Shown here: one piece after another, positions 1 to 64,000 of the stretch
Layout of the letters: every line of letters starts with the position of its first letter
Position numbering within the stretch: position 1 is the stretch's first letter
From: Algoriphagus marincola HL-49
Lineage (GTDB): Bacteria > Bacteroidota > Bacteroidia > Cytophagales > Cyclobacteriaceae
DNA length: 64,000 nt
Direction: 5' to 3'
NCBI GenBank assembly: GCA_001314815.1
Contig: LJXT01000003.1
Span: forward strand, 1-64,000
Made by a program: the position numbers and the translations under genes
The notes under the pieces: generated by a model
The model's input: the letters and a program-made list of their open reading frames with translations, nothing else
The model's database searches: none
What the model was told of the DNA's origin: nothing

Positions 1-30
1 AGGGGGGGGATTTTCATATTTAATAATTTA

Positions 31-56
31 AAGGTTAGTAATTAAAAACTAACCTT
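31..56 (-). terminator. Inverted repeat downstream of the BlaR1-like gene, probable terminator
   Basis: Perfect 9-bp stem AAGGTTAGT/ACTAACCTT with 8-nt loop, just past the stop codon of the minus-strand CDS ending at 112; T-tract is weak. Confidence 0.45.
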
Positions 57-111
57 AATTTATGAACTAGTTTCCAAATTCCAAATGTAGGGAAGAATTT
101 TTAACAAATTA

Positions 112-1389
112 CTAACTCAACTTAAACCGAATCGGAAGTCGCATGCGAGTTCGAACTGCTTGACCTCGTTGCTTGCCCGGCTCCCAGTTGGGTGCATTCT
201 GAATCACTCGTACTGCCTCCTCATCACAGCCTGCACCGATCCCACGGAGCAATTCCACATCTGTGATGGATCCATCTGTATTGATCACGAACACCGCGAT
301 CACTGTACCCTCGACACCCATTTCTTTCGCCTGGGCAGGATATTTTAGATTTTCACTTAGGTAATTATTCCATGCAGCCATACCGCCTGAAGGTGTAGGC
401 GGAGTCTCAACCACATCAAAAATTTCATCCGCTTCGATCTCTACAAGCTTTCCATTGACCATTTCCTTTAATTGAACGGTGCCATCCGCATCTTGAATTT
501 CAACCACGTTTTCAGGTTTGATTGATTCATCATCTGCAAGATTTTGATCACAGGCAAATACTAAAACCATGAGCGAAACCAAAGGAATCACCATAAGAAA
601 GCGGCTTTTGGCAGTGCTTCTTGACTTTTCTCGATTCATCATAAGAATTCTTTTTTTTGTTTGAAACTGATTAAAGCTATTGGTAAGCTGCCAGCTTTGA
701 TCTTTCACAATCAGCCTGAGAAGCAGCCGAGAATAGTCGAATTGAGAAAAAGATTTCGTCACTCCCTGATCAGCTTGAAACTCGTGAATCTCTCGCAATA
801 ACTTCTCATAGAGATAAGCTAGCGGATTAAACCAGAATACAGCCTTGAACAAGTGCGTGAACAGCAAATCCCATGAATGACCTTTGGACACATGAACCGA
901 CTCATGAAGTAAGATCTGACGCTGATCTTCCTCCTCCGGCTCGAAATAGGGCAAAAGAACATATCCAAAATAGGAAGCCGGTTCAAAGCTTGGGTTGACA
1001 GCTATTTTCAGATCTTGGTAACTGAACTTTTCAACCAATTGAAGCTGGAAGAACGGTTTAACCAATCCCAAAATAACCTTCAGCAAGGCAATCGAAAAAC
1101 CGATCACATATACTGTTAGCATTAGGTCCATCCAGCCAAAAGAAACTTCTTCGGTAACCACCCCTTGACCCAATTCAAAGGCAGGCAAGGTATACTCTGC
1201 CAATGCATTTTCTGGGTTAGAAAACTCAAAAGATAGAAAAGGCAATCCAATGGATAGAACTAGAAGGACTATCAAAAATCCCCTATTCCATTCGAAGAAG
1301 GTGAGTTTCTCCAGCGTTAGCTTGTAGAACAACAAGCCAATGGCCAGAATCAGACTTCCTTCAATCCATAAATCAATCAGCCATTTCAT
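112..1389 (-). CDS. BlaR1-type M56 family membrane metallopeptidase with C-terminal TonB-like domain
   Basis: N-terminal TM helices, HESVH (HExxH) motif, and C-terminal TonB_C-like LKYPAQAKEMGVEGTVIAVFVINTDGSITDVELLRGIGAGCDEEAVRVIQ. Confidence 0.85.
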   Translation of the reverse strand: MKWLIDLWIEGSLILAIGLLFYKLTLEKLTFFEWNRGFLIVLLVLSIGLPFLSFEFSNPENALAEYTLPAFELGQGVVTEEVSFGWMDLMLTVYVIGFSIALLKVILGLVKPFFQLQLVEKFSYQDLKIAVNPSFEPASYFGYVLLPYFEPEEEDQRQILLHESVHVSKGHSWDLLFTHLFKAVFWFNPLAYLYEKLLREIHEFQADQGVTKSFSQFDYSRLLLRLIVKDQSWQLTNSFNQFQTKKRILMMNREKSRSTAKSRFLMVIPLVSLMVLVFACDQNLADDESIKPENVVEIQDADGTVQLKEMVNGKLVEIEADEIFDVVETPPTPSGGMAAWNNYLSENLKYPAQAKEMGVEGTVIAVFVINTDGSITDVELLRGIGAGCDEEAVRVIQNAPNWEPGKQRGQAVRTRMRLPIRFKLS

Positions 1390-1760
1390 TTCTTAGCGCT
1401 TTTTTCTGCATCATCTATCAGCTTCTGCAGATCTTTAATCTCATTTTTGGAGATTTTTTTCTCATTTACCATGAAGGATAGAAAGTTGCTCACAGAACCT
1501 TGGAAGAAATTAGATACCATGTGATTGATTTTACCCTTGGAATACTCCTCCTGAGAAATCAATGGAATATACATGTGTGTATTTCCATAAACCTTGTGCG
1601 TCAGATATCCTTTGCTTTCCAAAAGGCGTACCGTGGAAGCAATCGTCGTATAGGGCGGTTTGGGCTCATCAAGCTCATTCAAAATATCTCGAACCAAGCC
1701 TTGCCCAATTCTCCAAAGTACCCGCATCATGCGTTCTTCATTTGCTGAAATCTCTTTCAT
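1386..1760 (-). CDS. BlaI/MecI/CopY family transcriptional repressor
   Basis: Small winged-helix protein (EERMMRVLWRIGQGLVRDILNEL...PYTTIASTVRLLESKGYL), 4-bp overlap with the downstream M56 gene. Confidence 0.88.
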   Translation of the reverse strand: MKEISANEERMMRVLWRIGQGLVRDILNELDEPKPPYTTIASTVRLLESKGYLTHKVYGNTHMYIPLISQEEYSKGKINHMVSNFFQGSVSNFLSFMVNEKKISKNEIKDLQKLIDDAEKSAKK

Positions 1761-1900
1761 AACTCAATAGTAAGATTAATTAATTAAACATACAACTTAT
1801 TTTTCGTATTTCTACGATTCATATTAACTAGTAACAATTTATTAAAAGCCTTCAATAATCAAAAGCTGAATTGCGATTAATTCAAATATCTTCTTGAAAA

Positions 1901-1922
1901 AGTCCTGAAAAAAGAGAGGACT
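1901..1922 (-). terminator. Probable intrinsic terminator of the TonB receptor/DUF4249 operon
   Basis: 6-bp stem AGTCCT/AGGACT followed on the minus strand by TTTTTC; downstream of the CDS ending at 1978. Confidence 0.45.
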
Positions 1923-1977
1923 CCATTCAATAAATTGGAAGTAAATTCTTGAATTTGATATAATTAGAGGAAAAAAA

Positions 1978-2814
1978 CTATTCCTCTTCTACTATTTCAA
2001 TGGATTCGGTCAAAACAGGACCTACAAAGAAATAACCTAGAATCTCACCGCTTCCTTGAGTGATTTGGATATTGGTATCAGGGTTTTGAGGCGGTGGACT
2101 GAAGAGTCCGCCATCATTAAATAGTAGACCAACGAGTTGGTTAAAGTATTCATATACATCGCGGTTCATACGGAAAAGCTCCAAACGAACCTGATCTCCT
2201 TTTTCAAAAGAATAATTCAACTCTAAACCCTGAGTAAAAAACTCTACTCCGAAGGTGTCATCGAAAAGTAAATAATCCCCCCGATCGTTTTTGAGTGTAT
2301 CATTTTCAATCACTCGAATCCGATAGTAATTATCCTCATCAAATGGAATCTTTCCATAAGCTTTGATATAGTATCCCTCCTCTCTGAATACGCGCTCCTC
2401 ACGAAATTCGAAAGTCAAACTATCCAATACCGGTGGCTCCAACATCGTCCCTTGGGATCGATATTCTTGTTCATTCCATTTCACGAGCAATTCATAGCTC
2501 TCTCCTATTCGAGCTACTGACCTAGGGTCAAAAGGCTTGTAGAATCCAAACTGAGGTAAAAACTCAAACCTTGTTGTTTCATCAGTCTCTAGATTTCGAA
2601 TAGATACTTCCGCATCCTGAATCAAAAGTTCATCAGAATTATCAAAGTAATCCTGGGCTAATGAAATTCGCACTTGATTGAAACTAGGATTATCCGTCCA
2701 GCTACCTTCTATAACAGGAATCAAGCCGTCAATAGTAGCTAATGGCAGTTCCACTTCCTCTTGGCAGGAAAAAAAACTAATTGCTAACAATATGCTAAGT
2801 AACCGCTTCATCAA
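1978..2814 (-). CDS. DUF4249 family lipoprotein
   Basis: Lipoprotein signal (ISFFSCQEE), DUF4249-like sequence, 4-bp overlap with upstream TonB-dependent receptor. Confidence 0.75.
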   Translation of the reverse strand: MMKRLLSILLAISFFSCQEEVELPLATIDGLIPVIEGSWTDNPSFNQVRISLAQDYFDNSDELLIQDAEVSIRNLETDETTRFEFLPQFGFYKPFDPRSVARIGESYELLVKWNEQEYRSQGTMLEPPVLDSLTFEFREERVFREEGYYIKAYGKIPFDEDNYYRIRVIENDTLKNDRGDYLLFDDTFGVEFFTQGLELNYSFEKGDQVRLELFRMNRDVYEYFNQLVGLLFNDGGLFSPPPQNPDTNIQITQGSGEILGYFFVGPVLTESIEIVEEE

Positions 2815-5198
2815 AACTGGAAGTTATAGGTGATAGATGGAAGAAAAGTGAATAAGTAAGTCATCACAATACCCCGTCGGGAAGATTCTACAGGCCCATC
2901 GGAAGGACTGACGGTAATATCGTCGTTGTATATCTCTCTAAACTCGTAGGCAAATGGATTTTTACGGCCGTACAGATTGTAAATACTGAAATTCCAGCTT
3001 CCCCTCCATCGCTTGCCCTTATTGGAGTTTTTCCAAGTGACAGAAGCGTCCATCCGGTGATAGTCAGGAAATCTGTCCTCATTTCTAAATGGTGAGAACA
3101 AAGGCAATTGCTGATTATCGGCGAGATAGGTGCCTATCGGGAAAGTGACCGCCTGACCAGTAGTATAAATAAAGGTCAATCCGGCAGACCACTTCGGAGA
3201 AAACTTATGGTTCAGTACCAAAGTGACATCATGTGGCCGATCGAATCGCGGATTGTAGGCCTGCCCTTGACTGATACCTTCAATTTCTCTCCAAGCTCGA
3301 GACCAGGTATAAGCTAGCCATCCAGTAGTTTTTCCTATATTTTTTCGAAGTAAAAACTCCACGCCATAGCTCCATCCTCTTCCGGAAAGGATTTCAGTTT
3401 CTACATTATCTGTGAATAGAACCTGAGCCCCATTTCTCAAATCAATGATTCCCTCCAGTGTTTTATAATATCCTTCCACAGACAGCTCCCATTTGTTTTC
3501 TTCAAAATTTCTGAAGAAACCCAAAGAAAACTGATCGCTTCTAATCGGGTTGACATAACTATCCGCCAAAATCCAGCGGTCAATAGGAAGACCTGCCGAG
3601 CTGTTGGAAGCGATCTGCACGTATTGGAAATTTCGATTGTAGGCAGACTTGACCGAAAACTTATCATTGAAAAGATATCGGAAAGCTAAGCGTGGCTCCA
3701 AACCTTGATAAAATTGGATATTTTGGAAGCGATCGTAGCGAACCGAATCTATCACTTCTGCTTCAGGACCGGGAATACCTCCTTCATACTCATACTTGAC
3801 CCCATTTCCGAGCTGATTGTATAAACCCCATCGAAGTCCAGCTTCCACACTAAGCTTACTCGTGATATCCAGAGAAGTGCCTGCAAAAATATTGTTGAGC
3901 AGCCCATTTTTTGAATTGGTGGATATACCTTGAATATTACTTCCAGGGGCAGGAGTAAACTCAATGGGCGCAAATCGATAATATTGAGAGTGAAAGCCCC
4001 AATAGGTATTGATTCCTTTTCGATTGACTTGCCAAGTTCCTTTTACACCTGATTCAGAAAGGTTATTGCCCCATTCAAAGCCATTCTCCGGATCGTCGAA
4101 GTCGATCGAATACCGATAGCGCGAATGGTAGGCATTCAAGTCGAAAAAGGTATCGTCACTGATATTTCTAGACCAGGTGGCAGCACTCACCCAATTAGTC
4201 CAGCCCAAGCCAAACTGATCGTCAAGCCCCAAAAAATCCCTCCCTTGATAGGTACTTACACTTAAGCGGTCACGGTCACCGATTCGAAATACAGCTTTAC
4301 CACTGAGGTCGTGAAAATTCAGCTTGTTATTTCGAATTTCTTCATCTCTTGCAAAGCCCAAAAATACATCAGCATAGGTTCTACGTCCAGAAACTATGAA
4401 GGTAGAGTTTTCGGAAAAGAGTGGCCCATCTACGGTTAATCGGGATGAAATAGTTCCTATCCCGCCTTCTCCGTGGATTTGTTGGTTATTTCCTTCTTTG
4501 AGGGATACATCTATTAGCGAGGAAAGCCTACCTCCAAAAGAAGCGGGCATATTTCCCTTATAAAGTTCTACTCCACTAAGCGCATCTGGATTAAAGACCG
4601 AAAAGAATCCAAAAAAGTGGGAAGGATTATAAACTGGGGCTCCATCTATTTGGACTAGGTTTTGATCAGCCGATCCTCCTCTTACAAAAAGACCCGTGGT
4701 CCCTTCTCCTGCTGTCTGTACACCAGGCAACAACTGCAAACTCCGAAGCAAGTCAACTTCTCCAAATAAGGCGGGAATATTTTTGATCGTCTGAATCGGA
4801 ACGCTGTTTTTTCCGGTTTCCAGACTTCTGATATTCTGATCAGGACGCAATTCCTGAATCAACACCTCGTCAAGTGATAACTCATCAGGGCGAAGAAATA
4901 TTTTGACGGTTTTGTTGACATCTTTTTCCGTGATGGCACGAATAGATGTCTGATAACCAACAAATGAGATAGTCAGGTTAGCAGGAAGATCAACCACACT
5001 GATCTCAAATTCACCCTCAAGGTTAGAAACCACCCCGGCCGTTTTATTTCCTTCCCAGTAGATATTCGCGCCCGGAAGAGGAAATGAATTATCCACGTCA
5101 ATCACAACACCCTTTATCAGCTGCTCTTGAGCGATAGAACGAAGAGGAAGTAAGCTTATTAATAGAATTAGAATTTTGAAAAAAATGGCTTTGGACAT
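2811..5198 (-). CDS. TonB-dependent receptor with N-terminal carboxypeptidase-like regulatory domain
   Basis: Signal peptide, CarboxypepD_reg-like N-terminus (IKGVVIDVDNSFPLPGANIYWEG), plug domain (GLFVRGGSADQNLVQIDGAPVYNPSH), long beta-barrel. Confidence 0.9.
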   Translation of the reverse strand: MSKAIFFKILILLISLLPLRSIAQEQLIKGVVIDVDNSFPLPGANIYWEGNKTAGVVSNLEGEFEISVVDLPANLTISFVGYQTSIRAITEKDVNKTVKIFLRPDELSLDEVLIQELRPDQNIRSLETGKNSVPIQTIKNIPALFGEVDLLRSLQLLPGVQTAGEGTTGLFVRGGSADQNLVQIDGAPVYNPSHFFGFFSVFNPDALSGVELYKGNMPASFGGRLSSLIDVSLKEGNNQQIHGEGGIGTISSRLTVDGPLFSENSTFIVSGRRTYADVFLGFARDEEIRNNKLNFHDLSGKAVFRIGDRDRLSVSTYQGRDFLGLDDQFGLGWTNWVSAATWSRNISDDTFFDLNAYHSRYRYSIDFDDPENGFEWGNNLSESGVKGTWQVNRKGINTYWGFHSQYYRFAPIEFTPAPGSNIQGISTNSKNGLLNNIFAGTSLDITSKLSVEAGLRWGLYNQLGNGVKYEYEGGIPGPEAEVIDSVRYDRFQNIQFYQGLEPRLAFRYLFNDKFSVKSAYNRNFQYVQIASNSSAGLPIDRWILADSYVNPIRSDQFSLGFFRNFEENKWELSVEGYYKTLEGIIDLRNGAQVLFTDNVETEILSGRGWSYGVEFLLRKNIGKTTGWLAYTWSRAWREIEGISQGQAYNPRFDRPHDVTLVLNHKFSPKWSAGLTFIYTTGQAVTFPIGTYLADNQQLPLFSPFRNEDRFPDYHRMDASVTWKNSNKGKRWRGSWNFSIYNLYGRKNPFAYEFREIYNDDITVSPSDGPVESSRRGIVMTYLFTFLPSITYNFQF

Positions 5199-5272
5199 CA
5201 GGTAGGATATAATTCAGCTTTCAAGTACACGGCCTAGGCGGCTTAATGTTTGTTAATTTTCAAATGGAGTCA

Positions 5273-5299
5273 CAAATCTAAACTTACCATTCATCCCAA
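5273..5299 (-). promoter_or_regulatory. Candidate Bacteroidota-type promoter for the TonB receptor operon
   Basis: Minus-strand TAGATTTG (TAnnTTTG) at 5280-5273 with TTG at 5299-5297 (spacing 16, shorter than consensus). Confidence 0.35.
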
Positions 5300-5337
5300 A
5301 GGTTATTTCCTTGCTAATTATTTTATAATTTCAGGCC

Positions 5338-6303
5338 ATGATTTGGGCATATCCTGATTTCAAACTTTTAATCATTCTAGCCGGAGCTTTTGCTTTGGGG
5401 TACTTATTTTACATCTCCAGATTCTGGTTGATCAATCGCCGACTTAAAGTCGAAAAACGACGATTGCTTACTAAACTCATTCTGCGAACAAGCTACTTTA
5501 TTCTTTTTCTTATCGCATTTGCAGGACCTTCTATTGGCACATCGACCAAGGAAGTCAAAGAGGAAGGCAAGGATATTTTCCTAGCCATTGACCTATCTCA
5601 GTCCATGAATGCGACAGATATCGGCCCTAGCCGTCTACAAAGGATTAAATTTGAATTGAAGGAATTGATCAAAAATTTTCCTTCTGATCGAATTGGCCTG
5701 ATTATTTTTTCCTCAGAAGCTTACATGCAATGTCCATTGACTTTTGACCAAAATGTCGTTCAGCTTTACCTGGATGGACTCAATACCGGCTTGGTTCCTA
5801 ATGCTGGCACTGACCTAAGTGGTCCACTTAGAATGGCCTTAGATCGATTTATTAGCGATGTTTCTCCAGAAGTCAAATCCAAATCAGTGGTTTTGATCTC
5901 AGATGGAGAGGACTTCGGAGGAGAATATGAGGATGTAGCCGCTTCGCTCGCTGAAGCTGGCATCAAGGTGTTTTCTTTAGGAATCGGTACAGATGCCGGA
6001 AGCTCTATTCCTCGCGGAAATGGCGTGGTGATTGATCCCAATACAGGGAGACCTGCCGAAACAAGGCTAGACCGGGATGCGCTTCAGAAAATCGCCATTG
6101 AAACAGGCGGCAGGTATTTCGAAATATCGGACGTTTCTCAGGAAGTCAGTGATTTGATCGGTAATCTAGAGCGATTGGAAGGCGGCACCATCGGTACCCG
6201 ACAGGTAGAAGCCTCTTCCAATAAATATTTCTATTTTCTGCTTGCAGGATTGATCCTTTCAGTTTTGGATATGATTCTTCCAATCAAAACCATTAAACTT
6301 TGA
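5338..6303 (+). CDS. vWA domain membrane protein, BatA/BatB type
   Basis: MIDAS-like DLSQSMNATD, TM helices at both ends, followed by TPR genes as in Bat operons. Confidence 0.85.
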   Translation: MIWAYPDFKLLIILAGAFALGYLFYISRFWLINRRLKVEKRRLLTKLILRTSYFILFLIAFAGPSIGTSTKEVKEEGKDIFLAIDLSQSMNATDIGPSRLQRIKFELKELIKNFPSDRIGLIIFSSEAYMQCPLTFDQNVVQLYLDGLNTGLVPNAGTDLSGPLRMALDRFISDVSPEVKSKSVVLISDGEDFGGEYEDVAASLAEAGIKVFSLGIGTDAGSSIPRGNGVVIDPNTGRPAETRLDRDALQKIAIETGGRYFEISDVSQEVSDLIGNLERLEGGTIGTRQVEASSNKYFYFLLAGLILSVLDMILPIKTIKL

Positions 6304-6950
6304 GCATGAACGGAGGAAAACTAATCATCGGTCTTCTTTTACTCATTCCTTCCTCATGGATGCGTGATTCGGAATTGAATGCTGCGATTGATGTGGCTGG
6401 GGAGAGTTTTGCCAATGGAGAATATGAACAATCCTACCAGGATCATCTTGCCTTGCAAGAACGCTTCGGTGTAAACTACAGTGAGTTGGATTTTAACCTA
6501 GGTCTCAGTGCTCAGTATTCGGAGAAGCTTGATGAGGCAGCAGGTTACTATGACAAAGCAAGTACAAGCGCGGATATGATTCTCTCTTCATTCGCTTACA
6601 ACCAAGGAGGTGTTTTACTTGGAAACAAAAAAGAATACGAAGCTGCGCTTAGTAAATTCAAAACTGCCTTAATCAAGGATCCATTGAATGAAGTCGCAAG
6701 ATATAATTATGAATTGCTTGCCAGATGGATGAAGCGAGACGAAGAACGGAAAAATCAAGAGGAGAATCCTCCCGATCCATCAGACTTTGCCAAGCGAAAA
6801 AAAGCAGAAGCTGATCGATTGGTTGAACAATTCCGGTTCCGAGATGCGTTAAACCTTATGAATGAAGCGCTAGCTCAGGATCAAACCGTGGCAGCTTACC
6901 AGCAATTCATCACCACTCTTCAAGAAGTCACAGAGATCAATGAAAAATAA
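6300..6950 (+). CDS. Tetratricopeptide repeat protein (Bat operon-associated)
   Basis: TPR-like repeats (ALSKFKTALIKDPLNEVARYNYELL); TTG start overlapping upstream stop, or ATG at 6306. Confidence 0.65.
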   Translation: MSMNGGKLIIGLLLLIPSSWMRDSELNAAIDVAGESFANGEYEQSYQDHLALQERFGVNYSELDFNLGLSAQYSEKLDEAAGYYDKASTSADMILSSFAYNQGGVLLGNKKEYEAALSKFKTALIKDPLNEVARYNYELLARWMKRDEERKNQEENPPDPSDFAKRKKAEADRLVEQFRFRDALNLMNEALAQDQTVAAYQQFITTLQEVTEINEK

Positions 6951-7554
6951 GTTAATACTACTTTCAGCAATCATTTTCACCTTTTCACTGGCGTCCTATG
7001 CACAGACAGCCGGTGACTTTTTTAATAAAGCTGCTCGCTCCTACGTCAAAACTGAAAAGGAACAAGCACTCCAAACCGTGAATGATGGCTTGAGTAAATT
7101 TCCGGGAGATAACAAACTGCAAGCATTGAAAGAGAAGCTTGAACAAGAGCAAGAAGAAGAGCAAAATCAAAATCAAGAGCAGCAAAATCAAGAAAACCAA
7201 GAACAGCAAAACCAAGAGAACCAACAAAGTCAGGGAGAGCAGGGCGAACAGCAGCAAAATCAAGAGCAGGGAGAAAAAACAGAGCAGGATCAGGCAAAAG
7301 AATCTGAATCCGGAGATCCTCAGGAAAAAAGCCAAGATCCGGCCAGTGAAAACGCTAACGATCAAATGGACGCCAACCTTGCTGAGCGTCAAAAGGCTTT
7401 AGAAGAATTCAAAGAAAAGCTAAAAGCGATGAACTTGACGTCTGAGCAAGCTGCACAGATTCTTGAGAGTATGAATGCCGCAGAGCTCCGCTACATTCAA
7501 CAGAATCGAAAAAAGGCCACTCAGCGACCCAAGCGGGGAATTCCTGACTGGTAA
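6940..7554 (+). CDS. BatC-like protein with Q/N/E-rich low-complexity segment
   Basis: Signal peptide, short TPR region, Q/N/E-rich tract, C-terminal PKRGIPDW; overlaps previous gene. Confidence 0.65.
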   Translation: MKNKLILLSAIIFTFSLASYAQTAGDFFNKAARSYVKTEKEQALQTVNDGLSKFPGDNKLQALKEKLEQEQEEEQNQNQEQQNQENQEQQNQENQQSQGEQGEQQQNQEQGEKTEQDQAKESESGDPQEKSQDPASENANDQMDANLAERQKALEEFKEKLKAMNLTSEQAAQILESMNAAELRYIQQNRKKATQRPKRGIPDW

Positions 7555-7595
7555 ACCCAAAAGCGAAATATTTTATCAGAAAAACCCAAATAAAC

Positions 7596-8777
7596 ATGTT
7601 CAAAGAAGTATACATCGTGTCAGCCGTCCGGACTCCACTTGGTAGTTTCGGTGGAAAACTTTCAGGACTAACAGCAGTAGAGCTAGGAACTACTGCCATC
7701 AAAGGCGCCTTGGAAAAGTCGGGCGTAAAAGCCGAGGCTGTCCAAGAAGTTTTTATGGGAAATGTCATTTCGGCCAACTTAGGTCAAGCACCCGCAAGAC
7801 AGGCCGCGATTGGAGCGGGAATAGGATATCAAGTTCCTTGTACCACGGTAAATAAGGTTTGTGCATCAGGTATGAAATCGGTCATGTTTGGAGCTCAAAG
7901 CATCATGCTTGGCATCAACGATGTAGTTGTGGCTGGAGGTATGGAAAGCATGTCCAATGTTCCTTTTTATGTGCCTAAAGCTCGTTTTGGCTACAAATAC
8001 GGCAATGCGGAGTTTGTAGATGGCCTTGTAAAAGATGGACTTTTTGAGGTGTATTATAAATTCCCGATGGGCAACTGCGCCGACAACACTGCCAAAGAAA
8101 TGAACATCTCCAGAGAGGAACAAGATGCCTATGCCATTCAATCCTACCAGCGTGCAGCTGATGCTTGGGCAAAAGGATACTTCAAAGATGAGGTAGTTCC
8201 TGTAGAAATGAAGGGCAGAAAAGGCGAAACCATTCTGATCGATGAAGATGAGGAGTACAAAAACGTCATGTTTGAAAAAATCCCAAGTCTCCGTCCGGTA
8301 TTTGATAAGGAAGGCACAGTCACAGCAGCCAACGCATCTACCATGAATGATGGAGCTTCTGCTTTGGTCTTGGTTAGCAAGGAAAAAGCAGATGAATTGG
8401 AACTTAAGCCACTAGCCAAAATCCGAGGCTTTGCAGATGCCGCTACAGACCCGCTTTGGTTTACCACTGCTCCGGCCTTGGCTATCCCAAAAGCCATTCA
8501 GCATGCGGGTATCAGTGCCGATGAGGTCGATTTCTATGAAATCAATGAAGCCTTCTCAGCGGTTGCTTTAGCCAATCAAAAAGAATTGAAATTAGACCCA
8601 GCCAAGCTAAATGTCTATGGTGGAGCTGTTTCTCTTGGACATCCACTGGGAGCATCAGGTGCTAGAATTATTTCTACCTTGAATTCAGTCCTTCATCAGC
8701 AATCCGGCTCCATCGGTGTAGCCGGAATATGTAATGGAGGAGGCGGTGCTTCTGCCATGGTCATCGAAAAATTATAA
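7596..8777 (+). CDS. Acetyl-CoA C-acyltransferase (thiolase)
   Basis: Catalytic Cys region VNKVCASGMKSVM, NEAFSAVAL, GGAVSLGHPLGASGARI, C-terminal GICNGGGGASAMVIE. Confidence 0.95.
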   Translation: MFKEVYIVSAVRTPLGSFGGKLSGLTAVELGTTAIKGALEKSGVKAEAVQEVFMGNVISANLGQAPARQAAIGAGIGYQVPCTTVNKVCASGMKSVMFGAQSIMLGINDVVVAGGMESMSNVPFYVPKARFGYKYGNAEFVDGLVKDGLFEVYYKFPMGNCADNTAKEMNISREEQDAYAIQSYQRAADAWAKGYFKDEVVPVEMKGRKGETILIDEDEEYKNVMFEKIPSLRPVFDKEGTVTAANASTMNDGASALVLVSKEKADELELKPLAKIRGFADAATDPLWFTTAPALAIPKAIQHAGISADEVDFYEINEAFSAVALANQKELKLDPAKLNVYGGAVSLGHPLGASGARIISTLNSVLHQQSGSIGVAGICNGGGGASAMVIEKL

Positions 8778-8792
8778 TCAAACCCACAAACT

Positions 8793-8823
8793 ATCCGCGG
8801 CATATTCTGTCGCGGATTTTTTT
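8793..8823 (+). terminator. Intrinsic terminator of the thiolase gene
   Basis: 7-bp stem ATCCGCG/CGCGGAT followed by T7; the T-tract ends at the ATG of the next CDS (8824). Confidence 0.75.
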
Positions 8824-9915
8824 ATGAAACGTTTTGCACCCTTCATTCTACTTCTGATCAGCCTCAGTCCCGTCTATGGACAGGAAATGGTTCGGGTATT
8901 TTATGACGAGCAGCAAACCATACTCAAAGAGATCTACCCCACTGTCAATGGCAAGGCGGAAGGTACCCTGAAGCGATTTAATGAAGAGGGCAAATTGATT
9001 CTACTCGGAAACCTCAAAGCCGATCAGCGTGAGGGACTTTTCGTAGAATTGAACCCGGATACAGGCGACACCCTGCGGACGATTCCTTTTCAAAATAATC
9101 TGAAGCATGGAGTGAGTCAGACCTTTTTTCTGGACGGCACAATCAGACAAGAGCTCCGATACGAAAATGACCAAATCGAAGGAACCGTAAAGACTTACTT
9201 TGAAGATGGTCAGCTTCAGGACAGGACTAAATTTTCGAACAATGTCCCCAATGGAAAAAGTGAACGCTTTTTCCGAGATGGTGCTGTGCAGCAAATTATC
9301 CATTTTGAAGCAGGCAGGCTTCAGGGGCCATATGAAGAGTATTACCCAACTGGTAAAATCAAACGGAGAGCAACTTACCAAGATGGGGAGCTAGAAGGAG
9401 AAGAACTTACTTTCCATGAAGATGGTAGCAAAGCTATCGTAGCCAATTATAAGAAGGGATTCTTAGATGGTGAATACCTGGAATATTTTCCGGATGGAAG
9501 TATCCAAAAACAGGCCACTTATAAAAATGGGACAATTACCGGTGAGTCGAAAGAATTCTATGAAAATGGAAAACTGCGTCAAAAAATCACTTTTAAAAAC
9601 GGAATCCCAACCAGCCCTCTTGAAACCTTTCATCCAGATGGAAAGAAAGCTTTGATCCGAGAGTTTTCTCCCAGATCTGATCTAGCCAGTAGAGAGCTCC
9701 ATTATCACCCAAATGGACAATTGAAAATGGAAGTCACTTTCCTTCAAGGACTTGAATCCGGTGAAGTGCAAGTATTTCGGGAAGATGGCTCAGTCGAGGA
9801 AGTTCGCTTTTACCAGCGGGGAATTCCTACTGGCACTTGGGAGTATTACGATGAATCAGGCGAGCTGATCCGAACCGAGAAAAAAGAATCGATTAGAAAA
9901 AAGATTGATTACTAA
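8824..9915 (+). CDS. Secreted MORN-repeat / YwqK-like repeat protein
   Basis: Signal peptide MKRFAPFILLLISLSPVYGQ, then about 12 copies of a ~23-aa repeat (xGxLxxxxxYxNGxxxG). Confidence 0.8.
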   Translation: MKRFAPFILLLISLSPVYGQEMVRVFYDEQQTILKEIYPTVNGKAEGTLKRFNEEGKLILLGNLKADQREGLFVELNPDTGDTLRTIPFQNNLKHGVSQTFFLDGTIRQELRYENDQIEGTVKTYFEDGQLQDRTKFSNNVPNGKSERFFRDGAVQQIIHFEAGRLQGPYEEYYPTGKIKRRATYQDGELEGEELTFHEDGSKAIVANYKKGFLDGEYLEYFPDGSIQKQATYKNGTITGESKEFYENGKLRQKITFKNGIPTSPLETFHPDGKKALIREFSPRSDLASRELHYHPNGQLKMEVTFLQGLESGEVQVFREDGSVEEVRFYQRGIPTGTWEYYDESGELIRTEKKESIRKKIDY

Positions 9916-9945
9916 TCATTCTCTTTAATTGAAAAAAAGCTTTCC

Positions 9946-9953
9946 TATTTTTG
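9946..9953 (+). promoter_or_regulatory. Candidate -7 element for purC
   Basis: TATTTTTG (TAnnTTTG) 16 nt before the ATG. Confidence 0.35.
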
Positions 9954-9969
9954 CCAAAACATCTGAATC

Positions 9970-10914
9970 ATGAGCCACGCAATCAAAGAGACCAACTTCC
10001 AATTTCCTGCACAAATTGACTTTTACAAAGGAAAGGTAAGAGATGTCTATATTTTCGACAAAGAACTTGTGGTTGTGGCTTCCGATCGGATATCTGCCTT
10101 CGATGCGGTGCTTCCACGCCCTATTCCTTTCAAAGGCCAGGTATTAAATCAAATCGCAGCCAAATTCCTTGAAGCTACCTCTGACTTAGTACCAAATTGG
10201 GTCACTGCCACTCCCGATCCCAATGTCACAGTAGGAAAACGATGCGAGCCATTCAAGGTAGAAATGGTAATCCGTGGCTACCTGTCTGGACATGCCGCTC
10301 GCGAGTATAAAGCCGGAAAGCGAGTGATCTGTGGTGTCCCGATGCCAGAAGGAATGAAGGAAAATGATGCTTTTCCCACCCCCATTATTACACCCACTAC
10401 CAAAGCTTCCGAAGGACATGATGAGGATATTTCCAAAGAGGACATCTTAGCGAAAGGAATCGTCAGCAAGGAGGATTATGAAGTCTTGGAAAAGTATACA
10501 AGAGCCTTATTCAAACGCGGACAGGAGATGGCGAAAGAAAAGGGGTTGATCCTGGTGGACACCAAATATGAATTTGGGAAGTACGAGGGAGAAATCTACC
10601 TAATTGACGAAATTCACACACCGGATTCCAGTCGATATTTCTATGCGGATGGATACGAGCAGAACCAAAAGGAGGAAAAGCCTCAGCGCCAATTATCGAA
10701 GGAATTTGTGAGACAATGGCTGATTGAAAATGGCTTTCAGGGAAAAGATGGCCAAGTGGTGCCTGAAATGACTGATGAAATTGTACAAAGCATTTCGGAT
10801 CGCTATATTGAGCTTTTCGAAAAAATCACCGGAGAAAAATTTGTAAAAGCTGAAACCGATGCCATCGAAACCCGCATCGAAGAAGCAATAAAAAAGTATC
10901 TAAACGAAAACTAA
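9970..10914 (+). CDS. purC: Phosphoribosylaminoimidazolesuccinocarboxamide synthase
   Basis: [48 protein letters not shown] motifs of SAICAR synthetase. Confidence 0.96.
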
Positions 10915-11013
10915 AATCAACAAATATCAAGCAGGGAGGTAAATTAGTTTTTGATTTAATTTCCGAGCAAGATTCACCCTTTCATTTCGAAGGATGGGCA
11001 AAACACAATTAAT

Positions 11014-11403
11014 ATGAAGTATAGCATTGACAAAAAAGAACAATACGTGATTTTCACTCCTATGGAGGAAAAATTGGACTCCACGCTAGCACCAAAGTTG
11101 AAATCTGAGCTTTTGACCGTGCATGCAGAAGGTTACGAAAAGCTTGTACTAGACATGAGCCATGTAAAGTATGTAGATTCCTCAGGGCTTAGCGCCTTAT
11201 TGGTTGGAGATCGTGAATATGGAAACAATGGAGGCTTGTTTTTGATCTCCGGTGTGCAGGATCATGTGCTGAAGCTTTTGAAAATCTCCATGCTGGACAA
11301 AAAGCTTAATCTAGTCAATGACTTGGAAGAGGCTGGAGAAGCGGTCTTCATGCATGAAATTGAAAACGGGTCAGTAGAAGAGGACGAGGAAGAAGAGGAT
11401 TGA
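11014..11403 (+). CDS. STAS domain anti-sigma factor antagonist-like protein
   Basis: STAS fold sequence with VDSSGLSALL phospho-site-like motif; acidic C-terminal tail. Confidence 0.85.
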   Translation: MKYSIDKKEQYVIFTPMEEKLDSTLAPKLKSELLTVHAEGYEKLVLDMSHVKYVDSSGLSALLVGDREYGNNGGLFLISGVQDHVLKLLKISMLDKKLNLVNDLEEAGEAVFMHEIENGSVEEDEEEED

Positions 11404-12317
11404 GACCAGAATTTGAGGTAACGATACTGGGGAATACTTCATCGATTCCTGTACATGGTCGCAATCACACCTCCCAACTCGTAAAGCTGGGAAGTGAATT
11501 GATGCTAATCGACTGTGGAGAAGGCACACAAATGCAACTTCGCAGGTTTCGGCTGAAGTATTCCAAGTTGGACTACATTTTTATTTCCCATCTTCACGGG
11601 GATCACTACCTGGGCTTGATTGGATTATTATCCAGTTTTCATTTGGCTAGGAGAAGCAATCCCTTGACTATTTTTGGACCAAAAGGTCTAGATGAAATCA
11701 TCAGTACTCATTTTAGATGGAGTAATACTCAATTGACATATTCAATTGATTTTCATATTACTACTGATGATGGATTAAATCTATTGGTAAACACCCCACA
11801 ATTGATGGTTTATAGCTTCCCGCTTCGCCACCGTCTTCCTACCACAGGTTTTTTGATCAAAGAAAAAGCAGGTCTTCGTAATCTGATCAAATCGAAATTG
11901 GAAGCCGAAAAGCTACCCGTTGAAGCTATTAAATCCCTTCGGAAAGGAATGGACTATATCGGCGTGGATGGTTCATTCTATCCGGTGAGAGAATACTGCT
12001 ACCCACAAGAACCTACACGGACTTATGCCTATTGTTCGGACACCATTTATTGGCCCGAATTAAAAGAATACATCGCCGAGGTCGATTTACTGTATCATGA
12101 GTCTACTTTCTTGGATGCAGAGAAAGAAAGAGCAGAGCTTACCATGCATAGCACAGCAGGTCAGGCAGCATCCATAGCGGCAGCAGCTTCCGTAAAAAAA
12201 CTGATTTTAGGCCATTTCTCGTCTAGATATAAGGATCTGAATCCCATGCTAGAGGAAGCCAAACCGATATTCGAAAATGTTGAACTGAGTGTAGAGGGAG
12301 AAACTTATCAACTATGA
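11400..12317 (+). CDS. rnz: Ribonuclease Z
   Basis: FISHLHGDHYLGLIGLLSS motif and RNase Z architecture; TTG start overlapping STAS stop (TTGA). Confidence 0.93.
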   Translation: MRPEFEVTILGNTSSIPVHGRNHTSQLVKLGSELMLIDCGEGTQMQLRRFRLKYSKLDYIFISHLHGDHYLGLIGLLSSFHLARRSNPLTIFGPKGLDEIISTHFRWSNTQLTYSIDFHITTDDGLNLLVNTPQLMVYSFPLRHRLPTTGFLIKEKAGLRNLIKSKLEAEKLPVEAIKSLRKGMDYIGVDGSFYPVREYCYPQEPTRTYAYCSDTIYWPELKEYIAEVDLLYHESTFLDAEKERAELTMHSTAGQAASIAAAASVKKLILGHFSSRYKDLNPMLEEAKPIFENVELSVEGETYQL

Positions 12318-13105
12318 CACGCAACGAATCTTCCAAAAAGACCAACCTCTTCATCATTTTGGGTTCAATATTTCTGACCAATGCCATCTTGGCGGAGATT
12401 ATTGGAGTGAAAATATTTTCAGCGGAGCGAACTTTTGGTTTTGAGCCTGTCAATTGGAAGTTTTTTGGGGAATATATCCTGGACTTCAATTTGACCGCAG
12501 GCGCCGTTATTTGGCCGATTGTCTTTGTGACCACGGATATCATTAATGAGTATTTTGGAAAGAAGGGCGTTCGTAAGATCAGTTTTCTGACGGCAGGATT
12601 GATTGCCTATGTATTTGTTGTTATCAGCGTCGTGACCATTTTGGTACCAGCTGATTTTTGGCTGGATGTCAATGCACAAACACCTTCGGGAGATTCCTTT
12701 GATATTTCCTATGCATTCAATACCATATTCAGACAGGGATTGGGAATCATCATCGGTTCACTCACCGCCTTTCTCTTGGGGCAGTTAGTAGATGTTTTTG
12801 TATTCCAAAAACTACGAGCCGTCACCGGATCAAAAATGATCTGGTTGCGTGCCACAGGCTCCACCTTGGTCAGTCAGTTTTTCGATTCATTTGTGGTCTT
12901 GGGAATAGCATTCTACATCTTCGGAAATTGGGAACTAAGCCAAGTGATCGCAGTGGGAATCATCAACTATGTCTACAAATTTTCAGTTGCAATTCTACTT
13001 ACTCCCCTGCTCTATCTTGGACATGGGCTGATCGATCGCTATCTGGGAAAAGACTTGGCAGAAAAAATGATGAAAGAAGCCTCCTCAGATAGAACCTTCC
13101 TTTAA
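12314..13105 (+). CDS. Queuosine precursor transporter (YhhQ/VUT family)
   Basis: Multi-TM protein with VVWPIVFVTTDIINEYFGKKGVRK-type signature; overlaps rnz. Confidence 0.85.
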   Translation: MTRNESSKKTNLFIILGSIFLTNAILAEIIGVKIFSAERTFGFEPVNWKFFGEYILDFNLTAGAVIWPIVFVTTDIINEYFGKKGVRKISFLTAGLIAYVFVVISVVTILVPADFWLDVNAQTPSGDSFDISYAFNTIFRQGLGIIIGSLTAFLLGQLVDVFVFQKLRAVTGSKMIWLRATGSTLVSQFFDSFVVLGIAFYIFGNWELSQVIAVGIINYVYKFSVAILLTPLLYLGHGLIDRYLGKDLAEKMMKEASSDRTFL

Positions 13106-13191
13106 AAGCAATCTCTACGAGGGTCTACCAAATTATTTTTTATAAATCTCTCGATTTTTTAAACATTATTCTAAAACATTCAAGCCTATTC

Positions 13192-13222
13192 TTGTTTTAC
13201 AAAATATTTATACATACTTTTG
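13192..13222 (+). promoter_or_regulatory. Bacteroidota-type promoter for the DEAD-box helicase gene
   Basis: TTG (13192-13194), 20 nt spacer, TACTTTTG (13215-13222), matching TTG-N19/20-TAnnTTTG. Confidence 0.65.
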
Positions 13223-13323
13223 CACCGTCAATTTTGACATAGAATAATTTTTTCGAGCCGTGATTTCCTTACTGTCGCTTGTCTGGGATCAAGGAACATG
13301 GCAAGAAAAAGTAAGGAAACATC

Positions 13324-15045
13324 ATGGAAAACAACACAAAATTCTCAGACCTGGGGATTTCGAAAGAAATTCTACAGGCAGTGGAAGAGATGGGCTATAC
13401 CCAACCTTCCCCAATTCAAGAGCAAGCTATCCCTTACGTACTCGAAGGACATGACGTAATCGGTCAAGCCCAAACGGGTACAGGTAAAACAGCAGCATTC
13501 GCTATTCCGATCATTGATTTGGTCGACCCCGAATTCAACAAACCTCAGGCTATCATTCTTTGCCCTACTCGCGAGCTAGCAGTACAAGTAGAAGGTGAAT
13601 TCCAAAAACTATCCAAGTACCATCGCAAAATCACTTCTGTAGCTATCTACGGTGGAGAATCAATCGACAAGCAGATTCGAACACTGAAGAAAGGCGTACA
13701 AATCGTAGTAGGTACGCCAGGTCGAGTTCAAGATCACATCAACAGAGGTACCTTGAAACTTGAAGATGCTGGAATCATCGTATTGGATGAGGCGGATGAA
13801 ATGTTGGATATGGGCTTTAGAGATGATATCGAAGCTATCCTTCAAGAAATGCCTGAAGAAAGACAAACCGTCTTCTTCTCTGCTACTATGGCCAAGCCCA
13901 TCATGGATTTGACCAGAAAGTATCAGAATGACCCGCACATCATCAAAGTTGCGAAAAAAGAACTGACAGTAGATCGTATCGAGCAAATCTTCTACGAAGT
14001 GAAGCCTTCACTTAAAATGGAATTGATGGTTCGATTGATGACCGTAAATAATTACAACCTTTCTGTAGTATTCTGTAACACGAAGCGAATGACTGATGAG
14101 GTAACTGAATCTCTCGGATCAAGAGGAATCGTCGCAGAAGCATTGCACGGTGACCTTTCACAGGCTCAGCGAGACAAGGTGATGGGTAAATTCCGCAAGG
14201 GAATCTGTAATGTCTTGGTAGCTACCGATGTGGCTGCTCGAGGAATCGACGTGGACAATGTAGAGGCAGTATTCAATTTCGATCTTCCTTTGGACGAAGA
14301 ATACTACGTACACAGAATCGGAAGAACAGGCCGTGCAGGTAAATCCGGTGTAGCTGTCAACTTCGTGACCGGTCGTAGAGATACGATGAAGATTAAGGAT
14401 CTTGAACGATTCACGAAGGCTTCAATTAATAAAATGGATCCTCCTTCTGTCAACGAACTGATTGACATGAAGAAAGCTCAGTTGGTGAAAGATGTGCATC
14501 GCACCTTGGCCAAAGAAGAAGACAATCAGATCTTCGAAGAAACTTTGGGTCAATTACTTACTGAAGGACTTACCCCAGAGCAAATTGCGCTAGGTCTAAT
14601 CAAGATGACCATGGGTGAGGCTGTTAAAGAACTTAGAGATCAGGATTTCTCCCTTCCTTCCTTCCAGGACAGAAGAAGAGAAAGAAATGATCGCGGAGAT
14701 AGAGGCGGACGATTTGAGCGTGGCGGAAGAGATCGCGATGGTGCACGTCGTGGCGAGCGAAGAGAAGGCGGTCGAGAGCGTAGAGGTGGCGGAAGAGCTA
14801 CTGAAGCCAATATGGCCAGACTTTTCCTCAACCTTGGAAAGCGTGACCGTATCCGTCCCAATGACATCGTAGGTGCAATCGCCGGCGAAGCAGGAATCCC
14901 TGGACGAAGCATCGGTGGAATTGACATCTTCGACAACTTCTCCTTTGTGGACGTACCGCAGAAAGATGCAGATCATGTAATTCGCATCATGAAGCAAAAC
15001 ACCATCAAAGGGAAATCCGTAAATATGGAAATTTCAAAAGGTTGA
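13324..15045 (+). CDS. DEAD/DEAH-box RNA helicase with RG-rich linker and C-terminal DbpA-type RNA-binding domain
   Basis: Q motif, AQTGTGKTAAF, VLDEADEML, SAT, HRIGRTGRAG motifs; RGDRGGRFERGGRDRDG linker; C-terminal LNLGKRDRIRPNDIVGAIAGEAGIPG. Confidence 0.95.
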   Translation: MENNTKFSDLGISKEILQAVEEMGYTQPSPIQEQAIPYVLEGHDVIGQAQTGTGKTAAFAIPIIDLVDPEFNKPQAIILCPTRELAVQVEGEFQKLSKYHRKITSVAIYGGESIDKQIRTLKKGVQIVVGTPGRVQDHINRGTLKLEDAGIIVLDEADEMLDMGFRDDIEAILQEMPEERQTVFFSATMAKPIMDLTRKYQNDPHIIKVAKKELTVDRIEQIFYEVKPSLKMELMVRLMTVNNYNLSVVFCNTKRMTDEVTESLGSRGIVAEALHGDLSQAQRDKVMGKFRKGICNVLVATDVAARGIDVDNVEAVFNFDLPLDEEYYVHRIGRTGRAGKSGVAVNFVTGRRDTMKIKDLERFTKASINKMDPPSVNELIDMKKAQLVKDVHRTLAKEEDNQIFEETLGQLLTEGLTPEQIALGLIKMTMGEAVKELRDQDFSLPSFQDRRRERNDRGDRGGRFERGGRDRDGARRGERREGGRERRGGGRATEANMARLFLNLGKRDRIRPNDIVGAIAGEAGIPGRSIGGIDIFDNFSFVDVPQKDADHVIRIMKQNTIKGKSVNMEISKG

Positions 15046-15069
15046 TTATAGGTTAAGGTTAATTTGGTT

Positions 15070-15104
15070 AAAGCACATTTCTTTCGGGAAATGTGCTTTT
15101 TTTG
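15070..15104 (+). terminator. Intrinsic terminator of the DEAD-box helicase gene
   Basis: Perfect 12-bp stem AAAGCACATTTC/GAAATGTGCTTT with 6-nt loop TTTCGG and T-tract. Confidence 0.9.
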
Positions 15105-15119
15105 TATCAAAAATCAACC

Positions 15120-15824
15120 ATGCCGCTTTTTTTTCAAGAAAATATTCAGCCTCCTGAAATACACCTCGAACCTGAAGAATCCAAACATCTGATTCGCGTT
15201 TTAAGGAAAAAAACAGGTGATTCGGTAGATCTGACAGATGGAAATGGCAATTTGTATCATTGCAGGATTCAAGATGCTAATCCCAAGAAGACTAGCCTTC
15301 TGGTAATCGATGTTGAAAAAACTCCGGAAGATAATTTTCGAATTCATCTAGCCATTGCCCCTACCAAAAGTCCTGACCGTATGGAATGGATGGTAGAGAA
15401 AATTACAGAGATCGGTTTTCATGAAATCTACCTGATGAAGAGTCAAAATTCGGAAAGAACCTATTTGAAAACCGACAGACTCGAAAAGAAAATCATTTCT
15501 GCTTGTAAGCAGAGCAAGCAATACTTTAAACCCAAAGTCCATTCAGACATCAGCTTTTCTGATTTGATAGCGGATCCCGCATTTTCGGGTTTTCAAAAGT
15601 TTATTGCCTATGTGGATGAAAACCACCAAAATCATCTTTTGGACGTAGCCAAACCCGCCCGAGACTACCTTATTTTAATTGGGCCGGAAGGAGATTTTGA
15701 CCTTGAAGAAATCAAGCTGGCGATTTCAAAGGGTTTCGAACCTATCTCTTTGGGCAAAAGTAGACTTCGAACCGAAACTGCTGGACTCGCTGCTGTACAG
15801 ATGTTGCAGATATTAAATCGTTAA
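15120..15824 (+). CDS. rsmE: 16S rRNA (uracil(1498)-N(3))-methyltransferase
   Basis: RsmE motifs: HLIRVLRKKTGD, EWMVEKITEIG, LIGPEGDFDLEEI, LGKSRLRTETAGLAAV. Confidence 0.93.
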   Translation: MPLFFQENIQPPEIHLEPEESKHLIRVLRKKTGDSVDLTDGNGNLYHCRIQDANPKKTSLLVIDVEKTPEDNFRIHLAIAPTKSPDRMEWMVEKITEIGFHEIYLMKSQNSERTYLKTDRLEKKIISACKQSKQYFKPKVHSDISFSDLIADPAFSGFQKFIAYVDENHQNHLLDVAKPARDYLILIGPEGDFDLEEIKLAISKGFEPISLGKSRLRTETAGLAAVQMLQILNR

Positions 15825-15918
15825 CCTGTTGATTTTTGTGAAAATCACTTCAAGTCATTCTTGAAGTCATCAATTGATTTTGTATTTTAGTTTATTGTTT
15901 AAAATAATTCCCAAAGCT

Positions 15919-16272
15919 GTGCCGTACAAAGAGAAAATCATAGAGAAAAAATACCATTCAATCGGTGAAGTTGCCGAGATGTTTAAAGTAGCTCCCTCAT
16001 TGATCCGTTTTTGGGAAGGGGAATTTGACATCATCAAGCCAAAAAAGGACAAACGTGGTAACCGTAGATTTACCAAGGATGATATTCAAAAAATCCGCTA
16101 TGTCTATCATTTGGTCAAAGAAAAGGGATATACATTGGATGGAGCGCGTGAGGTGATTGCTCAGGGGCAGGAACAAGGCTTTGACAAGGTAGCAGCTATT
16201 CAGAAGCTTCAGGAGATTAAAGAGTTTTTAGCGACCATTCGCGATGAATTCCATGCAAAATCCGGATCATGA
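15919..16272 (+). CDS. MerR family transcriptional regulator
   Basis: HTH YHSIGEVAEMFKVAPSLIRFWEGEFDIIKPKKDKRGNRRFTKDDI; likely GTG start at 15919. Confidence 0.85.
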   Translation: MPYKEKIIEKKYHSIGEVAEMFKVAPSLIRFWEGEFDIIKPKKDKRGNRRFTKDDIQKIRYVYHLVKEKGYTLDGAREVIAQGQEQGFDKVAAIQKLQEIKEFLATIRDEFHAKSGS

Positions 16273-17371
16273 ACATATCCGGCATTTTATTGCTTTGGCT
16301 TTGGCTCCCAAGATTGGGCCAAGCCTTTTCAAAGCGATTTTAGCCTATGCGGGATCCCCTAAGGCTTTTTTTGATATACCTAAAGGCAAGGCAGCTAAAA
16401 TCCCAAAAGTAGGACCCAAACTTTTAGCAATTCGCGAAAGCAAAGACGAACTCCTTCGAAAAGCGGATGATTTAATAGCGACTTCTGAAAAAAAAGGCTT
16501 TGAAATCCATACCCATCTAGAGCCAAAATTCCCCCAACGCCTAAAAGCGCAGGAGGATGGGCCTGTCTTACTCTTTTTGAAAGGAAAAGCTGATCTGAAT
16601 TTCGAACGAACTGTCGGAATTGTGGGTACTAGAAGTGCCACTTCGTATGGGAAATCAGCTACCAAAAGAATCATTGAAGACCTTGCGGTCTATCAGCCAG
16701 CGATTATTTCTGGATTGGCCTATGGGATTGATATCGAGGCACATCGAGCAGCTATTCAAGCAGGACTTCCTACCGTGGCTATTATGGGCTCCCCTATTGA
16801 TCAGATTTATCCGGCCGTGCATAGAAAAACCGCCGAACAACTCCAGGAAACCGGAGCTCTTCTAAGTGAATATGCCCCAGGCAGCAAAATGATGCCGGGT
16901 AACTTCCCCGCGCGAAATCGAATCATTGCCGGTCTGTCTGATGTACTGATCGTGGTAGAAGCCGCGGCTAAAGGAGGAGCGCTTATCACCGCAGAAATTG
17001 CTTACAGCTATGACAAGGAAGTATTTGCGGTACCGGGAAATCTCCAGTCCAACTTTTCGGAAGGATGCAACAATCTGATCAAGAAAATGAAAGCCTCAAT
17101 TTACACTGGTCCAAATGATATTGCAGAAGCGCTCTTTTGGACAAAACCTGGGGAAGAGAAGCTCTCAAAACCAAAATTGGATTTTTCAAATCGGGAGAAA
17201 GAGGAGTTAGCTATTCTCACCCATTTACAGCTAAAGGGAGAATCCGAAATTGACCAGATTTGCTATGCGACTGAGATTCCGCTAGGCACTTTATCCTCAA
17301 AGTTGCTATCGCTAGAATTCGAAGGAATAGTCAAGTCTCTTCCAGGTAAAAAATTTAAGCTTTTGGTCTAA
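16244..17371 (+). CDS. dprA: DNA processing protein DprA
   Basis: SMF/DprA Rossmann fold motifs VGTRSATSYG, SGLAYGIDIEAHRAA, FPARNRIIAGLSD, VFAVPGNLQS. Confidence 0.95.
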   Translation: MNSMQNPDHEHIRHFIALALAPKIGPSLFKAILAYAGSPKAFFDIPKGKAAKIPKVGPKLLAIRESKDELLRKADDLIATSEKKGFEIHTHLEPKFPQRLKAQEDGPVLLFLKGKADLNFERTVGIVGTRSATSYGKSATKRIIEDLAVYQPAIISGLAYGIDIEAHRAAIQAGLPTVAIMGSPIDQIYPAVHRKTAEQLQETGALLSEYAPGSKMMPGNFPARNRIIAGLSDVLIVVEAAAKGGALITAEIAYSYDKEVFAVPGNLQSNFSEGCNNLIKKMKASIYTGPNDIAEALFWTKPGEEKLSKPKLDFSNREKEELAILTHLQLKGESEIDQICYATEIPLGTLSSKLLSLEFEGIVKSLPGKKFKLLV

Positions 17372-17926
17372 TTACTTTTTCAACCTCCTGATCAACTTCG
17401 GATAGTACCAAAGATAAAAGCCACTGATTCCCATCAGAATCAATCCCAGTGAAGTCAAGGTGGAATAAGTTAGCTTCGAACCTTCCCCATCAGTAAAATA
17501 ATAGTCCAAAATACTACCGTCATGCACTTTTTCGATCCAATCGGAATGGCGCGTTTCTATTGATAAAACCTCTCCAGAAAATCCATCCAGCTGCACTTCG
17601 GTAAAATGAGTTTTAAAAGTCACTTTGGCAATTCCTTTATCCGGGCGAATATCGATTCTATCGACTGCTTCATCTCTACCCAGTTTTTTCATCTCCTCCT
17701 CCCCAATCCGAGTCATTTCAGAAGGTAGGATCCAGTTTCGATTTTCAACTTGTGTTTTTAGCGTCGGTGGAAGCAATTCGACTTTCTTTTTCCAAGCCAA
17801 CAGAATGGATGTAATCCCGATCAGAAAAAAGAAAATCAGCAAAGGCAATCCCAGCCATTTATGCAAATAGCGGTAGTTTCGGGTAGCCTTGACTTTATGC
17901 TGGATTTTGGAGCTACTCATAATCAA
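17372..17926 (-). CDS. PepSY domain-containing membrane protein
   Basis: N-terminal HKWLGLPLLIFFFLIGITSILLAWKKK and C-terminal TM, typical of PepSY-associated TM proteins. Confidence 0.75.
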   Translation of the reverse strand: MIMSSSKIQHKVKATRNYRYLHKWLGLPLLIFFFLIGITSILLAWKKKVELLPPTLKTQVENRNWILPSEMTRIGEEEMKKLGRDEAVDRIDIRPDKGIAKVTFKTHFTEVQLDGFSGEVLSIETRHSDWIEKVHDGSILDYYFTDGEGSKLTYSTLTSLGLILMGISGFYLWYYPKLIRRLKK

Positions 17927-18771
17927 TCAAAGACAGAATTGGCAATCTTCATGGCTTCTACAAGCTCAGCCTTATTTAGTTGCAGGTCAAAGCCCTCTCC
18001 TTCCAATGCCTCAATCATCACTTCTGTAGCCATATTTCCAACTAAGTCATCCTTGGCCATCGGACATCCTCCAAAACCTTTCAGGGCTCCATCAAATCTT
18101 CTACAGCCTCCTTTGAGTGCAGCGAGTACCTTTACCTGGATAGATTCCCGACGACTATGCAGGTGAGCTCCAAAAGTAAGGTGTGGAAAAGAGTTGATTT
18201 GCACTTCAAAAAGCTCTGTGATCAAATCCGTATCAGCCACTCCAATGGTATCACTCAGGGAAATGGTCTTTACATCCAACTGATCGAGTTTTTCTACAAA
18301 TTCTGCCACCAACTCCGGTGAATATGGATCGCCATAAGGATTCCCAAATCCCATGCTCAGGTAAACTACCTGTTCTTTTCCCTTGACTTCACAAATGTTT
18401 TGAATCGACTCGACAGTCTCTAAAGCTTGGGCAATGCTTGCCTTGGTATTTCTTTGTTGAAAGGTCTCAGAGACAGAAAGTGGAAAACCGAGGTAATCGA
18501 TTTCTTCAAACTGCAAGGCATCCTCCGCCCCTCTTATATTCGCCACAATAGCCAAAAGCTTGGATTGAGCCTTATGTAGATCAAGCATTTCCAATACCTC
18601 AGCAGTATCCCGCATTTGAGGAATAGCTTTTGGGCTTACAAAACTTCCAAAATCAATGGTATGAAAACCAACTTCCAAAAGTTGATTGATGTAAGCAGCC
18701 TTAATAGAAGTATCTATGAAATCCGGAATTCCCTGCATGGCATCCCGTGGACATTCGATCAATTGAATCAT
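17923..18771 (-). CDS. Hydroxymethylglutaryl-CoA lyase
   Basis: HMGL-like fold: IECPRDAMQG, GFHTIDFGSFVSPKAIPQM, SLSDTIGVAD, GAHLHSR, GGCPMAKDDLVGNMATE; start at the internal Met preferred. Confidence 0.88.
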   Translation of the reverse strand: MIQLIECPRDAMQGIPDFIDTSIKAAYINQLLEVGFHTIDFGSFVSPKAIPQMRDTAEVLEMLDLHKAQSKLLAIVANIRGAEDALQFEEIDYLGFPLSVSETFQQRNTKASIAQALETVESIQNICEVKGKEQVVYLSMGFGNPYGDPYSPELVAEFVEKLDQLDVKTISLSDTIGVADTDLITELFEVQINSFPHLTFGAHLHSRRESIQVKVLAALKGGCRRFDGALKGFGGCPMAKDDLVGNMATEVMIEALEGEGFDLQLNKAELVEAMKIANSVFD

Positions 18772-18860
18772 ACTCGAAGATAGGCAGAATGATGAAAACA
18801 AGCTTCTAAAAATGTCTGAGCGGAGAATAGCCTGTTTATTCGCCCAAAAATCAAAGCACC

Positions 18861-20216
18861 TTAATCAATAACGTTTTTCCTATTTGAGAATTTACCAGAA
18901 GCAGGTTGGTTTGGTTTTGGTTCGTTGGATTGGGATTCATTTTGCGAGGATTTCCGCTGAAACTTCTCAGAAGGATTAGTTTTTTTGGAAAAATCTGACT
19001 CGCGCTTTTTGAATTTCGAACCGCTTTTTTTCTTTTGGAATTTGGGCTTTTCATGCCTGGATTTTTTTTCCTCCCGACTGTAGCCTGGACCTTTTTCAAA
19101 ACCTTCCGGCAATTCCAATTGGTTGATTTCCATCCCGATCAATTCTTCGATTCTTCGGAATTTGGGCTGATCCTTGGGATTTACAAAAGTGATCGCCTCA
19201 CCTTCCATATCAGCTCTTGCCGTTCGACCCACTCGATGCACATAATCCTCCGGATCTCCCGGCGTATCAAAATTGATCACCAGTTCAATTCCCACCACAT
19301 CAATTCCCCTCGAAATAATATCGGTACCAACCAAAATTTTTAATGTCTTATTCTTGAAGTTGGACATGATTTTTTCACGCTCAACTTGCTCTAAGTCAGA
19401 GTGAAAAGCTTCTACTTCAAACTTCTTTCGGAGTACTTTATGAAGCGACTTGACCTTTTCCTTGGTGGAGGCGAAAATGATCACAGCTTCGTAATCTTTT
19501 TGCGAAAGGATATTGATTACCAGTTCCTCCTTTTGGCCATCATAGACAGAGTAAAAAGACTGCGTCACCCCTTCTGCTGTTTTACCAAGAGCAATGGAAA
19601 TCTCCTCTGGATTTTGGAGGATTTTCATGCTAAACTGCCGGATTTTTGGCGGCATGGTAGCAGAAAAAAGAACAGTCTGCCGATTTTTCGGGAGGTAATT
19701 GATGATTTTCAATATATCATCAGAAAAGCCCATGTCGAGCATGCGGTCAGCCTCGTCAAGAATTAGGTGCTCGAGTGAACTGAGGTCTATTTTCCCTCCG
19801 GCCAGCAAGGCAATCAATCTTCCTGGTGTTGCAACGACGATTTCTGCTCCTGTCTCGAGCGCCTTTTTCTGTTGCTCCCAAACGATCCCGTCTCCGCCGC
19901 CATAGACCGGGATGGAACTGATTCCCAAGAAATACGCAAAGCCTTGTATCTGTTGATCGATCTGTATGGCTAGTTCTCGGGTCGGTGCTAAAATCAACGT
20001 GTTGAGAGAGGAACTACCTGATTTCGAAATTTTATTTAAGACCGGGAGAATGAAGGCAGCTGTCTTTCCTGTACCAGTTTGCGCACAAGCAATCAGGTCT
20101 CTATTTTGAATGATAACCGGTATGGCTTTTTCCTGAATGGGGGTAGGCTTTTCAAAGCCCATAGCATCCAGTCCTTCTTGAAGACTGGATTCAAAATTAA
20201 ATACTGAGAAATCCAA
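18861..20216 (-). CDS. DEAD/DEAH-box RNA helicase, RhlE-like
   Basis: All DEAD-box motifs (AQTGTGKTAAF, LDEADRMLDMG, SATMP, HRVGRTAR) with basic C-terminal tail. Confidence 0.93.
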   Translation of the reverse strand: MDFSVFNFESSLQEGLDAMGFEKPTPIQEKAIPVIIQNRDLIACAQTGTGKTAAFILPVLNKISKSGSSSLNTLILAPTRELAIQIDQQIQGFAYFLGISSIPVYGGGDGIVWEQQKKALETGAEIVVATPGRLIALLAGGKIDLSSLEHLILDEADRMLDMGFSDDILKIINYLPKNRQTVLFSATMPPKIRQFSMKILQNPEEISIALGKTAEGVTQSFYSVYDGQKEELVINILSQKDYEAVIIFASTKEKVKSLHKVLRKKFEVEAFHSDLEQVEREKIMSNFKNKTLKILVGTDIISRGIDVVGIELVINFDTPGDPEDYVHRVGRTARADMEGEAITFVNPKDQPKFRRIEELIGMEINQLELPEGFEKGPGYSREEKKSRHEKPKFQKKKSGSKFKKRESDFSKKTNPSEKFQRKSSQNESQSNEPKPNQPASGKFSNRKNVID

Positions 20217-20380
20217 AATGGGATAATTAAAGTGATAAAAAGCTTAATGAAGCTCATCAAATATAACTCGAATTCGGCTTGAAAGCCAATCTGCAAGCGA
20301 TAAAGTCCTTCATCGACAGTTCAATTGAAATAACGTTCTGATTTGACTATCTTTCTTCAGTCTTATTTGATCGCCCATTT

Positions 20381-21442
20381 ATGTCAAAAACCCTTACTCA
20401 AATTTCAATTTTCCTGCTCCTGTTTTTATCAGGCCTCGTGCAAGCTCAAAACTTTTCCATTTCGGGGAAAATTGTCGATTCGGAATCCGGGGAATATATT
20501 GATGGAGTCAGCGTCACACTTCGCGGCACTGCTTATGGAACTACCTCGGTGGCAGGCGGCAATTTTGAATTCAAAAATCTCCCAAAAGACAAATATGTAC
20601 TTGCGGTCAATTATAATGGGTACAATCGACTAGAGCGGAACATTAGACTCAAAGAAGATTTGGATTTGGGCGCTATCGCACTAGTGCGAATTGGTGCTGA
20701 AGGAAGTGGACAAGCCCTGCAAAAGACCATTCGAGCCGATAATATCATTCGCCTTCTCAATGAGCGCCCCAATTTTATTGGAGGAAATATGGTGTACGGA
20801 ATTCCACCGGAACCCAAAAAATTAGAAGGAAATAACTATCTGGACAGCAAATGGAATCGGGCATCTATCCTACTCTATCGAGATCAGCAAATGCTTGAAG
20901 GATTCCGTGCGCGCTATAACATTGTATCCAATATGTTTGAGCTGATGGAACCAGAGAACAACCTGGTCTCTGTTATGCCAGGTCTACGGATCCAAAATAT
21001 CGTGTGGATAGATTCGACCTACCAAGTCCCACGATATTTTGTAAATGGAATGGACTTTCAAGACGAAGGTGCACCTATTGCAGGATTTTTTGAAGTGCTG
21101 GTAGATGGCGAGCTTCCATTGATGAGACGGACCACAGCCTATCTCAAAGAATCCAATTATAATACTGCCCTGATGGTCGGAGAGCGGAATGACAAAATTC
21201 TAAAGCGGAATACCTATTACTACCTAGAGGGCAAAAACATCATAGAAATCCCAAAAAAGCGAAAGAAGTTTTTTCAAATTTTTGGAGGCAAAGCTGAAGA
21301 AATAGAAGCTTATACTTCAGAAAATAGCTTTAATGTAAAAGACCCCAGTGCTATTTTTCAAATATTCACCCATTACAACTCCAAGTTTCCTGGATTTCAA
21401 CCTATTATCAATCAGCTACTTGATGAAGTAGACCAACCCTAA
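20381..21442 (+). CDS. Secreted protein with carboxypeptidase-like regulatory domain
   Basis: Signal peptide, FSISGKIVDSESGEYIDGVSVTLRGTAYGTTS beta-sandwich motif; remainder uncharacterised. Confidence 0.65.
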   Translation: MSKTLTQISIFLLLFLSGLVQAQNFSISGKIVDSESGEYIDGVSVTLRGTAYGTTSVAGGNFEFKNLPKDKYVLAVNYNGYNRLERNIRLKEDLDLGAIALVRIGAEGSGQALQKTIRADNIIRLLNERPNFIGGNMVYGIPPEPKKLEGNNYLDSKWNRASILLYRDQQMLEGFRARYNIVSNMFELMEPENNLVSVMPGLRIQNIVWIDSTYQVPRYFVNGMDFQDEGAPIAGFFEVLVDGELPLMRRTTAYLKESNYNTALMVGERNDKILKRNTYYYLEGKNIIEIPKKRKKFFQIFGGKAEEIEAYTSENSFNVKDPSAIFQIFTHYNSKFPGFQPIINQLLDEVDQP

Positions 21443-21452
21443 TTATTCTACG

Positions 21453-23327
21453 ATGAAAAAAATCTTTACCCTTGTCACCCTGCTTTCATGCTCCTTTTTG
21501 ACCTTTGGTCAAAACCTACCCGGGCTAGCCCCCGGACAAACCCCAACAGAAAAACCCATCTTACATGGTAAGAATTGGATGGCAATTACCGGAAAGCCAC
21601 TTGCAGCCACAGCCGGTGCCACTATTTTTAACCAAGGAGGGAATGCAGTAGATGCAGCTTGCGCGATGCTTGCTGCTACAGCCACCATGTGGGATGTACT
21701 CTCTTGGGGAGGTGAAACACAGGCTTTGATTTACCATCCTGAACTCAAGAAAGTCATTGCTATCAATGCACTTGGCTATGCACCTACAGGTGCGACAGTC
21801 GAGTTTTACAAATCTCAGGGAATGGAATACCCGCCAGCCTTTGGTCCTTTGGCAGCCACAACACCCGGCACTCCCGGTGGATTGATGACCATGCTAGCTG
21901 AATACGGCACCCTTTCTCTTGAGCAGGTGCTCGCTCCTGCCATGCAACTCGCCCAAGGCTATCCCATCGAAGCGCAGACAGCCAATTCCATCGAAGGCGC
22001 TAAAGAGAGAATCAAAGAATGGCCCTACTCCAAAGAAGTTTTCCTTCCCCACCTTGGTGAGGAGCGAGAGGCACCAGCACCCGGTGAGATTTTTGTTCAA
22101 AAGGACTTGTATGAGACTTTGAGGAAATTGGTGGAGACCGAAAAGGAAGCCCTAGCCGCAGGAAAATCCAGAGAAGAAGCAATCTACGCCGCCAATGAGC
22201 GATTTTACAGAGGTGATATTGCCAAAGAAATCGTGCGCGGTACCCAGGAGCAAGGTGGTCTTTTTACAGAAGAAGATCTAGCTAACTGGGAAGTGAAAAT
22301 TGAAGAGCCCTTGATGGTCGATTACAAAGGAATTCAGGTCTACAAGCTTCAAGAGTGGACTCAAGGCCCGGCTTTGCTTCAATCATTGAATATTCTGGAA
22401 AATTTTGATTTGCAGAAAATGGGCTATAACAGTGCCGAGTATCTACACACAGTGTATCAGGCCATGAATTTGGCTTTTGCTGATCGGGACTTTTATTACT
22501 CTGATCCTGCTTTTGAGCCAAAAAGCCCGATTCAAGGCCTTTTATCAAAGGAATATGCAAAAGATCGAGCGAAACTAATTAAAGACATCAACGATCCCGA
22601 AATGGGCGCAGGAGATCCTTACCCTTATCAAGGAGGAAGTAATCCTTTCAAAAATATGCTTAGCCTACAAGGCGAAACTACTGAAGAGCAAATTCACCTC
22701 GCTGAACTGTCAGGTACAGATGATCCATATTTTGAAGCATTTTTCAGTGGCACCACCTCCATTCAGGCAGCAGATAAGGACGGTTGGGTTGTGTCCGTGA
22801 CTCCAAGTGGCGGTTGGGTACCGGCTGTAATCGCAGGTCGCACCGGAGTAGGCTTGAGTCAGCGTATGCAGAGCTTTGTACTGGATGAAAAGCTAAATCC
22901 ATACAATCTCCCTGAGCCGGGAAAAAGACCTAGAGTTACTTTGACACCAAGTTTAGCGCTGAAGGACGGTAAGCCGTTTTTATCCTTTGCGGTGCAGGGA
23001 GGTGATTCTCAGGATCAAAATTTGTTGCAGTATTTTCTGAATGTGGTCGAATTTGGTATGAATGTGCAGGAAGCAGCCGAAGCTGCGAATATGAATTCCC
23101 TGCAAATGCAAAGCTCCTTTGGTGCTCACGAGATTAAACCCGGACACATGATTCTCAGAGAGGATACCCCCGTATGGATCAGGTCCGAGTTGGTCAAGAA
23201 AGGCTACATCATGGATTTTTGGCCACGTACTTCCGGACCTATCAATGCAATTTGGTTTGACTGGAAGCATGGCAGCATGTGGGGTGGAAGTGCGAACTAC
23301 GGAGATGATTACGGAATCGCCTGGTAA
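21453..23327 (+). CDS. Gamma-glutamyltransferase family protein
   Basis: Signal peptide; GGNAVDAACAMLAATATMWDV, GTPGGLMTMLAEYGTL, candidate N-terminal nucleophile region SGTTSIQAADKDGWVVSVTPSGGW. Confidence 0.88.
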   Translation: MKKIFTLVTLLSCSFLTFGQNLPGLAPGQTPTEKPILHGKNWMAITGKPLAATAGATIFNQGGNAVDAACAMLAATATMWDVLSWGGETQALIYHPELKKVIAINALGYAPTGATVEFYKSQGMEYPPAFGPLAATTPGTPGGLMTMLAEYGTLSLEQVLAPAMQLAQGYPIEAQTANSIEGAKERIKEWPYSKEVFLPHLGEEREAPAPGEIFVQKDLYETLRKLVETEKEALAAGKSREEAIYAANERFYRGDIAKEIVRGTQEQGGLFTEEDLANWEVKIEEPLMVDYKGIQVYKLQEWTQGPALLQSLNILENFDLQKMGYNSAEYLHTVYQAMNLAFADRDFYYSDPAFEPKSPIQGLLSKEYAKDRAKLIKDINDPEMGAGDPYPYQGGSNPFKNMLSLQGETTEEQIHLAELSGTDDPYFEAFFSGTTSIQAADKDGWVVSVTPSGGWVPAVIAGRTGVGLSQRMQSFVLDEKLNPYNLPEPGKRPRVTLTPSLALKDGKPFLSFAVQGGDSQDQNLLQYFLNVVEFGMNVQEAAEAANMNSLQMQSSFGAHEIKPGHMILREDTPVWIRSELVKKGYIMDFWPRTSGPINAIWFDWKHGSMWGGSANYGDDYGIAW

Positions 23328-23357
23328 TTGAAACAGAACCTTATCAAACCAAATAAT

Positions 23358-24815
23358 ATGAAGAACAGCTATCAACTTTCCACCTTTACGCTTTTGCTAG
23401 TCTTGCTAAGCCAGGTTTCATTTGCGCAGCGAAAAGCAAAGCCTAACCCACTCAAAGAAGCCGTGGTCGCTTCGGTCGATCAGCGATTCGAATCACTCAC
23501 AGATCTCAGTGACCGAATTTGGTCTTTTGAAGAGATTGCTTTTCAAGAAACTCAATCTGCAGCCGCTTTGTCGGATTATGCAGAGCAGTTGGGTTTTAAA
23601 GTCACCCGTGGGGTAGCAGAAATACCTACCGCATTTGTGGCGGAATATGGCTCCGGTCAGCCAATCATTGGAATTTTAGGAGAATTTGATGCCCTACCCG
23701 GACTTTCTCAAAACAAAGTTCCATACAAAAGCCCCCTTAATGAAAATGCACCTGGACATGGCTGCGGCCATAACCTCTTTGGCGTAGCTTCTTTAGGAGC
23801 TGCAGCAGCGATCAAGGACCTGATTGAATCAGGTGAAATCAAAGGAACCGTACGGTTCTACGGAACTCCGGCCGAAGAAAAGTTTTTCGGAAAGCTATGG
23901 ATGGTTCGGGCTGGTTTATTTGATGATGTTGATGTGGTGATGGATTGGCATCCTTCTGCTGAGACAAAGACTGCCGTTCAAAAGGGCTTAGCATTGGTGG
24001 ATTTCCAAGTGGAATTTTATGGACAGGCTGCCCATGCTTCCTCTGATCCTTGGAATGGTAGAAGTACAGGGGATGCCCTAGAGCTTTACACCACGGGGAT
24101 CAATTATTATCGAGAGCATATCAAGCCTACCGTTCGGATTCATTACCACATTCAAGATGCTGGAAAAGTCGTGAATGTGGTTCCTGATTATTCCAGAATT
24201 TGGGTGCGAGTGAGAGATTCTAGCCGGGAAGGTTTAATTCCTGTTTGGAAAAGAGTAGAAGCCATGGCAGAAGGTGCGGCGATCATGGCCAATGTAGACT
24301 ACAAGGTCAGCCTTATCTCTGGTGTTCATGAGGTATTGGTGAATAGAACTGGTTCTGCGGCACTTCAGAAAAACCTGGAAAGCTTAGGTCCCATTAGTTA
24401 CACAGAGGAAGAACAAGACTTCGCCAAGAAAATTCAGGAAGCTACCGGTAAGCCTCAAATCGGACTGGTTTCTAAGATTGAACCTATGGAAGAAACGGCC
24501 GAACATAGCATGGGCGGTAGCACGGATGTAGGAGATGTGAGCTGGGTGGTCCCCACTATTCGACTATCTGCAACCACAGCACCCAATGGCACTCCTTGGC
24601 ATTCTTGGGCGGTAGTGGCTTCAAGTGGAATGTCCATTGGCCACAAGGGCATGGCCTACGCTGCAAAGGCACTTTCCATGACTATGGTGGATCTTTTTGA
24701 AAATCCAGAACTGGTTGAAAGTGTCAAGATTGAATTCAAGGAGAAAAAAGGCGACTATGTCTACAAGGGCTTTGTCCCTGATGGGCCTCCCCCTATCAAT
24801 TCCAATCTCCAATAA
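23358..24815 (+). CDS. M20 family amidohydrolase/peptidase (AbgB-like), secreted
   Basis: Signal peptide, LGEFDALPGLSQ, GHGCGHNLFG, TPAEE, MDWHPSAETK motifs; start at 23358. Confidence 0.9.
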   Translation: MKNSYQLSTFTLLLVLLSQVSFAQRKAKPNPLKEAVVASVDQRFESLTDLSDRIWSFEEIAFQETQSAAALSDYAEQLGFKVTRGVAEIPTAFVAEYGSGQPIIGILGEFDALPGLSQNKVPYKSPLNENAPGHGCGHNLFGVASLGAAAAIKDLIESGEIKGTVRFYGTPAEEKFFGKLWMVRAGLFDDVDVVMDWHPSAETKTAVQKGLALVDFQVEFYGQAAHASSDPWNGRSTGDALELYTTGINYYREHIKPTVRIHYHIQDAGKVVNVVPDYSRIWVRVRDSSREGLIPVWKRVEAMAEGAAIMANVDYKVSLISGVHEVLVNRTGSAALQKNLESLGPISYTEEEQDFAKKIQEATGKPQIGLVSKIEPMEETAEHSMGGSTDVGDVSWVVPTIRLSATTAPNGTPWHSWAVVASSGMSIGHKGMAYAAKALSMTMVDLFENPELVESVKIEFKEKKGDYVYKGFVPDGPPPINSNLQ

Positions 24816-24824
24816 TATTTTCAT

Positions 24825-24852
24825 GCTCGGGACAGCATTGTCCCGAGCTATT
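24825..24852 (+). terminator. Intrinsic terminator after the M20 gene
   Basis: Perfect 10-bp stem GCTCGGGACA/TGTCCCGAGC, 4-nt loop, followed by TATTTT. Confidence 0.85.
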
Positions 24853-24872
24853 TTACCCTAACAGTCTAAGCC

Positions 24873-25328
24873 ATGTATTTTCGAAATATTTTTCTCACGC
24901 TAATTCTCTTAAACCTTGTCAATTTTGGCCATGCCCAAACGAAATCGGATGAGAAGGCTATTCAGGACTTGATTCAAAATTCATTTGATGAGTTATTTTC
25001 TGAATTCAACGCAGAAAAGGTCTCAGATTTTTATACCGAAGACTTTATCCTATTGGAGCAAGGGGAGGTTTGGGACTTGGAAATGATCCAATCTTACTTT
25101 GTCAATGCTAAAAGTGATCCTGACCGAGCTACTCGTTTGAATCGCTTTGAATTTATCAAAACCACCATTGAAGGAAATCGCGCTTGGATCGCCTATCAAA
25201 ACTACGCAACCTTCAAAAAAGACGGCGCCGTTGTGATGGAAATCCATTGGCTCGAAAGTGCTACAGCTATCAAAACAAAGAATGGTTGGCGACTGGATAT
25301 GCTTCATTCTACTAGAGTCAATGAATAG
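24873..25328 (+). CDS. Secreted nuclear transport factor 2-like (SnoaL/DUF4440-type) protein
   Basis: Signal peptide; AIQDLIQNSFDELFSEFNAEKVSDFYTEDFILLEQGEVWD. Confidence 0.65.
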   Translation: MYFRNIFLTLILLNLVNFGHAQTKSDEKAIQDLIQNSFDELFSEFNAEKVSDFYTEDFILLEQGEVWDLEMIQSYFVNAKSDPDRATRLNRFEFIKTTIEGNRAWIAYQNYATFKKDGAVVMEIHWLESATAIKTKNGWRLDMLHSTRVNE

Positions 25329-25367
25329 CACTTACAGTCAAACAAGATTGGATTTAAAATTAGAACA

Positions 25368-25850
25368 ATGACCAATAAAACCACCTTTCAGTTTATATCA
25401 GAACCCACAGATGTCAATTTTGGAGGGAAAGTTCATGGAGGGGCTGTGATGAAATGGATCGATCAAACTGCCTATGCCTGTGCAAGCAGTTGGTCTGAAA
25501 GTTACTGCGTTACCGTCTATGTTGGTGGAATTCGCTTTTACAAACCCATCAATATTGGCGACTTGGTCAAAATAGATGCTTCTGTTATATACACCGGGAA
25601 AACCAGTATTCATATTGCCGTAGACGTCTTTTCAAAAAAAGTCACCGATCCAAACTACGAAAAGAAAACCCATTGTGTGATTGTCTTTGTGGCAGTGGAT
25701 GATAATGGAAACCCCACTCCTACCAAGAAGTGGATTCCAAAAACCGAACGCGAAAAGAATCTCGAATCCTATGCAATAAAACTGAATGATCTAAGAGCCC
25801 AGATTGCTGAGGAAATGAAACCATTTATTGCAGCGGATGCTACTGAATGA
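25368..25850 (+). CDS. Acyl-CoA thioesterase (hotdog fold)
   Basis: VNFGGKVHGGAVMKWIDQTAYACASSW, IRFYKPINIGDLVKIDASVIYTGKTS. Confidence 0.88.
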   Translation: MTNKTTFQFISEPTDVNFGGKVHGGAVMKWIDQTAYACASSWSESYCVTVYVGGIRFYKPINIGDLVKIDASVIYTGKTSIHIAVDVFSKKVTDPNYEKKTHCVIVFVAVDDNGNPTPTKKWIPKTEREKNLESYAIKLNDLRAQIAEEMKPFIAADATE

Positions 25851-25866
25851 TTTGAAGTCCTACTGA

Positions 25867-27540
25867 TTATTTCCCGAATAATCGCTCCAATATTTTGTAA
25901 GTGATCAGGTAAGTAGGTCTCACCCCTTCCATTCCCAAAGCTCCTGAAGCCAAGGTACTACCTGTTTCGAGAGGGTTATCCGATGCATAGTAGGCGTAAA
26001 GGACTTTCACATTAGATCGGATGCTTTTTCGGATTCTAGAGGCTGATTGAATGGCTTTCTGGTAGTGTGCTCCTTCCATTTCCAGTCCAATTGCATTCCA
26101 GGAGGACTCCATGAAATACCGAAGAATATCCTTGTTCTGTAGGGAAGTTCCTAAAACTGTGACCATACTTCCAGAATACACTCCAAGCCCAAACCCTTCA
26201 AAGTCAGTAGCTTTTAATTCATTCTTAAATGGATAATTATCGGCTGTACCTTCAAAGACATGAGCATCGGGAATCATCAAATCGCCTTTTCCTCCATAGA
26301 GAATTCCGGCTTTGCCCATGATGGAAACCGAAACGATATTAAGTTGGAATTCTCTCCCATCTTTCTTAAATGGCTTCAAAAGCTCATCCATACACTCAAA
26401 GGCCTGCTCCCCAAAGGCATAATCCATGACCACAAAAACCGGCCTTTGGTGCGATTCTTCAGGCAATAATAATCCCGGTAGCAATTCAGGCTTTTCCAAC
26501 TTTGCAGTATCGATGATTTGTGTCCCGATATTGGTGCCAGACTGATCAGGAATATCCACAAAGCCATGCTTCAAAGCATAGGCATAAATCTTTTTACCAG
26601 CATTATTCTTCTCTCCCATCGCAATGGAGGAGGCTATTTGCTCAATATCCTCGAAGCTCTTTGAGTCTAGCACTTGAGGAGCATAGATGGTATTCAAAAC
26701 CGAGTGAAGATTGGCCGAAATAATATGAATAGGCCTTTCTAATAAGTCTAATTCATCCAGCTTCTGCATGATTTTTCCAGCCCATTGCTCACCATAGACA
26801 TGATGTCCGATTCGCTCCCTCAAGGTGGCTGAAAATGAAATCTCCCGATCATTTCCTTCCCGAATCTCCTCCATGGCAAGCTTACCCAGGTGATATATGA
26901 TGGAAAATAGACTATTTGAATTCGAACTCTTCTCAAACTTGTTGACAGCCTTAGAGGTCTCTTCAAAAGTCCTACCGATCAAATGGCTGAGGTAGGCAGA
27001 AGCCGCTTCTCGATCAAACAGCTCCCCGCTTTCTTCCTTTTTCACAAATTCCTCCAGCATCTTCCAGTTGACGGAAATCTTACCTTTAGGATCTGTACTG
27101 TTTTGATATATTTTGCTGCTCTCGATATATAAAAATGTCAGGTGGGTAAGAATATCATAGATATCTGATCTTCCCCGTGTCATTTCCACATACATGACTT
27201 GTTCATCGAGTCTGTAGCAATTTCTTCTTCTTTTCGGCGGAACGATCGGTTCCAAATGCGAAGTCTCAAGACCTTCCCGACTAATCAAACGAATGTAGCG
27301 ACATTGTTCGATTCCTCTCGGAAGACGCTCCATCACATAAAGAAGGCCGTCTAATTCTACCTTTTCGGGGTCTGTGATGGTTCCGTAAATTTCTGGACTT
27401 AATACCCGCAAAGCCTGAACCAAACTCTCACCAGAGACTCCCATCGGCTTGTAGGTACCTCGGGTAAAAAGATGTCTCATCGTGATATAAAGTCGCTCAA
27501 TGGCGGCTCTTGATTCTTGGGCTCTATTCCTTTTCATCAT
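25867..27540 (-). CDS. DUF6909 family protein, C-terminal nucleosidase/phosphorylase-like signature
   Basis: 557-aa protein resembling a conserved Bacteroidota family; C-terminal GLEMEGAHYQKAI...YYASDNPLETG. Confidence 0.55.
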   Translation of the reverse strand: MMKRNRAQESRAAIERLYITMRHLFTRGTYKPMGVSGESLVQALRVLSPEIYGTITDPEKVELDGLLYVMERLPRGIEQCRYIRLISREGLETSHLEPIVPPKRRRNCYRLDEQVMYVEMTRGRSDIYDILTHLTFLYIESSKIYQNSTDPKGKISVNWKMLEEFVKKEESGELFDREAASAYLSHLIGRTFEETSKAVNKFEKSSNSNSLFSIIYHLGKLAMEEIREGNDREISFSATLRERIGHHVYGEQWAGKIMQKLDELDLLERPIHIISANLHSVLNTIYAPQVLDSKSFEDIEQIASSIAMGEKNNAGKKIYAYALKHGFVDIPDQSGTNIGTQIIDTAKLEKPELLPGLLLPEESHQRPVFVVMDYAFGEQAFECMDELLKPFKKDGREFQLNIVSVSIMGKAGILYGGKGDLMIPDAHVFEGTADNYPFKNELKATDFEGFGLGVYSGSMVTVLGTSLQNKDILRYFMESSWNAIGLEMEGAHYQKAIQSASRIRKSIRSNVKVLYAYYASDNPLETGSTLASGALGMEGVRPTYLITYKILERLFGK

Positions 27541-27614
27541 AATTAATCTAAAAACAATGCAAATATAGGCCTGTTTTTGCCTGATCTATGAAAACTCCTT
27601 TATGAAAATATGAT

Positions 27615-28235
27615 TTAATTTTTAGCAAGAAGCTCTGAAAAATACTCCTCAAGCTTGTCTACCTTTGGTTTAATCACAAACTGGCAATAGGGTTGATAGC
27701 CATTGTCGTTGTAATAATTTTGATGCTGATTTTCAGCAGGATAGAAATTGCTAAAAGGAGTAATTTCGGTAACAATTGGTTGCGAAAAGACCTTCTTTTC
27801 GTTCATTTCTCTCTTCAGGTTTTTGGCAATTTCACCTTGCTCTTCGGTGTGAAAAAATATAGCAGATCTATACTGAGGGCCGACGTCAGCTCCCTGCCGA
27901 TTGAGTGTAGTCGGATCATGAGTCGACCAAAAAACCTCTAATAATCGCTCCAAGCTGATCACTTTGGGATCATAGAAAACTTGAATCACTTCGGCATGAC
28001 CTGTGGTAGCACTGCAAACTGCACGATAACTTGGATTTTCGACAAAACCACCTGAGTAACCTGAGACTACATTTTTGACACCCTCTAAGCGCTGAAAAAC
28101 TGCCTCGGTACACCAAAAACAGCCTGCACCTAAAGTGATGACAGATTCTCCTTCTGGAATTGTGACTGAAGTAGTTGGTAATGATTGATTCGTATCCATA
28201 TTGAGTATTTGGGATTCAAACCGAGGAATAGTCAC
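27615..28235 (-). CDS. msrA: Peptide-methionine (S)-S-oxide reductase MsrA
   Basis: GAGCFWCTEAVFQRLEGV catalytic motif, HYNDNGYQPYCQFVI; GTG start overlapping upstream stop or internal ATG at 28196. Confidence 0.94.
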   Translation of the reverse strand: MTIPRFESQILNMDTNQSLPTTSVTIPEGESVITLGAGCFWCTEAVFQRLEGVKNVVSGYSGGFVENPSYRAVCSATTGHAEVIQVFYDPKVISLERLLEVFWSTHDPTTLNRQGADVGPQYRSAIFFHTEEQGEIAKNLKREMNEKKVFSQPIVTEITPFSNFYPAENQHQNYYNDNGYQPYCQFVIKPKVDKLEEYFSELLAKN

Positions 28236-28471
28236 TTTAGTTTCGAAATCCTTATCGGTCCTACTGGAAGTGCTTCCTTATCAAGCAGTTTTCCTTTTTG
28301 AGTGATTAGAATTTCACCCTCTTGATACATTTCAAAGGCCTTTTGGCGGATATCTGGTAAAAACTCACGCCATGATTCGGGGTACATCCTCCGAACTACC
28401 TCAGATGGACAAAAAGAGGTATCAGGCCGCTGTCTGCAAAATTCCAAAATCGCTATTCGCAAAATATCCAT
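28232..28471 (-). CDS. DUF3253 family protein
   Basis: Small winged-helix-like protein with FCPSEVVRRMYPESWREFLPDIRQKAFEMYQEGEILITQKGK. Confidence 0.75.
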   Translation of the reverse strand: MDILRIAILEFCRQRPDTSFCPSEVVRRMYPESWREFLPDIRQKAFEMYQEGEILITQKGKLLDKEALPVGPIRISKLK

Positions 28472-28477
28472 GCACTC

Positions 28478-29023
28478 TTAGCTTTGGCATACCATTACAA
28501 AGGCAGGTGGCAGGTTTTTTAGGGTAAAACTCACATTGACTTCAGGAAAGTACTTCTTGAAAAGGTTTTTCAAAAGATAGGAATAGCAAATCTGTATGAA
28601 TGCTCCTCCTTGGTTGAGAACCGAGCGGGATTGGCTTAAAATGGAATCCGTTATTTCTTTAGAAATGAAGGAAAAAGGCAAAGAGGAAAGGATGAAATCC
28701 ACCTTTTCTCCATTTAAGTAGTTTTCAATTTGATCTGCCGAGTCATTGATAATTTGCACATTGGGATTGTCAAATTGCTTCCTCATCTCCTCACAAAACG
28801 ATGAGTTGATTTCAAAGACGAGTAATTTGGTTTGTGGACCCATTTGGTTAATAATCCCTTGGGTAATACTCCCATCTCCTCCTCCCAATTCGACGATTAG
28901 ATTAGCATCTTTCAAGTCCACTTGGGTGACCATTTTTTTGACCAGTGCCTTTGAGCTAAAAGTCAATGCTCCTGTAGTGCTAAGGTTACTATATAATTCA
29001 ATTAGTAAGTTCGATTTGCCCAT
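28478..29023 (-). CDS. rRNA adenine dimethyltransferase-like / phospholipid N-methyltransferase-like SAM methyltransferase
   Basis: SAM-binding VELGGGDGSITQGI, VFEINSSFCEEMR; ILSSLPFSF motif IV-like. Confidence 0.7.
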   Translation of the reverse strand: MGKSNLLIELYSNLSTTGALTFSSKALVKKMVTQVDLKDANLIVELGGGDGSITQGIINQMGPQTKLLVFEINSSFCEEMRKQFDNPNVQIINDSADQIENYLNGEKVDFILSSLPFSFISKEITDSILSQSRSVLNQGGAFIQICYSYLLKNLFKKYFPEVNVSFTLKNLPPAFVMVCQS

Positions 29024-29101
29024 ATTGTCTATATCAAACCTCGAAGATAGTTTATTTTGACCTATTTTCTTTAAAATTGCAACGAATCTAAGCAGTCGTC
29101 A

Positions 29102-31105
29102 ATGTCAAAAAAAGCAGCCATCCGATCTACACTACCAGGTAGAATCAAGGTAATTCTGCAGAATTTCTGGGGTATGTCTTTGATATTCATATTCTTGATG
29201 ATAATGCTGAGAGCCTTAGAGCTTTACCTAGTGTTTTCAAATCATGTGCTTCCTTTCGCGGTCGGAGATATTCTGAAAGACATTTTTATTCAAGATTTGA
29301 CCTGGTTGGCTTATTTATTAGGACTTTTATTTACCTGCTATCTGGTAGTGGTTTTGATTTCTAGCCCACTTGCCAAATGGCTGCTCCTTTTATTTCTGAC
29401 CATTTTGGTACTTGTACAGGCTGCATTGGTTTTTTATTTTTTCAAAACGCTTCTCCCTTTAGGGAAAGATTTATTCGCCTACAGTACCGAGGACTTACTC
29501 TTGACTGTTCAAGCCTCGGGGCAACTTAACGTCTTCAGTGTGTCCATACTTTTATTCTCCTTTGTGCTGGTTGGATTCATGATGCATCTGGGTACTAGAT
29601 TTTTCCGATTTCCACTCAAAGCCATGTTATTTCTCACGGGCTTATTTATTTTATCAGTAGTTACAGTGATTCTTTTGCCTGATTTGGTTGATAATTCAGC
29701 TACAGAAGTGGAAACTAATGTCACCCGCAACAAGTCTAGGTACCTGACAGAAGAGAGCTTTGACTATCTCATGTATGGCGGTGAATATTATTTTGATTTT
29801 TATCTCCGCTCAGGAACTGAGGATCTTATCGTCGAAAAGGAGTTTGTAGATGACACCTACCCTTTTGCACATAAAGCCGACTATCCGGATGTGCTGAGTC
29901 CTTTCTTCGACTCCTTGGAGCAGGCGCCAAATTTGGTATTTATTTTTCTGGAAAGCTTTGGTAAAGCCTATTCAGGAAAAGATGCCTATTTGGGAAGTTT
30001 CACCCCATTTCTTGACAGCTTGGAACAACACAGCTTGGTATGGATGCATGCCTTGTCCTCTACTGGTCGAACATTCGGCTTACAACCGGGAGTCTTTGGG
30101 GGGCTTCCTTTTGGAGAGAAAGGTTTCTTGGAATTATATCAGGAGTTTCCCTATCATGAAACGCTCCTTAGCATCTTAAGGAAAAACGGCTACGAAACAC
30201 GCTATTTTATTGGCGCGGATAAAAAATTTGATCATGTAGGAAGCTTTATTGAATATCAACAGCCTGTTCAATTTGTTGATGAAAGATTATTTGATCCTAA
30301 ATATTCCAAGTCTCCTTCCACCGGTAATTTTTCATGGGGTTATGCGGATAAGGAGTTGTTTAAAAATGGACTGGAAAAACTTCCCAGAAGCTTTGAATCT
30401 CCTCAAATTCTGGTCTTTCAGACTCAAACTTCGCATGATCCATATTTGGTACCAGAGCGGGAAAAGTATATCCAGAAATTCGAAAATCATCTCAGCAACT
30501 ATTTAAATCTGAACGAAGGTCAAAAATCAGATTATAGAAGCTACCGAGATATCTATATGACCGTATTGTATGCAGACGATGCGCTACGTGTGTTTTTTGA
30601 GGATTATCAAAAGCGGCCTGAGTTTCAAAACAGCATTTTCATCATTACGGGAGACCACCGATTGCCTGAAGTACCGATGTCGTCCAGGATAGACAGATTT
30701 CATGTGCCTTTGATAATTTATTCTCCACTCATAAAAAGACCCGAATATTTTGAGGGAATAAGTAGTCACTATGAAATTACCCCATCGATTCTTTCATTTT
30801 TAGAAGCACAGATAGATATCCAACTTCCAGAAGTGGTCACCTGGCAGGGTCAGGTATTGGACACAGCTCAGACATTCCAGTCTAGAATAGCCATGCCACT
30901 GATGAGAAATAAAAATCAGTTGATCGATTACATACATGGGGACATTTTCCTTTCAGATGGACAAATATTTCAGATTTCTCGAGGCTTGAACATTGACCCA
31001 ATCACGAGCCCCAATGATCTAAATCGGATGATTGGTGAATTTGAGGAATTTAAAAATAAGAACAGCTACATGGTTCAAACGAGGAGGCTTCTTCCCCCTC
31101 AATAA
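29102..31105 (+). CDS. LTA synthase family protein (alkaline phosphatase superfamily sulfatase domain)
   Basis: Five TM helices, then periplasmic domain with NLVFIFLESFGKAYSG, SSTGRTFG, IITGDHRLPE motifs. Confidence 0.88.
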   Translation: MSKKAAIRSTLPGRIKVILQNFWGMSLIFIFLMIMLRALELYLVFSNHVLPFAVGDILKDIFIQDLTWLAYLLGLLFTCYLVVVLISSPLAKWLLLLFLTILVLVQAALVFYFFKTLLPLGKDLFAYSTEDLLLTVQASGQLNVFSVSILLFSFVLVGFMMHLGTRFFRFPLKAMLFLTGLFILSVVTVILLPDLVDNSATEVETNVTRNKSRYLTEESFDYLMYGGEYYFDFYLRSGTEDLIVEKEFVDDTYPFAHKADYPDVLSPFFDSLEQAPNLVFIFLESFGKAYSGKDAYLGSFTPFLDSLEQHSLVWMHALSSTGRTFGLQPGVFGGLPFGEKGFLELYQEFPYHETLLSILRKNGYETRYFIGADKKFDHVGSFIEYQQPVQFVDERLFDPKYSKSPSTGNFSWGYADKELFKNGLEKLPRSFESPQILVFQTQTSHDPYLVPEREKYIQKFENHLSNYLNLNEGQKSDYRSYRDIYMTVLYADDALRVFFEDYQKRPEFQNSIFIITGDHRLPEVPMSSRIDRFHVPLIIYSPLIKRPEYFEGISSHYEITPSILSFLEAQIDIQLPEVVTWQGQVLDTAQTFQSRIAMPLMRNKNQLIDYIHGDIFLSDGQIFQISRGLNIDPITSPNDLNRMIGEFEEFKNKNSYMVQTRRLLPPQ

Positions 31106-31107
31106 AA

Positions 31108-32298
31108 CTATTTGGACCGATGTGCCTCTGAGAAAATCTGACTGATCAGTGGCTGATAATAGTTCCAAAAAAACCCATGGCGATCGCGATGATTTGCAAC
31201 ACTATAAAATCCCCTCCAAAGGGTGGGTAGTCCCGCAAATTTGGCTGATCCAAGGTTGAGCTTCGCATCTGCAAAATCCCCTGCAATATAATAAGAACGC
31301 CCCTTTCCATTAGGTCGAAAGACTACTGCTGGAAAGAACCTAGGCAGCCCCATAGCACGGAGCCTTTCCAAACCTTCATTGGTGGGCTCGATATCGTAAT
31401 AAGATATCACCTGAAACTCCCGCTGCACTAAAACCACATCAAACCAGTCTGGATAAGGCACAATCTCAGGTAATCGGAAGTTTGCTTTATTCCTACCGGG
31501 AGTCCGGATAAATGGGATGGTGTTTTGGTAATCTTTTTGGTCTTCAAAAATTTCAATCTCTCCGCTTTCTTTTACAAAAACCAAACCTGGGCCTTGGTGT
31601 GGCCATGATTGATCATGTTGATTCAGATAGTTAGAAATGAGCCAATCTGGAAGACCTTTATTTATTGCTGTATCTAGCTCATCAAAATATCGAGCAACCC
31701 AACCTGTCCATCGAACACCAATAGTATTTTCCATCTGAGACCGGAGACCTTTCGTGGTGGGTGAGGCCATGGAATTATACTCCAAAACCACCGTTTTTTG
31801 CTTTTCTTGAGTCAATTCTATCAACTTGACCTCCTTACTATTCAATCCACCATAGACCTTCTTACTAGGTTCGTCTGCATCTCCCTCATTTTCAAAATCA
31901 TTTCTGTAAACGCCGTAAGTATCCGCGTAATAAATAATATCACTCGACTCCGCCAACCGATTCAACTCAGAGTCGGAGTAATCCGAGAAGTCCTTGACAT
32001 AGCCATACTTCCCTTCTTCGTCTTCCGAAGGGAAATATCCAAAGTAGTCCCGGTCAAGCTCATAGAATTTACCTGTTTCGGGATTGACAAACTTATCGTA
32101 TTCCATCGCCCAAAAAATCCCCAAATGTTCTCTAAAATCCTTATTTGGGACAGTCTTATCAAGTATCAAAATCGCGGAATTCTTATCGGCCTTCAACCAC
32201 CATATTCCAAAACTAATCCCTGGAAATACAACCAAAAGCACAATAAAGAAAGAAAGCCGCCTGAAATAGAGTTTGAGTTCTTCCTTCATAGATATCAC
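31108..32298 (-). CDS. Membrane-anchored periplasmic protein of unknown function, last gene of putative EPS operon
   Basis: Single N-terminal TM helix then about 360-aa soluble domain; immediately follows YaiO gene with no gap. Confidence 0.6.
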   Translation of the reverse strand: MISMKEELKLYFRRLSFFIVLLVVFPGISFGIWWLKADKNSAILILDKTVPNKDFREHLGIFWAMEYDKFVNPETGKFYELDRDYFGYFPSEDEEGKYGYVKDFSDYSDSELNRLAESSDIIYYADTYGVYRNDFENEGDADEPSKKVYGGLNSKEVKLIELTQEKQKTVVLEYNSMASPTTKGLRSQMENTIGVRWTGWVARYFDELDTAINKGLPDWLISNYLNQHDQSWPHQGPGLVFVKESGEIEIFEDQKDYQNTIPFIRTPGRNKANFRLPEIVPYPDWFDVVLVQREFQVISYYDIEPTNEGLERLRAMGLPRFFPAVVFRPNGKGRSYYIAGDFADAKLNLGSAKFAGLPTLWRGFYSVANHRDRHGFFWNYYQPLISQIFSEAHRSK

Positions 32299-33528
32299 TT
32301 AAAACCGGTATTCACTACCAAAAGAAAGGTTTAAATTATTTCGGAACCGATCTGCTGATAACTCATCACGGCTATACCCTGTAAACCCAAATATCATAAA
32401 CCTTGGAGAAATGAGTTGTTGGTAGCCAAGCCGAATTCGGTAGGAATTAAGCAGTTGGGATTGATCCCTATTTTCTTCATCAGGAGAAACACCCGAACTG
32501 AGTTGAACACTAAAAAAGTCCTCAGCAGTCTTGAAGTAATACCTAGCCTGAAAATTACCGGAAGTACTCACACCGTTATTATTACCGCTAGGAATGACAT
32601 TTGCCCTAAAATTCAACCACCAATTACCTACATACTTCCCAAGGGAAGCGGTAGCAATATGGGTTACTTCAGTAAATCCGAGGTAACGATACCCCCCTTC
32701 CACTTCCCAAGCTTTTGGAAGATTGAAAAATACTGAGGCTCCTAATCTTAATTTTGGAAAAAATCCAGCTCCTGAGCCACCAATGTTTAGGTATGCGTAG
32801 GAGTTTTCACCAAGTGAGGGATACGCATCCAGCTCATATTGGGTACCAAATCCATCAAATCGATGGCTTTGCGTGACTCGGGCAATCAAAGAACCCGTTA
32901 ACTTGGTCTGTGCCCGGCCATAGACCGACCAAGTATGCCATGGGCTGATATCTCCAAAAAAAGTATCGTAGTCATAGGTGGCTCCTATTGCCGAGTTTCT
33001 TCTCAAACGTTGGAGATTTTGCAAATAGCCTAGAATACCTTCTTGTTTGAACCCAGAGTCAAACAAAGCCTGGGCAATATCATAGGCTTCATTGTATTCT
33101 TCCTCATAATATAAAAGCCTTGATTTTCGGTAGGCGACAGCATCTGGCAAAGGATCACCAAGATTGCTCTCTGCCCTTTTCAAAATCTCACCAGCTTTTT
33201 GATAATCTCCAGCCCAGCTAAGATTATCCAGATAGGCCGAATACCCATCAGCATATTTCGGAGAAGCGGCGATTGCTCGCTCAAGGAAAATACTTGCAGA
33301 ATCATTTTTTCCTTCCCAGGCATAACTCCTACCCACCAAAATCAGAATATCCGCGTAGGTGGGAGAAATCTCCAGTGCCCGGAAGGCAATTTTTCTACCC
33401 TCTTGATATTTTCCATCAAAAATTAATTCGCGGGCATCCAGGAGGAGTTGATCAGGGTTCTGACTTTGCTGTGCCACAAGCCATTGAGTCGCTAAGAAGA
33501 AAGACAGAAAAAGAGCAGCTTTTCTCAT
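32299..33528 (-). CDS. YaiO family outer membrane beta-barrel protein with N-terminal TPRs
   Basis: Signal peptide, TPR repeats (ADILILVGRSYAWEGKNDSASIFLERAI), C-terminal YaiO-type barrel ending FGSEYRF. Confidence 0.88.
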   Translation of the reverse strand: MRKAALFLSFFLATQWLVAQQSQNPDQLLLDARELIFDGKYQEGRKIAFRALEISPTYADILILVGRSYAWEGKNDSASIFLERAIAASPKYADGYSAYLDNLSWAGDYQKAGEILKRAESNLGDPLPDAVAYRKSRLLYYEEEYNEAYDIAQALFDSGFKQEGILGYLQNLQRLRRNSAIGATYDYDTFFGDISPWHTWSVYGRAQTKLTGSLIARVTQSHRFDGFGTQYELDAYPSLGENSYAYLNIGGSGAGFFPKLRLGASVFFNLPKAWEVEGGYRYLGFTEVTHIATASLGKYVGNWWLNFRANVIPSGNNNGVSTSGNFQARYYFKTAEDFFSVQLSSGVSPDEENRDQSQLLNSYRIRLGYQQLISPRFMIFGFTGYSRDELSADRFRNNLNLSFGSEYRF

Positions 33529-34988
33529 GATGTAGTGGATTGGGTGTCAAGGTTCTTACGTTCCTCGGCAGTTTTAAATCCTGCCCGAATCATCTTACCC
33601 CAGCCTCCCCGGCCGGCAATGAAGTCTATATGACCTTTCAATCCCCAAAAGACCACCTTTGGGTGAATAAAAAGTGGCTCAAGTAAAATGGTCCTGATCA
33701 GACTTCTTAGGTCATTTTTATCCTTGTAATTATTGTAAGCAATCTGCTCATAGAGAATGCTAAATGCAGAGACAAGCAGGGAAAGGAAATAGATCATTAA
33801 TATTAAGGAGAAGAAATATACAGCTGAAAAATCACCTATCAACAAGAGGATAAGTGTGTAGATCAAGCCAGATATTTCTAAAATCGGCCCCATTTTTTCG
33901 AAAATAGACCAAAAGGGATAAGACACTAAGCCCAATACCCGAAAACGAGAATTATATCCAACTTTATTATGAAGCTGCAGGGTTTCAATCGTCCCACGCA
34001 TCCACCTATTTCGCTGTCGGCCCAAGACTTCTTCATCCTCAGGTACTTCTGTCCAGCAAAGCGGATCGGGAACAAAAGCCACCCGATAAGGGATATCGCG
34101 CTCTTCTAGGTAGCGTCGCAGACGGACGACTAGCTCCATATCTTCACCGACAGTCTTTGGGAAATACCCTCCCACTGCCATCACAAGGTCTTTTTTGAAA
34201 AAGCCAAAGGCTCCCGAAATCAGCATCAGACCATTGATCCGGGACCAAGCCATCCTACCCATCAAAAAAGCCCTACAGTACTCTACCACTTGAAATTTAC
34301 CGATTCTCGATTTTGGTACCCGATACTTGGTTACAGTTCCATCTTTGACATCACAATTATTGGCGATTCCTATCGCCCCACCGACTGCTACTACCTTCTT
34401 ATTGGTTTCCTCCATAAATGGTCGTACCATCCGGGTAATAGAGTCACTTGCCAAGATGCAATCCACATCAATACAAGCCAGGATTTCCATGGTAGAAATA
34501 TTGATTCCGGCATTTAAAGCATCCGCCTTCCCACCATTCTCCTTATCAATTACCCAAAGCCTTCTAAAGGATTTATTTTCAGAGCGATATATACCTCTTA
34601 CAGGAGCAGTTTCGATCTGTGATTGATAAAAGAAAGAGGTCTTTTTCAATTCAAAAGCCTCAATGAGACGATTGAGTGTTTGATCCTTTGAACCGTCATT
34701 GATAATCACGACTTCAAACTTCCCATAGTGAAGGGCCAATAGGCTTTTAACGTTTTGTACAATATTCGACTCCTCGTTAAAGGCTGGTGCCAAAATTGAA
34801 ACTCCGGGGGCAATTGGGCTCGTGATAATATCCTGATAATCTGCAAATCGATTTTTCCTTCGGAAATCTCGCATTTCCAATGCACTCAGGATCATGATCA
34901 GCAGATAGAGTGTGACCACAGAAAAACTGAGAATCATAAAAATGACCCCAAAAACATCAATTAAAAGGTAGAATAGAAAATTATACAT
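33525..34988 (-). CDS. Family 2 glycosyltransferase, processive polysaccharide synthase type
   Basis: TM helices, VSILAPAFNEESNI, IINDGSKDQT, ACIDVDCILASD, VGEDMELVVRLRRY, GRQRNRWMRG (Q-x-x-RW class). Confidence 0.92.
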   Translation of the reverse strand: MYNFLFYLLIDVFGVIFMILSFSVVTLYLLIMILSALEMRDFRRKNRFADYQDIITSPIAPGVSILAPAFNEESNIVQNVKSLLALHYGKFEVVIINDGSKDQTLNRLIEAFELKKTSFFYQSQIETAPVRGIYRSENKSFRRLWVIDKENGGKADALNAGINISTMEILACIDVDCILASDSITRMVRPFMEETNKKVVAVGGAIGIANNCDVKDGTVTKYRVPKSRIGKFQVVEYCRAFLMGRMAWSRINGLMLISGAFGFFKKDLVMAVGGYFPKTVGEDMELVVRLRRYLEERDIPYRVAFVPDPLCWTEVPEDEEVLGRQRNRWMRGTIETLQLHNKVGYNSRFRVLGLVSYPFWSIFEKMGPILEISGLIYTLILLLIGDFSAVYFFSLILMIYFLSLLVSAFSILYEQIAYNNYKDKNDLRSLIRTILLEPLFIHPKVVFWGLKGHIDFIAGRGGWGKMIRAGFKTAEERKNLDTQSTTS

Positions 34989-36543
34989 TTTGTAATAAGG
35001 GGTCTAGAAGCTGTCCTTTCATTTGAAGATTTTCTGGGCTTGAATGCTCATCAAAGTAGTTTTCAAATGTCGTTTCATTCAATTCCTTCAGGCTCTCTAA
35101 GATCAGAAGTCTTTTTGCCCTATCCGATGTCTCCTCCAACAGCTGAAGTAAAATTTTTTCAGAGGTCTCATCACCCAATTGACCAGCTACCTTGATGGCC
35201 ATTTTCTGGACATCCTCGTCTTCTGAGGTAATATTTGCATTGATAAATTCAGCCTCCATGTGTGCACCCAATGTCAAGTAGGTTTGAAGGATTTCTATTT
35301 TTTCGCTGTTTTGAGCGCTAGGAACCAATATTTTGATTTGTTCGATCAAATCAAATCTACCCAAAAAGGCTACAAGCTTGATGGCAAAAATCCGAACACT
35401 TTCATTCGGCGACTGGAAAAGTTCATGAATCATCAGTTTTTTGGTAGGGTGTACATACTTGATGATTCGCAGGTAATTCATCTGCTGCCAATCCGAAAGC
35501 GGATAGTCTTGATTTTTAAGAAATGATAGGTCTGCTTCTTGTGATAAGTTGAGAAGTGTGGCTCCTGCACTACTGCGAACATGAAAGTTTTTTGAATTGG
35601 TGTGCTTTTTTACCTCCGGCAAAAGCTCTGAGAGATCCATTTCATTCACCTGTACTAGCCCTGTGGTGACATAGGACCATTTTTTACTCATCAGATTTTT
35701 CTCTGTGATTTTAATTAGATCCAGTTTTTTGTAGAGTTCTTTCAATTTACCCTTGAACTCCCCTTTCATTTTTTTATTGAGCCCAATGATTCGTTCGATC
35801 AAAACCTCCTTGAATAAAGGCTTTGGAAAGAGCTGCGCCGGAAAAACCTCCCTTAATTCTTCCGGTTTCATTTCTTTTAATTCATCCAGACTTTGTGTGA
35901 AAAGTATGGTGGTCAAAGGATCAATAATATCCTTGTCATAGGCTTTTCGAAGTTCCTCCCGTTGATTTCTACGGGCTTTGAAAATGACCAAAGCCAAAAT
36001 AAGTCCCAAAGCTAAAATCAAAAATAAGGATAGAATCACGAGAATCCAGATCAACTTCCAATCAAATACCAACCAAGTAGATAGTGTATCATAAGGCTCA
36101 TAAATACTTTTGACTGCCGCCAGAATAAGAGATTCGTTGGTTTGCTCCTGCAAACTTGCCGGTAAAAAATCCCCCGTTGCGTAAAGTGTATTCAGGTAGG
36201 AAATGACCCCCTCATAGTTTGTAGGCTCTCCGTACAATAAAAAAATGGAATTAGCTTGTGGAAATATGCTTTGAAGGGAATCATACTTAGACCAGTCGTC
36301 ATAGGTTTTTGTAAGAAAACCTCCATTAACAGCTTGCAGATTTAAATCCGAACTATTAATCCACTCTTGACTAAGGATACTATCCGGTAAAAAAAACTGA
36401 AATTCAAGCGAATTGACTTCTCTTTGCTTACTCAAATCAACCAATAAATCCTCTTTACCTTTAAAAAGAGTATCCAAGGATTGAGCAGAAGCCATCTGAA
36501 AGAATAAGATCAGAGCAAGTAGTGCTGGTATTTTTTTAAGCAT
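34981..36543 (-). CDS. HEAT-repeat protein with signal peptide and central TM helix
   Basis: Signal peptide, about 150-aa extracytoplasmic part, TM LIWILVILSLFLILALGLILALVIF, then HEAT-like repeats (VQKMAIKVAGQLGDETSEKILLQLLEE). Confidence 0.75.
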   Translation of the reverse strand: MLKKIPALLALILFFQMASAQSLDTLFKGKEDLLVDLSKQREVNSLEFQFFLPDSILSQEWINSSDLNLQAVNGGFLTKTYDDWSKYDSLQSIFPQANSIFLLYGEPTNYEGVISYLNTLYATGDFLPASLQEQTNESLILAAVKSIYEPYDTLSTWLVFDWKLIWILVILSLFLILALGLILALVIFKARRNQREELRKAYDKDIIDPLTTILFTQSLDELKEMKPEELREVFPAQLFPKPLFKEVLIERIIGLNKKMKGEFKGKLKELYKKLDLIKITEKNLMSKKWSYVTTGLVQVNEMDLSELLPEVKKHTNSKNFHVRSSAGATLLNLSQEADLSFLKNQDYPLSDWQQMNYLRIIKYVHPTKKLMIHELFQSPNESVRIFAIKLVAFLGRFDLIEQIKILVPSAQNSEKIEILQTYLTLGAHMEAEFINANITSEDEDVQKMAIKVAGQLGDETSEKILLQLLEETSDRAKRLLILESLKELNETTFENYFDEHSSPENLQMKGQLLDPLLQNV

Positions 36544-36544
36544 G

Positions 36545-36916
36545 CTAATTTAGTACGCGCTTGACACGAAGAGCTAATTCGTTGGGATTGAATGGCTTAG
36601 GAATAAAGTCACTTACCCCAAGATGAAAAGCCTCCAAAACAACTCCCTCCTCTTCTCCTAATGAACTCAAGACGATGATGGGTATATCAGGAAATTCTTT
36701 TTTAGCGTAGTGGATCAGCTCTATCCCGCTTTTGAAAGGCATCATTACATCAGTAATTATCAAATCGGGTATGAATTCCTGAATAGCTTCAACACCTTCA
36801 TTCCCATCTACAACTAACTTAGTAATATACCCTTCCTTTTTGAGTCGGAAATCAACAAGACTACTGATCAATAAATCATCCTCTATAATCAGGATTTTCT
36901 TCATTTTTTGGGTCAT
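36545..36916 (-). CDS. Receiver-only response regulator (CheY-like)
   Basis: ILIIEDDLLIS, LIITDVMMPFKSG phospho-Asp, VLSS, PKPF conserved Lys; no output domain. Confidence 0.92.
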   Translation of the reverse strand: MTQKMKKILIIEDDLLISSLVDFRLKKEGYITKLVVDGNEGVEAIQEFIPDLIITDVMMPFKSGIELIHYAKKEFPDIPIIVLSSLGEEEGVVLEAFHLGVSDFIPKPFNPNELALRVKRVLN

Positions 36917-37232
36917 TTGACCAATAAAGATAATGACTTAATGGAAATACCAATAATTATAACCCTTGCAGATAGATAGGATTTTTTATAACAATCATAA
37001 AAGAACAAAATAGCTACTACAAAAAGCAGTTAATTGCCATTGATCAAAAAAATTGCCTTCAAAAAAAAATCTAGCAGGATTACCTAATTCCTTTTATTAG
37101 CTTACCATTTAAATAAACCATCAATCAAACGGGCATTTTGCGACTAAGAAAAAACTCCGAATAATTAGGACTATTTCTTTGCCAATTCCTAAGAATCCAG
37201 GAAAGGATTTTATCAATCAAATTAACACACAC

Positions 37233-38921
37233 ATGAAAAAACCACTTTGGAAAACCGGCCTCTTGGGTCTGTGCGCATGGGGGCTTTTTGGCAGTGGGAC
37301 TTTGTTCGCACAAAGTGACCCCACCGGTCAGAAACCTATCACCCAAACCTATGCATTCACCAATGCCACAGTCCATGCTTCCCCTGGAAGTGAAGGACAA
37401 AAAGCTACCATCGTTGTCAAAGACGGTGTAATTATAAGTGTAGGATCTGGAGTCACTATTCCTGCAGCTGCAAAAGTAATTGCAGGGGACTCGCTTTATA
37501 TCTATCCGGGATTTATCGATGCTGCTTCTCAAGCTGGCATCACAAAGCCGGAAGATCCGGAAAGGCCAAGCGATTTTGTATCGTCAAATCCACCAGATGA
37601 GATCGCAGGTATCACCCCTTGGAGATCAGCTACGGATCAATTTGACATCAGCTCTTCACAGGTAGATGAACTGAGAAAAGCTGGTTTCACCATGGCACAT
37701 TTACTTCCTGATGGAGGAATGATAGCGGGAAAAAGTACGATCATGGTACTGGGAACCAAAGGCTCAACCAACCTAATCAAAGCAAATACAGCACTTGCGG
37801 CAAGTCTGAATGGATCTAGAGGAATGTATCCGGGGACCACGGTAGGCGTCATGGCTAAGTTTAGAGATGTGTACAAAAACACCAGTCTGACTCAGGACAG
37901 AATGGCAGCATTTGCTTCCAATTCAGGAGTAAGCCGGCCCGAAATCAACCCGACATACTCAGCGATGACTGAAGTTGTCAATGGCCAAATTCCTGTTTTT
38001 TTCGAGGTTGAAAATGACTTGGAAGTACGGAGAGCAATCAGCCTTCAGAAAGAACTGGGTTTTAAATTGGTGGTTTATGGACTTGAGCAATATGACAAAG
38101 TGATTGATTTGCTGAAATCAAGTGGTACGGGCGTCATTCTAAAGCTAGATACCCCTGCGGATAAGGCTATCAAAAATCAAAAAAATGATGTGGATGAAGC
38201 GGTTCAAGCTCAATATGATAGAGTAAAAGAATCCTACGATCGTACCATTGCACAAGCCGGTAAATTAGCAGAAGCGGGTGTACCATTCGCATTTTCTACA
38301 ATCGATGCCAAGCCAAGCGATGCGATGAAGTCTCTTCGTGCAATGATCGAAGCAGGACTTACTGAGTCAGCGGCTATGGCTGCTTTGACTACCAACGCTG
38401 CTAGTATGATTGGAATGAATCGAATCGCTGGAACGGTGGAGCAAGGAAAACTTGCCAATCTGGTAATCACCACCGGTCCAATTTTCAGTGAAGATTCTCA
38501 GATAAAGCATGTGGTCGCAGATGGAAGCATTTTCGATTACGAAATTAAAACCAAGATGAAGAATGGTAACGGGGAAGCAACTGTAGAAGTCGCTGGAACT
38601 TGGGACTACACTTCCGAGACTCCTGCAGGAAGCTCTGGCGGAAAGCTTACTATCGAAAAAGATGGAGATGATTATTCAGGAACCATTACGTATGACGATC
38701 CTTCAGGAAATGGAACGGCTACCTCTCCCATTTCTGATGTAAGTATTTCGGGTTCACAGTTGAGCTTCTCTTTTGAAGTCAGCGCAGGTGGTATGGCAAT
38801 TTCTGTAAGTGTTTCTGGAGAAATTTCTGGAAACTCAATGGACGGATCTATGAACATCGCACAGTTTGGTTCTTTCCCAATCTCTGCAACCCGTAATCCA
38901 AATTTTATTTCAAACAACTAA
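37233..38921 (+). CDS. Secreted amidohydrolase family protein with C-terminal beta-rich extension
   Basis: Signal peptide, amidohydrolase-type composite domain (VVKDGVIISVGSG...GFIDAASQAG; AALTTNAASMIGMNRIAGTVEQGKLANLVI); HxH replaced by ASQ. Confidence 0.82.
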   Translation: MKKPLWKTGLLGLCAWGLFGSGTLFAQSDPTGQKPITQTYAFTNATVHASPGSEGQKATIVVKDGVIISVGSGVTIPAAAKVIAGDSLYIYPGFIDAASQAGITKPEDPERPSDFVSSNPPDEIAGITPWRSATDQFDISSSQVDELRKAGFTMAHLLPDGGMIAGKSTIMVLGTKGSTNLIKANTALAASLNGSRGMYPGTTVGVMAKFRDVYKNTSLTQDRMAAFASNSGVSRPEINPTYSAMTEVVNGQIPVFFEVENDLEVRRAISLQKELGFKLVVYGLEQYDKVIDLLKSSGTGVILKLDTPADKAIKNQKNDVDEAVQAQYDRVKESYDRTIAQAGKLAEAGVPFAFSTIDAKPSDAMKSLRAMIEAGLTESAAMAALTTNAASMIGMNRIAGTVEQGKLANLVITTGPIFSEDSQIKHVVADGSIFDYEIKTKMKNGNGEATVEVAGTWDYTSETPAGSSGGKLTIEKDGDDYSGTITYDDPSGNGTATSPISDVSISGSQLSFSFEVSAGGMAISVSVSGEISGNSMDGSMNIAQFGSFPISATRNPNFISNN

Positions 38922-38925
38922 GGAA

Positions 38926-40308
38926 ATGAAGAAAATCAATATACTACTCGCACTTTGTCTGAGTCTATGCTTGTCATTTTCTTGGGCACAATCTCCCAAA
39001 GGGAGCGTGTTAATTAAAAATGGGACGGTACTAACCGTCACAAATGGTACTTATGAAAATACCGATGTCCTAATTCAGGATGGCGTAATCAAGAAAATCG
39101 GGAAAGATCTAAATGCTCCTTCCGGGGTAACCACAGTAGATGCTACCGGTAAATATGTGATGCCGGGTATTATCGATGCACACTCACACGTGGCATTGGA
39201 TGTAGTCAACGAAGCCACTGCTCCTATTGTAGCTGAGGTCAGAATGAAAGATGTAGTCAATCCATATGAAATCGGAATCTACAGAGCCTTGGCAGGTGGT
39301 GTGACTATTTCACATGCCATGCACGGCTCGGCAAACGTAGTCGGTGGTCAAAATGCCACACTTAAGCACAGATGGGGATCAAGTAATCCTGAAGACATCA
39401 TCATGCAGGATGCACCTCGTACGATCAAGTTTGCTTTGGGAGAAAACCCAACAAGAGTACACGGTAGAGGAAATGGCATCCAACCAAGAAGCCGGATGGG
39501 AGTAGAAGCCATTTTGAGAAATGGTTTCAGCGAAGCACTTCAGTACAAAAAAGCTTGGGAAGATTTCAATAAAGCTAAAAGTCAAAAAGGAAGTAACGCT
39601 GTAGCTCCTGAATACAATGAGCGACTACAGACACTGGTAGACATTTTAGATGGTAAAATCATCATTCACTGTCACTCCTACCGCGCTGACGAAATCTACA
39701 TGCTCATCAATGTGGCAAAAGATTTTGGCATTAAAAAGCTGGTATTCCAACATACCAACGAAGGGTTCAAGGTTGCTCCCGAGATTGCTGAGTATACCAT
39801 GGGTGCTTCGGTATTTGCTGATTGGTGGGCTTACAAATTTGAGGTTTACTACTCCACGGCTTTCAACGCAGCCATTTTGCAAAAAAACGGGGCGCTCACC
39901 TCTATCAATTCTGACTCCGCTGAATTGATCCGTCATTTGTACCACGAAGCTGCTAAAACTCAGCGATATGGCAATCTCACTGATGATGAGGCATTGGCTA
40001 TGATTACTATCAACCCTGCCCGTCAGTTGGGTATTGGTGATAAGGTAGGTTCACTCGAAGAAGGAAAGCACGGAGACGTGGCGATTTTCGAAGGCCATCC
40101 ACTTTCTTCCTATGCGATTCCTCAAATGACCTTTGTGGATGGAGTCAAGTACTTTGATATCAAGGAGGACCAAGATGATCAGCGTCAGCAGGTAAGTCCT
40201 ACAGAGACCGTAGAGCCTATTTTACTCACTGAGCACAACCATCGTTGTATGCAGGACACTGAGCACCTTTTTGAGACTGCCAGTGCCTTATTCCAAATGA
40301 ATCAATAA
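38926..40308 (+). CDS. Secreted metal-dependent amidohydrolase (imidazolonepropionase-like)
   Basis: GIIDAHSHVAL metal motif, IIHCHSYRADE, FQHTNEGF, SDSAELIRHL, MITINPARQLGIGDKVGSLEEGKHGDVAIF. Confidence 0.92.
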   Translation: MKKINILLALCLSLCLSFSWAQSPKGSVLIKNGTVLTVTNGTYENTDVLIQDGVIKKIGKDLNAPSGVTTVDATGKYVMPGIIDAHSHVALDVVNEATAPIVAEVRMKDVVNPYEIGIYRALAGGVTISHAMHGSANVVGGQNATLKHRWGSSNPEDIIMQDAPRTIKFALGENPTRVHGRGNGIQPRSRMGVEAILRNGFSEALQYKKAWEDFNKAKSQKGSNAVAPEYNERLQTLVDILDGKIIIHCHSYRADEIYMLINVAKDFGIKKLVFQHTNEGFKVAPEIAEYTMGASVFADWWAYKFEVYYSTAFNAAILQKNGALTSINSDSAELIRHLYHEAAKTQRYGNLTDDEALAMITINPARQLGIGDKVGSLEEGKHGDVAIFEGHPLSSYAIPQMTFVDGVKYFDIKEDQDDQRQQVSPTETVEPILLTEHNHRCMQDTEHLFETASALFQMNQ

Positions 40309-40327
40309 TCCCCTCAACATCGAAGAC

Positions 40328-41629
40328 ATGAAAAGAATAAATAAAACCTTTCTGACCTTCCTGATTGCCCTACTGCCAATGATGGCCATGGCGCAAATTG
40401 ACGGGGAATTTATTAAACCCCGATCAGGAAAATTCCTATTGCAGAATGCAACCGTTCACACCATCACCAAAGGTGTGCTCTCTGGTGCTTCTGTTTTGAT
40501 AGAAAATGGAAAAATAGTACAAGTTGGCTCCAATGTTTCAGCGGATGGAGCTGAAGTAATTGACTGTAGTGGAATGGTGATCTACCCAGGCATGATCGAT
40601 AGTGGTACGACACTGGGTCTAGCTGAGGTAAGTTCAGTAGCTGAAACAGTTGATTATCAAGAGATCGGAAATGTAACGCCGAATATGCAAGCACTTACAG
40701 CTGTCAATCCAAATTCAGAGGCCATCCCGGTTACACGAGTTTCTGGAGTTACTACTGTAATTGCAAAGCCTAGTGGTGGACTATTCCCCGGAACAGCTGC
40801 GCTTATCAATTTGGTAGGTTATACTCCTGATCAAATGTATGCTGGTTTTAAGGCGGTAGCTATGAACTTCCCTAGCTCAGCGAGAAGAGGGCGATATGAC
40901 CGAAGATCAGATGCAGACATCAAGAAGGATAGTGAGAAAGCTCTGAAAGATGCCAACGAGCTGATGGAAAAAGCCAAGCAGTATCATGACCTGAGCAGCA
41001 ATGGTGCAGAACTTGAGTACTACCCAGAAATCGAGCAATTGGCAAAGGTCATTTCTAAAGAGCTTCCGCTAATGATCGAAGTGAATGCTGCTACAGATAT
41101 TCAAAACGCCATCAAGTGGGTCAAAGACATGGATATCCGTGTAATTTTCTCAGGTGTGAAAGAAGGCTGGAGAGTTGCTGATGAAATTGCTGAAGCAGGT
41201 ATCCCTGTTATTACTGGTCCAGTTCAAGATCTTCCTTCTCGTCAATCTGACCGATATGATGCAGCTTATACCAATGCTGGCAAACTTGCCAAAGCTGGAG
41301 TAAAAGTAGCGCTAAGAACCAATGAAACAGAGAATGTCAGAAATCTTCCTTTCCACGCTGCATTTGCAGCCGCCTATGGCATGGGGAAAGAGGAGGCATG
41401 GAAAGCCGTAACCATCAATCCAGCTGAGATTTTTGGTTTGGGCGATCAGTTAGGATCTATTGAAGCAGGAAAAGTTGCCAACCTCATCGTGGCCACTGAA
41501 GATCCATTCGAAACACGATCTCAAATCATGCATGTTTTCATCAATGGATATCGCATTCCTCTAAGCAATAGACATATCAGATTATACCAAGAGTTTTTGG
41601 AGCGCTCTCCTGATTTGAACGCGAATTAA
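40328..41629 (+). CDS. Secreted amidohydrolase family protein lacking the N-terminal HxH motif
   Basis: Signal peptide, VIYPGMIDSGTTLGL in place of GxIDxHxH, C-terminal AVTINPAEIFGLGDQLGSIEAGKVANLIVA. Confidence 0.85.
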   Translation: MKRINKTFLTFLIALLPMMAMAQIDGEFIKPRSGKFLLQNATVHTITKGVLSGASVLIENGKIVQVGSNVSADGAEVIDCSGMVIYPGMIDSGTTLGLAEVSSVAETVDYQEIGNVTPNMQALTAVNPNSEAIPVTRVSGVTTVIAKPSGGLFPGTAALINLVGYTPDQMYAGFKAVAMNFPSSARRGRYDRRSDADIKKDSEKALKDANELMEKAKQYHDLSSNGAELEYYPEIEQLAKVISKELPLMIEVNAATDIQNAIKWVKDMDIRVIFSGVKEGWRVADEIAEAGIPVITGPVQDLPSRQSDRYDAAYTNAGKLAKAGVKVALRTNETENVRNLPFHAAFAAAYGMGKEEAWKAVTINPAEIFGLGDQLGSIEAGKVANLIVATEDPFETRSQIMHVFINGYRIPLSNRHIRLYQEFLERSPDLNAN

Positions 41630-41648
41630 TTCAACCTTACCCTATCAG

Positions 41649-41688
41649 AAACCACAAGGCCCCCTTGATAAAGGAGTCCTTGTGGTTT
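41649..41688 (+). terminator. Intrinsic terminator after the amidohydrolase triplet
   Basis: 11-bp stem AAACCACAAGG/CCTTGTGGTTT followed by TCTTTTG. Confidence 0.8.
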
Positions 41689-41711
41689 TCTTTTGTATTA
41701 TATTTAATGCT

Positions 41712-42881
41712 ATGAAGAAATTACTATCGGCATGGCCCGCTTTATTGGTATTTTACCTGGCATCATGCGCTACACCCGATGATACTCAATCAGTCAATCA
41801 GCTAATTGAAAGCTTCCGATCTACCACAGCACCGGACAAGCGGGTGGCAATTTGGAATCTAAGTTTTGAAAATGATTCTTTAAAAGGAGAAACGGATCGT
41901 TTGACCGCTTTGGATGAGCTTATCTCTGAGCTAAATGAGCAAGGAATTCAATTCACTAATGTTGTCAAGCGCTTGCCTGATGCGGATTTGGAAGGTAAAA
42001 CCAAGGCTGTAGTAACTATCTCGGTAGCCAATATCCGAAGCCAACCGAGACATTCCGCCGAACTAGCAACCCAAGCACTCATGGGCACTCCCCTCACGGT
42101 GCTAAAAGGCGATGGCAGTTGGTACATGGTGCAAACGCCGGATCAGTACATTTCTTGGGTAGATCAGGCTGGGATTCAATTAATGACTGAGGCAGAATTA
42201 GAGAAGTGGTATGAAGCTCCAAAAGTGGTATTTACTCCTTTGACGGGTCATGTCTGGACGGGAAAAGACCAAAAAGAAATGGTCTCCGATCTGGTTGCAG
42301 GAGATATTTTGACAGGCTTAGCAAGTGATGGAAACTGGGTGAAAGTACAACTTCCGGATGGTCGCGAGGGTTGGGTAGAATCTGCCCTCTTGATGCCTTG
42401 GGAAGATTGGATCAGCAGTAGAGAAACATCTGTGGACAATCTGATTTCCACTGCCAAATCCATGCTTGGAGTCCCCTACCTCTGGGGAGGCACCTCTATA
42501 AAAGGAATGGATTGCAGTGGTTTTACCAAAACTATTTTTTACCTCAACGGAAAGGTCATTCCAAGGGATGCATCGCAACAGATCAACGAAGGGGAAGAGG
42601 TGGACACAGAAAAAAACTGGAAAAACCTGCAAGTGGGAGATCTTCTCTTTTTTGGGGAGAAAGCTACCGATGATCGAAAAGAACGGGTGGTGCATGTGGG
42701 TATGTGGATAGGAAACAATGAATTTATCCATTCCAGAGGGCGGGTACGAGTTTCAAGTTTTGATCCAGCCAGTCCCAATTATGATGAATATGAGCTCAAT
42801 CGATATTTAAGAACCAAGCGAATTGTCAACCAAAAATCTGAGGGGGTACTTTCCGTCTCTGAGATTATCCAACCTAATTAA
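41712..42881 (+). CDS. SH3-domain NlpC/P60 (C40) family cysteine peptidase, lipoprotein
   Basis: Lipobox YLASCATP, two SH3-like regions, catalytic DCSGFTKTI and HVGMWIGNNEFIHS. Confidence 0.92.
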   Translation: MKKLLSAWPALLVFYLASCATPDDTQSVNQLIESFRSTTAPDKRVAIWNLSFENDSLKGETDRLTALDELISELNEQGIQFTNVVKRLPDADLEGKTKAVVTISVANIRSQPRHSAELATQALMGTPLTVLKGDGSWYMVQTPDQYISWVDQAGIQLMTEAELEKWYEAPKVVFTPLTGHVWTGKDQKEMVSDLVAGDILTGLASDGNWVKVQLPDGREGWVESALLMPWEDWISSRETSVDNLISTAKSMLGVPYLWGGTSIKGMDCSGFTKTIFYLNGKVIPRDASQQINEGEEVDTEKNWKNLQVGDLLFFGEKATDDRKERVVHVGMWIGNNEFIHSRGRVRVSSFDPASPNYDEYELNRYLRTKRIVNQKSEGVLSVSEIIQPN

Positions 42882-42883
42882 TT

Positions 42884-44986
42884 ATGAAGTTTTTATTTAA
42901 AACAAGCACAGCATCCTTGGCTTTGACAGCCTTTTCACTGTGCGCTGCTTTTGCGCAGGATGGCTTTTTTGAAAAAAATCAAGCCGAAAGACTGCGTGTC
43001 GAACAGGAGTTTTTGAAATCAGTGGATTTTAGCCGATTCAAAATTCACCATCAGGAACTCACCAAAAACCCGCATATCGCCGGTACAGCAGAAAATGAGC
43101 TGGTACAGCAATACATGAAAAAGATCATGGAAGAAGCGGGAATGGATGTGCAGCTTTATCCATACGATGTCTACCTTCCCAATGATCCCGGCAAATCAGA
43201 ATTGGAAATCGTATCACCGGTACAAATGAAGCTTTCCCAACAGGAGAAAGTCCTTGAAGAAGATCCATTCACCAAAGACGATCGGCTTCACCTAGGATTC
43301 AATGCCTACTCAGGAAGTGGCGACGTGACAGCCGAAGTCGTTTATGTCAACTATGGAAGAAGAGAGGATTTCCAGAAGTTGGAAGCGATGGGAATAGACT
43401 TGACCGGAAAAGTTGTGATAGCTCGGTATGGAGGGAATTTCAGAGGATTTAAGGCAAAATTCGCCGAACAGGCAGGTGCAATTGGTCTCATCGTCTATAC
43501 GGATCCCATCGATAATGGCTTCACCAAAGGGGATGTTTACCCGAAAGGACCTTACTACAATGAAACTACCATTCAGCGTGGATCCATGCTTACCCTAGAC
43601 TGGACAGGAGACCCTTTGACTCCCTACGAGCCAGCACTTCCCTTGGATGGACCTGTGCAAGTAGACAGGTTAGATCCCAAAGATGTGGCATTTCACACTA
43701 TACCCGTGACTCCTATCGGATACGGAGCTGCAGAGGAGATTTTATCGAGAATGAACGGTCAGCCTGTTCCAGAAGGATGGCAAGGAGCCCTTCCTTTTGA
43801 TTATAAAATCGAGGGAGGCGCTGACCTGAAAGTACGGGTGATGGTAGACCAACCCGTAGATTTTGTACGTGTCAATAATGTGATCGGAACCTTCGAGGGA
43901 GCAAAATACCCCGATGAGTGGATCATTCTAGGTTCCCACTTTGATGCCTGGAGCTTTGGTGCTACAGATCCAAACTCAGGAACGGCTATGCTACTGACCC
44001 TAGCTGAAGCGTTGGGTGAACTTGCCAAAAAAGGAATGCGACCAGACCGGTCCATCATGATTGGGCATTGGGATGCAGAAGAACAGGGAATCTTAGGCTC
44101 TACGGAATGGGTGGAGCAACTTCGCGACGAACTTTCTGCGAAAGCCATTACGTACATGAATTTTGACGCTGGGGTTTCTGGAAGAAATTTTGGCGCAGCC
44201 GCTGCCCCTACCCTCAAGAAGCTGATCATCGATGCATCTCAGGAAATCATATATCCGGATTCGACGAAAACGGTGTTTGAAATTTGGGCAGGAAATAATC
44301 CCGAGCCAAGCATTCGGAACCTTGGAGGCGGATCGGATCACATTGGTTTCTACATGCATGTAGGAATTCCTAGCCTAAGTGGTGGTACCGGAGGAGTGAC
44401 TGCTTATCACTCAAATTATGACAACTTCAATTACTACAGCAAATTTGTAGATCCTACCTTCAAAATGGGTGGTGCTGTCGCACAACTTTTCGGATTGGTG
44501 ACGCTTCGAATGGCCAATGCGAATGTTATCCCTTACGATGTACCACGTTATGCACAAGATTTGAAAGGGCATTTTGATCAGGCTGTGAAAAATGTGAAAG
44601 AAATTGCTCCGGAGTTTGAAGATTTCCAACTCGTGAGAGAGGCATTGGTAAGACTGGAAAGAAGCTCTGCCGACTATCAGCAAAAACTAAATCAAGCCAT
44701 GAATTTAGGGACTCTTGATGAAGCGAAGCAGATCCAAATCAATCAGGGTTTGATTGGTTTGGAAAAGAGTTGGATCGATCCTCAGGGCATGTATTACGGA
44801 GACTGGTACAAGTCACTTTATGTCTGTAATGACCCATTTTCTGGCTATGCTTCCTGGATTTTGCCTGGTATTCAGTATGAGGTTGCTATCAATCGAACCG
44901 AAAAACTCGATGAATGGGACGAGCGCTATGCTGCAGCCATATTGGATCTTGCAAGCAAAATTGAAAATCTAGCCGAAATGCTCTGA
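42884..44986 (+). CDS. M28 family metallopeptidase, glutamate carboxypeptidase II-like with PA and dimerisation domains
   Basis: GSHFDAWSFGATDPNSGTAMLL, WDAEEQGILGSTEW, GGGSDHIGF, YHSNYDN; PA domain GKVVIARYGGNFRG. Confidence 0.93.
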   Translation: MKFLFKTSTASLALTAFSLCAAFAQDGFFEKNQAERLRVEQEFLKSVDFSRFKIHHQELTKNPHIAGTAENELVQQYMKKIMEEAGMDVQLYPYDVYLPNDPGKSELEIVSPVQMKLSQQEKVLEEDPFTKDDRLHLGFNAYSGSGDVTAEVVYVNYGRREDFQKLEAMGIDLTGKVVIARYGGNFRGFKAKFAEQAGAIGLIVYTDPIDNGFTKGDVYPKGPYYNETTIQRGSMLTLDWTGDPLTPYEPALPLDGPVQVDRLDPKDVAFHTIPVTPIGYGAAEEILSRMNGQPVPEGWQGALPFDYKIEGGADLKVRVMVDQPVDFVRVNNVIGTFEGAKYPDEWIILGSHFDAWSFGATDPNSGTAMLLTLAEALGELAKKGMRPDRSIMIGHWDAEEQGILGSTEWVEQLRDELSAKAITYMNFDAGVSGRNFGAAAAPTLKKLIIDASQEIIYPDSTKTVFEIWAGNNPEPSIRNLGGGSDHIGFYMHVGIPSLSGGTGGVTAYHSNYDNFNYYSKFVDPTFKMGGAVAQLFGLVTLRMANANVIPYDVPRYAQDLKGHFDQAVKNVKEIAPEFEDFQLVREALVRLERSSADYQQKLNQAMNLGTLDEAKQIQINQGLIGLEKSWIDPQGMYYGDWYKSLYVCNDPFSGYASWILPGIQYEVAINRTEKLDEWDERYAAAILDLASKIENLAEML

Positions 44987-45013
44987 TAAAGAGCTTTCAA
45001 ATGATTGAAAAAT

Positions 45014-45045
45014 AAGAATCCCTGGCTTTTCGGTCAGGGATTCTT
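45014..45045. terminator. Bidirectional intrinsic terminator between convergent genes
   Basis: Perfect 11-bp stem AAGAATCCCTG/CAGGGATTCTT with A- and T-rich flanks. Confidence 0.85.
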
Positions 45046-45068
45046 TGATTTTAAGTATATCCTGAAAT

Positions 45069-46637
45069 TTAGTACACCCCACTCACGGCTGCAGCAGCAT
45101 TCAAATTACCGTAGCCGTACTGAGAACTTTTATTAGGAAACAAGTCTGAACTCTCACGCATTCTTTGCAGTACTTGATCTCTTGTCCAATTTGGATTTTT
45201 TGACCATACCAAAGCTGCAATACCGGAGGTCGTGGCAGTAGCTACTGATGAACCTCCGACAGTCGCTGGATCATTTCCAAAGTTGGCCGTAGTCAATGGT
45301 TTATTATTGCTTCCTGAGCGCTCCATTACAACAGTAAACTCAACCTGCGAGCCAGAATGGCAAGTATCACAACGCTGGTAGCCTGAACCTTCCTTTACTC
45401 CAGTTACGGCAACAGTCTCGGGCATATTAGCAGGGAAAATCACTCCTACCCAATTGGTGAAACTGGTGGAGGTTCCTGCTGCTGCAAAAATCAGTTTTCC
45501 GCGATTGTAGGCGTACCGAACAGCATCAGCCACTTTAGAATTTGAAAAAACGTCGCCAATAGACATGGAAATAATTCGCACATCAGATCGATTGCCTAAT
45601 AGCACCAAAGCCTCAGCAACACCGTCTTTTTCATTTCCTGAATTAACAATCACATCCGAAGTACCCCGAACTGAAATCAAATTACTGTTGTAAGCGACAC
45701 CGACGGCGTTTCCAACAGTATTACGAGGCGATGCAATCACACCTGACATTGCCGTACCATGACCGCATTGATCATCAGGTCCATCGTATCGCTTCCAAAA
45801 CCACCATCCGGTCTTATGTGTACCAAAGCGAAGCACTTGTCTTCCAGATGATTCTCCAGAATTGAATAATCCATTTAACATCGGTTGGTCAGGGGAAAGC
45901 CCGGTATCTATTACTCCAACTGTAATACCTGCTCCTGTACTTTGGGCCCAAGCTTGATCAATTCCCATATCCTCATAATTCCAGGAAGATTTAGCCGATG
46001 GGCTAATTAGTGAAAAGTCTGAAGAGGGAACATTTCCAGGGCTATTTTCGCAGCCTGCATCGCTCAAGATACGGGCATCTGGGTCGTCTTCCTGAAGTAA
46101 GGCATAATCAAACTCATACGATCTAGGCTCTATGTAACGGACTTCTCCCATACTTCGAAGTGTCTGAATCATAGATAAATCCGTGAATTTTACCTCCAAG
46201 AACGGCAAATCTGGATGGATCAATGCATTTTCATCCGCCAAACGATATTTGGGGCTTTGGTTACGATCAAGCGTCTCCTCAATTGTTTGAACAATTTTCT
46301 GAGCGGCGGCCTGCCATTGAGGATCGGTAACTTTTTCGAGACCAATTCTTGAATTAGGCTGGCTTTCCATGCTTGGCTTATACCCTATCGTCAAGATGGA
46401 ATCTGCATGCATCATAGCGGACCAAATCAGCAAATCACTTTGCTCTTCCCATTTGAAATCCCCGGTTTCTTGAAGGGATTTAAAAATCAACTCATTGATC
46501 TGAGTTTGAGGGATGACTTCTTGACTTTGGGATAACTCCGAACTTGGGGAGACCTGTGGCGATTCCTCCTGAGAACAGGACTGAACTATCAGGGCTAAAA
46601 ATAGAAGCCCTGAAAAATACTTCATGGTTTTTCTCAT
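45069..46637 (-). CDS. S8 family (subtilisin-like) serine peptidase, lipoprotein
   Basis: Lipobox VQSCSQEE, catalytic VGVIDTGLS, CGHGTAMSGVIA, GGSSVATATTSGIAAL. Confidence 0.92.
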   Translation of the reverse strand: MRKTMKYFSGLLFLALIVQSCSQEESPQVSPSSELSQSQEVIPQTQINELIFKSLQETGDFKWEEQSDLLIWSAMMHADSILTIGYKPSMESQPNSRIGLEKVTDPQWQAAAQKIVQTIEETLDRNQSPKYRLADENALIHPDLPFLEVKFTDLSMIQTLRSMGEVRYIEPRSYEFDYALLQEDDPDARILSDAGCENSPGNVPSSDFSLISPSAKSSWNYEDMGIDQAWAQSTGAGITVGVIDTGLSPDQPMLNGLFNSGESSGRQVLRFGTHKTGWWFWKRYDGPDDQCGHGTAMSGVIASPRNTVGNAVGVAYNSNLISVRGTSDVIVNSGNEKDGVAEALVLLGNRSDVRIISMSIGDVFSNSKVADAVRYAYNRGKLIFAAAGTSTSFTNWVGVIFPANMPETVAVTGVKEGSGYQRCDTCHSGSQVEFTVVMERSGSNNKPLTTANFGNDPATVGGSSVATATTSGIAALVWSKNPNWTRDQVLQRMRESSDLFPNKSSQYGYGNLNAAAAVSGVY

Positions 46638-46704
46638 TTTAAAAAGGTTTTGGTTTTGACTATCAGGAATTTACGTTTTCCGATAAAAAATTACAAAGCT
46701 ATCT

Positions 46705-47619
46705 CTAAAAATAATTGGCACGGAGAATTTGGGCGGAAAGGTATTCCTTCATCTCATCACCTTCCTCTACTTTTATTTCACCGGGTAATCCCAGGATAAA
46801 TCGACCCAATCCAGGAAGCTGAGGCACATTACCTTCGAAAATAAACTGATTACGATTTTCAGTTTTCAGCGAAGGGCGAGCATTTGGATATTCCTCGAGC
46901 ATAAGTTGGTAGGCCTTTTTGCTCATCCGAAGTCTGACATGAAACCGCTTTTTCCCAGTATATCCAAAAAAGGATTCCTCAGGAATTTCATGCTTCTTTT
47001 TATTTTTCCATGCTTCATTGGATACGATCACCTCTCCGATTCGCTCAATTTTGAAAACCTTCATCGAGCCACTTTCCGGTTCGAAAGCATGGATAAATTC
47101 ATAGTTCTTTGAAAATGCGACCGGCTCCACCAAGCGATCACTGACAGAATCACTGTGCAAGGAATAGTAGTCACGAAGCCAGATTTGTCGCTCTTCCTGA
47201 ATTCCTTTCCCAATTTCGTCGATAATTCGACCCAAGTTTGCACGAAATAGCTCCTCCGTGCTCTCTCGCAGCTCCGATCGAAGCTGAAGCTTTTGTAAAA
47301 CCGAATCCCGAAGCAGGTTCTTTTTCCCTTTACTTTCGATGATTTCTCTTAGCCATTGACTTTCTTCAGCAGAAAAAGTAGAAAAATTCATTGTATCCAT
47401 ACTCCCGGGATACTCCGCTAATTTGTACTTGCTAAACTCCTTTTCCACCTTAAAACCCAAGGATTCTAGAAGTTTAAAATATCGGTAGATTGTCCGAACA
47501 TCAGTTTCTAACAGTTCTGCCAATCGATGTACCGGCTTCCCAATATTCCCTCTAAGAAGATTGATTAATTTGAAAACACGGAGAATTTTTTGCTGCTCTA
47601 CTTTTCCTGATGCTGCCAT
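46705..47619 (-). CDS. HTH and WYL domain transcriptional regulator
   Basis: N-terminal HTH (VHRLAELLETDVRTIYRYFKLLESLGF) and WYL-like C-terminal region. Confidence 0.82.
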   Translation of the reverse strand: MAASGKVEQQKILRVFKLINLLRGNIGKPVHRLAELLETDVRTIYRYFKLLESLGFKVEKEFSKYKLAEYPGSMDTMNFSTFSAEESQWLREIIESKGKKNLLRDSVLQKLQLRSELRESTEELFRANLGRIIDEIGKGIQEERQIWLRDYYSLHSDSVSDRLVEPVAFSKNYEFIHAFEPESGSMKVFKIERIGEVIVSNEAWKNKKKHEIPEESFFGYTGKKRFHVRLRMSKKAYQLMLEEYPNARPSLKTENRNQFIFEGNVPQLPGLGRFILGLPGEIKVEEGDEMKEYLSAQILRANYF

Positions 47620-47671
47620 ATTCGGATCTTTTTGAATTAAAAAAGGACCCTAAACTATCACTTTGAAAGTA

Positions 47672-47695
47672 ATTATTGACTTTTTTGTCAGTAAT
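47672..47695. promoter_or_regulatory. Candidate operator dyad between divergent WYL regulator and membrane protein genes
   Basis: ATTATTGAC-TTTTTT-GTCAGTAAT, near-perfect inverted repeat with 6-nt spacer. Confidence 0.45.
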
Positions 47696-47757
47696 TGTCG
47701 TGAATAAATTATTTCTTCTTTTCAAAAAGGGAATTGAAATCGCCTAATTTTGGAAGT

Positions 47758-49344
47758 ATGCATAGGAATGAAAGCGCTGTGTTTTCAAGGAATTGGCCTT
47801 CTGTTGTTTTATGGGGAGGATCGATCTTTCTTTTTGGCTACTGGTTTTTTGGTTTTGACGGGATTACTTTCAGCGATGATGTGTATTACCTGCTTGCAGG
47901 AAGAGATTTTTGGGAGGGAAAAATGGCCACAAACGATTATCACTTTTCTAGTCGCTGGGGCGCTTACATACCCGCAGGATTAATTGTGCATTGGTTTGGG
48001 ATGAATCCCCATTGGGCATCGGCAATATCACTCTTAGCCTACCTGATTACATTTCTATTGCTCATTCGCCTGCAATCAGGAAAAGAAGGAAAGTTGGTTT
48101 TTAGCATTTGGATGCTCACGCAGGTATATTTGCTGCACTTTTTGACCAAGGTATATCCTGATGCTTTATTGGTACTATGCGTTGCTTTTGTGGTTTTCGC
48201 ATCGACCTTTCGCTTTCAAAAGCCCTTTTTGGCAGCTTTAGGAATCATTATTGGCTTTTTCGTGGGAATGGTTACCAAAGAAACCATGGTCTTATTGGGT
48301 ACTTTTCCCATTCTAATTTTATATTTTGACTGGAGGTCAAAAAAAATGAATTTATCCTTTCTAGGCTATTTGATTGCTTTGGGCTTATCCGTCATACTTC
48401 TTTATTTGGCTTATTTCTGGTGGAAGTTTGGAGATCCTTTCTACCGGGTTTCCTCTATCAATGCAGGGCATTACGTTTCTGAATTTACCTACGCAGACAA
48501 AGGCTGGAAAAGTATATGGAGACGATTGAGCTATTTGCCAATCACCACCTTTGTAGAACGCATTTATTGGCCTTGGATAGTCTTTGCTATTCCTGGAATT
48601 TGGAATGCTTTAAAGACAAAAAAACCAATAGATCTTGAGTTTTCTTTGGCTTTCCTGTCGCTCTTAATCGGTTTTTGGTTTATGAGTTCTACCCTCGAAC
48701 TCTACAATCCCATTTACCTGAACCCACGTCACCTGATCGTGATCGTTCCGATAATGGCATTTTTAATTGGCAGTGGTTGGAAAACTTGGAAGACTAACCC
48801 TAAAATGAAATGGACAATAATGTCCTTAATGATTCTAGGTGTCACCATCAGTGTATTTCAAAATGACTGGAAAACTGCGGCTTTTCAGGGGGTTCTTGCA
48901 GTCCTACTTTTCCTTCCAAAATCAAGCTGGCAACTTGCAGCATTTAGCTTAGTCCTCATAGGTCCAGCTATCTTGGCTATTCAGTATCAAAAAGGCTTAA
49001 AAGATTATCAAAATTTAATTAAATCGTTAAATAAGGAGCTATTATCTCCTGAAAATCAAACACCTATACTAGTAAACAACTTCATTTATTTCAGCAGAGA
49101 AGTACTCATACCAGAACAAGGTTTAACTGATAAAAAACTTATTCCTATAGAAAGTGCTGATTCTTTGATACGAACCGCTCCGGAAGAAATTCGGGTCTTT
49201 ATCTACAAGTATTACCAGCACGCTTATCCTCAAGAGGAAGAGGATATTAGACCGTTGGGAAGCCTACTCGAACCTTCCTACCAAATGCAGGAAGGTCAAG
49301 TAGATGGTCAGATTGAAATTCAAGTTTATAGAAGAAGGGATTAA
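47758..49344 (+). CDS. Multi-pass membrane protein, GT-C/glycosyltransferase family 39-like
   Basis: About 11-12 TM helices; N-terminal FSDDVYYLLAGRDF with acidic residues as in PMT/ArnT-like enzymes. Confidence 0.65.
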   Translation: MHRNESAVFSRNWPSVVLWGGSIFLFGYWFFGFDGITFSDDVYYLLAGRDFWEGKMATNDYHFSSRWGAYIPAGLIVHWFGMNPHWASAISLLAYLITFLLLIRLQSGKEGKLVFSIWMLTQVYLLHFLTKVYPDALLVLCVAFVVFASTFRFQKPFLAALGIIIGFFVGMVTKETMVLLGTFPILILYFDWRSKKMNLSFLGYLIALGLSVILLYLAYFWWKFGDPFYRVSSINAGHYVSEFTYADKGWKSIWRRLSYLPITTFVERIYWPWIVFAIPGIWNALKTKKPIDLEFSLAFLSLLIGFWFMSSTLELYNPIYLNPRHLIVIVPIMAFLIGSGWKTWKTNPKMKWTIMSLMILGVTISVFQNDWKTAAFQGVLAVLLFLPKSSWQLAAFSLVLIGPAILAIQYQKGLKDYQNLIKSLNKELLSPENQTPILVNNFIYFSREVLIPEQGLTDKKLIPIESADSLIRTAPEEIRVFIYKYYQHAYPQEEEDIRPLGSLLEPSYQMQEGQVDGQIEIQVYRRRD

Positions 49345-49431
49345 TTTTTTAAGACCGTTTAAAGGCCTATATAATTAATGGTTCCACTTCAACAGGACAA
49401 TGCTTTGTAGAATAACTTTCAAATCGACATT

Positions 49432-50301
49432 CTATCTCTTCTTCTGACCAATCGCAAATACCCGATTCACATTGAATCCAAGTCTAAATTCTTCACCGGG
49501 TACTCCATTGCCTCCGGCTAGCAAATAGGGTTCGTTTAACGCCTGAGAAGTCACAAAATACATTTGAAACACGTGTCCACCAGCCTCCACGTCCCAACCT
49601 ATTCCAAAATTGCTTCGAAGATCTGTATTCAAATTTGGGATGTATTGCAAAGTCAGCGAAGAGCGCTCTCCGACTTTAAACTTCCCGCTAAAACCGAGAG
49701 CAAGATAGAAATTTTCGCTTCCTTCAATTTGATAAACAGGCCTAGGGTCTACAAAATAAGCCATCATTGGACTCAGCTGCAGGCTGATTCTATCAGTGAA
49801 CTTTCTGGCAATCATCACCTGAGCGAAGTAATTGCTTCGCTCTGAGAAGTTGGGAGCATTTTCAGGGAGAAAATCATAATTACTGGTATTCACTCCCAAT
49901 CCACCTGCAAGACTGACACTGACTGGCATAGACTCATTTAAGCGCTGCTCAAGCAAATGATATCGACCAAATACCTGGTAAACCTTATCCCGGCTACTTC
50001 TCGAAACTCCAGCCGAAAACTTCTCAGAAAGCGCAAACTCAAAACTAAACTGAATATTTGCACCATTATCCAAGCCAAACAGGTTCTCAACACCTCCATT
50101 CAGCGTACCAAAAGTATGCATGATGGCAAAGTGCATGGTCTTTTTGTCCAAGGGCTCTACAGTAAGCAGATTGATATGCCTGGGAGCATGAAAAATCAGA
50201 TCCACCGGTTGATTTTCATTGACCAGTTTTCGCTCTAATTGTCCCTTCGCAGTAAAGGAAATCAAGCTGCCAATCAATATTAAAGTAAATAGCTTTTGCA
50301 T
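49432..50301 (-). CDS. DUF5777 family outer membrane beta-barrel protein
   Basis: Signal peptide, barrel-type sequence (DLIFHAPRHINLLTVEPLDKKTMHFAIMHTFGTLNGG). Confidence 0.65.
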   Translation of the reverse strand: MQKLFTLILIGSLISFTAKGQLERKLVNENQPVDLIFHAPRHINLLTVEPLDKKTMHFAIMHTFGTLNGGVENLFGLDNGANIQFSFEFALSEKFSAGVSRSSRDKVYQVFGRYHLLEQRLNESMPVSVSLAGGLGVNTSNYDFLPENAPNFSERSNYFAQVMIARKFTDRISLQLSPMMAYFVDPRPVYQIEGSENFYLALGFSGKFKVGERSSLTLQYIPNLNTDLRSNFGIGWDVEAGGHVFQMYFVTSQALNEPYLLAGGNGVPGEEFRLGFNVNRVFAIGQKKR

Positions 50302-50849
50302 CAGTTCTGTAGTTTTAGATCTGCCTCAATATGAACCAACTGCTTTTCAGCCAATTCATAGAAGACCAATTTTGGGATTTCTATATCAAAGTCTCCTAAA
50401 AGCACTTCGAAGTCTGCCTGTAATTTCACAAGGCCTTTCTCCTCTTTTTTCAGCATTCCCGGAATTTGAATTTGTTTCTCTTTTCCATGAATTTTGAAAA
50501 TACCTTCTACCTCGACAGCTACCCAATCACCAGAATCTAGGTCAGGTACAGTCAGCATTTTTCCTGTAAACTCTGCAAAGGGGTATTTATCTGTCTCCAG
50601 ATAATTTTCACGCATGTGACGATCCCGTAGTCCTATTCCGGTATCGAGGGTATTCAGGTCCAAGTAGAAATCCACCAAGTTTTTGTCCAGGTCGACCAAT
50701 CCATGGAGCTTCTGAGATACACCATCGAACTCATTCAAAGGAGCTTTGGAAGTGAAAACAGCTTTTCCGTCCTCTGTGACAAAGTTTTGACTGTAGGTCA
50801 AAAAACTGAACGCAGAAAAGAATACGAATAAAACAAGCCTTCTCATCAC
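50301..50849 (-). CDS. YceI family protein
   Basis: Signal peptide; LDTGIGLRDRHMRENYLETDKYPFAEFTG is a typical YceI motif. Confidence 0.85.
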   Translation of the reverse strand: MMRRLVLFVFFSAFSFLTYSQNFVTEDGKAVFTSKAPLNEFDGVSQKLHGLVDLDKNLVDFYLDLNTLDTGIGLRDRHMRENYLETDKYPFAEFTGKMLTVPDLDSGDWVAVEVEGIFKIHGKEKQIQIPGMLKKEEKGLVKLQADFEVLLGDFDIEIPKLVFYELAEKQLVHIEADLKLQN

Positions 50850-51331
50850 TTGGTGATGGTCAAAATATCATTGCTGATACTGGTGTCAAATCGCTCAAGC
50901 GGTCGATTAGCAGGACCTTGAAGAACGTTTCCTTCTGTGTCAAACTGTGATCCATGGCATGAGCAAGTGAATCGATTGCCTGAATAACTCCAGTTTCTGT
51001 CACAGGCAGAATGGGTACACACAGAAGTCAAAGCGCTGTAGCTTCCTCCCACATTTACCACAAGAGTTTGAGCTTCGATGATAAGCAACCAGCCTCCACT
51101 ATTGGCTAGCCCAGTTTGCTGATTTAGATCAATAGTAATCGTATTTCCTGCTACAGTAATTCCGCTTCCTCCGCCTGTAGGGGGAGTCTGAGGAGTGGTA
51201 TCTCCTTCATCTGAGCAACTGGTAAAAAAAGAAAGTCCAAAGACGGACATAGCGAGTACAGAACCGGATTTTTCCAGAAAAGCTCTGCGGGAATTTGTCA
51301 GATTCCCCGATTTTACTTGAATTGTTTTCAT
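50846..51331 (-). CDS. Rieske (2Fe-2S) protein
   Basis: CTHSAC and CSCHGSQFDTEGNVLQGPANRPL cluster-binding motifs; RRAFLEKSG Tat-like signal and lipobox-like cysteine. Confidence 0.92.
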   Translation of the reverse strand: MKTIQVKSGNLTNSRRAFLEKSGSVLAMSVFGLSFFTSCSDEGDTTPQTPPTGGGSGITVAGNTITIDLNQQTGLANSGGWLLIIEAQTLVVNVGGSYSALTSVCTHSACDRNWSYSGNRFTCSCHGSQFDTEGNVLQGPANRPLERFDTSISNDILTITK

Positions 51332-51398
51332 GATAGCTAATGTTTCGTTGGATATACGAGAACAAAAGCCTTTGTGGATTTAAAATGTTTTTTAGAGC

Positions 51399-51926
51399 CT
51401 AAAAATGCCTTCTATCGAGGATCTCTTTGAGGACAATGGCGTTCTTTAAAGAATCTTTATTTTTCACCAATTTGGCGTAAGGGTTTACTTTTTGCTTACT
51501 TCGATATTTGATAAGACGCTCACCGCTGGAAGAGGATGGAATTTCAGGAATTCCTTCAGAGGTTTTGACTGATTTTGGGTCTAAATTTTCGAAAGCGCCC
51601 TTGTAATACTGTATTTCATCATCCTGCTCTTCCAGAGGTTTGTAGGAAGAAGTAGGAACTTTTTCAGCCTTGATAGGCTCGAAGGATTCTCTTCTTTTTG
51701 GTGGGGTTTGAGGTTTGGGCTTTGGCTTGGCTTCCTCCTTGGGCTTACCTTCTTGAATATCCCGGATTTCTTTTAGCAAATCTTCAAAAGTGACCGGCTT
51801 GCTTTCATCTTCGGGAGATTGATTATCAGGCATTTCAGGGTTCTTTGCCTTCTTTTTACCACTTGTGGCCTGATAGATGAAGTAGATGATAATCGCAATG
51901 ATGTAAATAATATTCCCCAAATCCAT
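51399..51926 (-). CDS. Single-TM hypothetical protein with charged, low-complexity cytoplasmic tail
   Basis: N-terminal TM IIYIIAIIIYFIYQATSGKKK; conserved-looking FEDLLKEIRDIQEG and C-terminal KNAIVLKEILDRRHF. Confidence 0.6.
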   Translation of the reverse strand: MDLGNIIYIIAIIIYFIYQATSGKKKAKNPEMPDNQSPEDESKPVTFEDLLKEIRDIQEGKPKEEAKPKPKPQTPPKRRESFEPIKAEKVPTSSYKPLEEQDDEIQYYKGAFENLDPKSVKTSEGIPEIPSSSSGERLIKYRSKQKVNPYAKLVKNKDSLKNAIVLKEILDRRHF

Positions 51927-52073
51927 AGCTCAAGATAGATATTCTAGCCGATAATTTATCAAGGCTACCTTTGCTAATTATAAATTATGACCCAAATTAA
52001 TCGCTGACATGCAAATCAGAACAAATTATTTTAGTTTGCGTGATTAATGAGGTTCAATTTTAATACTAACACC

Positions 52074-52394
52074 ATGATCATATCAACTACCAACAGCCTG
52101 GAAGGGCACAAAGTCACACACTATCTAGGAATCGTATCCGGCGAGACCATCATCGGTGCCAATGTTTTCAAAGATTTTTTTGCAAGCATTACAGATATTG
52201 TAGGAGGTCGCTCAGGTTCATACGAACGGGTTTTAAGGGAAGCAAAAGCCACTGCGATGACTGAAATGGAAATGCAAGCGAGAAGTTTTGGTGCCAACGC
52301 TATCATCGGTATCGATCTGGACTATGAGACTATCCGTGATGGTATGCTGATGGTAACCGCATGTGGAACGGCAGTCAAAATAGAAAAACTTTAA
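52074..52394 (+). CDS. YbjQ family (DUF74) putative heavy-metal-binding protein
   Basis: Small protein GVSGETIIGANVFKDFFA-type and AKATAMTEMEMQARSFGANAIIGIDLDYE. Confidence 0.88.
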   Translation: MIISTTNSLEGHKVTHYLGIVSGETIIGANVFKDFFASITDIVGGRSGSYERVLREAKATAMTEMEMQARSFGANAIIGIDLDYETIRDGMLMVTACGTAVKIEKL

Positions 52395-52406
52395 GCTTTA
52401 CTTCAC

Positions 52407-52444
52407 CACACAAAAAATCCCGGCTTTGCGGGATTTTTTGTGTG
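52407..52444. terminator. Strong intrinsic terminator, potentially bidirectional
   Basis: Perfect 16-bp stem CACACAAAAAATCCCG/CGGGATTTTTTGTGTG, 6-nt loop. Confidence 0.9.
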
Positions 52445-52604
52445 ACAAGCCGTTACCTTTCCGGTAAAAAATTATCGGCTGGAGTTAGGTCAGAGGTTTA
52501 GATTTTTCATGCTTCAATCTCCATTCTTCCAGCTTCCTGTCCTTTGAGTTAAGAAAATTAAGCAATCACTGGAATTCCGTTTGCTCGTATTTTTCATGAG
52601 TCTG

Positions 52605-52853
52605 CTACTTCAGCTTCTTTTCCAGTTCTTTCAATAGTTGATCCGAATTAGTCTTCTTGTAAAAATGATCATTCAATATAACCACAGGAGCTGACTTACA
52701 ATGGTCTATACATTTGGTTTTGATCAACTTACAGTTTCCTTTCAAGGGCGACTTTTTAAATGATTCTTTAAGCTCTTGGCACAGGCCTTTTGCTCCTGCC
52801 TTTTTACAGTCCGAACCTGTACATACAAAAATCAATTCACGTTTGTACCTCAT
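52605..52853 (-). CDS. Small (2Fe-2S) thioredoxin-like ferredoxin domain protein
   Basis: FVCTGSDCKKAGAKG...LIKTKCIDHCKSAPVVILNDHFY four-cysteine pattern. Confidence 0.8.
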   Translation of the reverse strand: MRYKRELIFVCTGSDCKKAGAKGLCQELKESFKKSPLKGNCKLIKTKCIDHCKSAPVVILNDHFYKKTNSDQLLKELEKKLK

Positions 52854-52863
52854 ATAAGTTAAA

Positions 52864-54117
52864 TCACATACCCGAAACAGCCTGCATCATCAGGCCGGAA
52901 AGGTAAGCACCATATGTACCCACAGCGTAGCCGAGCACTGCCAAAAGCACGCCTACCGGAGCCAATGATGCATCAAAAGCTCCTGCTACAATTGGTGCGG
53001 ATGCAGCGCCTCCTACATTGGCCTGAGAGCCCACTGCTACATAAAAGAAAGGAGCTTTGATCAACCATGCTACCAGAAGCATGATCAAAATGTGGAAGAA
53101 CATCCAAAGAATTCCTATGACAAATAAGATAGGGTTATCTAAGACAGCGCCCAAATCCATTTGCATACCGATGGTGGCAACTAGAATGTATAAAAAAACT
53201 GACCCATAGCGAGAGGCACCAGCACCTTCGAGGTTTCTTGCTCGGGTAAATGACAAAGCCAAGCCAGCAGTAGTAGCTACAACCACGATCCAGAAGAAAG
53301 TCGAATCCAAGGAATAATCCTTAAGCTGCGGATAATTTTCTCCAATATAGGGTGCAAGGTTATCCGCCAGCAAGTGAGAAACACCGGTGATTCCAAATGC
53401 GATACCGAGAATCACCATACTATCAGAAAGCGTAGGAATCCGCATGATTTTGGACCTAAAATCAGCAATCTTATCCCGTAGTTCATAAATAGCAGAGGTA
53501 TCTGCTTTGAAGAAATGATCGATTTTCTCTGGCTTGGCTGCCCAATAAAGCAAAAATGCCATCCATAGATTGGCGACCAATACATCCACAGCAATCATTT
53601 GGGCGAAAAGATCCGCATCTGCACCAAATACTTCCAGCATGGCAGTTTGATTAGCCCCTCCACCTATCCACGAGCCGGCAATCGTAGCAAGTCCACGCCA
53701 GATTTCCATAGAGCCTTCTCCTCCCAATACCTCAGGGTAAAATGTGCCTACGGTAAGCAATGCCAATGGACCTCCCAGCATGATCCCGAGCGTACCTGCC
53801 AGAAACATGGTAAGTGCTTTCGGCCCTAGCTTTAGGATACCTTTCAGGTCTATGCTCAAGGTAAATAGCACCAAAGATGCAGGAAGGAAATAGCGGCTGG
53901 CAACAAAATAAAGATTCGAATATTCTCCGGAGATTATTCCCATGGAATTGAGCACCGCTGGAATAAAGTAGCAGAGCAATACCGTCGGCACCACCCGATA
54001 AAACTTCTGAAGAATCCGGTTTTGGCTAGAGGCTGTACTGAAAACTAAGGCTAAAATGGCCAGCAAAATGCCAAAAACAATGGCATCATTGGTAATTAGA
54101 GGTTCCTGTCCTTCCAT
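52864..54117 (-). CDS. DUF819 family membrane protein
   Basis: Multi-TM; GSWIGGGANQTAM and ASQANVGGAASAPIVAGAF-type motifs. Confidence 0.85.
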   Translation of the reverse strand: MEGQEPLITNDAIVFGILLAILALVFSTASSQNRILQKFYRVVPTVLLCYFIPAVLNSMGIISGEYSNLYFVASRYFLPASLVLFTLSIDLKGILKLGPKALTMFLAGTLGIMLGGPLALLTVGTFYPEVLGGEGSMEIWRGLATIAGSWIGGGANQTAMLEVFGADADLFAQMIAVDVLVANLWMAFLLYWAAKPEKIDHFFKADTSAIYELRDKIADFRSKIMRIPTLSDSMVILGIAFGITGVSHLLADNLAPYIGENYPQLKDYSLDSTFFWIVVVATTAGLALSFTRARNLEGAGASRYGSVFLYILVATIGMQMDLGAVLDNPILFVIGILWMFFHILIMLLVAWLIKAPFFYVAVGSQANVGGAASAPIVAGAFDASLAPVGVLLAVLGYAVGTYGAYLSGLMMQAVSGM

Positions 54118-54178
54118 GCTATTCTGGTTAGTTTTTACAACAATACCAACAAAAGGTCAAAAGCCCAATAGAAATAGA

Positions 54179-54811
54179 TCAGCCTTCTGCAAGCAAATGT
54201 GCCAACTCACTCAATATCATGGCTGTGGCTCCCCAGACGATTTCTCCGTGAAGATCGAAGTATGGCGTGTCTAATTCTAATTCTTGACTGATTTTCAAAA
54301 TCGTCCGTTGCCTTCTTTCCGAATTGAGAATAAAATCGAGTTGCGTGGGGAGGATCATATCGACTTCCCTGATTTCAGGAACAAATTCAGGAACTTCATG
54401 GATGGCACCAATCACAGGCGTCACGAGAAAATTGGACGTCGGAATATACAGATCGGTAAGCCTTCCGATGATCTGAACCCTCTCGGCATTCACAGCAACC
54501 TCTTCCTGCGCCTCCCTCAAAGCGGTATGGAAGATATCTGTATCCCCCGGGTCCATCTTTCCTCCCGGAAGGGCAATTTGTCCACTATGAACTCCCTTGT
54601 ATACAGGTCTTTTGATCAGCGGAAAAAGAACCTGAGATTCCCCGGGATAAAAAACAAGCAAAACGGCACCTTTTCGATGATAGTCCGGAACCCTAGGGTC
54701 AAAGCGACGCAAATCGATGGGTTGAGGAGCCATTTGTAAATGGGCTTCTTTCCCCGGTAATGGATGACGAAGCCGATCCTTCAAAAAAACGATTAATTCA
54801 TCATGATTCAT
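54179..54811 (-). CDS. NUDIX hydrolase, CoA pyrophosphatase type
   Basis: LPGGKMDPGDTDIFHTALREAQEEVAV Nudix box. Confidence 0.9.
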   Translation of the reverse strand: MNHDELIVFLKDRLRHPLPGKEAHLQMAPQPIDLRRFDPRVPDYHRKGAVLLVFYPGESQVLFPLIKRPVYKGVHSGQIALPGGKMDPGDTDIFHTALREAQEEVAVNAERVQIIGRLTDLYIPTSNFLVTPVIGAIHEVPEFVPEIREVDMILPTQLDFILNSERRQRTILKISQELELDTPYFDLHGEIVWGATAMILSELAHLLAEG

Positions 54812-54876
54812 GTCCTATGCAAGATAAGAGACTTCCAACAAGACATTCCAAAAAAAGGGCACATTTAAACACAAAA

Positions 54877-54900
54877 AAGGCCGGGCTAATACCCGACCTT
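54877..54900. terminator. Orphan terminator-like hairpin in a divergent intergenic region
   Basis: AAGGCCGGG/CCCGACCTT stem with one mismatch, 6-nt loop; minus-strand side followed by T6. Confidence 0.6.
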
Positions 54901-55122
54901 TTCCTGCTCTCAAACCTATTAAACCTATTGTAGATATTCGATTATGAATACTGTCGAAAAGTAGAAAATGTTTTCTATTACTCCAAACAATCGATTGCGA
55001 AAGATTTTCAAAATTTTATTTTCCAGATAATTTTTGACCTAAATCATTTAAAATCAAGCCTAAAGACAGAAATCTTTTCCAAAAAAAATTTTAATAACAT
55101 TCTATCTATTTTTAATCAAAGT

Positions 55123-55144
55123 TTTATGCAATCGTCTGCATAAA
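55123..55144. promoter_or_regulatory. Candidate operator dyad upstream of aceK
   Basis: Perfect 8-bp inverted repeat TTTATGCA-N6-TGCATAAA. Confidence 0.4.
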
Positions 55145-55217
55145 TTTTCACTTTTTCATTGCAGTCCTGAAGGGTCTTATTTTTTCTGTATTTTCAAAAA
55201 AAATACCAAGCCTAGCG

Positions 55218-56942
55218 ATGCCCCACAGTCCCCAATCATTGGCCAAAAGAATCTTTGATGGATTTGAAAGCTACATCCGAAGCTTCAATACCTATACACG
55301 ACTCGCTCCAAGATATTTCAGGGAACGAAATTGGCAAAATATGCAAATCAACCATAGACAAAGGTTGAGATTGTACAAGGATCTTCTATTCCAACTAGCG
55401 GATGAATTTCATGAAAAGCTTGGAGAGAATGCTTCCGACAGAGGCATTTGGTCTTCTATTAGGAAAGATTACCAAAGCTTGATATTGGGAAGGCCAGATG
55501 TGGAGTTGGCCGAAACTTTTTTCAACTCAGTCATCCGCAAAGCTTTTCCGGGCATGTCAATAGATGCTGAATTGATGTACCTGACGGAGGGCCATGAATC
55601 TTGTGAATGGAGTAGAGATAGCGATATGATCCATGTCTATCCCAGTCAGATGGGACTTGAGCCAATCATACGAAAGATTTTGGATGATTTTGATATGGGA
55701 GTTCCCTACCTGAATAAGGAGCAGGATATCCAGTTTTTAATTCAAAGTGTCAAAGATGTCATTCTCACCAGGTACAATCCGGGCCCAGAAACTACCACAG
55801 AAATACTCAAATCGGTCTTTTATCGAAACAAGGCTGCCTACCTGATCGGAAGGACTTTCGTTGGTGAAAAGTGGATGCCATTTATTATACCTATGCTTCA
55901 TGGAGAGAAAGGTGTTTTCGTGGATACTCTGATTTTTGATCGGCAGATTATGAGTCATTTATTCAGCTTTACCCGCTCCTATTTTATGGTCGAAGCTGAT
56001 GTCCCATCGCAAGTGGTCGGTTTTCTAAGCTCAGTCATTTCTCATAAAAAGACACACGAACTCTATAACGCAATCGGGTTCAACAAACATGGAAAGACGC
56101 TATTCTACCGCGACTTTCTGGACCATGTAAATCAATCTTCGGATGAGTTTATTCCTGCACCTGGAGTCAAAGGCATGGTGATGACTGTGTTCACCTCCCC
56201 CTCTTTAGATGTGGTTTTCAAGCTGGTAAAGGATCATTTCGAACCACCAAAAAGCATGACCCGGCAAGAAGTAAGGGAAAAATACAAGTTGGTTTCATTG
56301 CATGATCGCGTTGGTAGGATGGCAGACACCCATGAATTCGAATACTTTCACCTTCCACTTGATCGCATTAGTTCGGAACTGATGAAAGAGTTGAGAAATA
56401 CCTGCAACTCGCTCTTGAAAATTGAAAACAATGAATTGATTATCAAACACCTGTACACCGAGCGCAAGATGATACCACTCAACCTTTACTTGGATGATTG
56501 CACCACAGAGGATGGTTTGGAAGCGGCAGAGGATTATGGTAGAGCCATATTACAATTAGCGCAGGCGAATATTTTCCCAGGTGATATGATGACCAAAAAC
56601 TTTGGACTCACCCGTCAAAAAAGAGTCATTTTCTATGATTACGATGAGATTGAGTTTTTGACAGATATGAACTTCCGAGTGAAACCAAAAGCGGAAACAT
56701 ACGAGCAGATCTATGCCTCCGAGCCTTGGTATGATATTGCCAAAAATGACGTCTTTCCAGAAGATTTTCGGCGCTGGATGATTGGCAGAGAAGATTTAAA
56801 AGAGCATTTCCTTAATTATCACAAAAACCTTTTCGACCCGCTGCATTGGCAAAAAATTCAAAAAAGAATAAAAAGCGGTGAACTCATTCATGCATTCCCC
56901 TACCCGGAGGAAATCCGCTTTAGACCTCATGAAAGAGTCTGA
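55218..56942 (+). CDS. aceK: Bifunctional isocitrate dehydrogenase kinase/phosphatase
   Basis: Full-length AceK-like: FYRNKAAYLIGRTF, PAPGVKGMVMTVFTSPSLDVVFKLVKDHF, KLVSLHDRVGRMADTHEFE, NIFPGDMMTKNFGLTRQKRVIFYDYDEIEFLTDMNF. Confidence 0.95.
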   Translation: MPHSPQSLAKRIFDGFESYIRSFNTYTRLAPRYFRERNWQNMQINHRQRLRLYKDLLFQLADEFHEKLGENASDRGIWSSIRKDYQSLILGRPDVELAETFFNSVIRKAFPGMSIDAELMYLTEGHESCEWSRDSDMIHVYPSQMGLEPIIRKILDDFDMGVPYLNKEQDIQFLIQSVKDVILTRYNPGPETTTEILKSVFYRNKAAYLIGRTFVGEKWMPFIIPMLHGEKGVFVDTLIFDRQIMSHLFSFTRSYFMVEADVPSQVVGFLSSVISHKKTHELYNAIGFNKHGKTLFYRDFLDHVNQSSDEFIPAPGVKGMVMTVFTSPSLDVVFKLVKDHFEPPKSMTRQEVREKYKLVSLHDRVGRMADTHEFEYFHLPLDRISSELMKELRNTCNSLLKIENNELIIKHLYTERKMIPLNLYLDDCTTEDGLEAAEDYGRAILQLAQANIFPGDMMTKNFGLTRQKRVIFYDYDEIEFLTDMNFRVKPKAETYEQIYASEPWYDIAKNDVFPEDFRRWMIGREDLKEHFLNYHKNLFDPLHWQKIQKRIKSGELIHAFPYPEEIRFRPHERV

Positions 56943-57011
56943 CAGAAAAACCTCTTTTTCACATTCTGAATAATCATTTTCAATTACATTTCATTTTGAA
57001 GCGGTATAAGC

Positions 57012-57019
57012 TATTTTTG
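57012..57019 (+). promoter_or_regulatory. Candidate -7 element upstream of the esterase cassette
   Basis: TATTTTTG, about 30 nt before ATG 57050. Confidence 0.35.
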
Positions 57020-57049
57020 CAAGGCTAAGCCATCGCTTGCTACCTGCTG

Positions 57050-58171
57050 ATGAATTCACAAGAGCCTCCTGTAAAGTCCACTGTCACCCATACCAAAAAA
57101 ATCATTCTACTCACTCCGAATGATGATAATAGACCCGTATATATTTCGGGTAATTTCAATAATTGGGCGACTCAGGACTATAATTTCCGCATGGAAAAAA
57201 TTGAAGAGGGGCGCTATGAATTTGAATTTCCGGAAGGTGAAGAGTTTGAAGGAGAACTGATCTACAAATTCACAAAAGGAGACTGGTCGGAAGTCGAAAT
57301 TGATCGATACGGAAATAAAACTCCCAATCGGCACTGGAATGATGATCAACTCGAGCGAGTCGAAAAAGTAGCTAAATGGCGTCACAACTGGCTTCCTTAC
57401 CGCCCAAGTCAATTGCCAAAGGTACATTTGATCTCGGAGGAATTTGAAATTCCCCAACTCAATAAAACCCGAAAAATCTGGGCACTCCTCCCCAATGATT
57501 ACGACACCAGTGATGAGCATTACCCGGTTCTCTACCTACAGGACGCTCAAAACCTCTTCAACGAAAAGTCCGAATTCAACTGGCAGATAGACAAGAAGCT
57601 GGCGGTCATGTCGGACTACGGAATTGGGAAGATTATCGTCATTGCCATCGAGCATGCAGAATCAGAGCGCATTCAGGAATACAATGTAGGGCGAACCCTA
57701 CTTGGTGCAGGTCACGGAAAAAAATACATCCGCTTCATCACCGACACTTTGAAGCCTTTTGTGGATAAAACTTTCCGCACCAAAGCTGAGCGTGAATTCA
57801 CAGGTATTGGTGGAAGTTCCATGGGAGGTCTAGTGAGTATTTTTTCAGGATTGATCTATCCGGAGGTATTCGGAAAGTTGATGGTCTTCTCTCCCTCGCT
57901 TTGGGTCATACCCAAGATCAAGCTTGGCTTTCTGGATATTTTTGAACCGCAGGAAACTAGACTTTACCTCTATGCAGGCGGAGACGAAAGCGAAACCATG
58001 GTCAAGCATGTGACCAAATTCCGAAAGCGATTACTAAGGCGAGAAAGCCTTCAAGGAAAAATGAAAGTGCGCCTTTCCATCAATATGGAAGGAAAACACA
58101 ATGAAAGATACTGGAGCGATGAGTTCCCAAAAGCCATTGAATGGCTTTTCTTTAGTGACAAACCTGACTAA
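57050..58171 (+). CDS. Alpha/beta hydrolase-fold esterase (esterase D/Fes-like) with N-terminal CBM48/AMPK-like carbohydrate-binding domain
   Basis: VYISGNFNNWATQDYNFRMEKIEEGRYEFEF N-terminal module; GIGGSSMGGLVSIFSGLIYP nucleophile elbow; KHNERYWSDEFPKAIEWLF. Confidence 0.85.
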   Translation: MNSQEPPVKSTVTHTKKIILLTPNDDNRPVYISGNFNNWATQDYNFRMEKIEEGRYEFEFPEGEEFEGELIYKFTKGDWSEVEIDRYGNKTPNRHWNDDQLERVEKVAKWRHNWLPYRPSQLPKVHLISEEFEIPQLNKTRKIWALLPNDYDTSDEHYPVLYLQDAQNLFNEKSEFNWQIDKKLAVMSDYGIGKIIVIAIEHAESERIQEYNVGRTLLGAGHGKKYIRFITDTLKPFVDKTFRTKAEREFTGIGGSSMGGLVSIFSGLIYPEVFGKLMVFSPSLWVIPKIKLGFLDIFEPQETRLYLYAGGDESETMVKHVTKFRKRLLRRESLQGKMKVRLSINMEGKHNERYWSDEFPKAIEWLFFSDKPD

Positions 58172-58177
58172 ATCAAT

Positions 58178-59599
58178 ATGCAATTTCAACTGAATCCAAA
58201 GTCAAAATCACAGACTTCCCTGAAAATTTTTCCTCTCAAAAGCGGTCAGGTTTCCGATTTTTTAAGCCAAAACTTTCCGCAACAAAGTATATCAGAACTG
58301 CTTTTCAGCGGGAAGGAAAATACGCATTATGCTTTCTCGAATGAAAGTCAAATCATTCTTCTACTAGGTTTAGGCGATAGTCCAAGCTATAAATCAGTTG
58401 AGAATGCTTTCCGAAGAGTATTGGCCAAGCAGGGAGATTGGGTGAAAGAAAACATGGAATTGAACTTCAGTCAAATTGACCAAGCGGATTTGATGGAAGC
58501 AAGCATAATTGGCTTAGGATTAGGAGCTTACCATTTAGATTTTTTCAAAAAGGAGCGGAAAGAACAATTTCAAAAACTGAAAGTTGCCATCCGCTCTAGT
58601 TCGTCCGAAGCCAAAAAGACGTTGTTGCGTGCAGCGAAAATCTTGGATGCCAAGCTGGAGGCCTTACTGATGGTTGATCTTCCACCCAACGTACTTACAC
58701 CCAAGTATTTGGCGGATTGGGCAAAAAAGACATCCAAAACGCTAAGCCTAAAAGCAAAAATATTTGATCGGAAAAAGGCAAAATCAGAGGGCCTTGAGGC
58801 TTTTTTGGCGGTGGCACGAGGTTCTGCTAAAGAACCCCAATTCATCATTTTGGAATACCGACAGCCTAAAGCCAAAAAACACATCGGACTAGTCGGAAAA
58901 GGAGTCACTTTTGATACCGGAGGCCTGAATGTGAAGACTCAGGGGATGCATTACATGAAATCAGACATGGGCGGTGCAGCGGCGGTTTTGGCAGCAACCC
59001 AACTCATCGCTTCCCTCCAAGTCCCAATCAATCTGACTTGCATTGTGCCAACGGTGGAAAATGCCATTGACAAGGATGCCTATCTACCTTCCGAAGTCAT
59101 TGAAAGCTACTCAGGTAAAAGCATAGAAATCGTCGATACCGATGCAGAAGGACGATTGATTTTAGCGGATGGTTTGGCTTATTTGGTCAAAAACTACCAA
59201 ACGGACCATGTCCTTGATTTTGCAACATTGACTGGATCTGCTGTCGGAACTTTTGGGTATGAATGCGCTGCTTTGTTCTCAAACGATGAGTCCCTGTCCA
59301 AGCAAATTCAGGATTCAGGTTTTGGAATCGGGGAAAAATCCTGGCCCCTTCCCATCTGGAAGGAATATGCCAAAGAAATGGACAGTGAGATTGCTGACAT
59401 TCGAAACTACCATGGGAAACCGCTAGCAGGAGCTATTACCGCAGCTACATTTTTGCAGGCTTTCACCGATGAACACCCATCCTGGGCTCATTTGGATATT
59501 GCCGGTGTAGCCTTCGGAGATAGTGAGTTTGCAAAAACCAAATCCGGCACATCCTATGGTGTCAATTTATTGCTTAATTTGATCGAAAATCTTCTTTAA
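58178..59599 (+). CDS. M17 family leucyl aminopeptidase-like protein
   Basis: VGKGVTFDTGGLNVKTQGMHYMKSDMGGAAAVLA, DTDAEGRLILADGLAYL. Confidence 0.93.
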   Translation: MQFQLNPKSKSQTSLKIFPLKSGQVSDFLSQNFPQQSISELLFSGKENTHYAFSNESQIILLLGLGDSPSYKSVENAFRRVLAKQGDWVKENMELNFSQIDQADLMEASIIGLGLGAYHLDFFKKERKEQFQKLKVAIRSSSSEAKKTLLRAAKILDAKLEALLMVDLPPNVLTPKYLADWAKKTSKTLSLKAKIFDRKKAKSEGLEAFLAVARGSAKEPQFIILEYRQPKAKKHIGLVGKGVTFDTGGLNVKTQGMHYMKSDMGGAAAVLAATQLIASLQVPINLTCIVPTVENAIDKDAYLPSEVIESYSGKSIEIVDTDAEGRLILADGLAYLVKNYQTDHVLDFATLTGSAVGTFGYECAALFSNDESLSKQIQDSGFGIGEKSWPLPIWKEYAKEMDSEIADIRNYHGKPLAGAITAATFLQAFTDEHPSWAHLDIAGVAFGDSEFAKTKSGTSYGVNLLLNLIENLL

Positions 59600-59600
59600 A

Positions 59601-60818
59601 ATGGATACTTCGGGCAAAACTTTTCTCTGCATCTCCAACTACTTCAAAGGAAATGCATTTTTAATATCTCTCAAGAAACAAGGAAATCGGGTCTTTTTGG
59701 TGACATCAGAAAATCTCAAAGAGCATCCTTGGGCTTTTGATTACATCGATGAAGTTTTCTACATGCCGGGCCAAGATTTGGATTGGGATTTGAATTTACT
59801 CCTGCAAGGAGTTGGAGGGCTGATGAAGGAGAATAAGATCGACGCCATCGTTGCTTTGGATGATTATGATGTAGAAAAAGCAACTTTCCTTCGAGAAAAC
59901 TTGCGGATCTCAGGTATGGGGCAAACTACCGGTCGATACTTCCGCGACAAGCTTGCCATGCGGATCAAAGCGCAAGATGCAGGAATCAATGTACCTGCCT
60001 TTTCTCCCCTATTCAATGACGAGGATATCAACCAATATGCGGATCATATTCCAGCCCCTTGGGTACTGAAGCCTCGCTCCGAAGCCTCAGCCCACGGTAT
60101 CATTAAGGTGCACAACAAGGAGGAACTCTGGAAACATATCCATGAACTAGGAGACAATCGCCTTTATTACCTCGTGGAGCAGTTTAAGCCGGGTGATGTC
60201 TATCATGCGGACGGTCTTATGCTAGACGGAAAAAACATCTTTTTGACCGTTTCCAAGTACTTGGCAACCCCAATGGAAATATCTCAAGGAGGTGGGATTT
60301 TCCGATCAGCCAATTTGGAGTACGGTTCTGACGATGAAAAGGCCATCAAAAAAGTCAATAAAGATATCATGAAGGCCTTTGGCCTACAGTCAGGAGCCAC
60401 TCATACCGAATTCATCAAGTGTCATGAAGATGGGGAAATCTACTTTTTAGAAACCTCTTCACGCGTGGGAGGAGCTCATTTGGCAGAAATGGTGGAAGCA
60501 GCTACATCCATCAATCTCTGGACTGAATGGGCCAAAATCGAAGATTCTCTTGCCAGAGGAAAGGAGTATAAACTCCCCAAAAGCGTCAAGCAATATGCTG
60601 GAATTGTACTCACACTTTCCAAATTCCAAAATCCTGATTTAAGCAGCTTTGATGACCCGGAGGTGTACTTTAGAGTTCCACTGGAATACCATGCAGGATT
60701 GATTGTACGATCAAAAAATCGGGATAAGGTTCTGGCGCTTTTGGATGATTATGCAGATCGATTGACTCGGGATTTCTCGACATCTGCCGCTGCACCCGAG
60801 GTGAAAAAGTTTCATTAA
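59601..60818 (+). CDS. ATP-grasp domain carboxylate-amine/thiol ligase-like protein
   Basis: ATP-grasp signature region WVLKPRSEASAHGIIKV, EQFKPGDVYHADGLML, YFLETSSRVGGAHLAEMVEAATSINL. Confidence 0.85.
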   Translation: MDTSGKTFLCISNYFKGNAFLISLKKQGNRVFLVTSENLKEHPWAFDYIDEVFYMPGQDLDWDLNLLLQGVGGLMKENKIDAIVALDDYDVEKATFLRENLRISGMGQTTGRYFRDKLAMRIKAQDAGINVPAFSPLFNDEDINQYADHIPAPWVLKPRSEASAHGIIKVHNKEELWKHIHELGDNRLYYLVEQFKPGDVYHADGLMLDGKNIFLTVSKYLATPMEISQGGGIFRSANLEYGSDDEKAIKKVNKDIMKAFGLQSGATHTEFIKCHEDGEIYFLETSSRVGGAHLAEMVEAATSINLWTEWAKIEDSLARGKEYKLPKSVKQYAGIVLTLSKFQNPDLSSFDDPEVYFRVPLEYHAGLIVRSKNRDKVLALLDDYADRLTRDFSTSAAAPEVKKFH

Positions 60819-60827
60819 TTCTGCTTT

Positions 60828-61595
60828 CTAAAACTTCTCCTCCACCCCAAGACCAAAAAGGGCAAAGTCGTATTTGACGGGGTCATTTGGATCCATTTCC
60901 CGCAGTCTTTCTGTAAGTTCGATAGCAGTCTGCCAGTCGGTTTGCTTTCGGGTGATCAATCCCAACTTTCTGGCAACGCGATCCACATGCAGATCGCAAG
61001 GACAGATCAACTGAGCGGGCTGTATCCCTTTCCATATCCCAAAATCCACTCCTTTGTCATCTTGTCTAACCATCCAGCGAAGATACATATTCATTCGCTT
61101 GCAGGCTGATTTTCGTGCAGGAGTCGCGATATGCTTTCTCGTACGGCTAGGAGCATCTGGCAAGGAAAAGAAGAACTCGTGAAAAGCCTTCAGCATGCTT
61201 TCCATTCCATCGATAGAGTGATTTTGGCCGATAAGAAAAGCTTCTTCAAGCGTGTCATGCTGCCTATAAAACCAGGCAAGAAAATGAATAAAATATAGCG
61301 TGTCTATGTCATTGAATGTTCTATGCTTGAAGAGTAAAAAGGGCTTTAAATCCTTCTCTTGATGATTTAACAAAAAGTCATGCGGGGCATTATCCATTAG
61401 TCGAAAAAGCTCCAAGCATTTGGAAATTATGGTTTTACGCTGTCCCCATGCAAGAATAGATGCAAAAAAACCGGAGATTTCGATATCTTGTCTTTTCTTG
61501 AAAAAATGTGGGATGGATATTGGATCGTAAGTAATAAATCCCGGTTGATTGTATTGCTCAACCTTTTCATCCAAAAAACCCTTCAGATCTTGCAT
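60828..61595 (-). CDS. TIGR02757 family protein
   Basis: Typical family sequence: DPISIPHFFKKRQDIEISGFFASILAWGQRKTII, CPCDLHVDRVARKLGL. Confidence 0.85.
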   Translation of the reverse strand: MQDLKGFLDEKVEQYNQPGFITYDPISIPHFFKKRQDIEISGFFASILAWGQRKTIISKCLELFRLMDNAPHDFLLNHQEKDLKPFLLFKHRTFNDIDTLYFIHFLAWFYRQHDTLEEAFLIGQNHSIDGMESMLKAFHEFFFSLPDAPSRTRKHIATPARKSACKRMNMYLRWMVRQDDKGVDFGIWKGIQPAQLICPCDLHVDRVARKLGLITRKQTDWQTAIELTERLREMDPNDPVKYDFALFGLGVEEKF

Positions 61596-61599
61596 TGGC

Positions 61600-62154
61600 T
61601 TAAAGAGCGACCTTTACCTCTCCTCCTTGGGTTCCATCAAACCATTTAAAAAACAACTCCCGTTCTCCTCTCTCAGACACATGCCAGTCAAAACATTTGA
61701 TATTGGTAAGTGGTCTCAGGCTATCTTCATCCGGATTGTATAGACAAATATCAAAATCAGGAAGCTCTTTGGCATCAGTGCTATTCCACTTCTCCAAAAT
61801 CAAGCCTTCCTCGATCACCCGCACTTTATTACCAAATACATAATCGGATAAAATGGAAGGAACACCATCCACTCTTCGAAGCTTAAACCCTGAAGGACCA
61901 AACATGATCGATTTGACTTCCAGAGCCTCAATTAGCTCATTGGTATGGGGCAAGGTCTCCCAATCTGAAGCTTTGATGGTCACTTTTTTACCCTCAGGTC
62001 GAATACGAGCAAGCAATTGTGAAAGCTTTGAAAAAATCCAAGTGACACCGATGAAGAGCAAGCCAAAACTAGCAAGAATTGGATAGCTGATCACAAATAT
62101 CAAATTCCAGATAAATCGGAATAGGTAATGAAAAAAGAGTTGAATTTTGTTCAT
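61600..62154 (-). CDS. Hypothetical membrane-anchored protein
   Basis: Continuous ORF with N-terminal TM (LIFVISYPILASFGLLFIGVTWIF), 4 bp upstream of TIGR02757 gene, same strand. Confidence 0.6.
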   Translation of the reverse strand: MNKIQLFFHYLFRFIWNLIFVISYPILASFGLLFIGVTWIFSKLSQLLARIRPEGKKVTIKASDWETLPHTNELIEALEVKSIMFGPSGFKLRRVDGVPSILSDYVFGNKVRVIEEGLILEKWNSTDAKELPDFDICLYNPDEDSLRPLTNIKCFDWHVSERGERELFFKWFDGTQGGEVKVAL

Positions 62155-62206
62155 ACTTCTGTGGTAGGATGCAAAGTTACCTTAGAAGCTTGGGATTGAC
62201 AAATGA

Positions 62207-62806
62207 CTATTGAAGAGGAATCCGGAGGGAAAAACCCGTAGGACCTAAACTAAGTTGATTTACAAATTCCGGTAAAGCCTGCGCATGATGGCTATGAAAA
62301 CCATACATAATCGCGTCAAAGGTTAATAAAAATGCACCTTGGAGAATGATTGATTTCCCAAAGCCCTGCAGTCGTTCGTTACTTTTTCTCAGGCCACGCT
62401 CCTTCAAATAAAGACCTCCTGCCATATAGCCAAGGTCCAAAGCTGCATTAACCAAAAGAACCTTTTCAATCCCCTGCTGAGCCTCTATAGTCTCCCAAAG
62501 GCTCATGGCTTCCGGGCTTTTGCTTGCCTGCCAGTATCCGAATCCTGCAATGATCAGATTGACCGAATTCCAATAGAGATTCATTTGATGAAAAGCCTTA
62601 TCGGAACCGGTAGTTTGGGATGCCGCGATTCCTCCCCAAAGCATATTTCCAACCGCCCATGAACCTAAAATGACCATACCCTTCCGATTGTAATCTGTTC
62701 GGGTGGTATTAAAGAGATCTAACTCCTGATGCTGTGCCATCAATTCATTGGCAAAGAAACAAGCTGCGAAAAATATCAAAAGGAAAAAGGCTGTTTTAGA
62801 TTGCAT
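62207..62806 (-). CDS. Hypothetical multi-TM membrane protein
   Basis: Signal-like N-terminus and TM segments (GMVILGSWAVGNMLWGGIAA; SVNLIIAGFGYWQA); ORF not overlapped by a better candidate. Confidence 0.6.
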   Translation of the reverse strand: MQSKTAFFLLIFFAACFFANELMAQHQELDLFNTTRTDYNRKGMVILGSWAVGNMLWGGIAASQTTGSDKAFHQMNLYWNSVNLIIAGFGYWQASKSPEAMSLWETIEAQQGIEKVLLVNAALDLGYMAGGLYLKERGLRKSNERLQGFGKSIILQGAFLLTFDAIMYGFHSHHAQALPEFVNQLSLGPTGFSLRIPLQ

Positions 62807-62897
62807 GAATGTAAAACTAGGGGAAATTGTGATTGTTTTTCTATTCCCTAAGACGCGACGGGTAATGTTTTTTACTCCTGTATAGAAAAAATATTAA

Positions 62898-63002
62898 GAA
62901 ATACACCTTCGGTGAAATAAACTTTGTGAAATACACCTTCGGTGAAATATGCCTTTGGCGAAATTCACTTCGTGAAATACACCTCACTTCGTTCGGTGAA
63001 AT
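62898..63002. repeat. Tandem array of about 6 short hairpin units flanked by shared GAAAT boxes
   Basis: GAAAT-ACACCTTCGGT-GAAAT / AAACTTTGT / ACACCTTCGGT / ATGCCTTTGGC / TCACTTCGT / ACACCTCACTTCGTTCGGT, all separated by GAAAT. Confidence 0.85.
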
Positions 63003-63062
63003 ATAGGCCTAACATGACTTTTTGAGACACGAAATTCTAGGTAAAACTAAAGTAGTACATTA

Positions 63063-63110
63063 GACCCTGAAAGGGTCAAACCTTGAATAGCCCGGGGTTT
63101 TAACCCCGGG
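63063..63110. repeat. Two adjacent palindromes (GACCCTGAAAGGGTC and CCCGGGGTTTTAACCCCGGG)
   Basis: Direct reading: 6-bp stem GACCCT/AGGGTC and 9-bp stem CCCGGGGTT/AACCCCGGG. Confidence 0.85.
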
Positions 63111-63222
63111 TAGAAAAATCAACCATCCTCCCAGCGCTGGCCCTTGATCTTAAAATGTAAACGAACACTAAGTACCAGCAAGAGGACATAAAAATCAGGA
63201 ATAAAGGCCGTGCGTGATGACC

Positions 63223-63241
63223 TGTCTACCGAAGGTAGGCA
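63223..63241. repeat. Palindrome TGTCTACC-GAA-GGTAGGCA
   Basis: 8-bp stem including one G-U; in the same non-coding island. Confidence 0.7.
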
Positions 63242-63388
63242 CGAACGGCGGCGAAATAGAAATAAAAATTGAGTGCCAGCAGGACCTAGATGCAAATAAA
63301 AAAACAGCCAAAAGACCACCCTATTTCACGTCAAAGCCCACCTGATAGAAGACAGATGGGCTTTGATCGTTAAAATATTTATAATCAG

Positions 63389-64000
63389 TTAATACGCTAC
63401 TTCTACTGGAAAGCGTGGATTGACTGCTTTGAGTTGATCGTAGGCCGCTTGTGATAGTTTGATGACCAATTTGGAATTATCACCAGTTTCTGGCAAAACC
63501 CCAACTACCCTAGCAAAAATGGTCACGTCATTCTCCTCATTTCTAACTCGCATGATCGTTCCCACGGGAGCTGTGCGATGAAGCACCAAGTATTTTTTAT
63601 GACCACCTGTGCCAGGAATCACTTCAGCCTGACCCATTTCAGAAATATTTTTAAACCCACCTGAACTTGCTCCATCTGGCGCTTCATGCATTTCTTCCAC
63701 ATCAGTGACCACTTTCGGTTGCCCCACAATCGGCACTTGGGAAGGGGCAGGTTCTGCTCTTCCTACTTTAATAACTTGACCTACTTTCAGATTATTTGAG
63801 CTGAGGCCATTCCATCGGATGACCTCCTCCACCTTGGCATTGTACTGTTTAGAAATCGAGAAGAGTGTCTCTCCTGATTTTACTTCATGGGAAATCCAAT
63901 CACCGGGAACTACGGCTACAGCCTCGGCCGGTGCTTTTGGCAGCTCAGCTACAGGCTCGACTGTTTCTTCGATTTTCTCTGCTTTCTTCTCCGCTTTTTC
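63389..64000 (-). CDS. LysM domain protein, 5' part truncated by the window edge
   Basis: The minus frame stays open past the listed Met at 63832 to 64000, encoding WISHEVKSGETLFSISKQYNAKVEEVIRWNGLSSNNLKVGQVIKVG (LysM) preceded by a KAEKIEETVEPVAELPKAPAEA linker. Confidence 0.85.
   Translation of the reverse strand, partial: EKAEKKAEKIEETVEPVAELPKAPAEAVAVVPGDWISHEVKSGETLFSISKQYNAKVEEVIRWNGLSSNNLKVGQVIKVGRAEPAPSQVPIVGQPKVVTDVEEMHEAPDGASSGGFKNISEMGQAEVIPGTGGHKKYLVLHRTAPVGTIMRVRNEENDVTIFARVVGVLPETGDNSKLVIKLSQAAYDQLKAVNPRFPVEVAY

Follow-up and report, generated by a model that had tools for sequence, protein, structure and literature searches.

Does a short run of genes in Algoriphagus marincola HL-49 encode a complete machine for building and secreting an exopolysaccharide, and how would such a machine be controlled? 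Here, we analysed a window of 64,000 nucleotides from this genome (3.8 Mb, 93.8% complete). The original prediction had singled out five minus-strand genes as one unit, with junctions of +1 (RR/HEAT), −8 (HEAT/GT2), −4 (GT2/YaiO) and 0 bp (YaiO/orphan). We could reproduce the coordinates and the spacing, and the gene content stood as well, but the boundary did not: synteny and gene fusions place a convergent gene for an LtaS-like enzyme (LTAS), which ends 2 bp from the orphan stop codon, within the unit as its sixth conserved member. The locus thus comprises the following genes:

36545..36916, minus strand: RR, a single-domain, receiver-only response regulator (PF00072)
34981..36543, minus strand: HEAT-repeat protein (HEAT_2, hydropathy)
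33525..34988, minus strand: GT2 glycosyltransferase/synthase (Glycos_transf_2, motifs, flanking TM segments)
32299..33528, minus strand: YaiO-family exporter with TPR and barrel (PF19413, TIGR04390, AF2, Foldseek)
31108..32298, minus strand: orphan with TM anchor and a predicted ThuA/GATase1-like domain (alignment, AF2, Foldseek)
29102..31105, plus strand: LTAS-like, LtaS/MdoB-type transferase of the alkaline phosphatase superfamily (PF00884, synteny, fusions)

The orphan likely starts at the ATG at 32289 rather than at the GTG at 32298, because the orphans of the nearest relatives align from there; the last junction would then be +9. We consider it probable that the six genes form a trans-envelope, synthase-dependent exopolysaccharide machine with BcsG-like tailoring and a switch composed of the RR and the HEAT protein.

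Conservation of the neighbourhood had been named beforehand as a check, and the gene set turned out to be kept well beyond close relatives, across divergent lineages of Bacteroidota. Employing a six-frame search around the orphan in 22 lineages with less than 50% identity to each other, we found GT2, RR and HEAT nearby in 19 each, YaiO in 17 and the LTAS-like gene in 13, while the core five were jointly present in 17 and the complete set of six in 12; these counts are lower bounds, with several contigs ending early. Some of the nine lineages lacking LTAS near the orphan are represented by short contigs. Apparent losses of YaiO (L065, L069, L088) and of RR (L107) were rejected, as tblastn detects all of these genes. 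Three orphan loci have no partners nearby (L055, L141, L052), and in Zunongwangia (L120/L132) YaiO, orphan and LTAS are present with no GT2 of the same subfamily in the vicinity. The window orphan shares 91% identity with its counterparts in Algoriphagus marincola and A. formosus, and among the 14 neighbourhoods from the same family that were fetched first, every one shows the order RR-HEAT-GT2-YaiO-orphan with converging LTAS. The same arrangement was found in Spirosoma and Fibrisoma (L121, L123, L129), whereas in Pedobacter and Mucilaginibacter a YaiO-orphan-LTAS block adjoins a GT2-HEAT-RR block of opposite arrangement; the set was also seen at loci from other classes of the phylum. Since the genes stay together despite shuffled order and flipped strands, their link is not merely an inherited neighbourhood, and their co-occurrence is far from chance. 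Among 198 genomes sampled evenly across the class, the GT2 subfamily was present in 13 of 13 orphan-bearing genomes, but in only 15 of 185 without the orphan (28 in total; Fisher p = 5e-13, a significance overstated as the genomes are related and phylogeny was not corrected for). Further genomes carry an RR-HEAT-GT2-YaiO chassis without the orphan, and the orphan and LTAS therefore look like add-ons to this core.

Natural fusions reveal how the components belong together. Eleven fusion ORFs were found in relatives: seven of GT2 with LTAS (L111, L124, L142, L144, L145, L159, L160), one of HEAT with LTAS (L050), two of LTAS with TPR (L147, L157) and one of GT2, LTAS and TPR in a polypeptide of 1260 aa followed by YaiO (L164). 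Pfam searches of four of them recovered both the GT2 and the sulfatase-fold domain of L111 and L164; in L147 the sulfatase domain was accompanied by TPR, and in L050 the sulfatase-fold domain was confirmed. The HEAT portion of L050 and the TPR portion of L164 were detected by in-house profiles only. The fusions tie synthase, periplasmic enzyme and exporter-type TPR into one assembly. No other finding speaks as directly for an action of the LtaS-like enzyme on the product of GT2, beside the exporter. Participation of such an enzyme, formerly a guess, is now much better supported, and a decoration of the chain appears plausible.

What might this enzyme transfer? The LTAS-like protein (PF00884, E = 1.2e-27) has five TM segments and a catalytic domain and matches structures of VP1736, LtaS and LTA primase. 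In a 19-member alignment, E284, T324, H445, D518 and H519 are invariant, and T324 and the GDH motif align with the KT and GDH of LtaS proteins, which we take to be the catalytic Thr and the metal ligands. The segment FHGNTQTFWNR of one Gram-positive LtaS is replaced by IGADKKFDHV, and because of this change, donor or acceptor probably differs from that of LtaS; from what is known of the superfamily, phosphoglycerol and phosphoethanolamine are presumably the obvious candidate groups. The structural matches, together with the fusion of LTAS to GT2 in seven relatives (eight with the triple fusion), would also suit a teichoic-acid-like, lipid-anchored polymer, for which the LtaS-like enzyme would polymerise glycerol phosphate on a glycolipid anchor or a lipid-linked glycan made by GT2, and YaiO would move or display the product at the outer membrane. 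We regard this as unlikely, given the altered segment, the resemblance of YaiO to BcsC and PelB, and loci which keep the chassis without LTAS or with CotH in its place. A CotH kinase gene lies inside or beside the chassis at five LTAS-less loci (L047, L048, L053, L122, L149); as some of these are related, the mutual exclusion of CotH and LTAS is suggestive only. DUF4838 proteins adjoin the chassis at other loci, and a sub-threshold polysaccharide deacetylase was seen beside it in relatives.

Returning to the exopolysaccharide machine, we analysed the putative synthase. GT2 (Glycos_transf_2, E = 4e-20) carries the motifs DVD (174), GED (281) and QRNRW (325) with flanking TM segments, and its key residues are invariant in a 29-member alignment. 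Motifs of the QxxRW type are by themselves no proof of processivity; motifs and TM segments together point to the inner-membrane glycosyltransferase of a synthase-dependent system. The nearest NCBIfam model is PgaC/IcaA (TIGR03937), yet with 138 bits against a curated cut-off of 422.3 an assignment as PgaC was rejected. The same applies to the Bcs cellulose synthase CelA (TIGR03030; 33.8 bits against 699), and no PilZ domain was detected in the genome.

YaiO belongs to its family by wide margins (PF19413, E = 1.3e-59, 201.6 bits, cut-off 23.9; TIGR04390, E = 3e-56, 190.9 bits, cut-off 32). In the AF2 model (pLDDT 89.6), a TPR-type helical region precedes a barrel of 14 strands, and a TPR_19 match (E = 1.7e-6) agrees with a periplasmic TPR part. 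Foldseek searches against the PDB returned BcsC twice as the best match (E = 8e-11), then PelB (1e-8) and thereafter general porins including OmpG, which is 14-stranded. The fold matches to BcsC and PelB support the view, put forward in the original prediction, that YaiO replaces PgaA in a synthase-dependent export machine, in a role like that of BcsC. Synthase-dependent exopolysaccharide systems comprise three core components (PMC9601211): a glycosyltransferase synthase of the inner membrane, a TPR protein or domain in the periplasm and an outer-membrane barrel, which has 16 to 18 strands in known exporters. GT2 and the TPR part of YaiO supply the first two. Judged by the modelled 14 strands, the locus would be a variant of these systems at most.

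Could the genes travel together and still serve separate surface functions, such as LPS or protein glycosylation and envelope stress, YaiO being a general porin? In the papers found, no function is reported for E. coli YaiO, which leaves some room for this explanation. We nevertheless judge it quite unlikely, as fusions join four different components and the gene sets are shuffled yet retained. Highly unlikely is a counterpart of E. coli Opg/Mdo that makes periplasmic glucans, with GT2 as OpgH, the LTAS-like enzyme as OpgB and a product that stays in the periplasm: it would account for the pairing of GT2 with an MdoB-type enzyme and for a weak match to PRK12363, the OpgB model (19.5 bits, cut-off 572), but not for a TPR-barrel exporter at most loci (17/22 lineages) or for the fusions L147, L157 and L164, in which an exporter-type TPR is joined to the LTAS enzyme.

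The orphan of the proposed exopolysaccharide machine had no match in profile searches of Pfam, NCBIfam and PDB sequences, and its fold provided the sole lead. A 25-member alignment contains 39 invariant columns, among them H58, D126, E173, N175, W197, W200, R203 and D341, but no conserved Cys nucleophile. The AF2 model (pLDDT 89.1) gave partial Foldseek matches to ThuA-like, GATase1-like and GH42 proteins and to the fungal deacetylase Agd3 (TM-scores 0.2–0.5), too incomplete for an enzyme activity to be assigned. The orphan is thus predicted to be a periplasmic protein with an N-terminal TM anchor and a ThuA/GATase1-like fold; with low confidence, the model hints at a carbohydrate-binding or carbohydrate-active protein.

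How is the synthase controlled? GGDEF and PilZ domains were not detected in the 93.8%-complete genome, while control searches gave matches. This supports the original prediction, and control by c-di-GMP appears unlikely because neither domain is detectable. The RR and the HEAT protein likely substitute for it. The RR (PF00072, E = 2.4e-23) keeps E12, D13, D56 and K107 invariant in a 27-member locus alignment, so that the phosphorylation residues are retained in all 27 members. According to hydropathy, the HEAT protein (HEAT_2, E = 1.2e-10) consists of a signal peptide, a periplasmic part of ~145 aa, one TM segment (169–187) and cytoplasmic HEAT repeats. Its relatives are very divergent (mean column identity 22%), yet keep TM segment and HEAT repeats, mostly as a single N-terminal membrane segment followed by the HEAT part. 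The membrane-spanning architecture claimed earlier therefore holds for the membrane segment, whereas the periplasmic domain is mainly a feature of Cyclobacteriaceae. Adjacency of the genes and membrane anchoring of the HEAT protein lead us to infer that the RR acts via the HEAT protein; an RR-HEAT fusion was absent from the relatives' fusion ORFs. At several relatives' loci, the immediate neighbour of the RR is a large ORF with a receiver domain, comparable in size to a hybrid kinase.

Taken together, we suggest that GT2 in the inner membrane would polymerise a nucleotide sugar and extrude the chain, to which the LtaS/MdoB-type enzyme would add a phospholipid-derived group (phosphoglycerol or phosphoethanolamine) in the periplasm, as BcsG does on E. 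coli cellulose. The anchored ThuA/GATase-like orphan may bind or trim the chain, before the TPR domain of YaiO would take it up and hand it to the barrel for passage through the outer membrane. A histidine kinase encoded elsewhere in the genome, and probably adjacent in some relatives, would phosphorylate the receiver protein, which in turn would switch the synthase by way of the HEAT protein in the membrane, presumably by contact with GT2, in place of c-di-GMP. More tentatively, and with the odds slightly against it, the locus might stand for an unnamed class across Bacteroidota and neighbouring classes, characterised by the receiver-HEAT switch, a 14-strand YaiO, exchangeable tailoring (LtaS-like, CotH, DUF4838 or orphan) and an undescribed phospho-decorated polymer. 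No description naming the locus was found in the open-access literature, although an earlier one may exist. The fusions turn a guess from co-occurrence into a concrete assembly, with synthase, periplasmic modifier and exporter-type TPR in one polypeptide. The proposal can be tested as a way by which aquatic and soil Bacteroidota secrete a polymer. It also assigns a possible role to YaiO proteins and suggests how a synthase might be controlled in bacteria devoid of c-di-GMP.

Which of the known systems does the locus resemble? With Pel it shares a TPR-barrel exporter, PelB being the third-best fold match of YaiO, but no further Pel component was recognised at the locus. LtaS/MdoB (OpgB) enzymes resemble the LTAS-like protein in PF00884, five TM segments plus catalytic domain, and the conserved residues taken for the catalytic Thr and the metal ligands; in contrast, the latter scores far under the OpgB cut-off, is changed in the substrate-pocket segment and is fused to GT2 in relatives. 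In the E. coli cluster yaiS-yaiP-yaiX-yaiO, a GT2 likewise adjoins a YaiO-family barrel (YaiP is 22% identical to the locus GT2, E = 9e-9), accompanied by a PIG-L deacetylase and an acyltransferase pseudogene, but RR, HEAT, LTAS and orphan are missing. Against the locus YaiO, E. coli YaiO shows no similarity by BLAST, and it lacks a TPR match; the Pfam profile alone joins both. The Pga system for PNAG (PgaABCD) provides the nearest GT2 model and an exporter of TPR plus barrel, while the locus GT2 remains far under the PgaC cut-off and neither a PgaB-type deacetylase nor PgaD is present at the window locus. In E. coli type II Bcs, BcsA positions BcsG near the nascent cellulose, and the TPRs of BcsC precede the pore (PMC11379886). 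BcsA, BcsC and BcsG correspond to a GT2 synthase, a TPR-barrel exporter and a periplasmic chain-tailoring transferase of the alkaline phosphatase superfamily (PMC11379886), and BcsC is the best fold match of the YaiO model. Unlike Bcs, the locus has a GT2 without PilZ, no BcsB or BcsZ was seen, RR and HEAT would replace control by c-di-GMP, YaiO has a shorter TPR and a 14-strand barrel, and the tailoring enzyme matches the LtaS/MdoB type. By analogy, the locus, although neither Pga nor Bcs by curated scores, would thus work most like E. coli type II Bcs with BcsG.

At L047, L048, L053, L122 and L149, loci in other genomes, the LtaS-like gene is absent and a CotH kinase gene lies within or adjoining the RR-HEAT-GT2-YaiO chassis. 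This arrangement suggests that CotH kinase may stand in for the LtaS-like enzyme at these loci, as another enzyme that adds phosphate. Two Zunongwangia loci (L120 and L132) keep YaiO, the orphan and the LtaS-like gene, with neither a GT2 of the same subfamily nor a HEAT gene nearby; their synthase may be encoded elsewhere.

The operon of strain HL-49 is flanked by a divergent gene block:

37179-41629, + strand, three consecutive amidohydrolase-family genes

In Cyclobacteriaceae, a likewise divergent block of genes for proteins of about 433, 460 and 565 aa adjoins the locus. A complete Cyclobacteriaceae locus was also found in a MAG labelled Sulfuricurvum (L077, JAUYSQ010000016.1), which shares 98% identity across 16 kb with an Algoriphagus MAG (L073) and is most likely a misbinned contig.

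The GT2/YaiO/deacetylase/acyltransferase cluster of E. coli may be related to such systems and have decayed, and its yaiX is interrupted by IS2 in K-12:

L136:6070-10617, E. coli K-12, yaiS-yaiP-yaiX-yaiO

L156, L162, L166 and L167 encode longer YaiO-like proteins: at 819-1013 aa, and with multiple additional TPR-type stretches, they approach the size of BcsC or PelB more closely.
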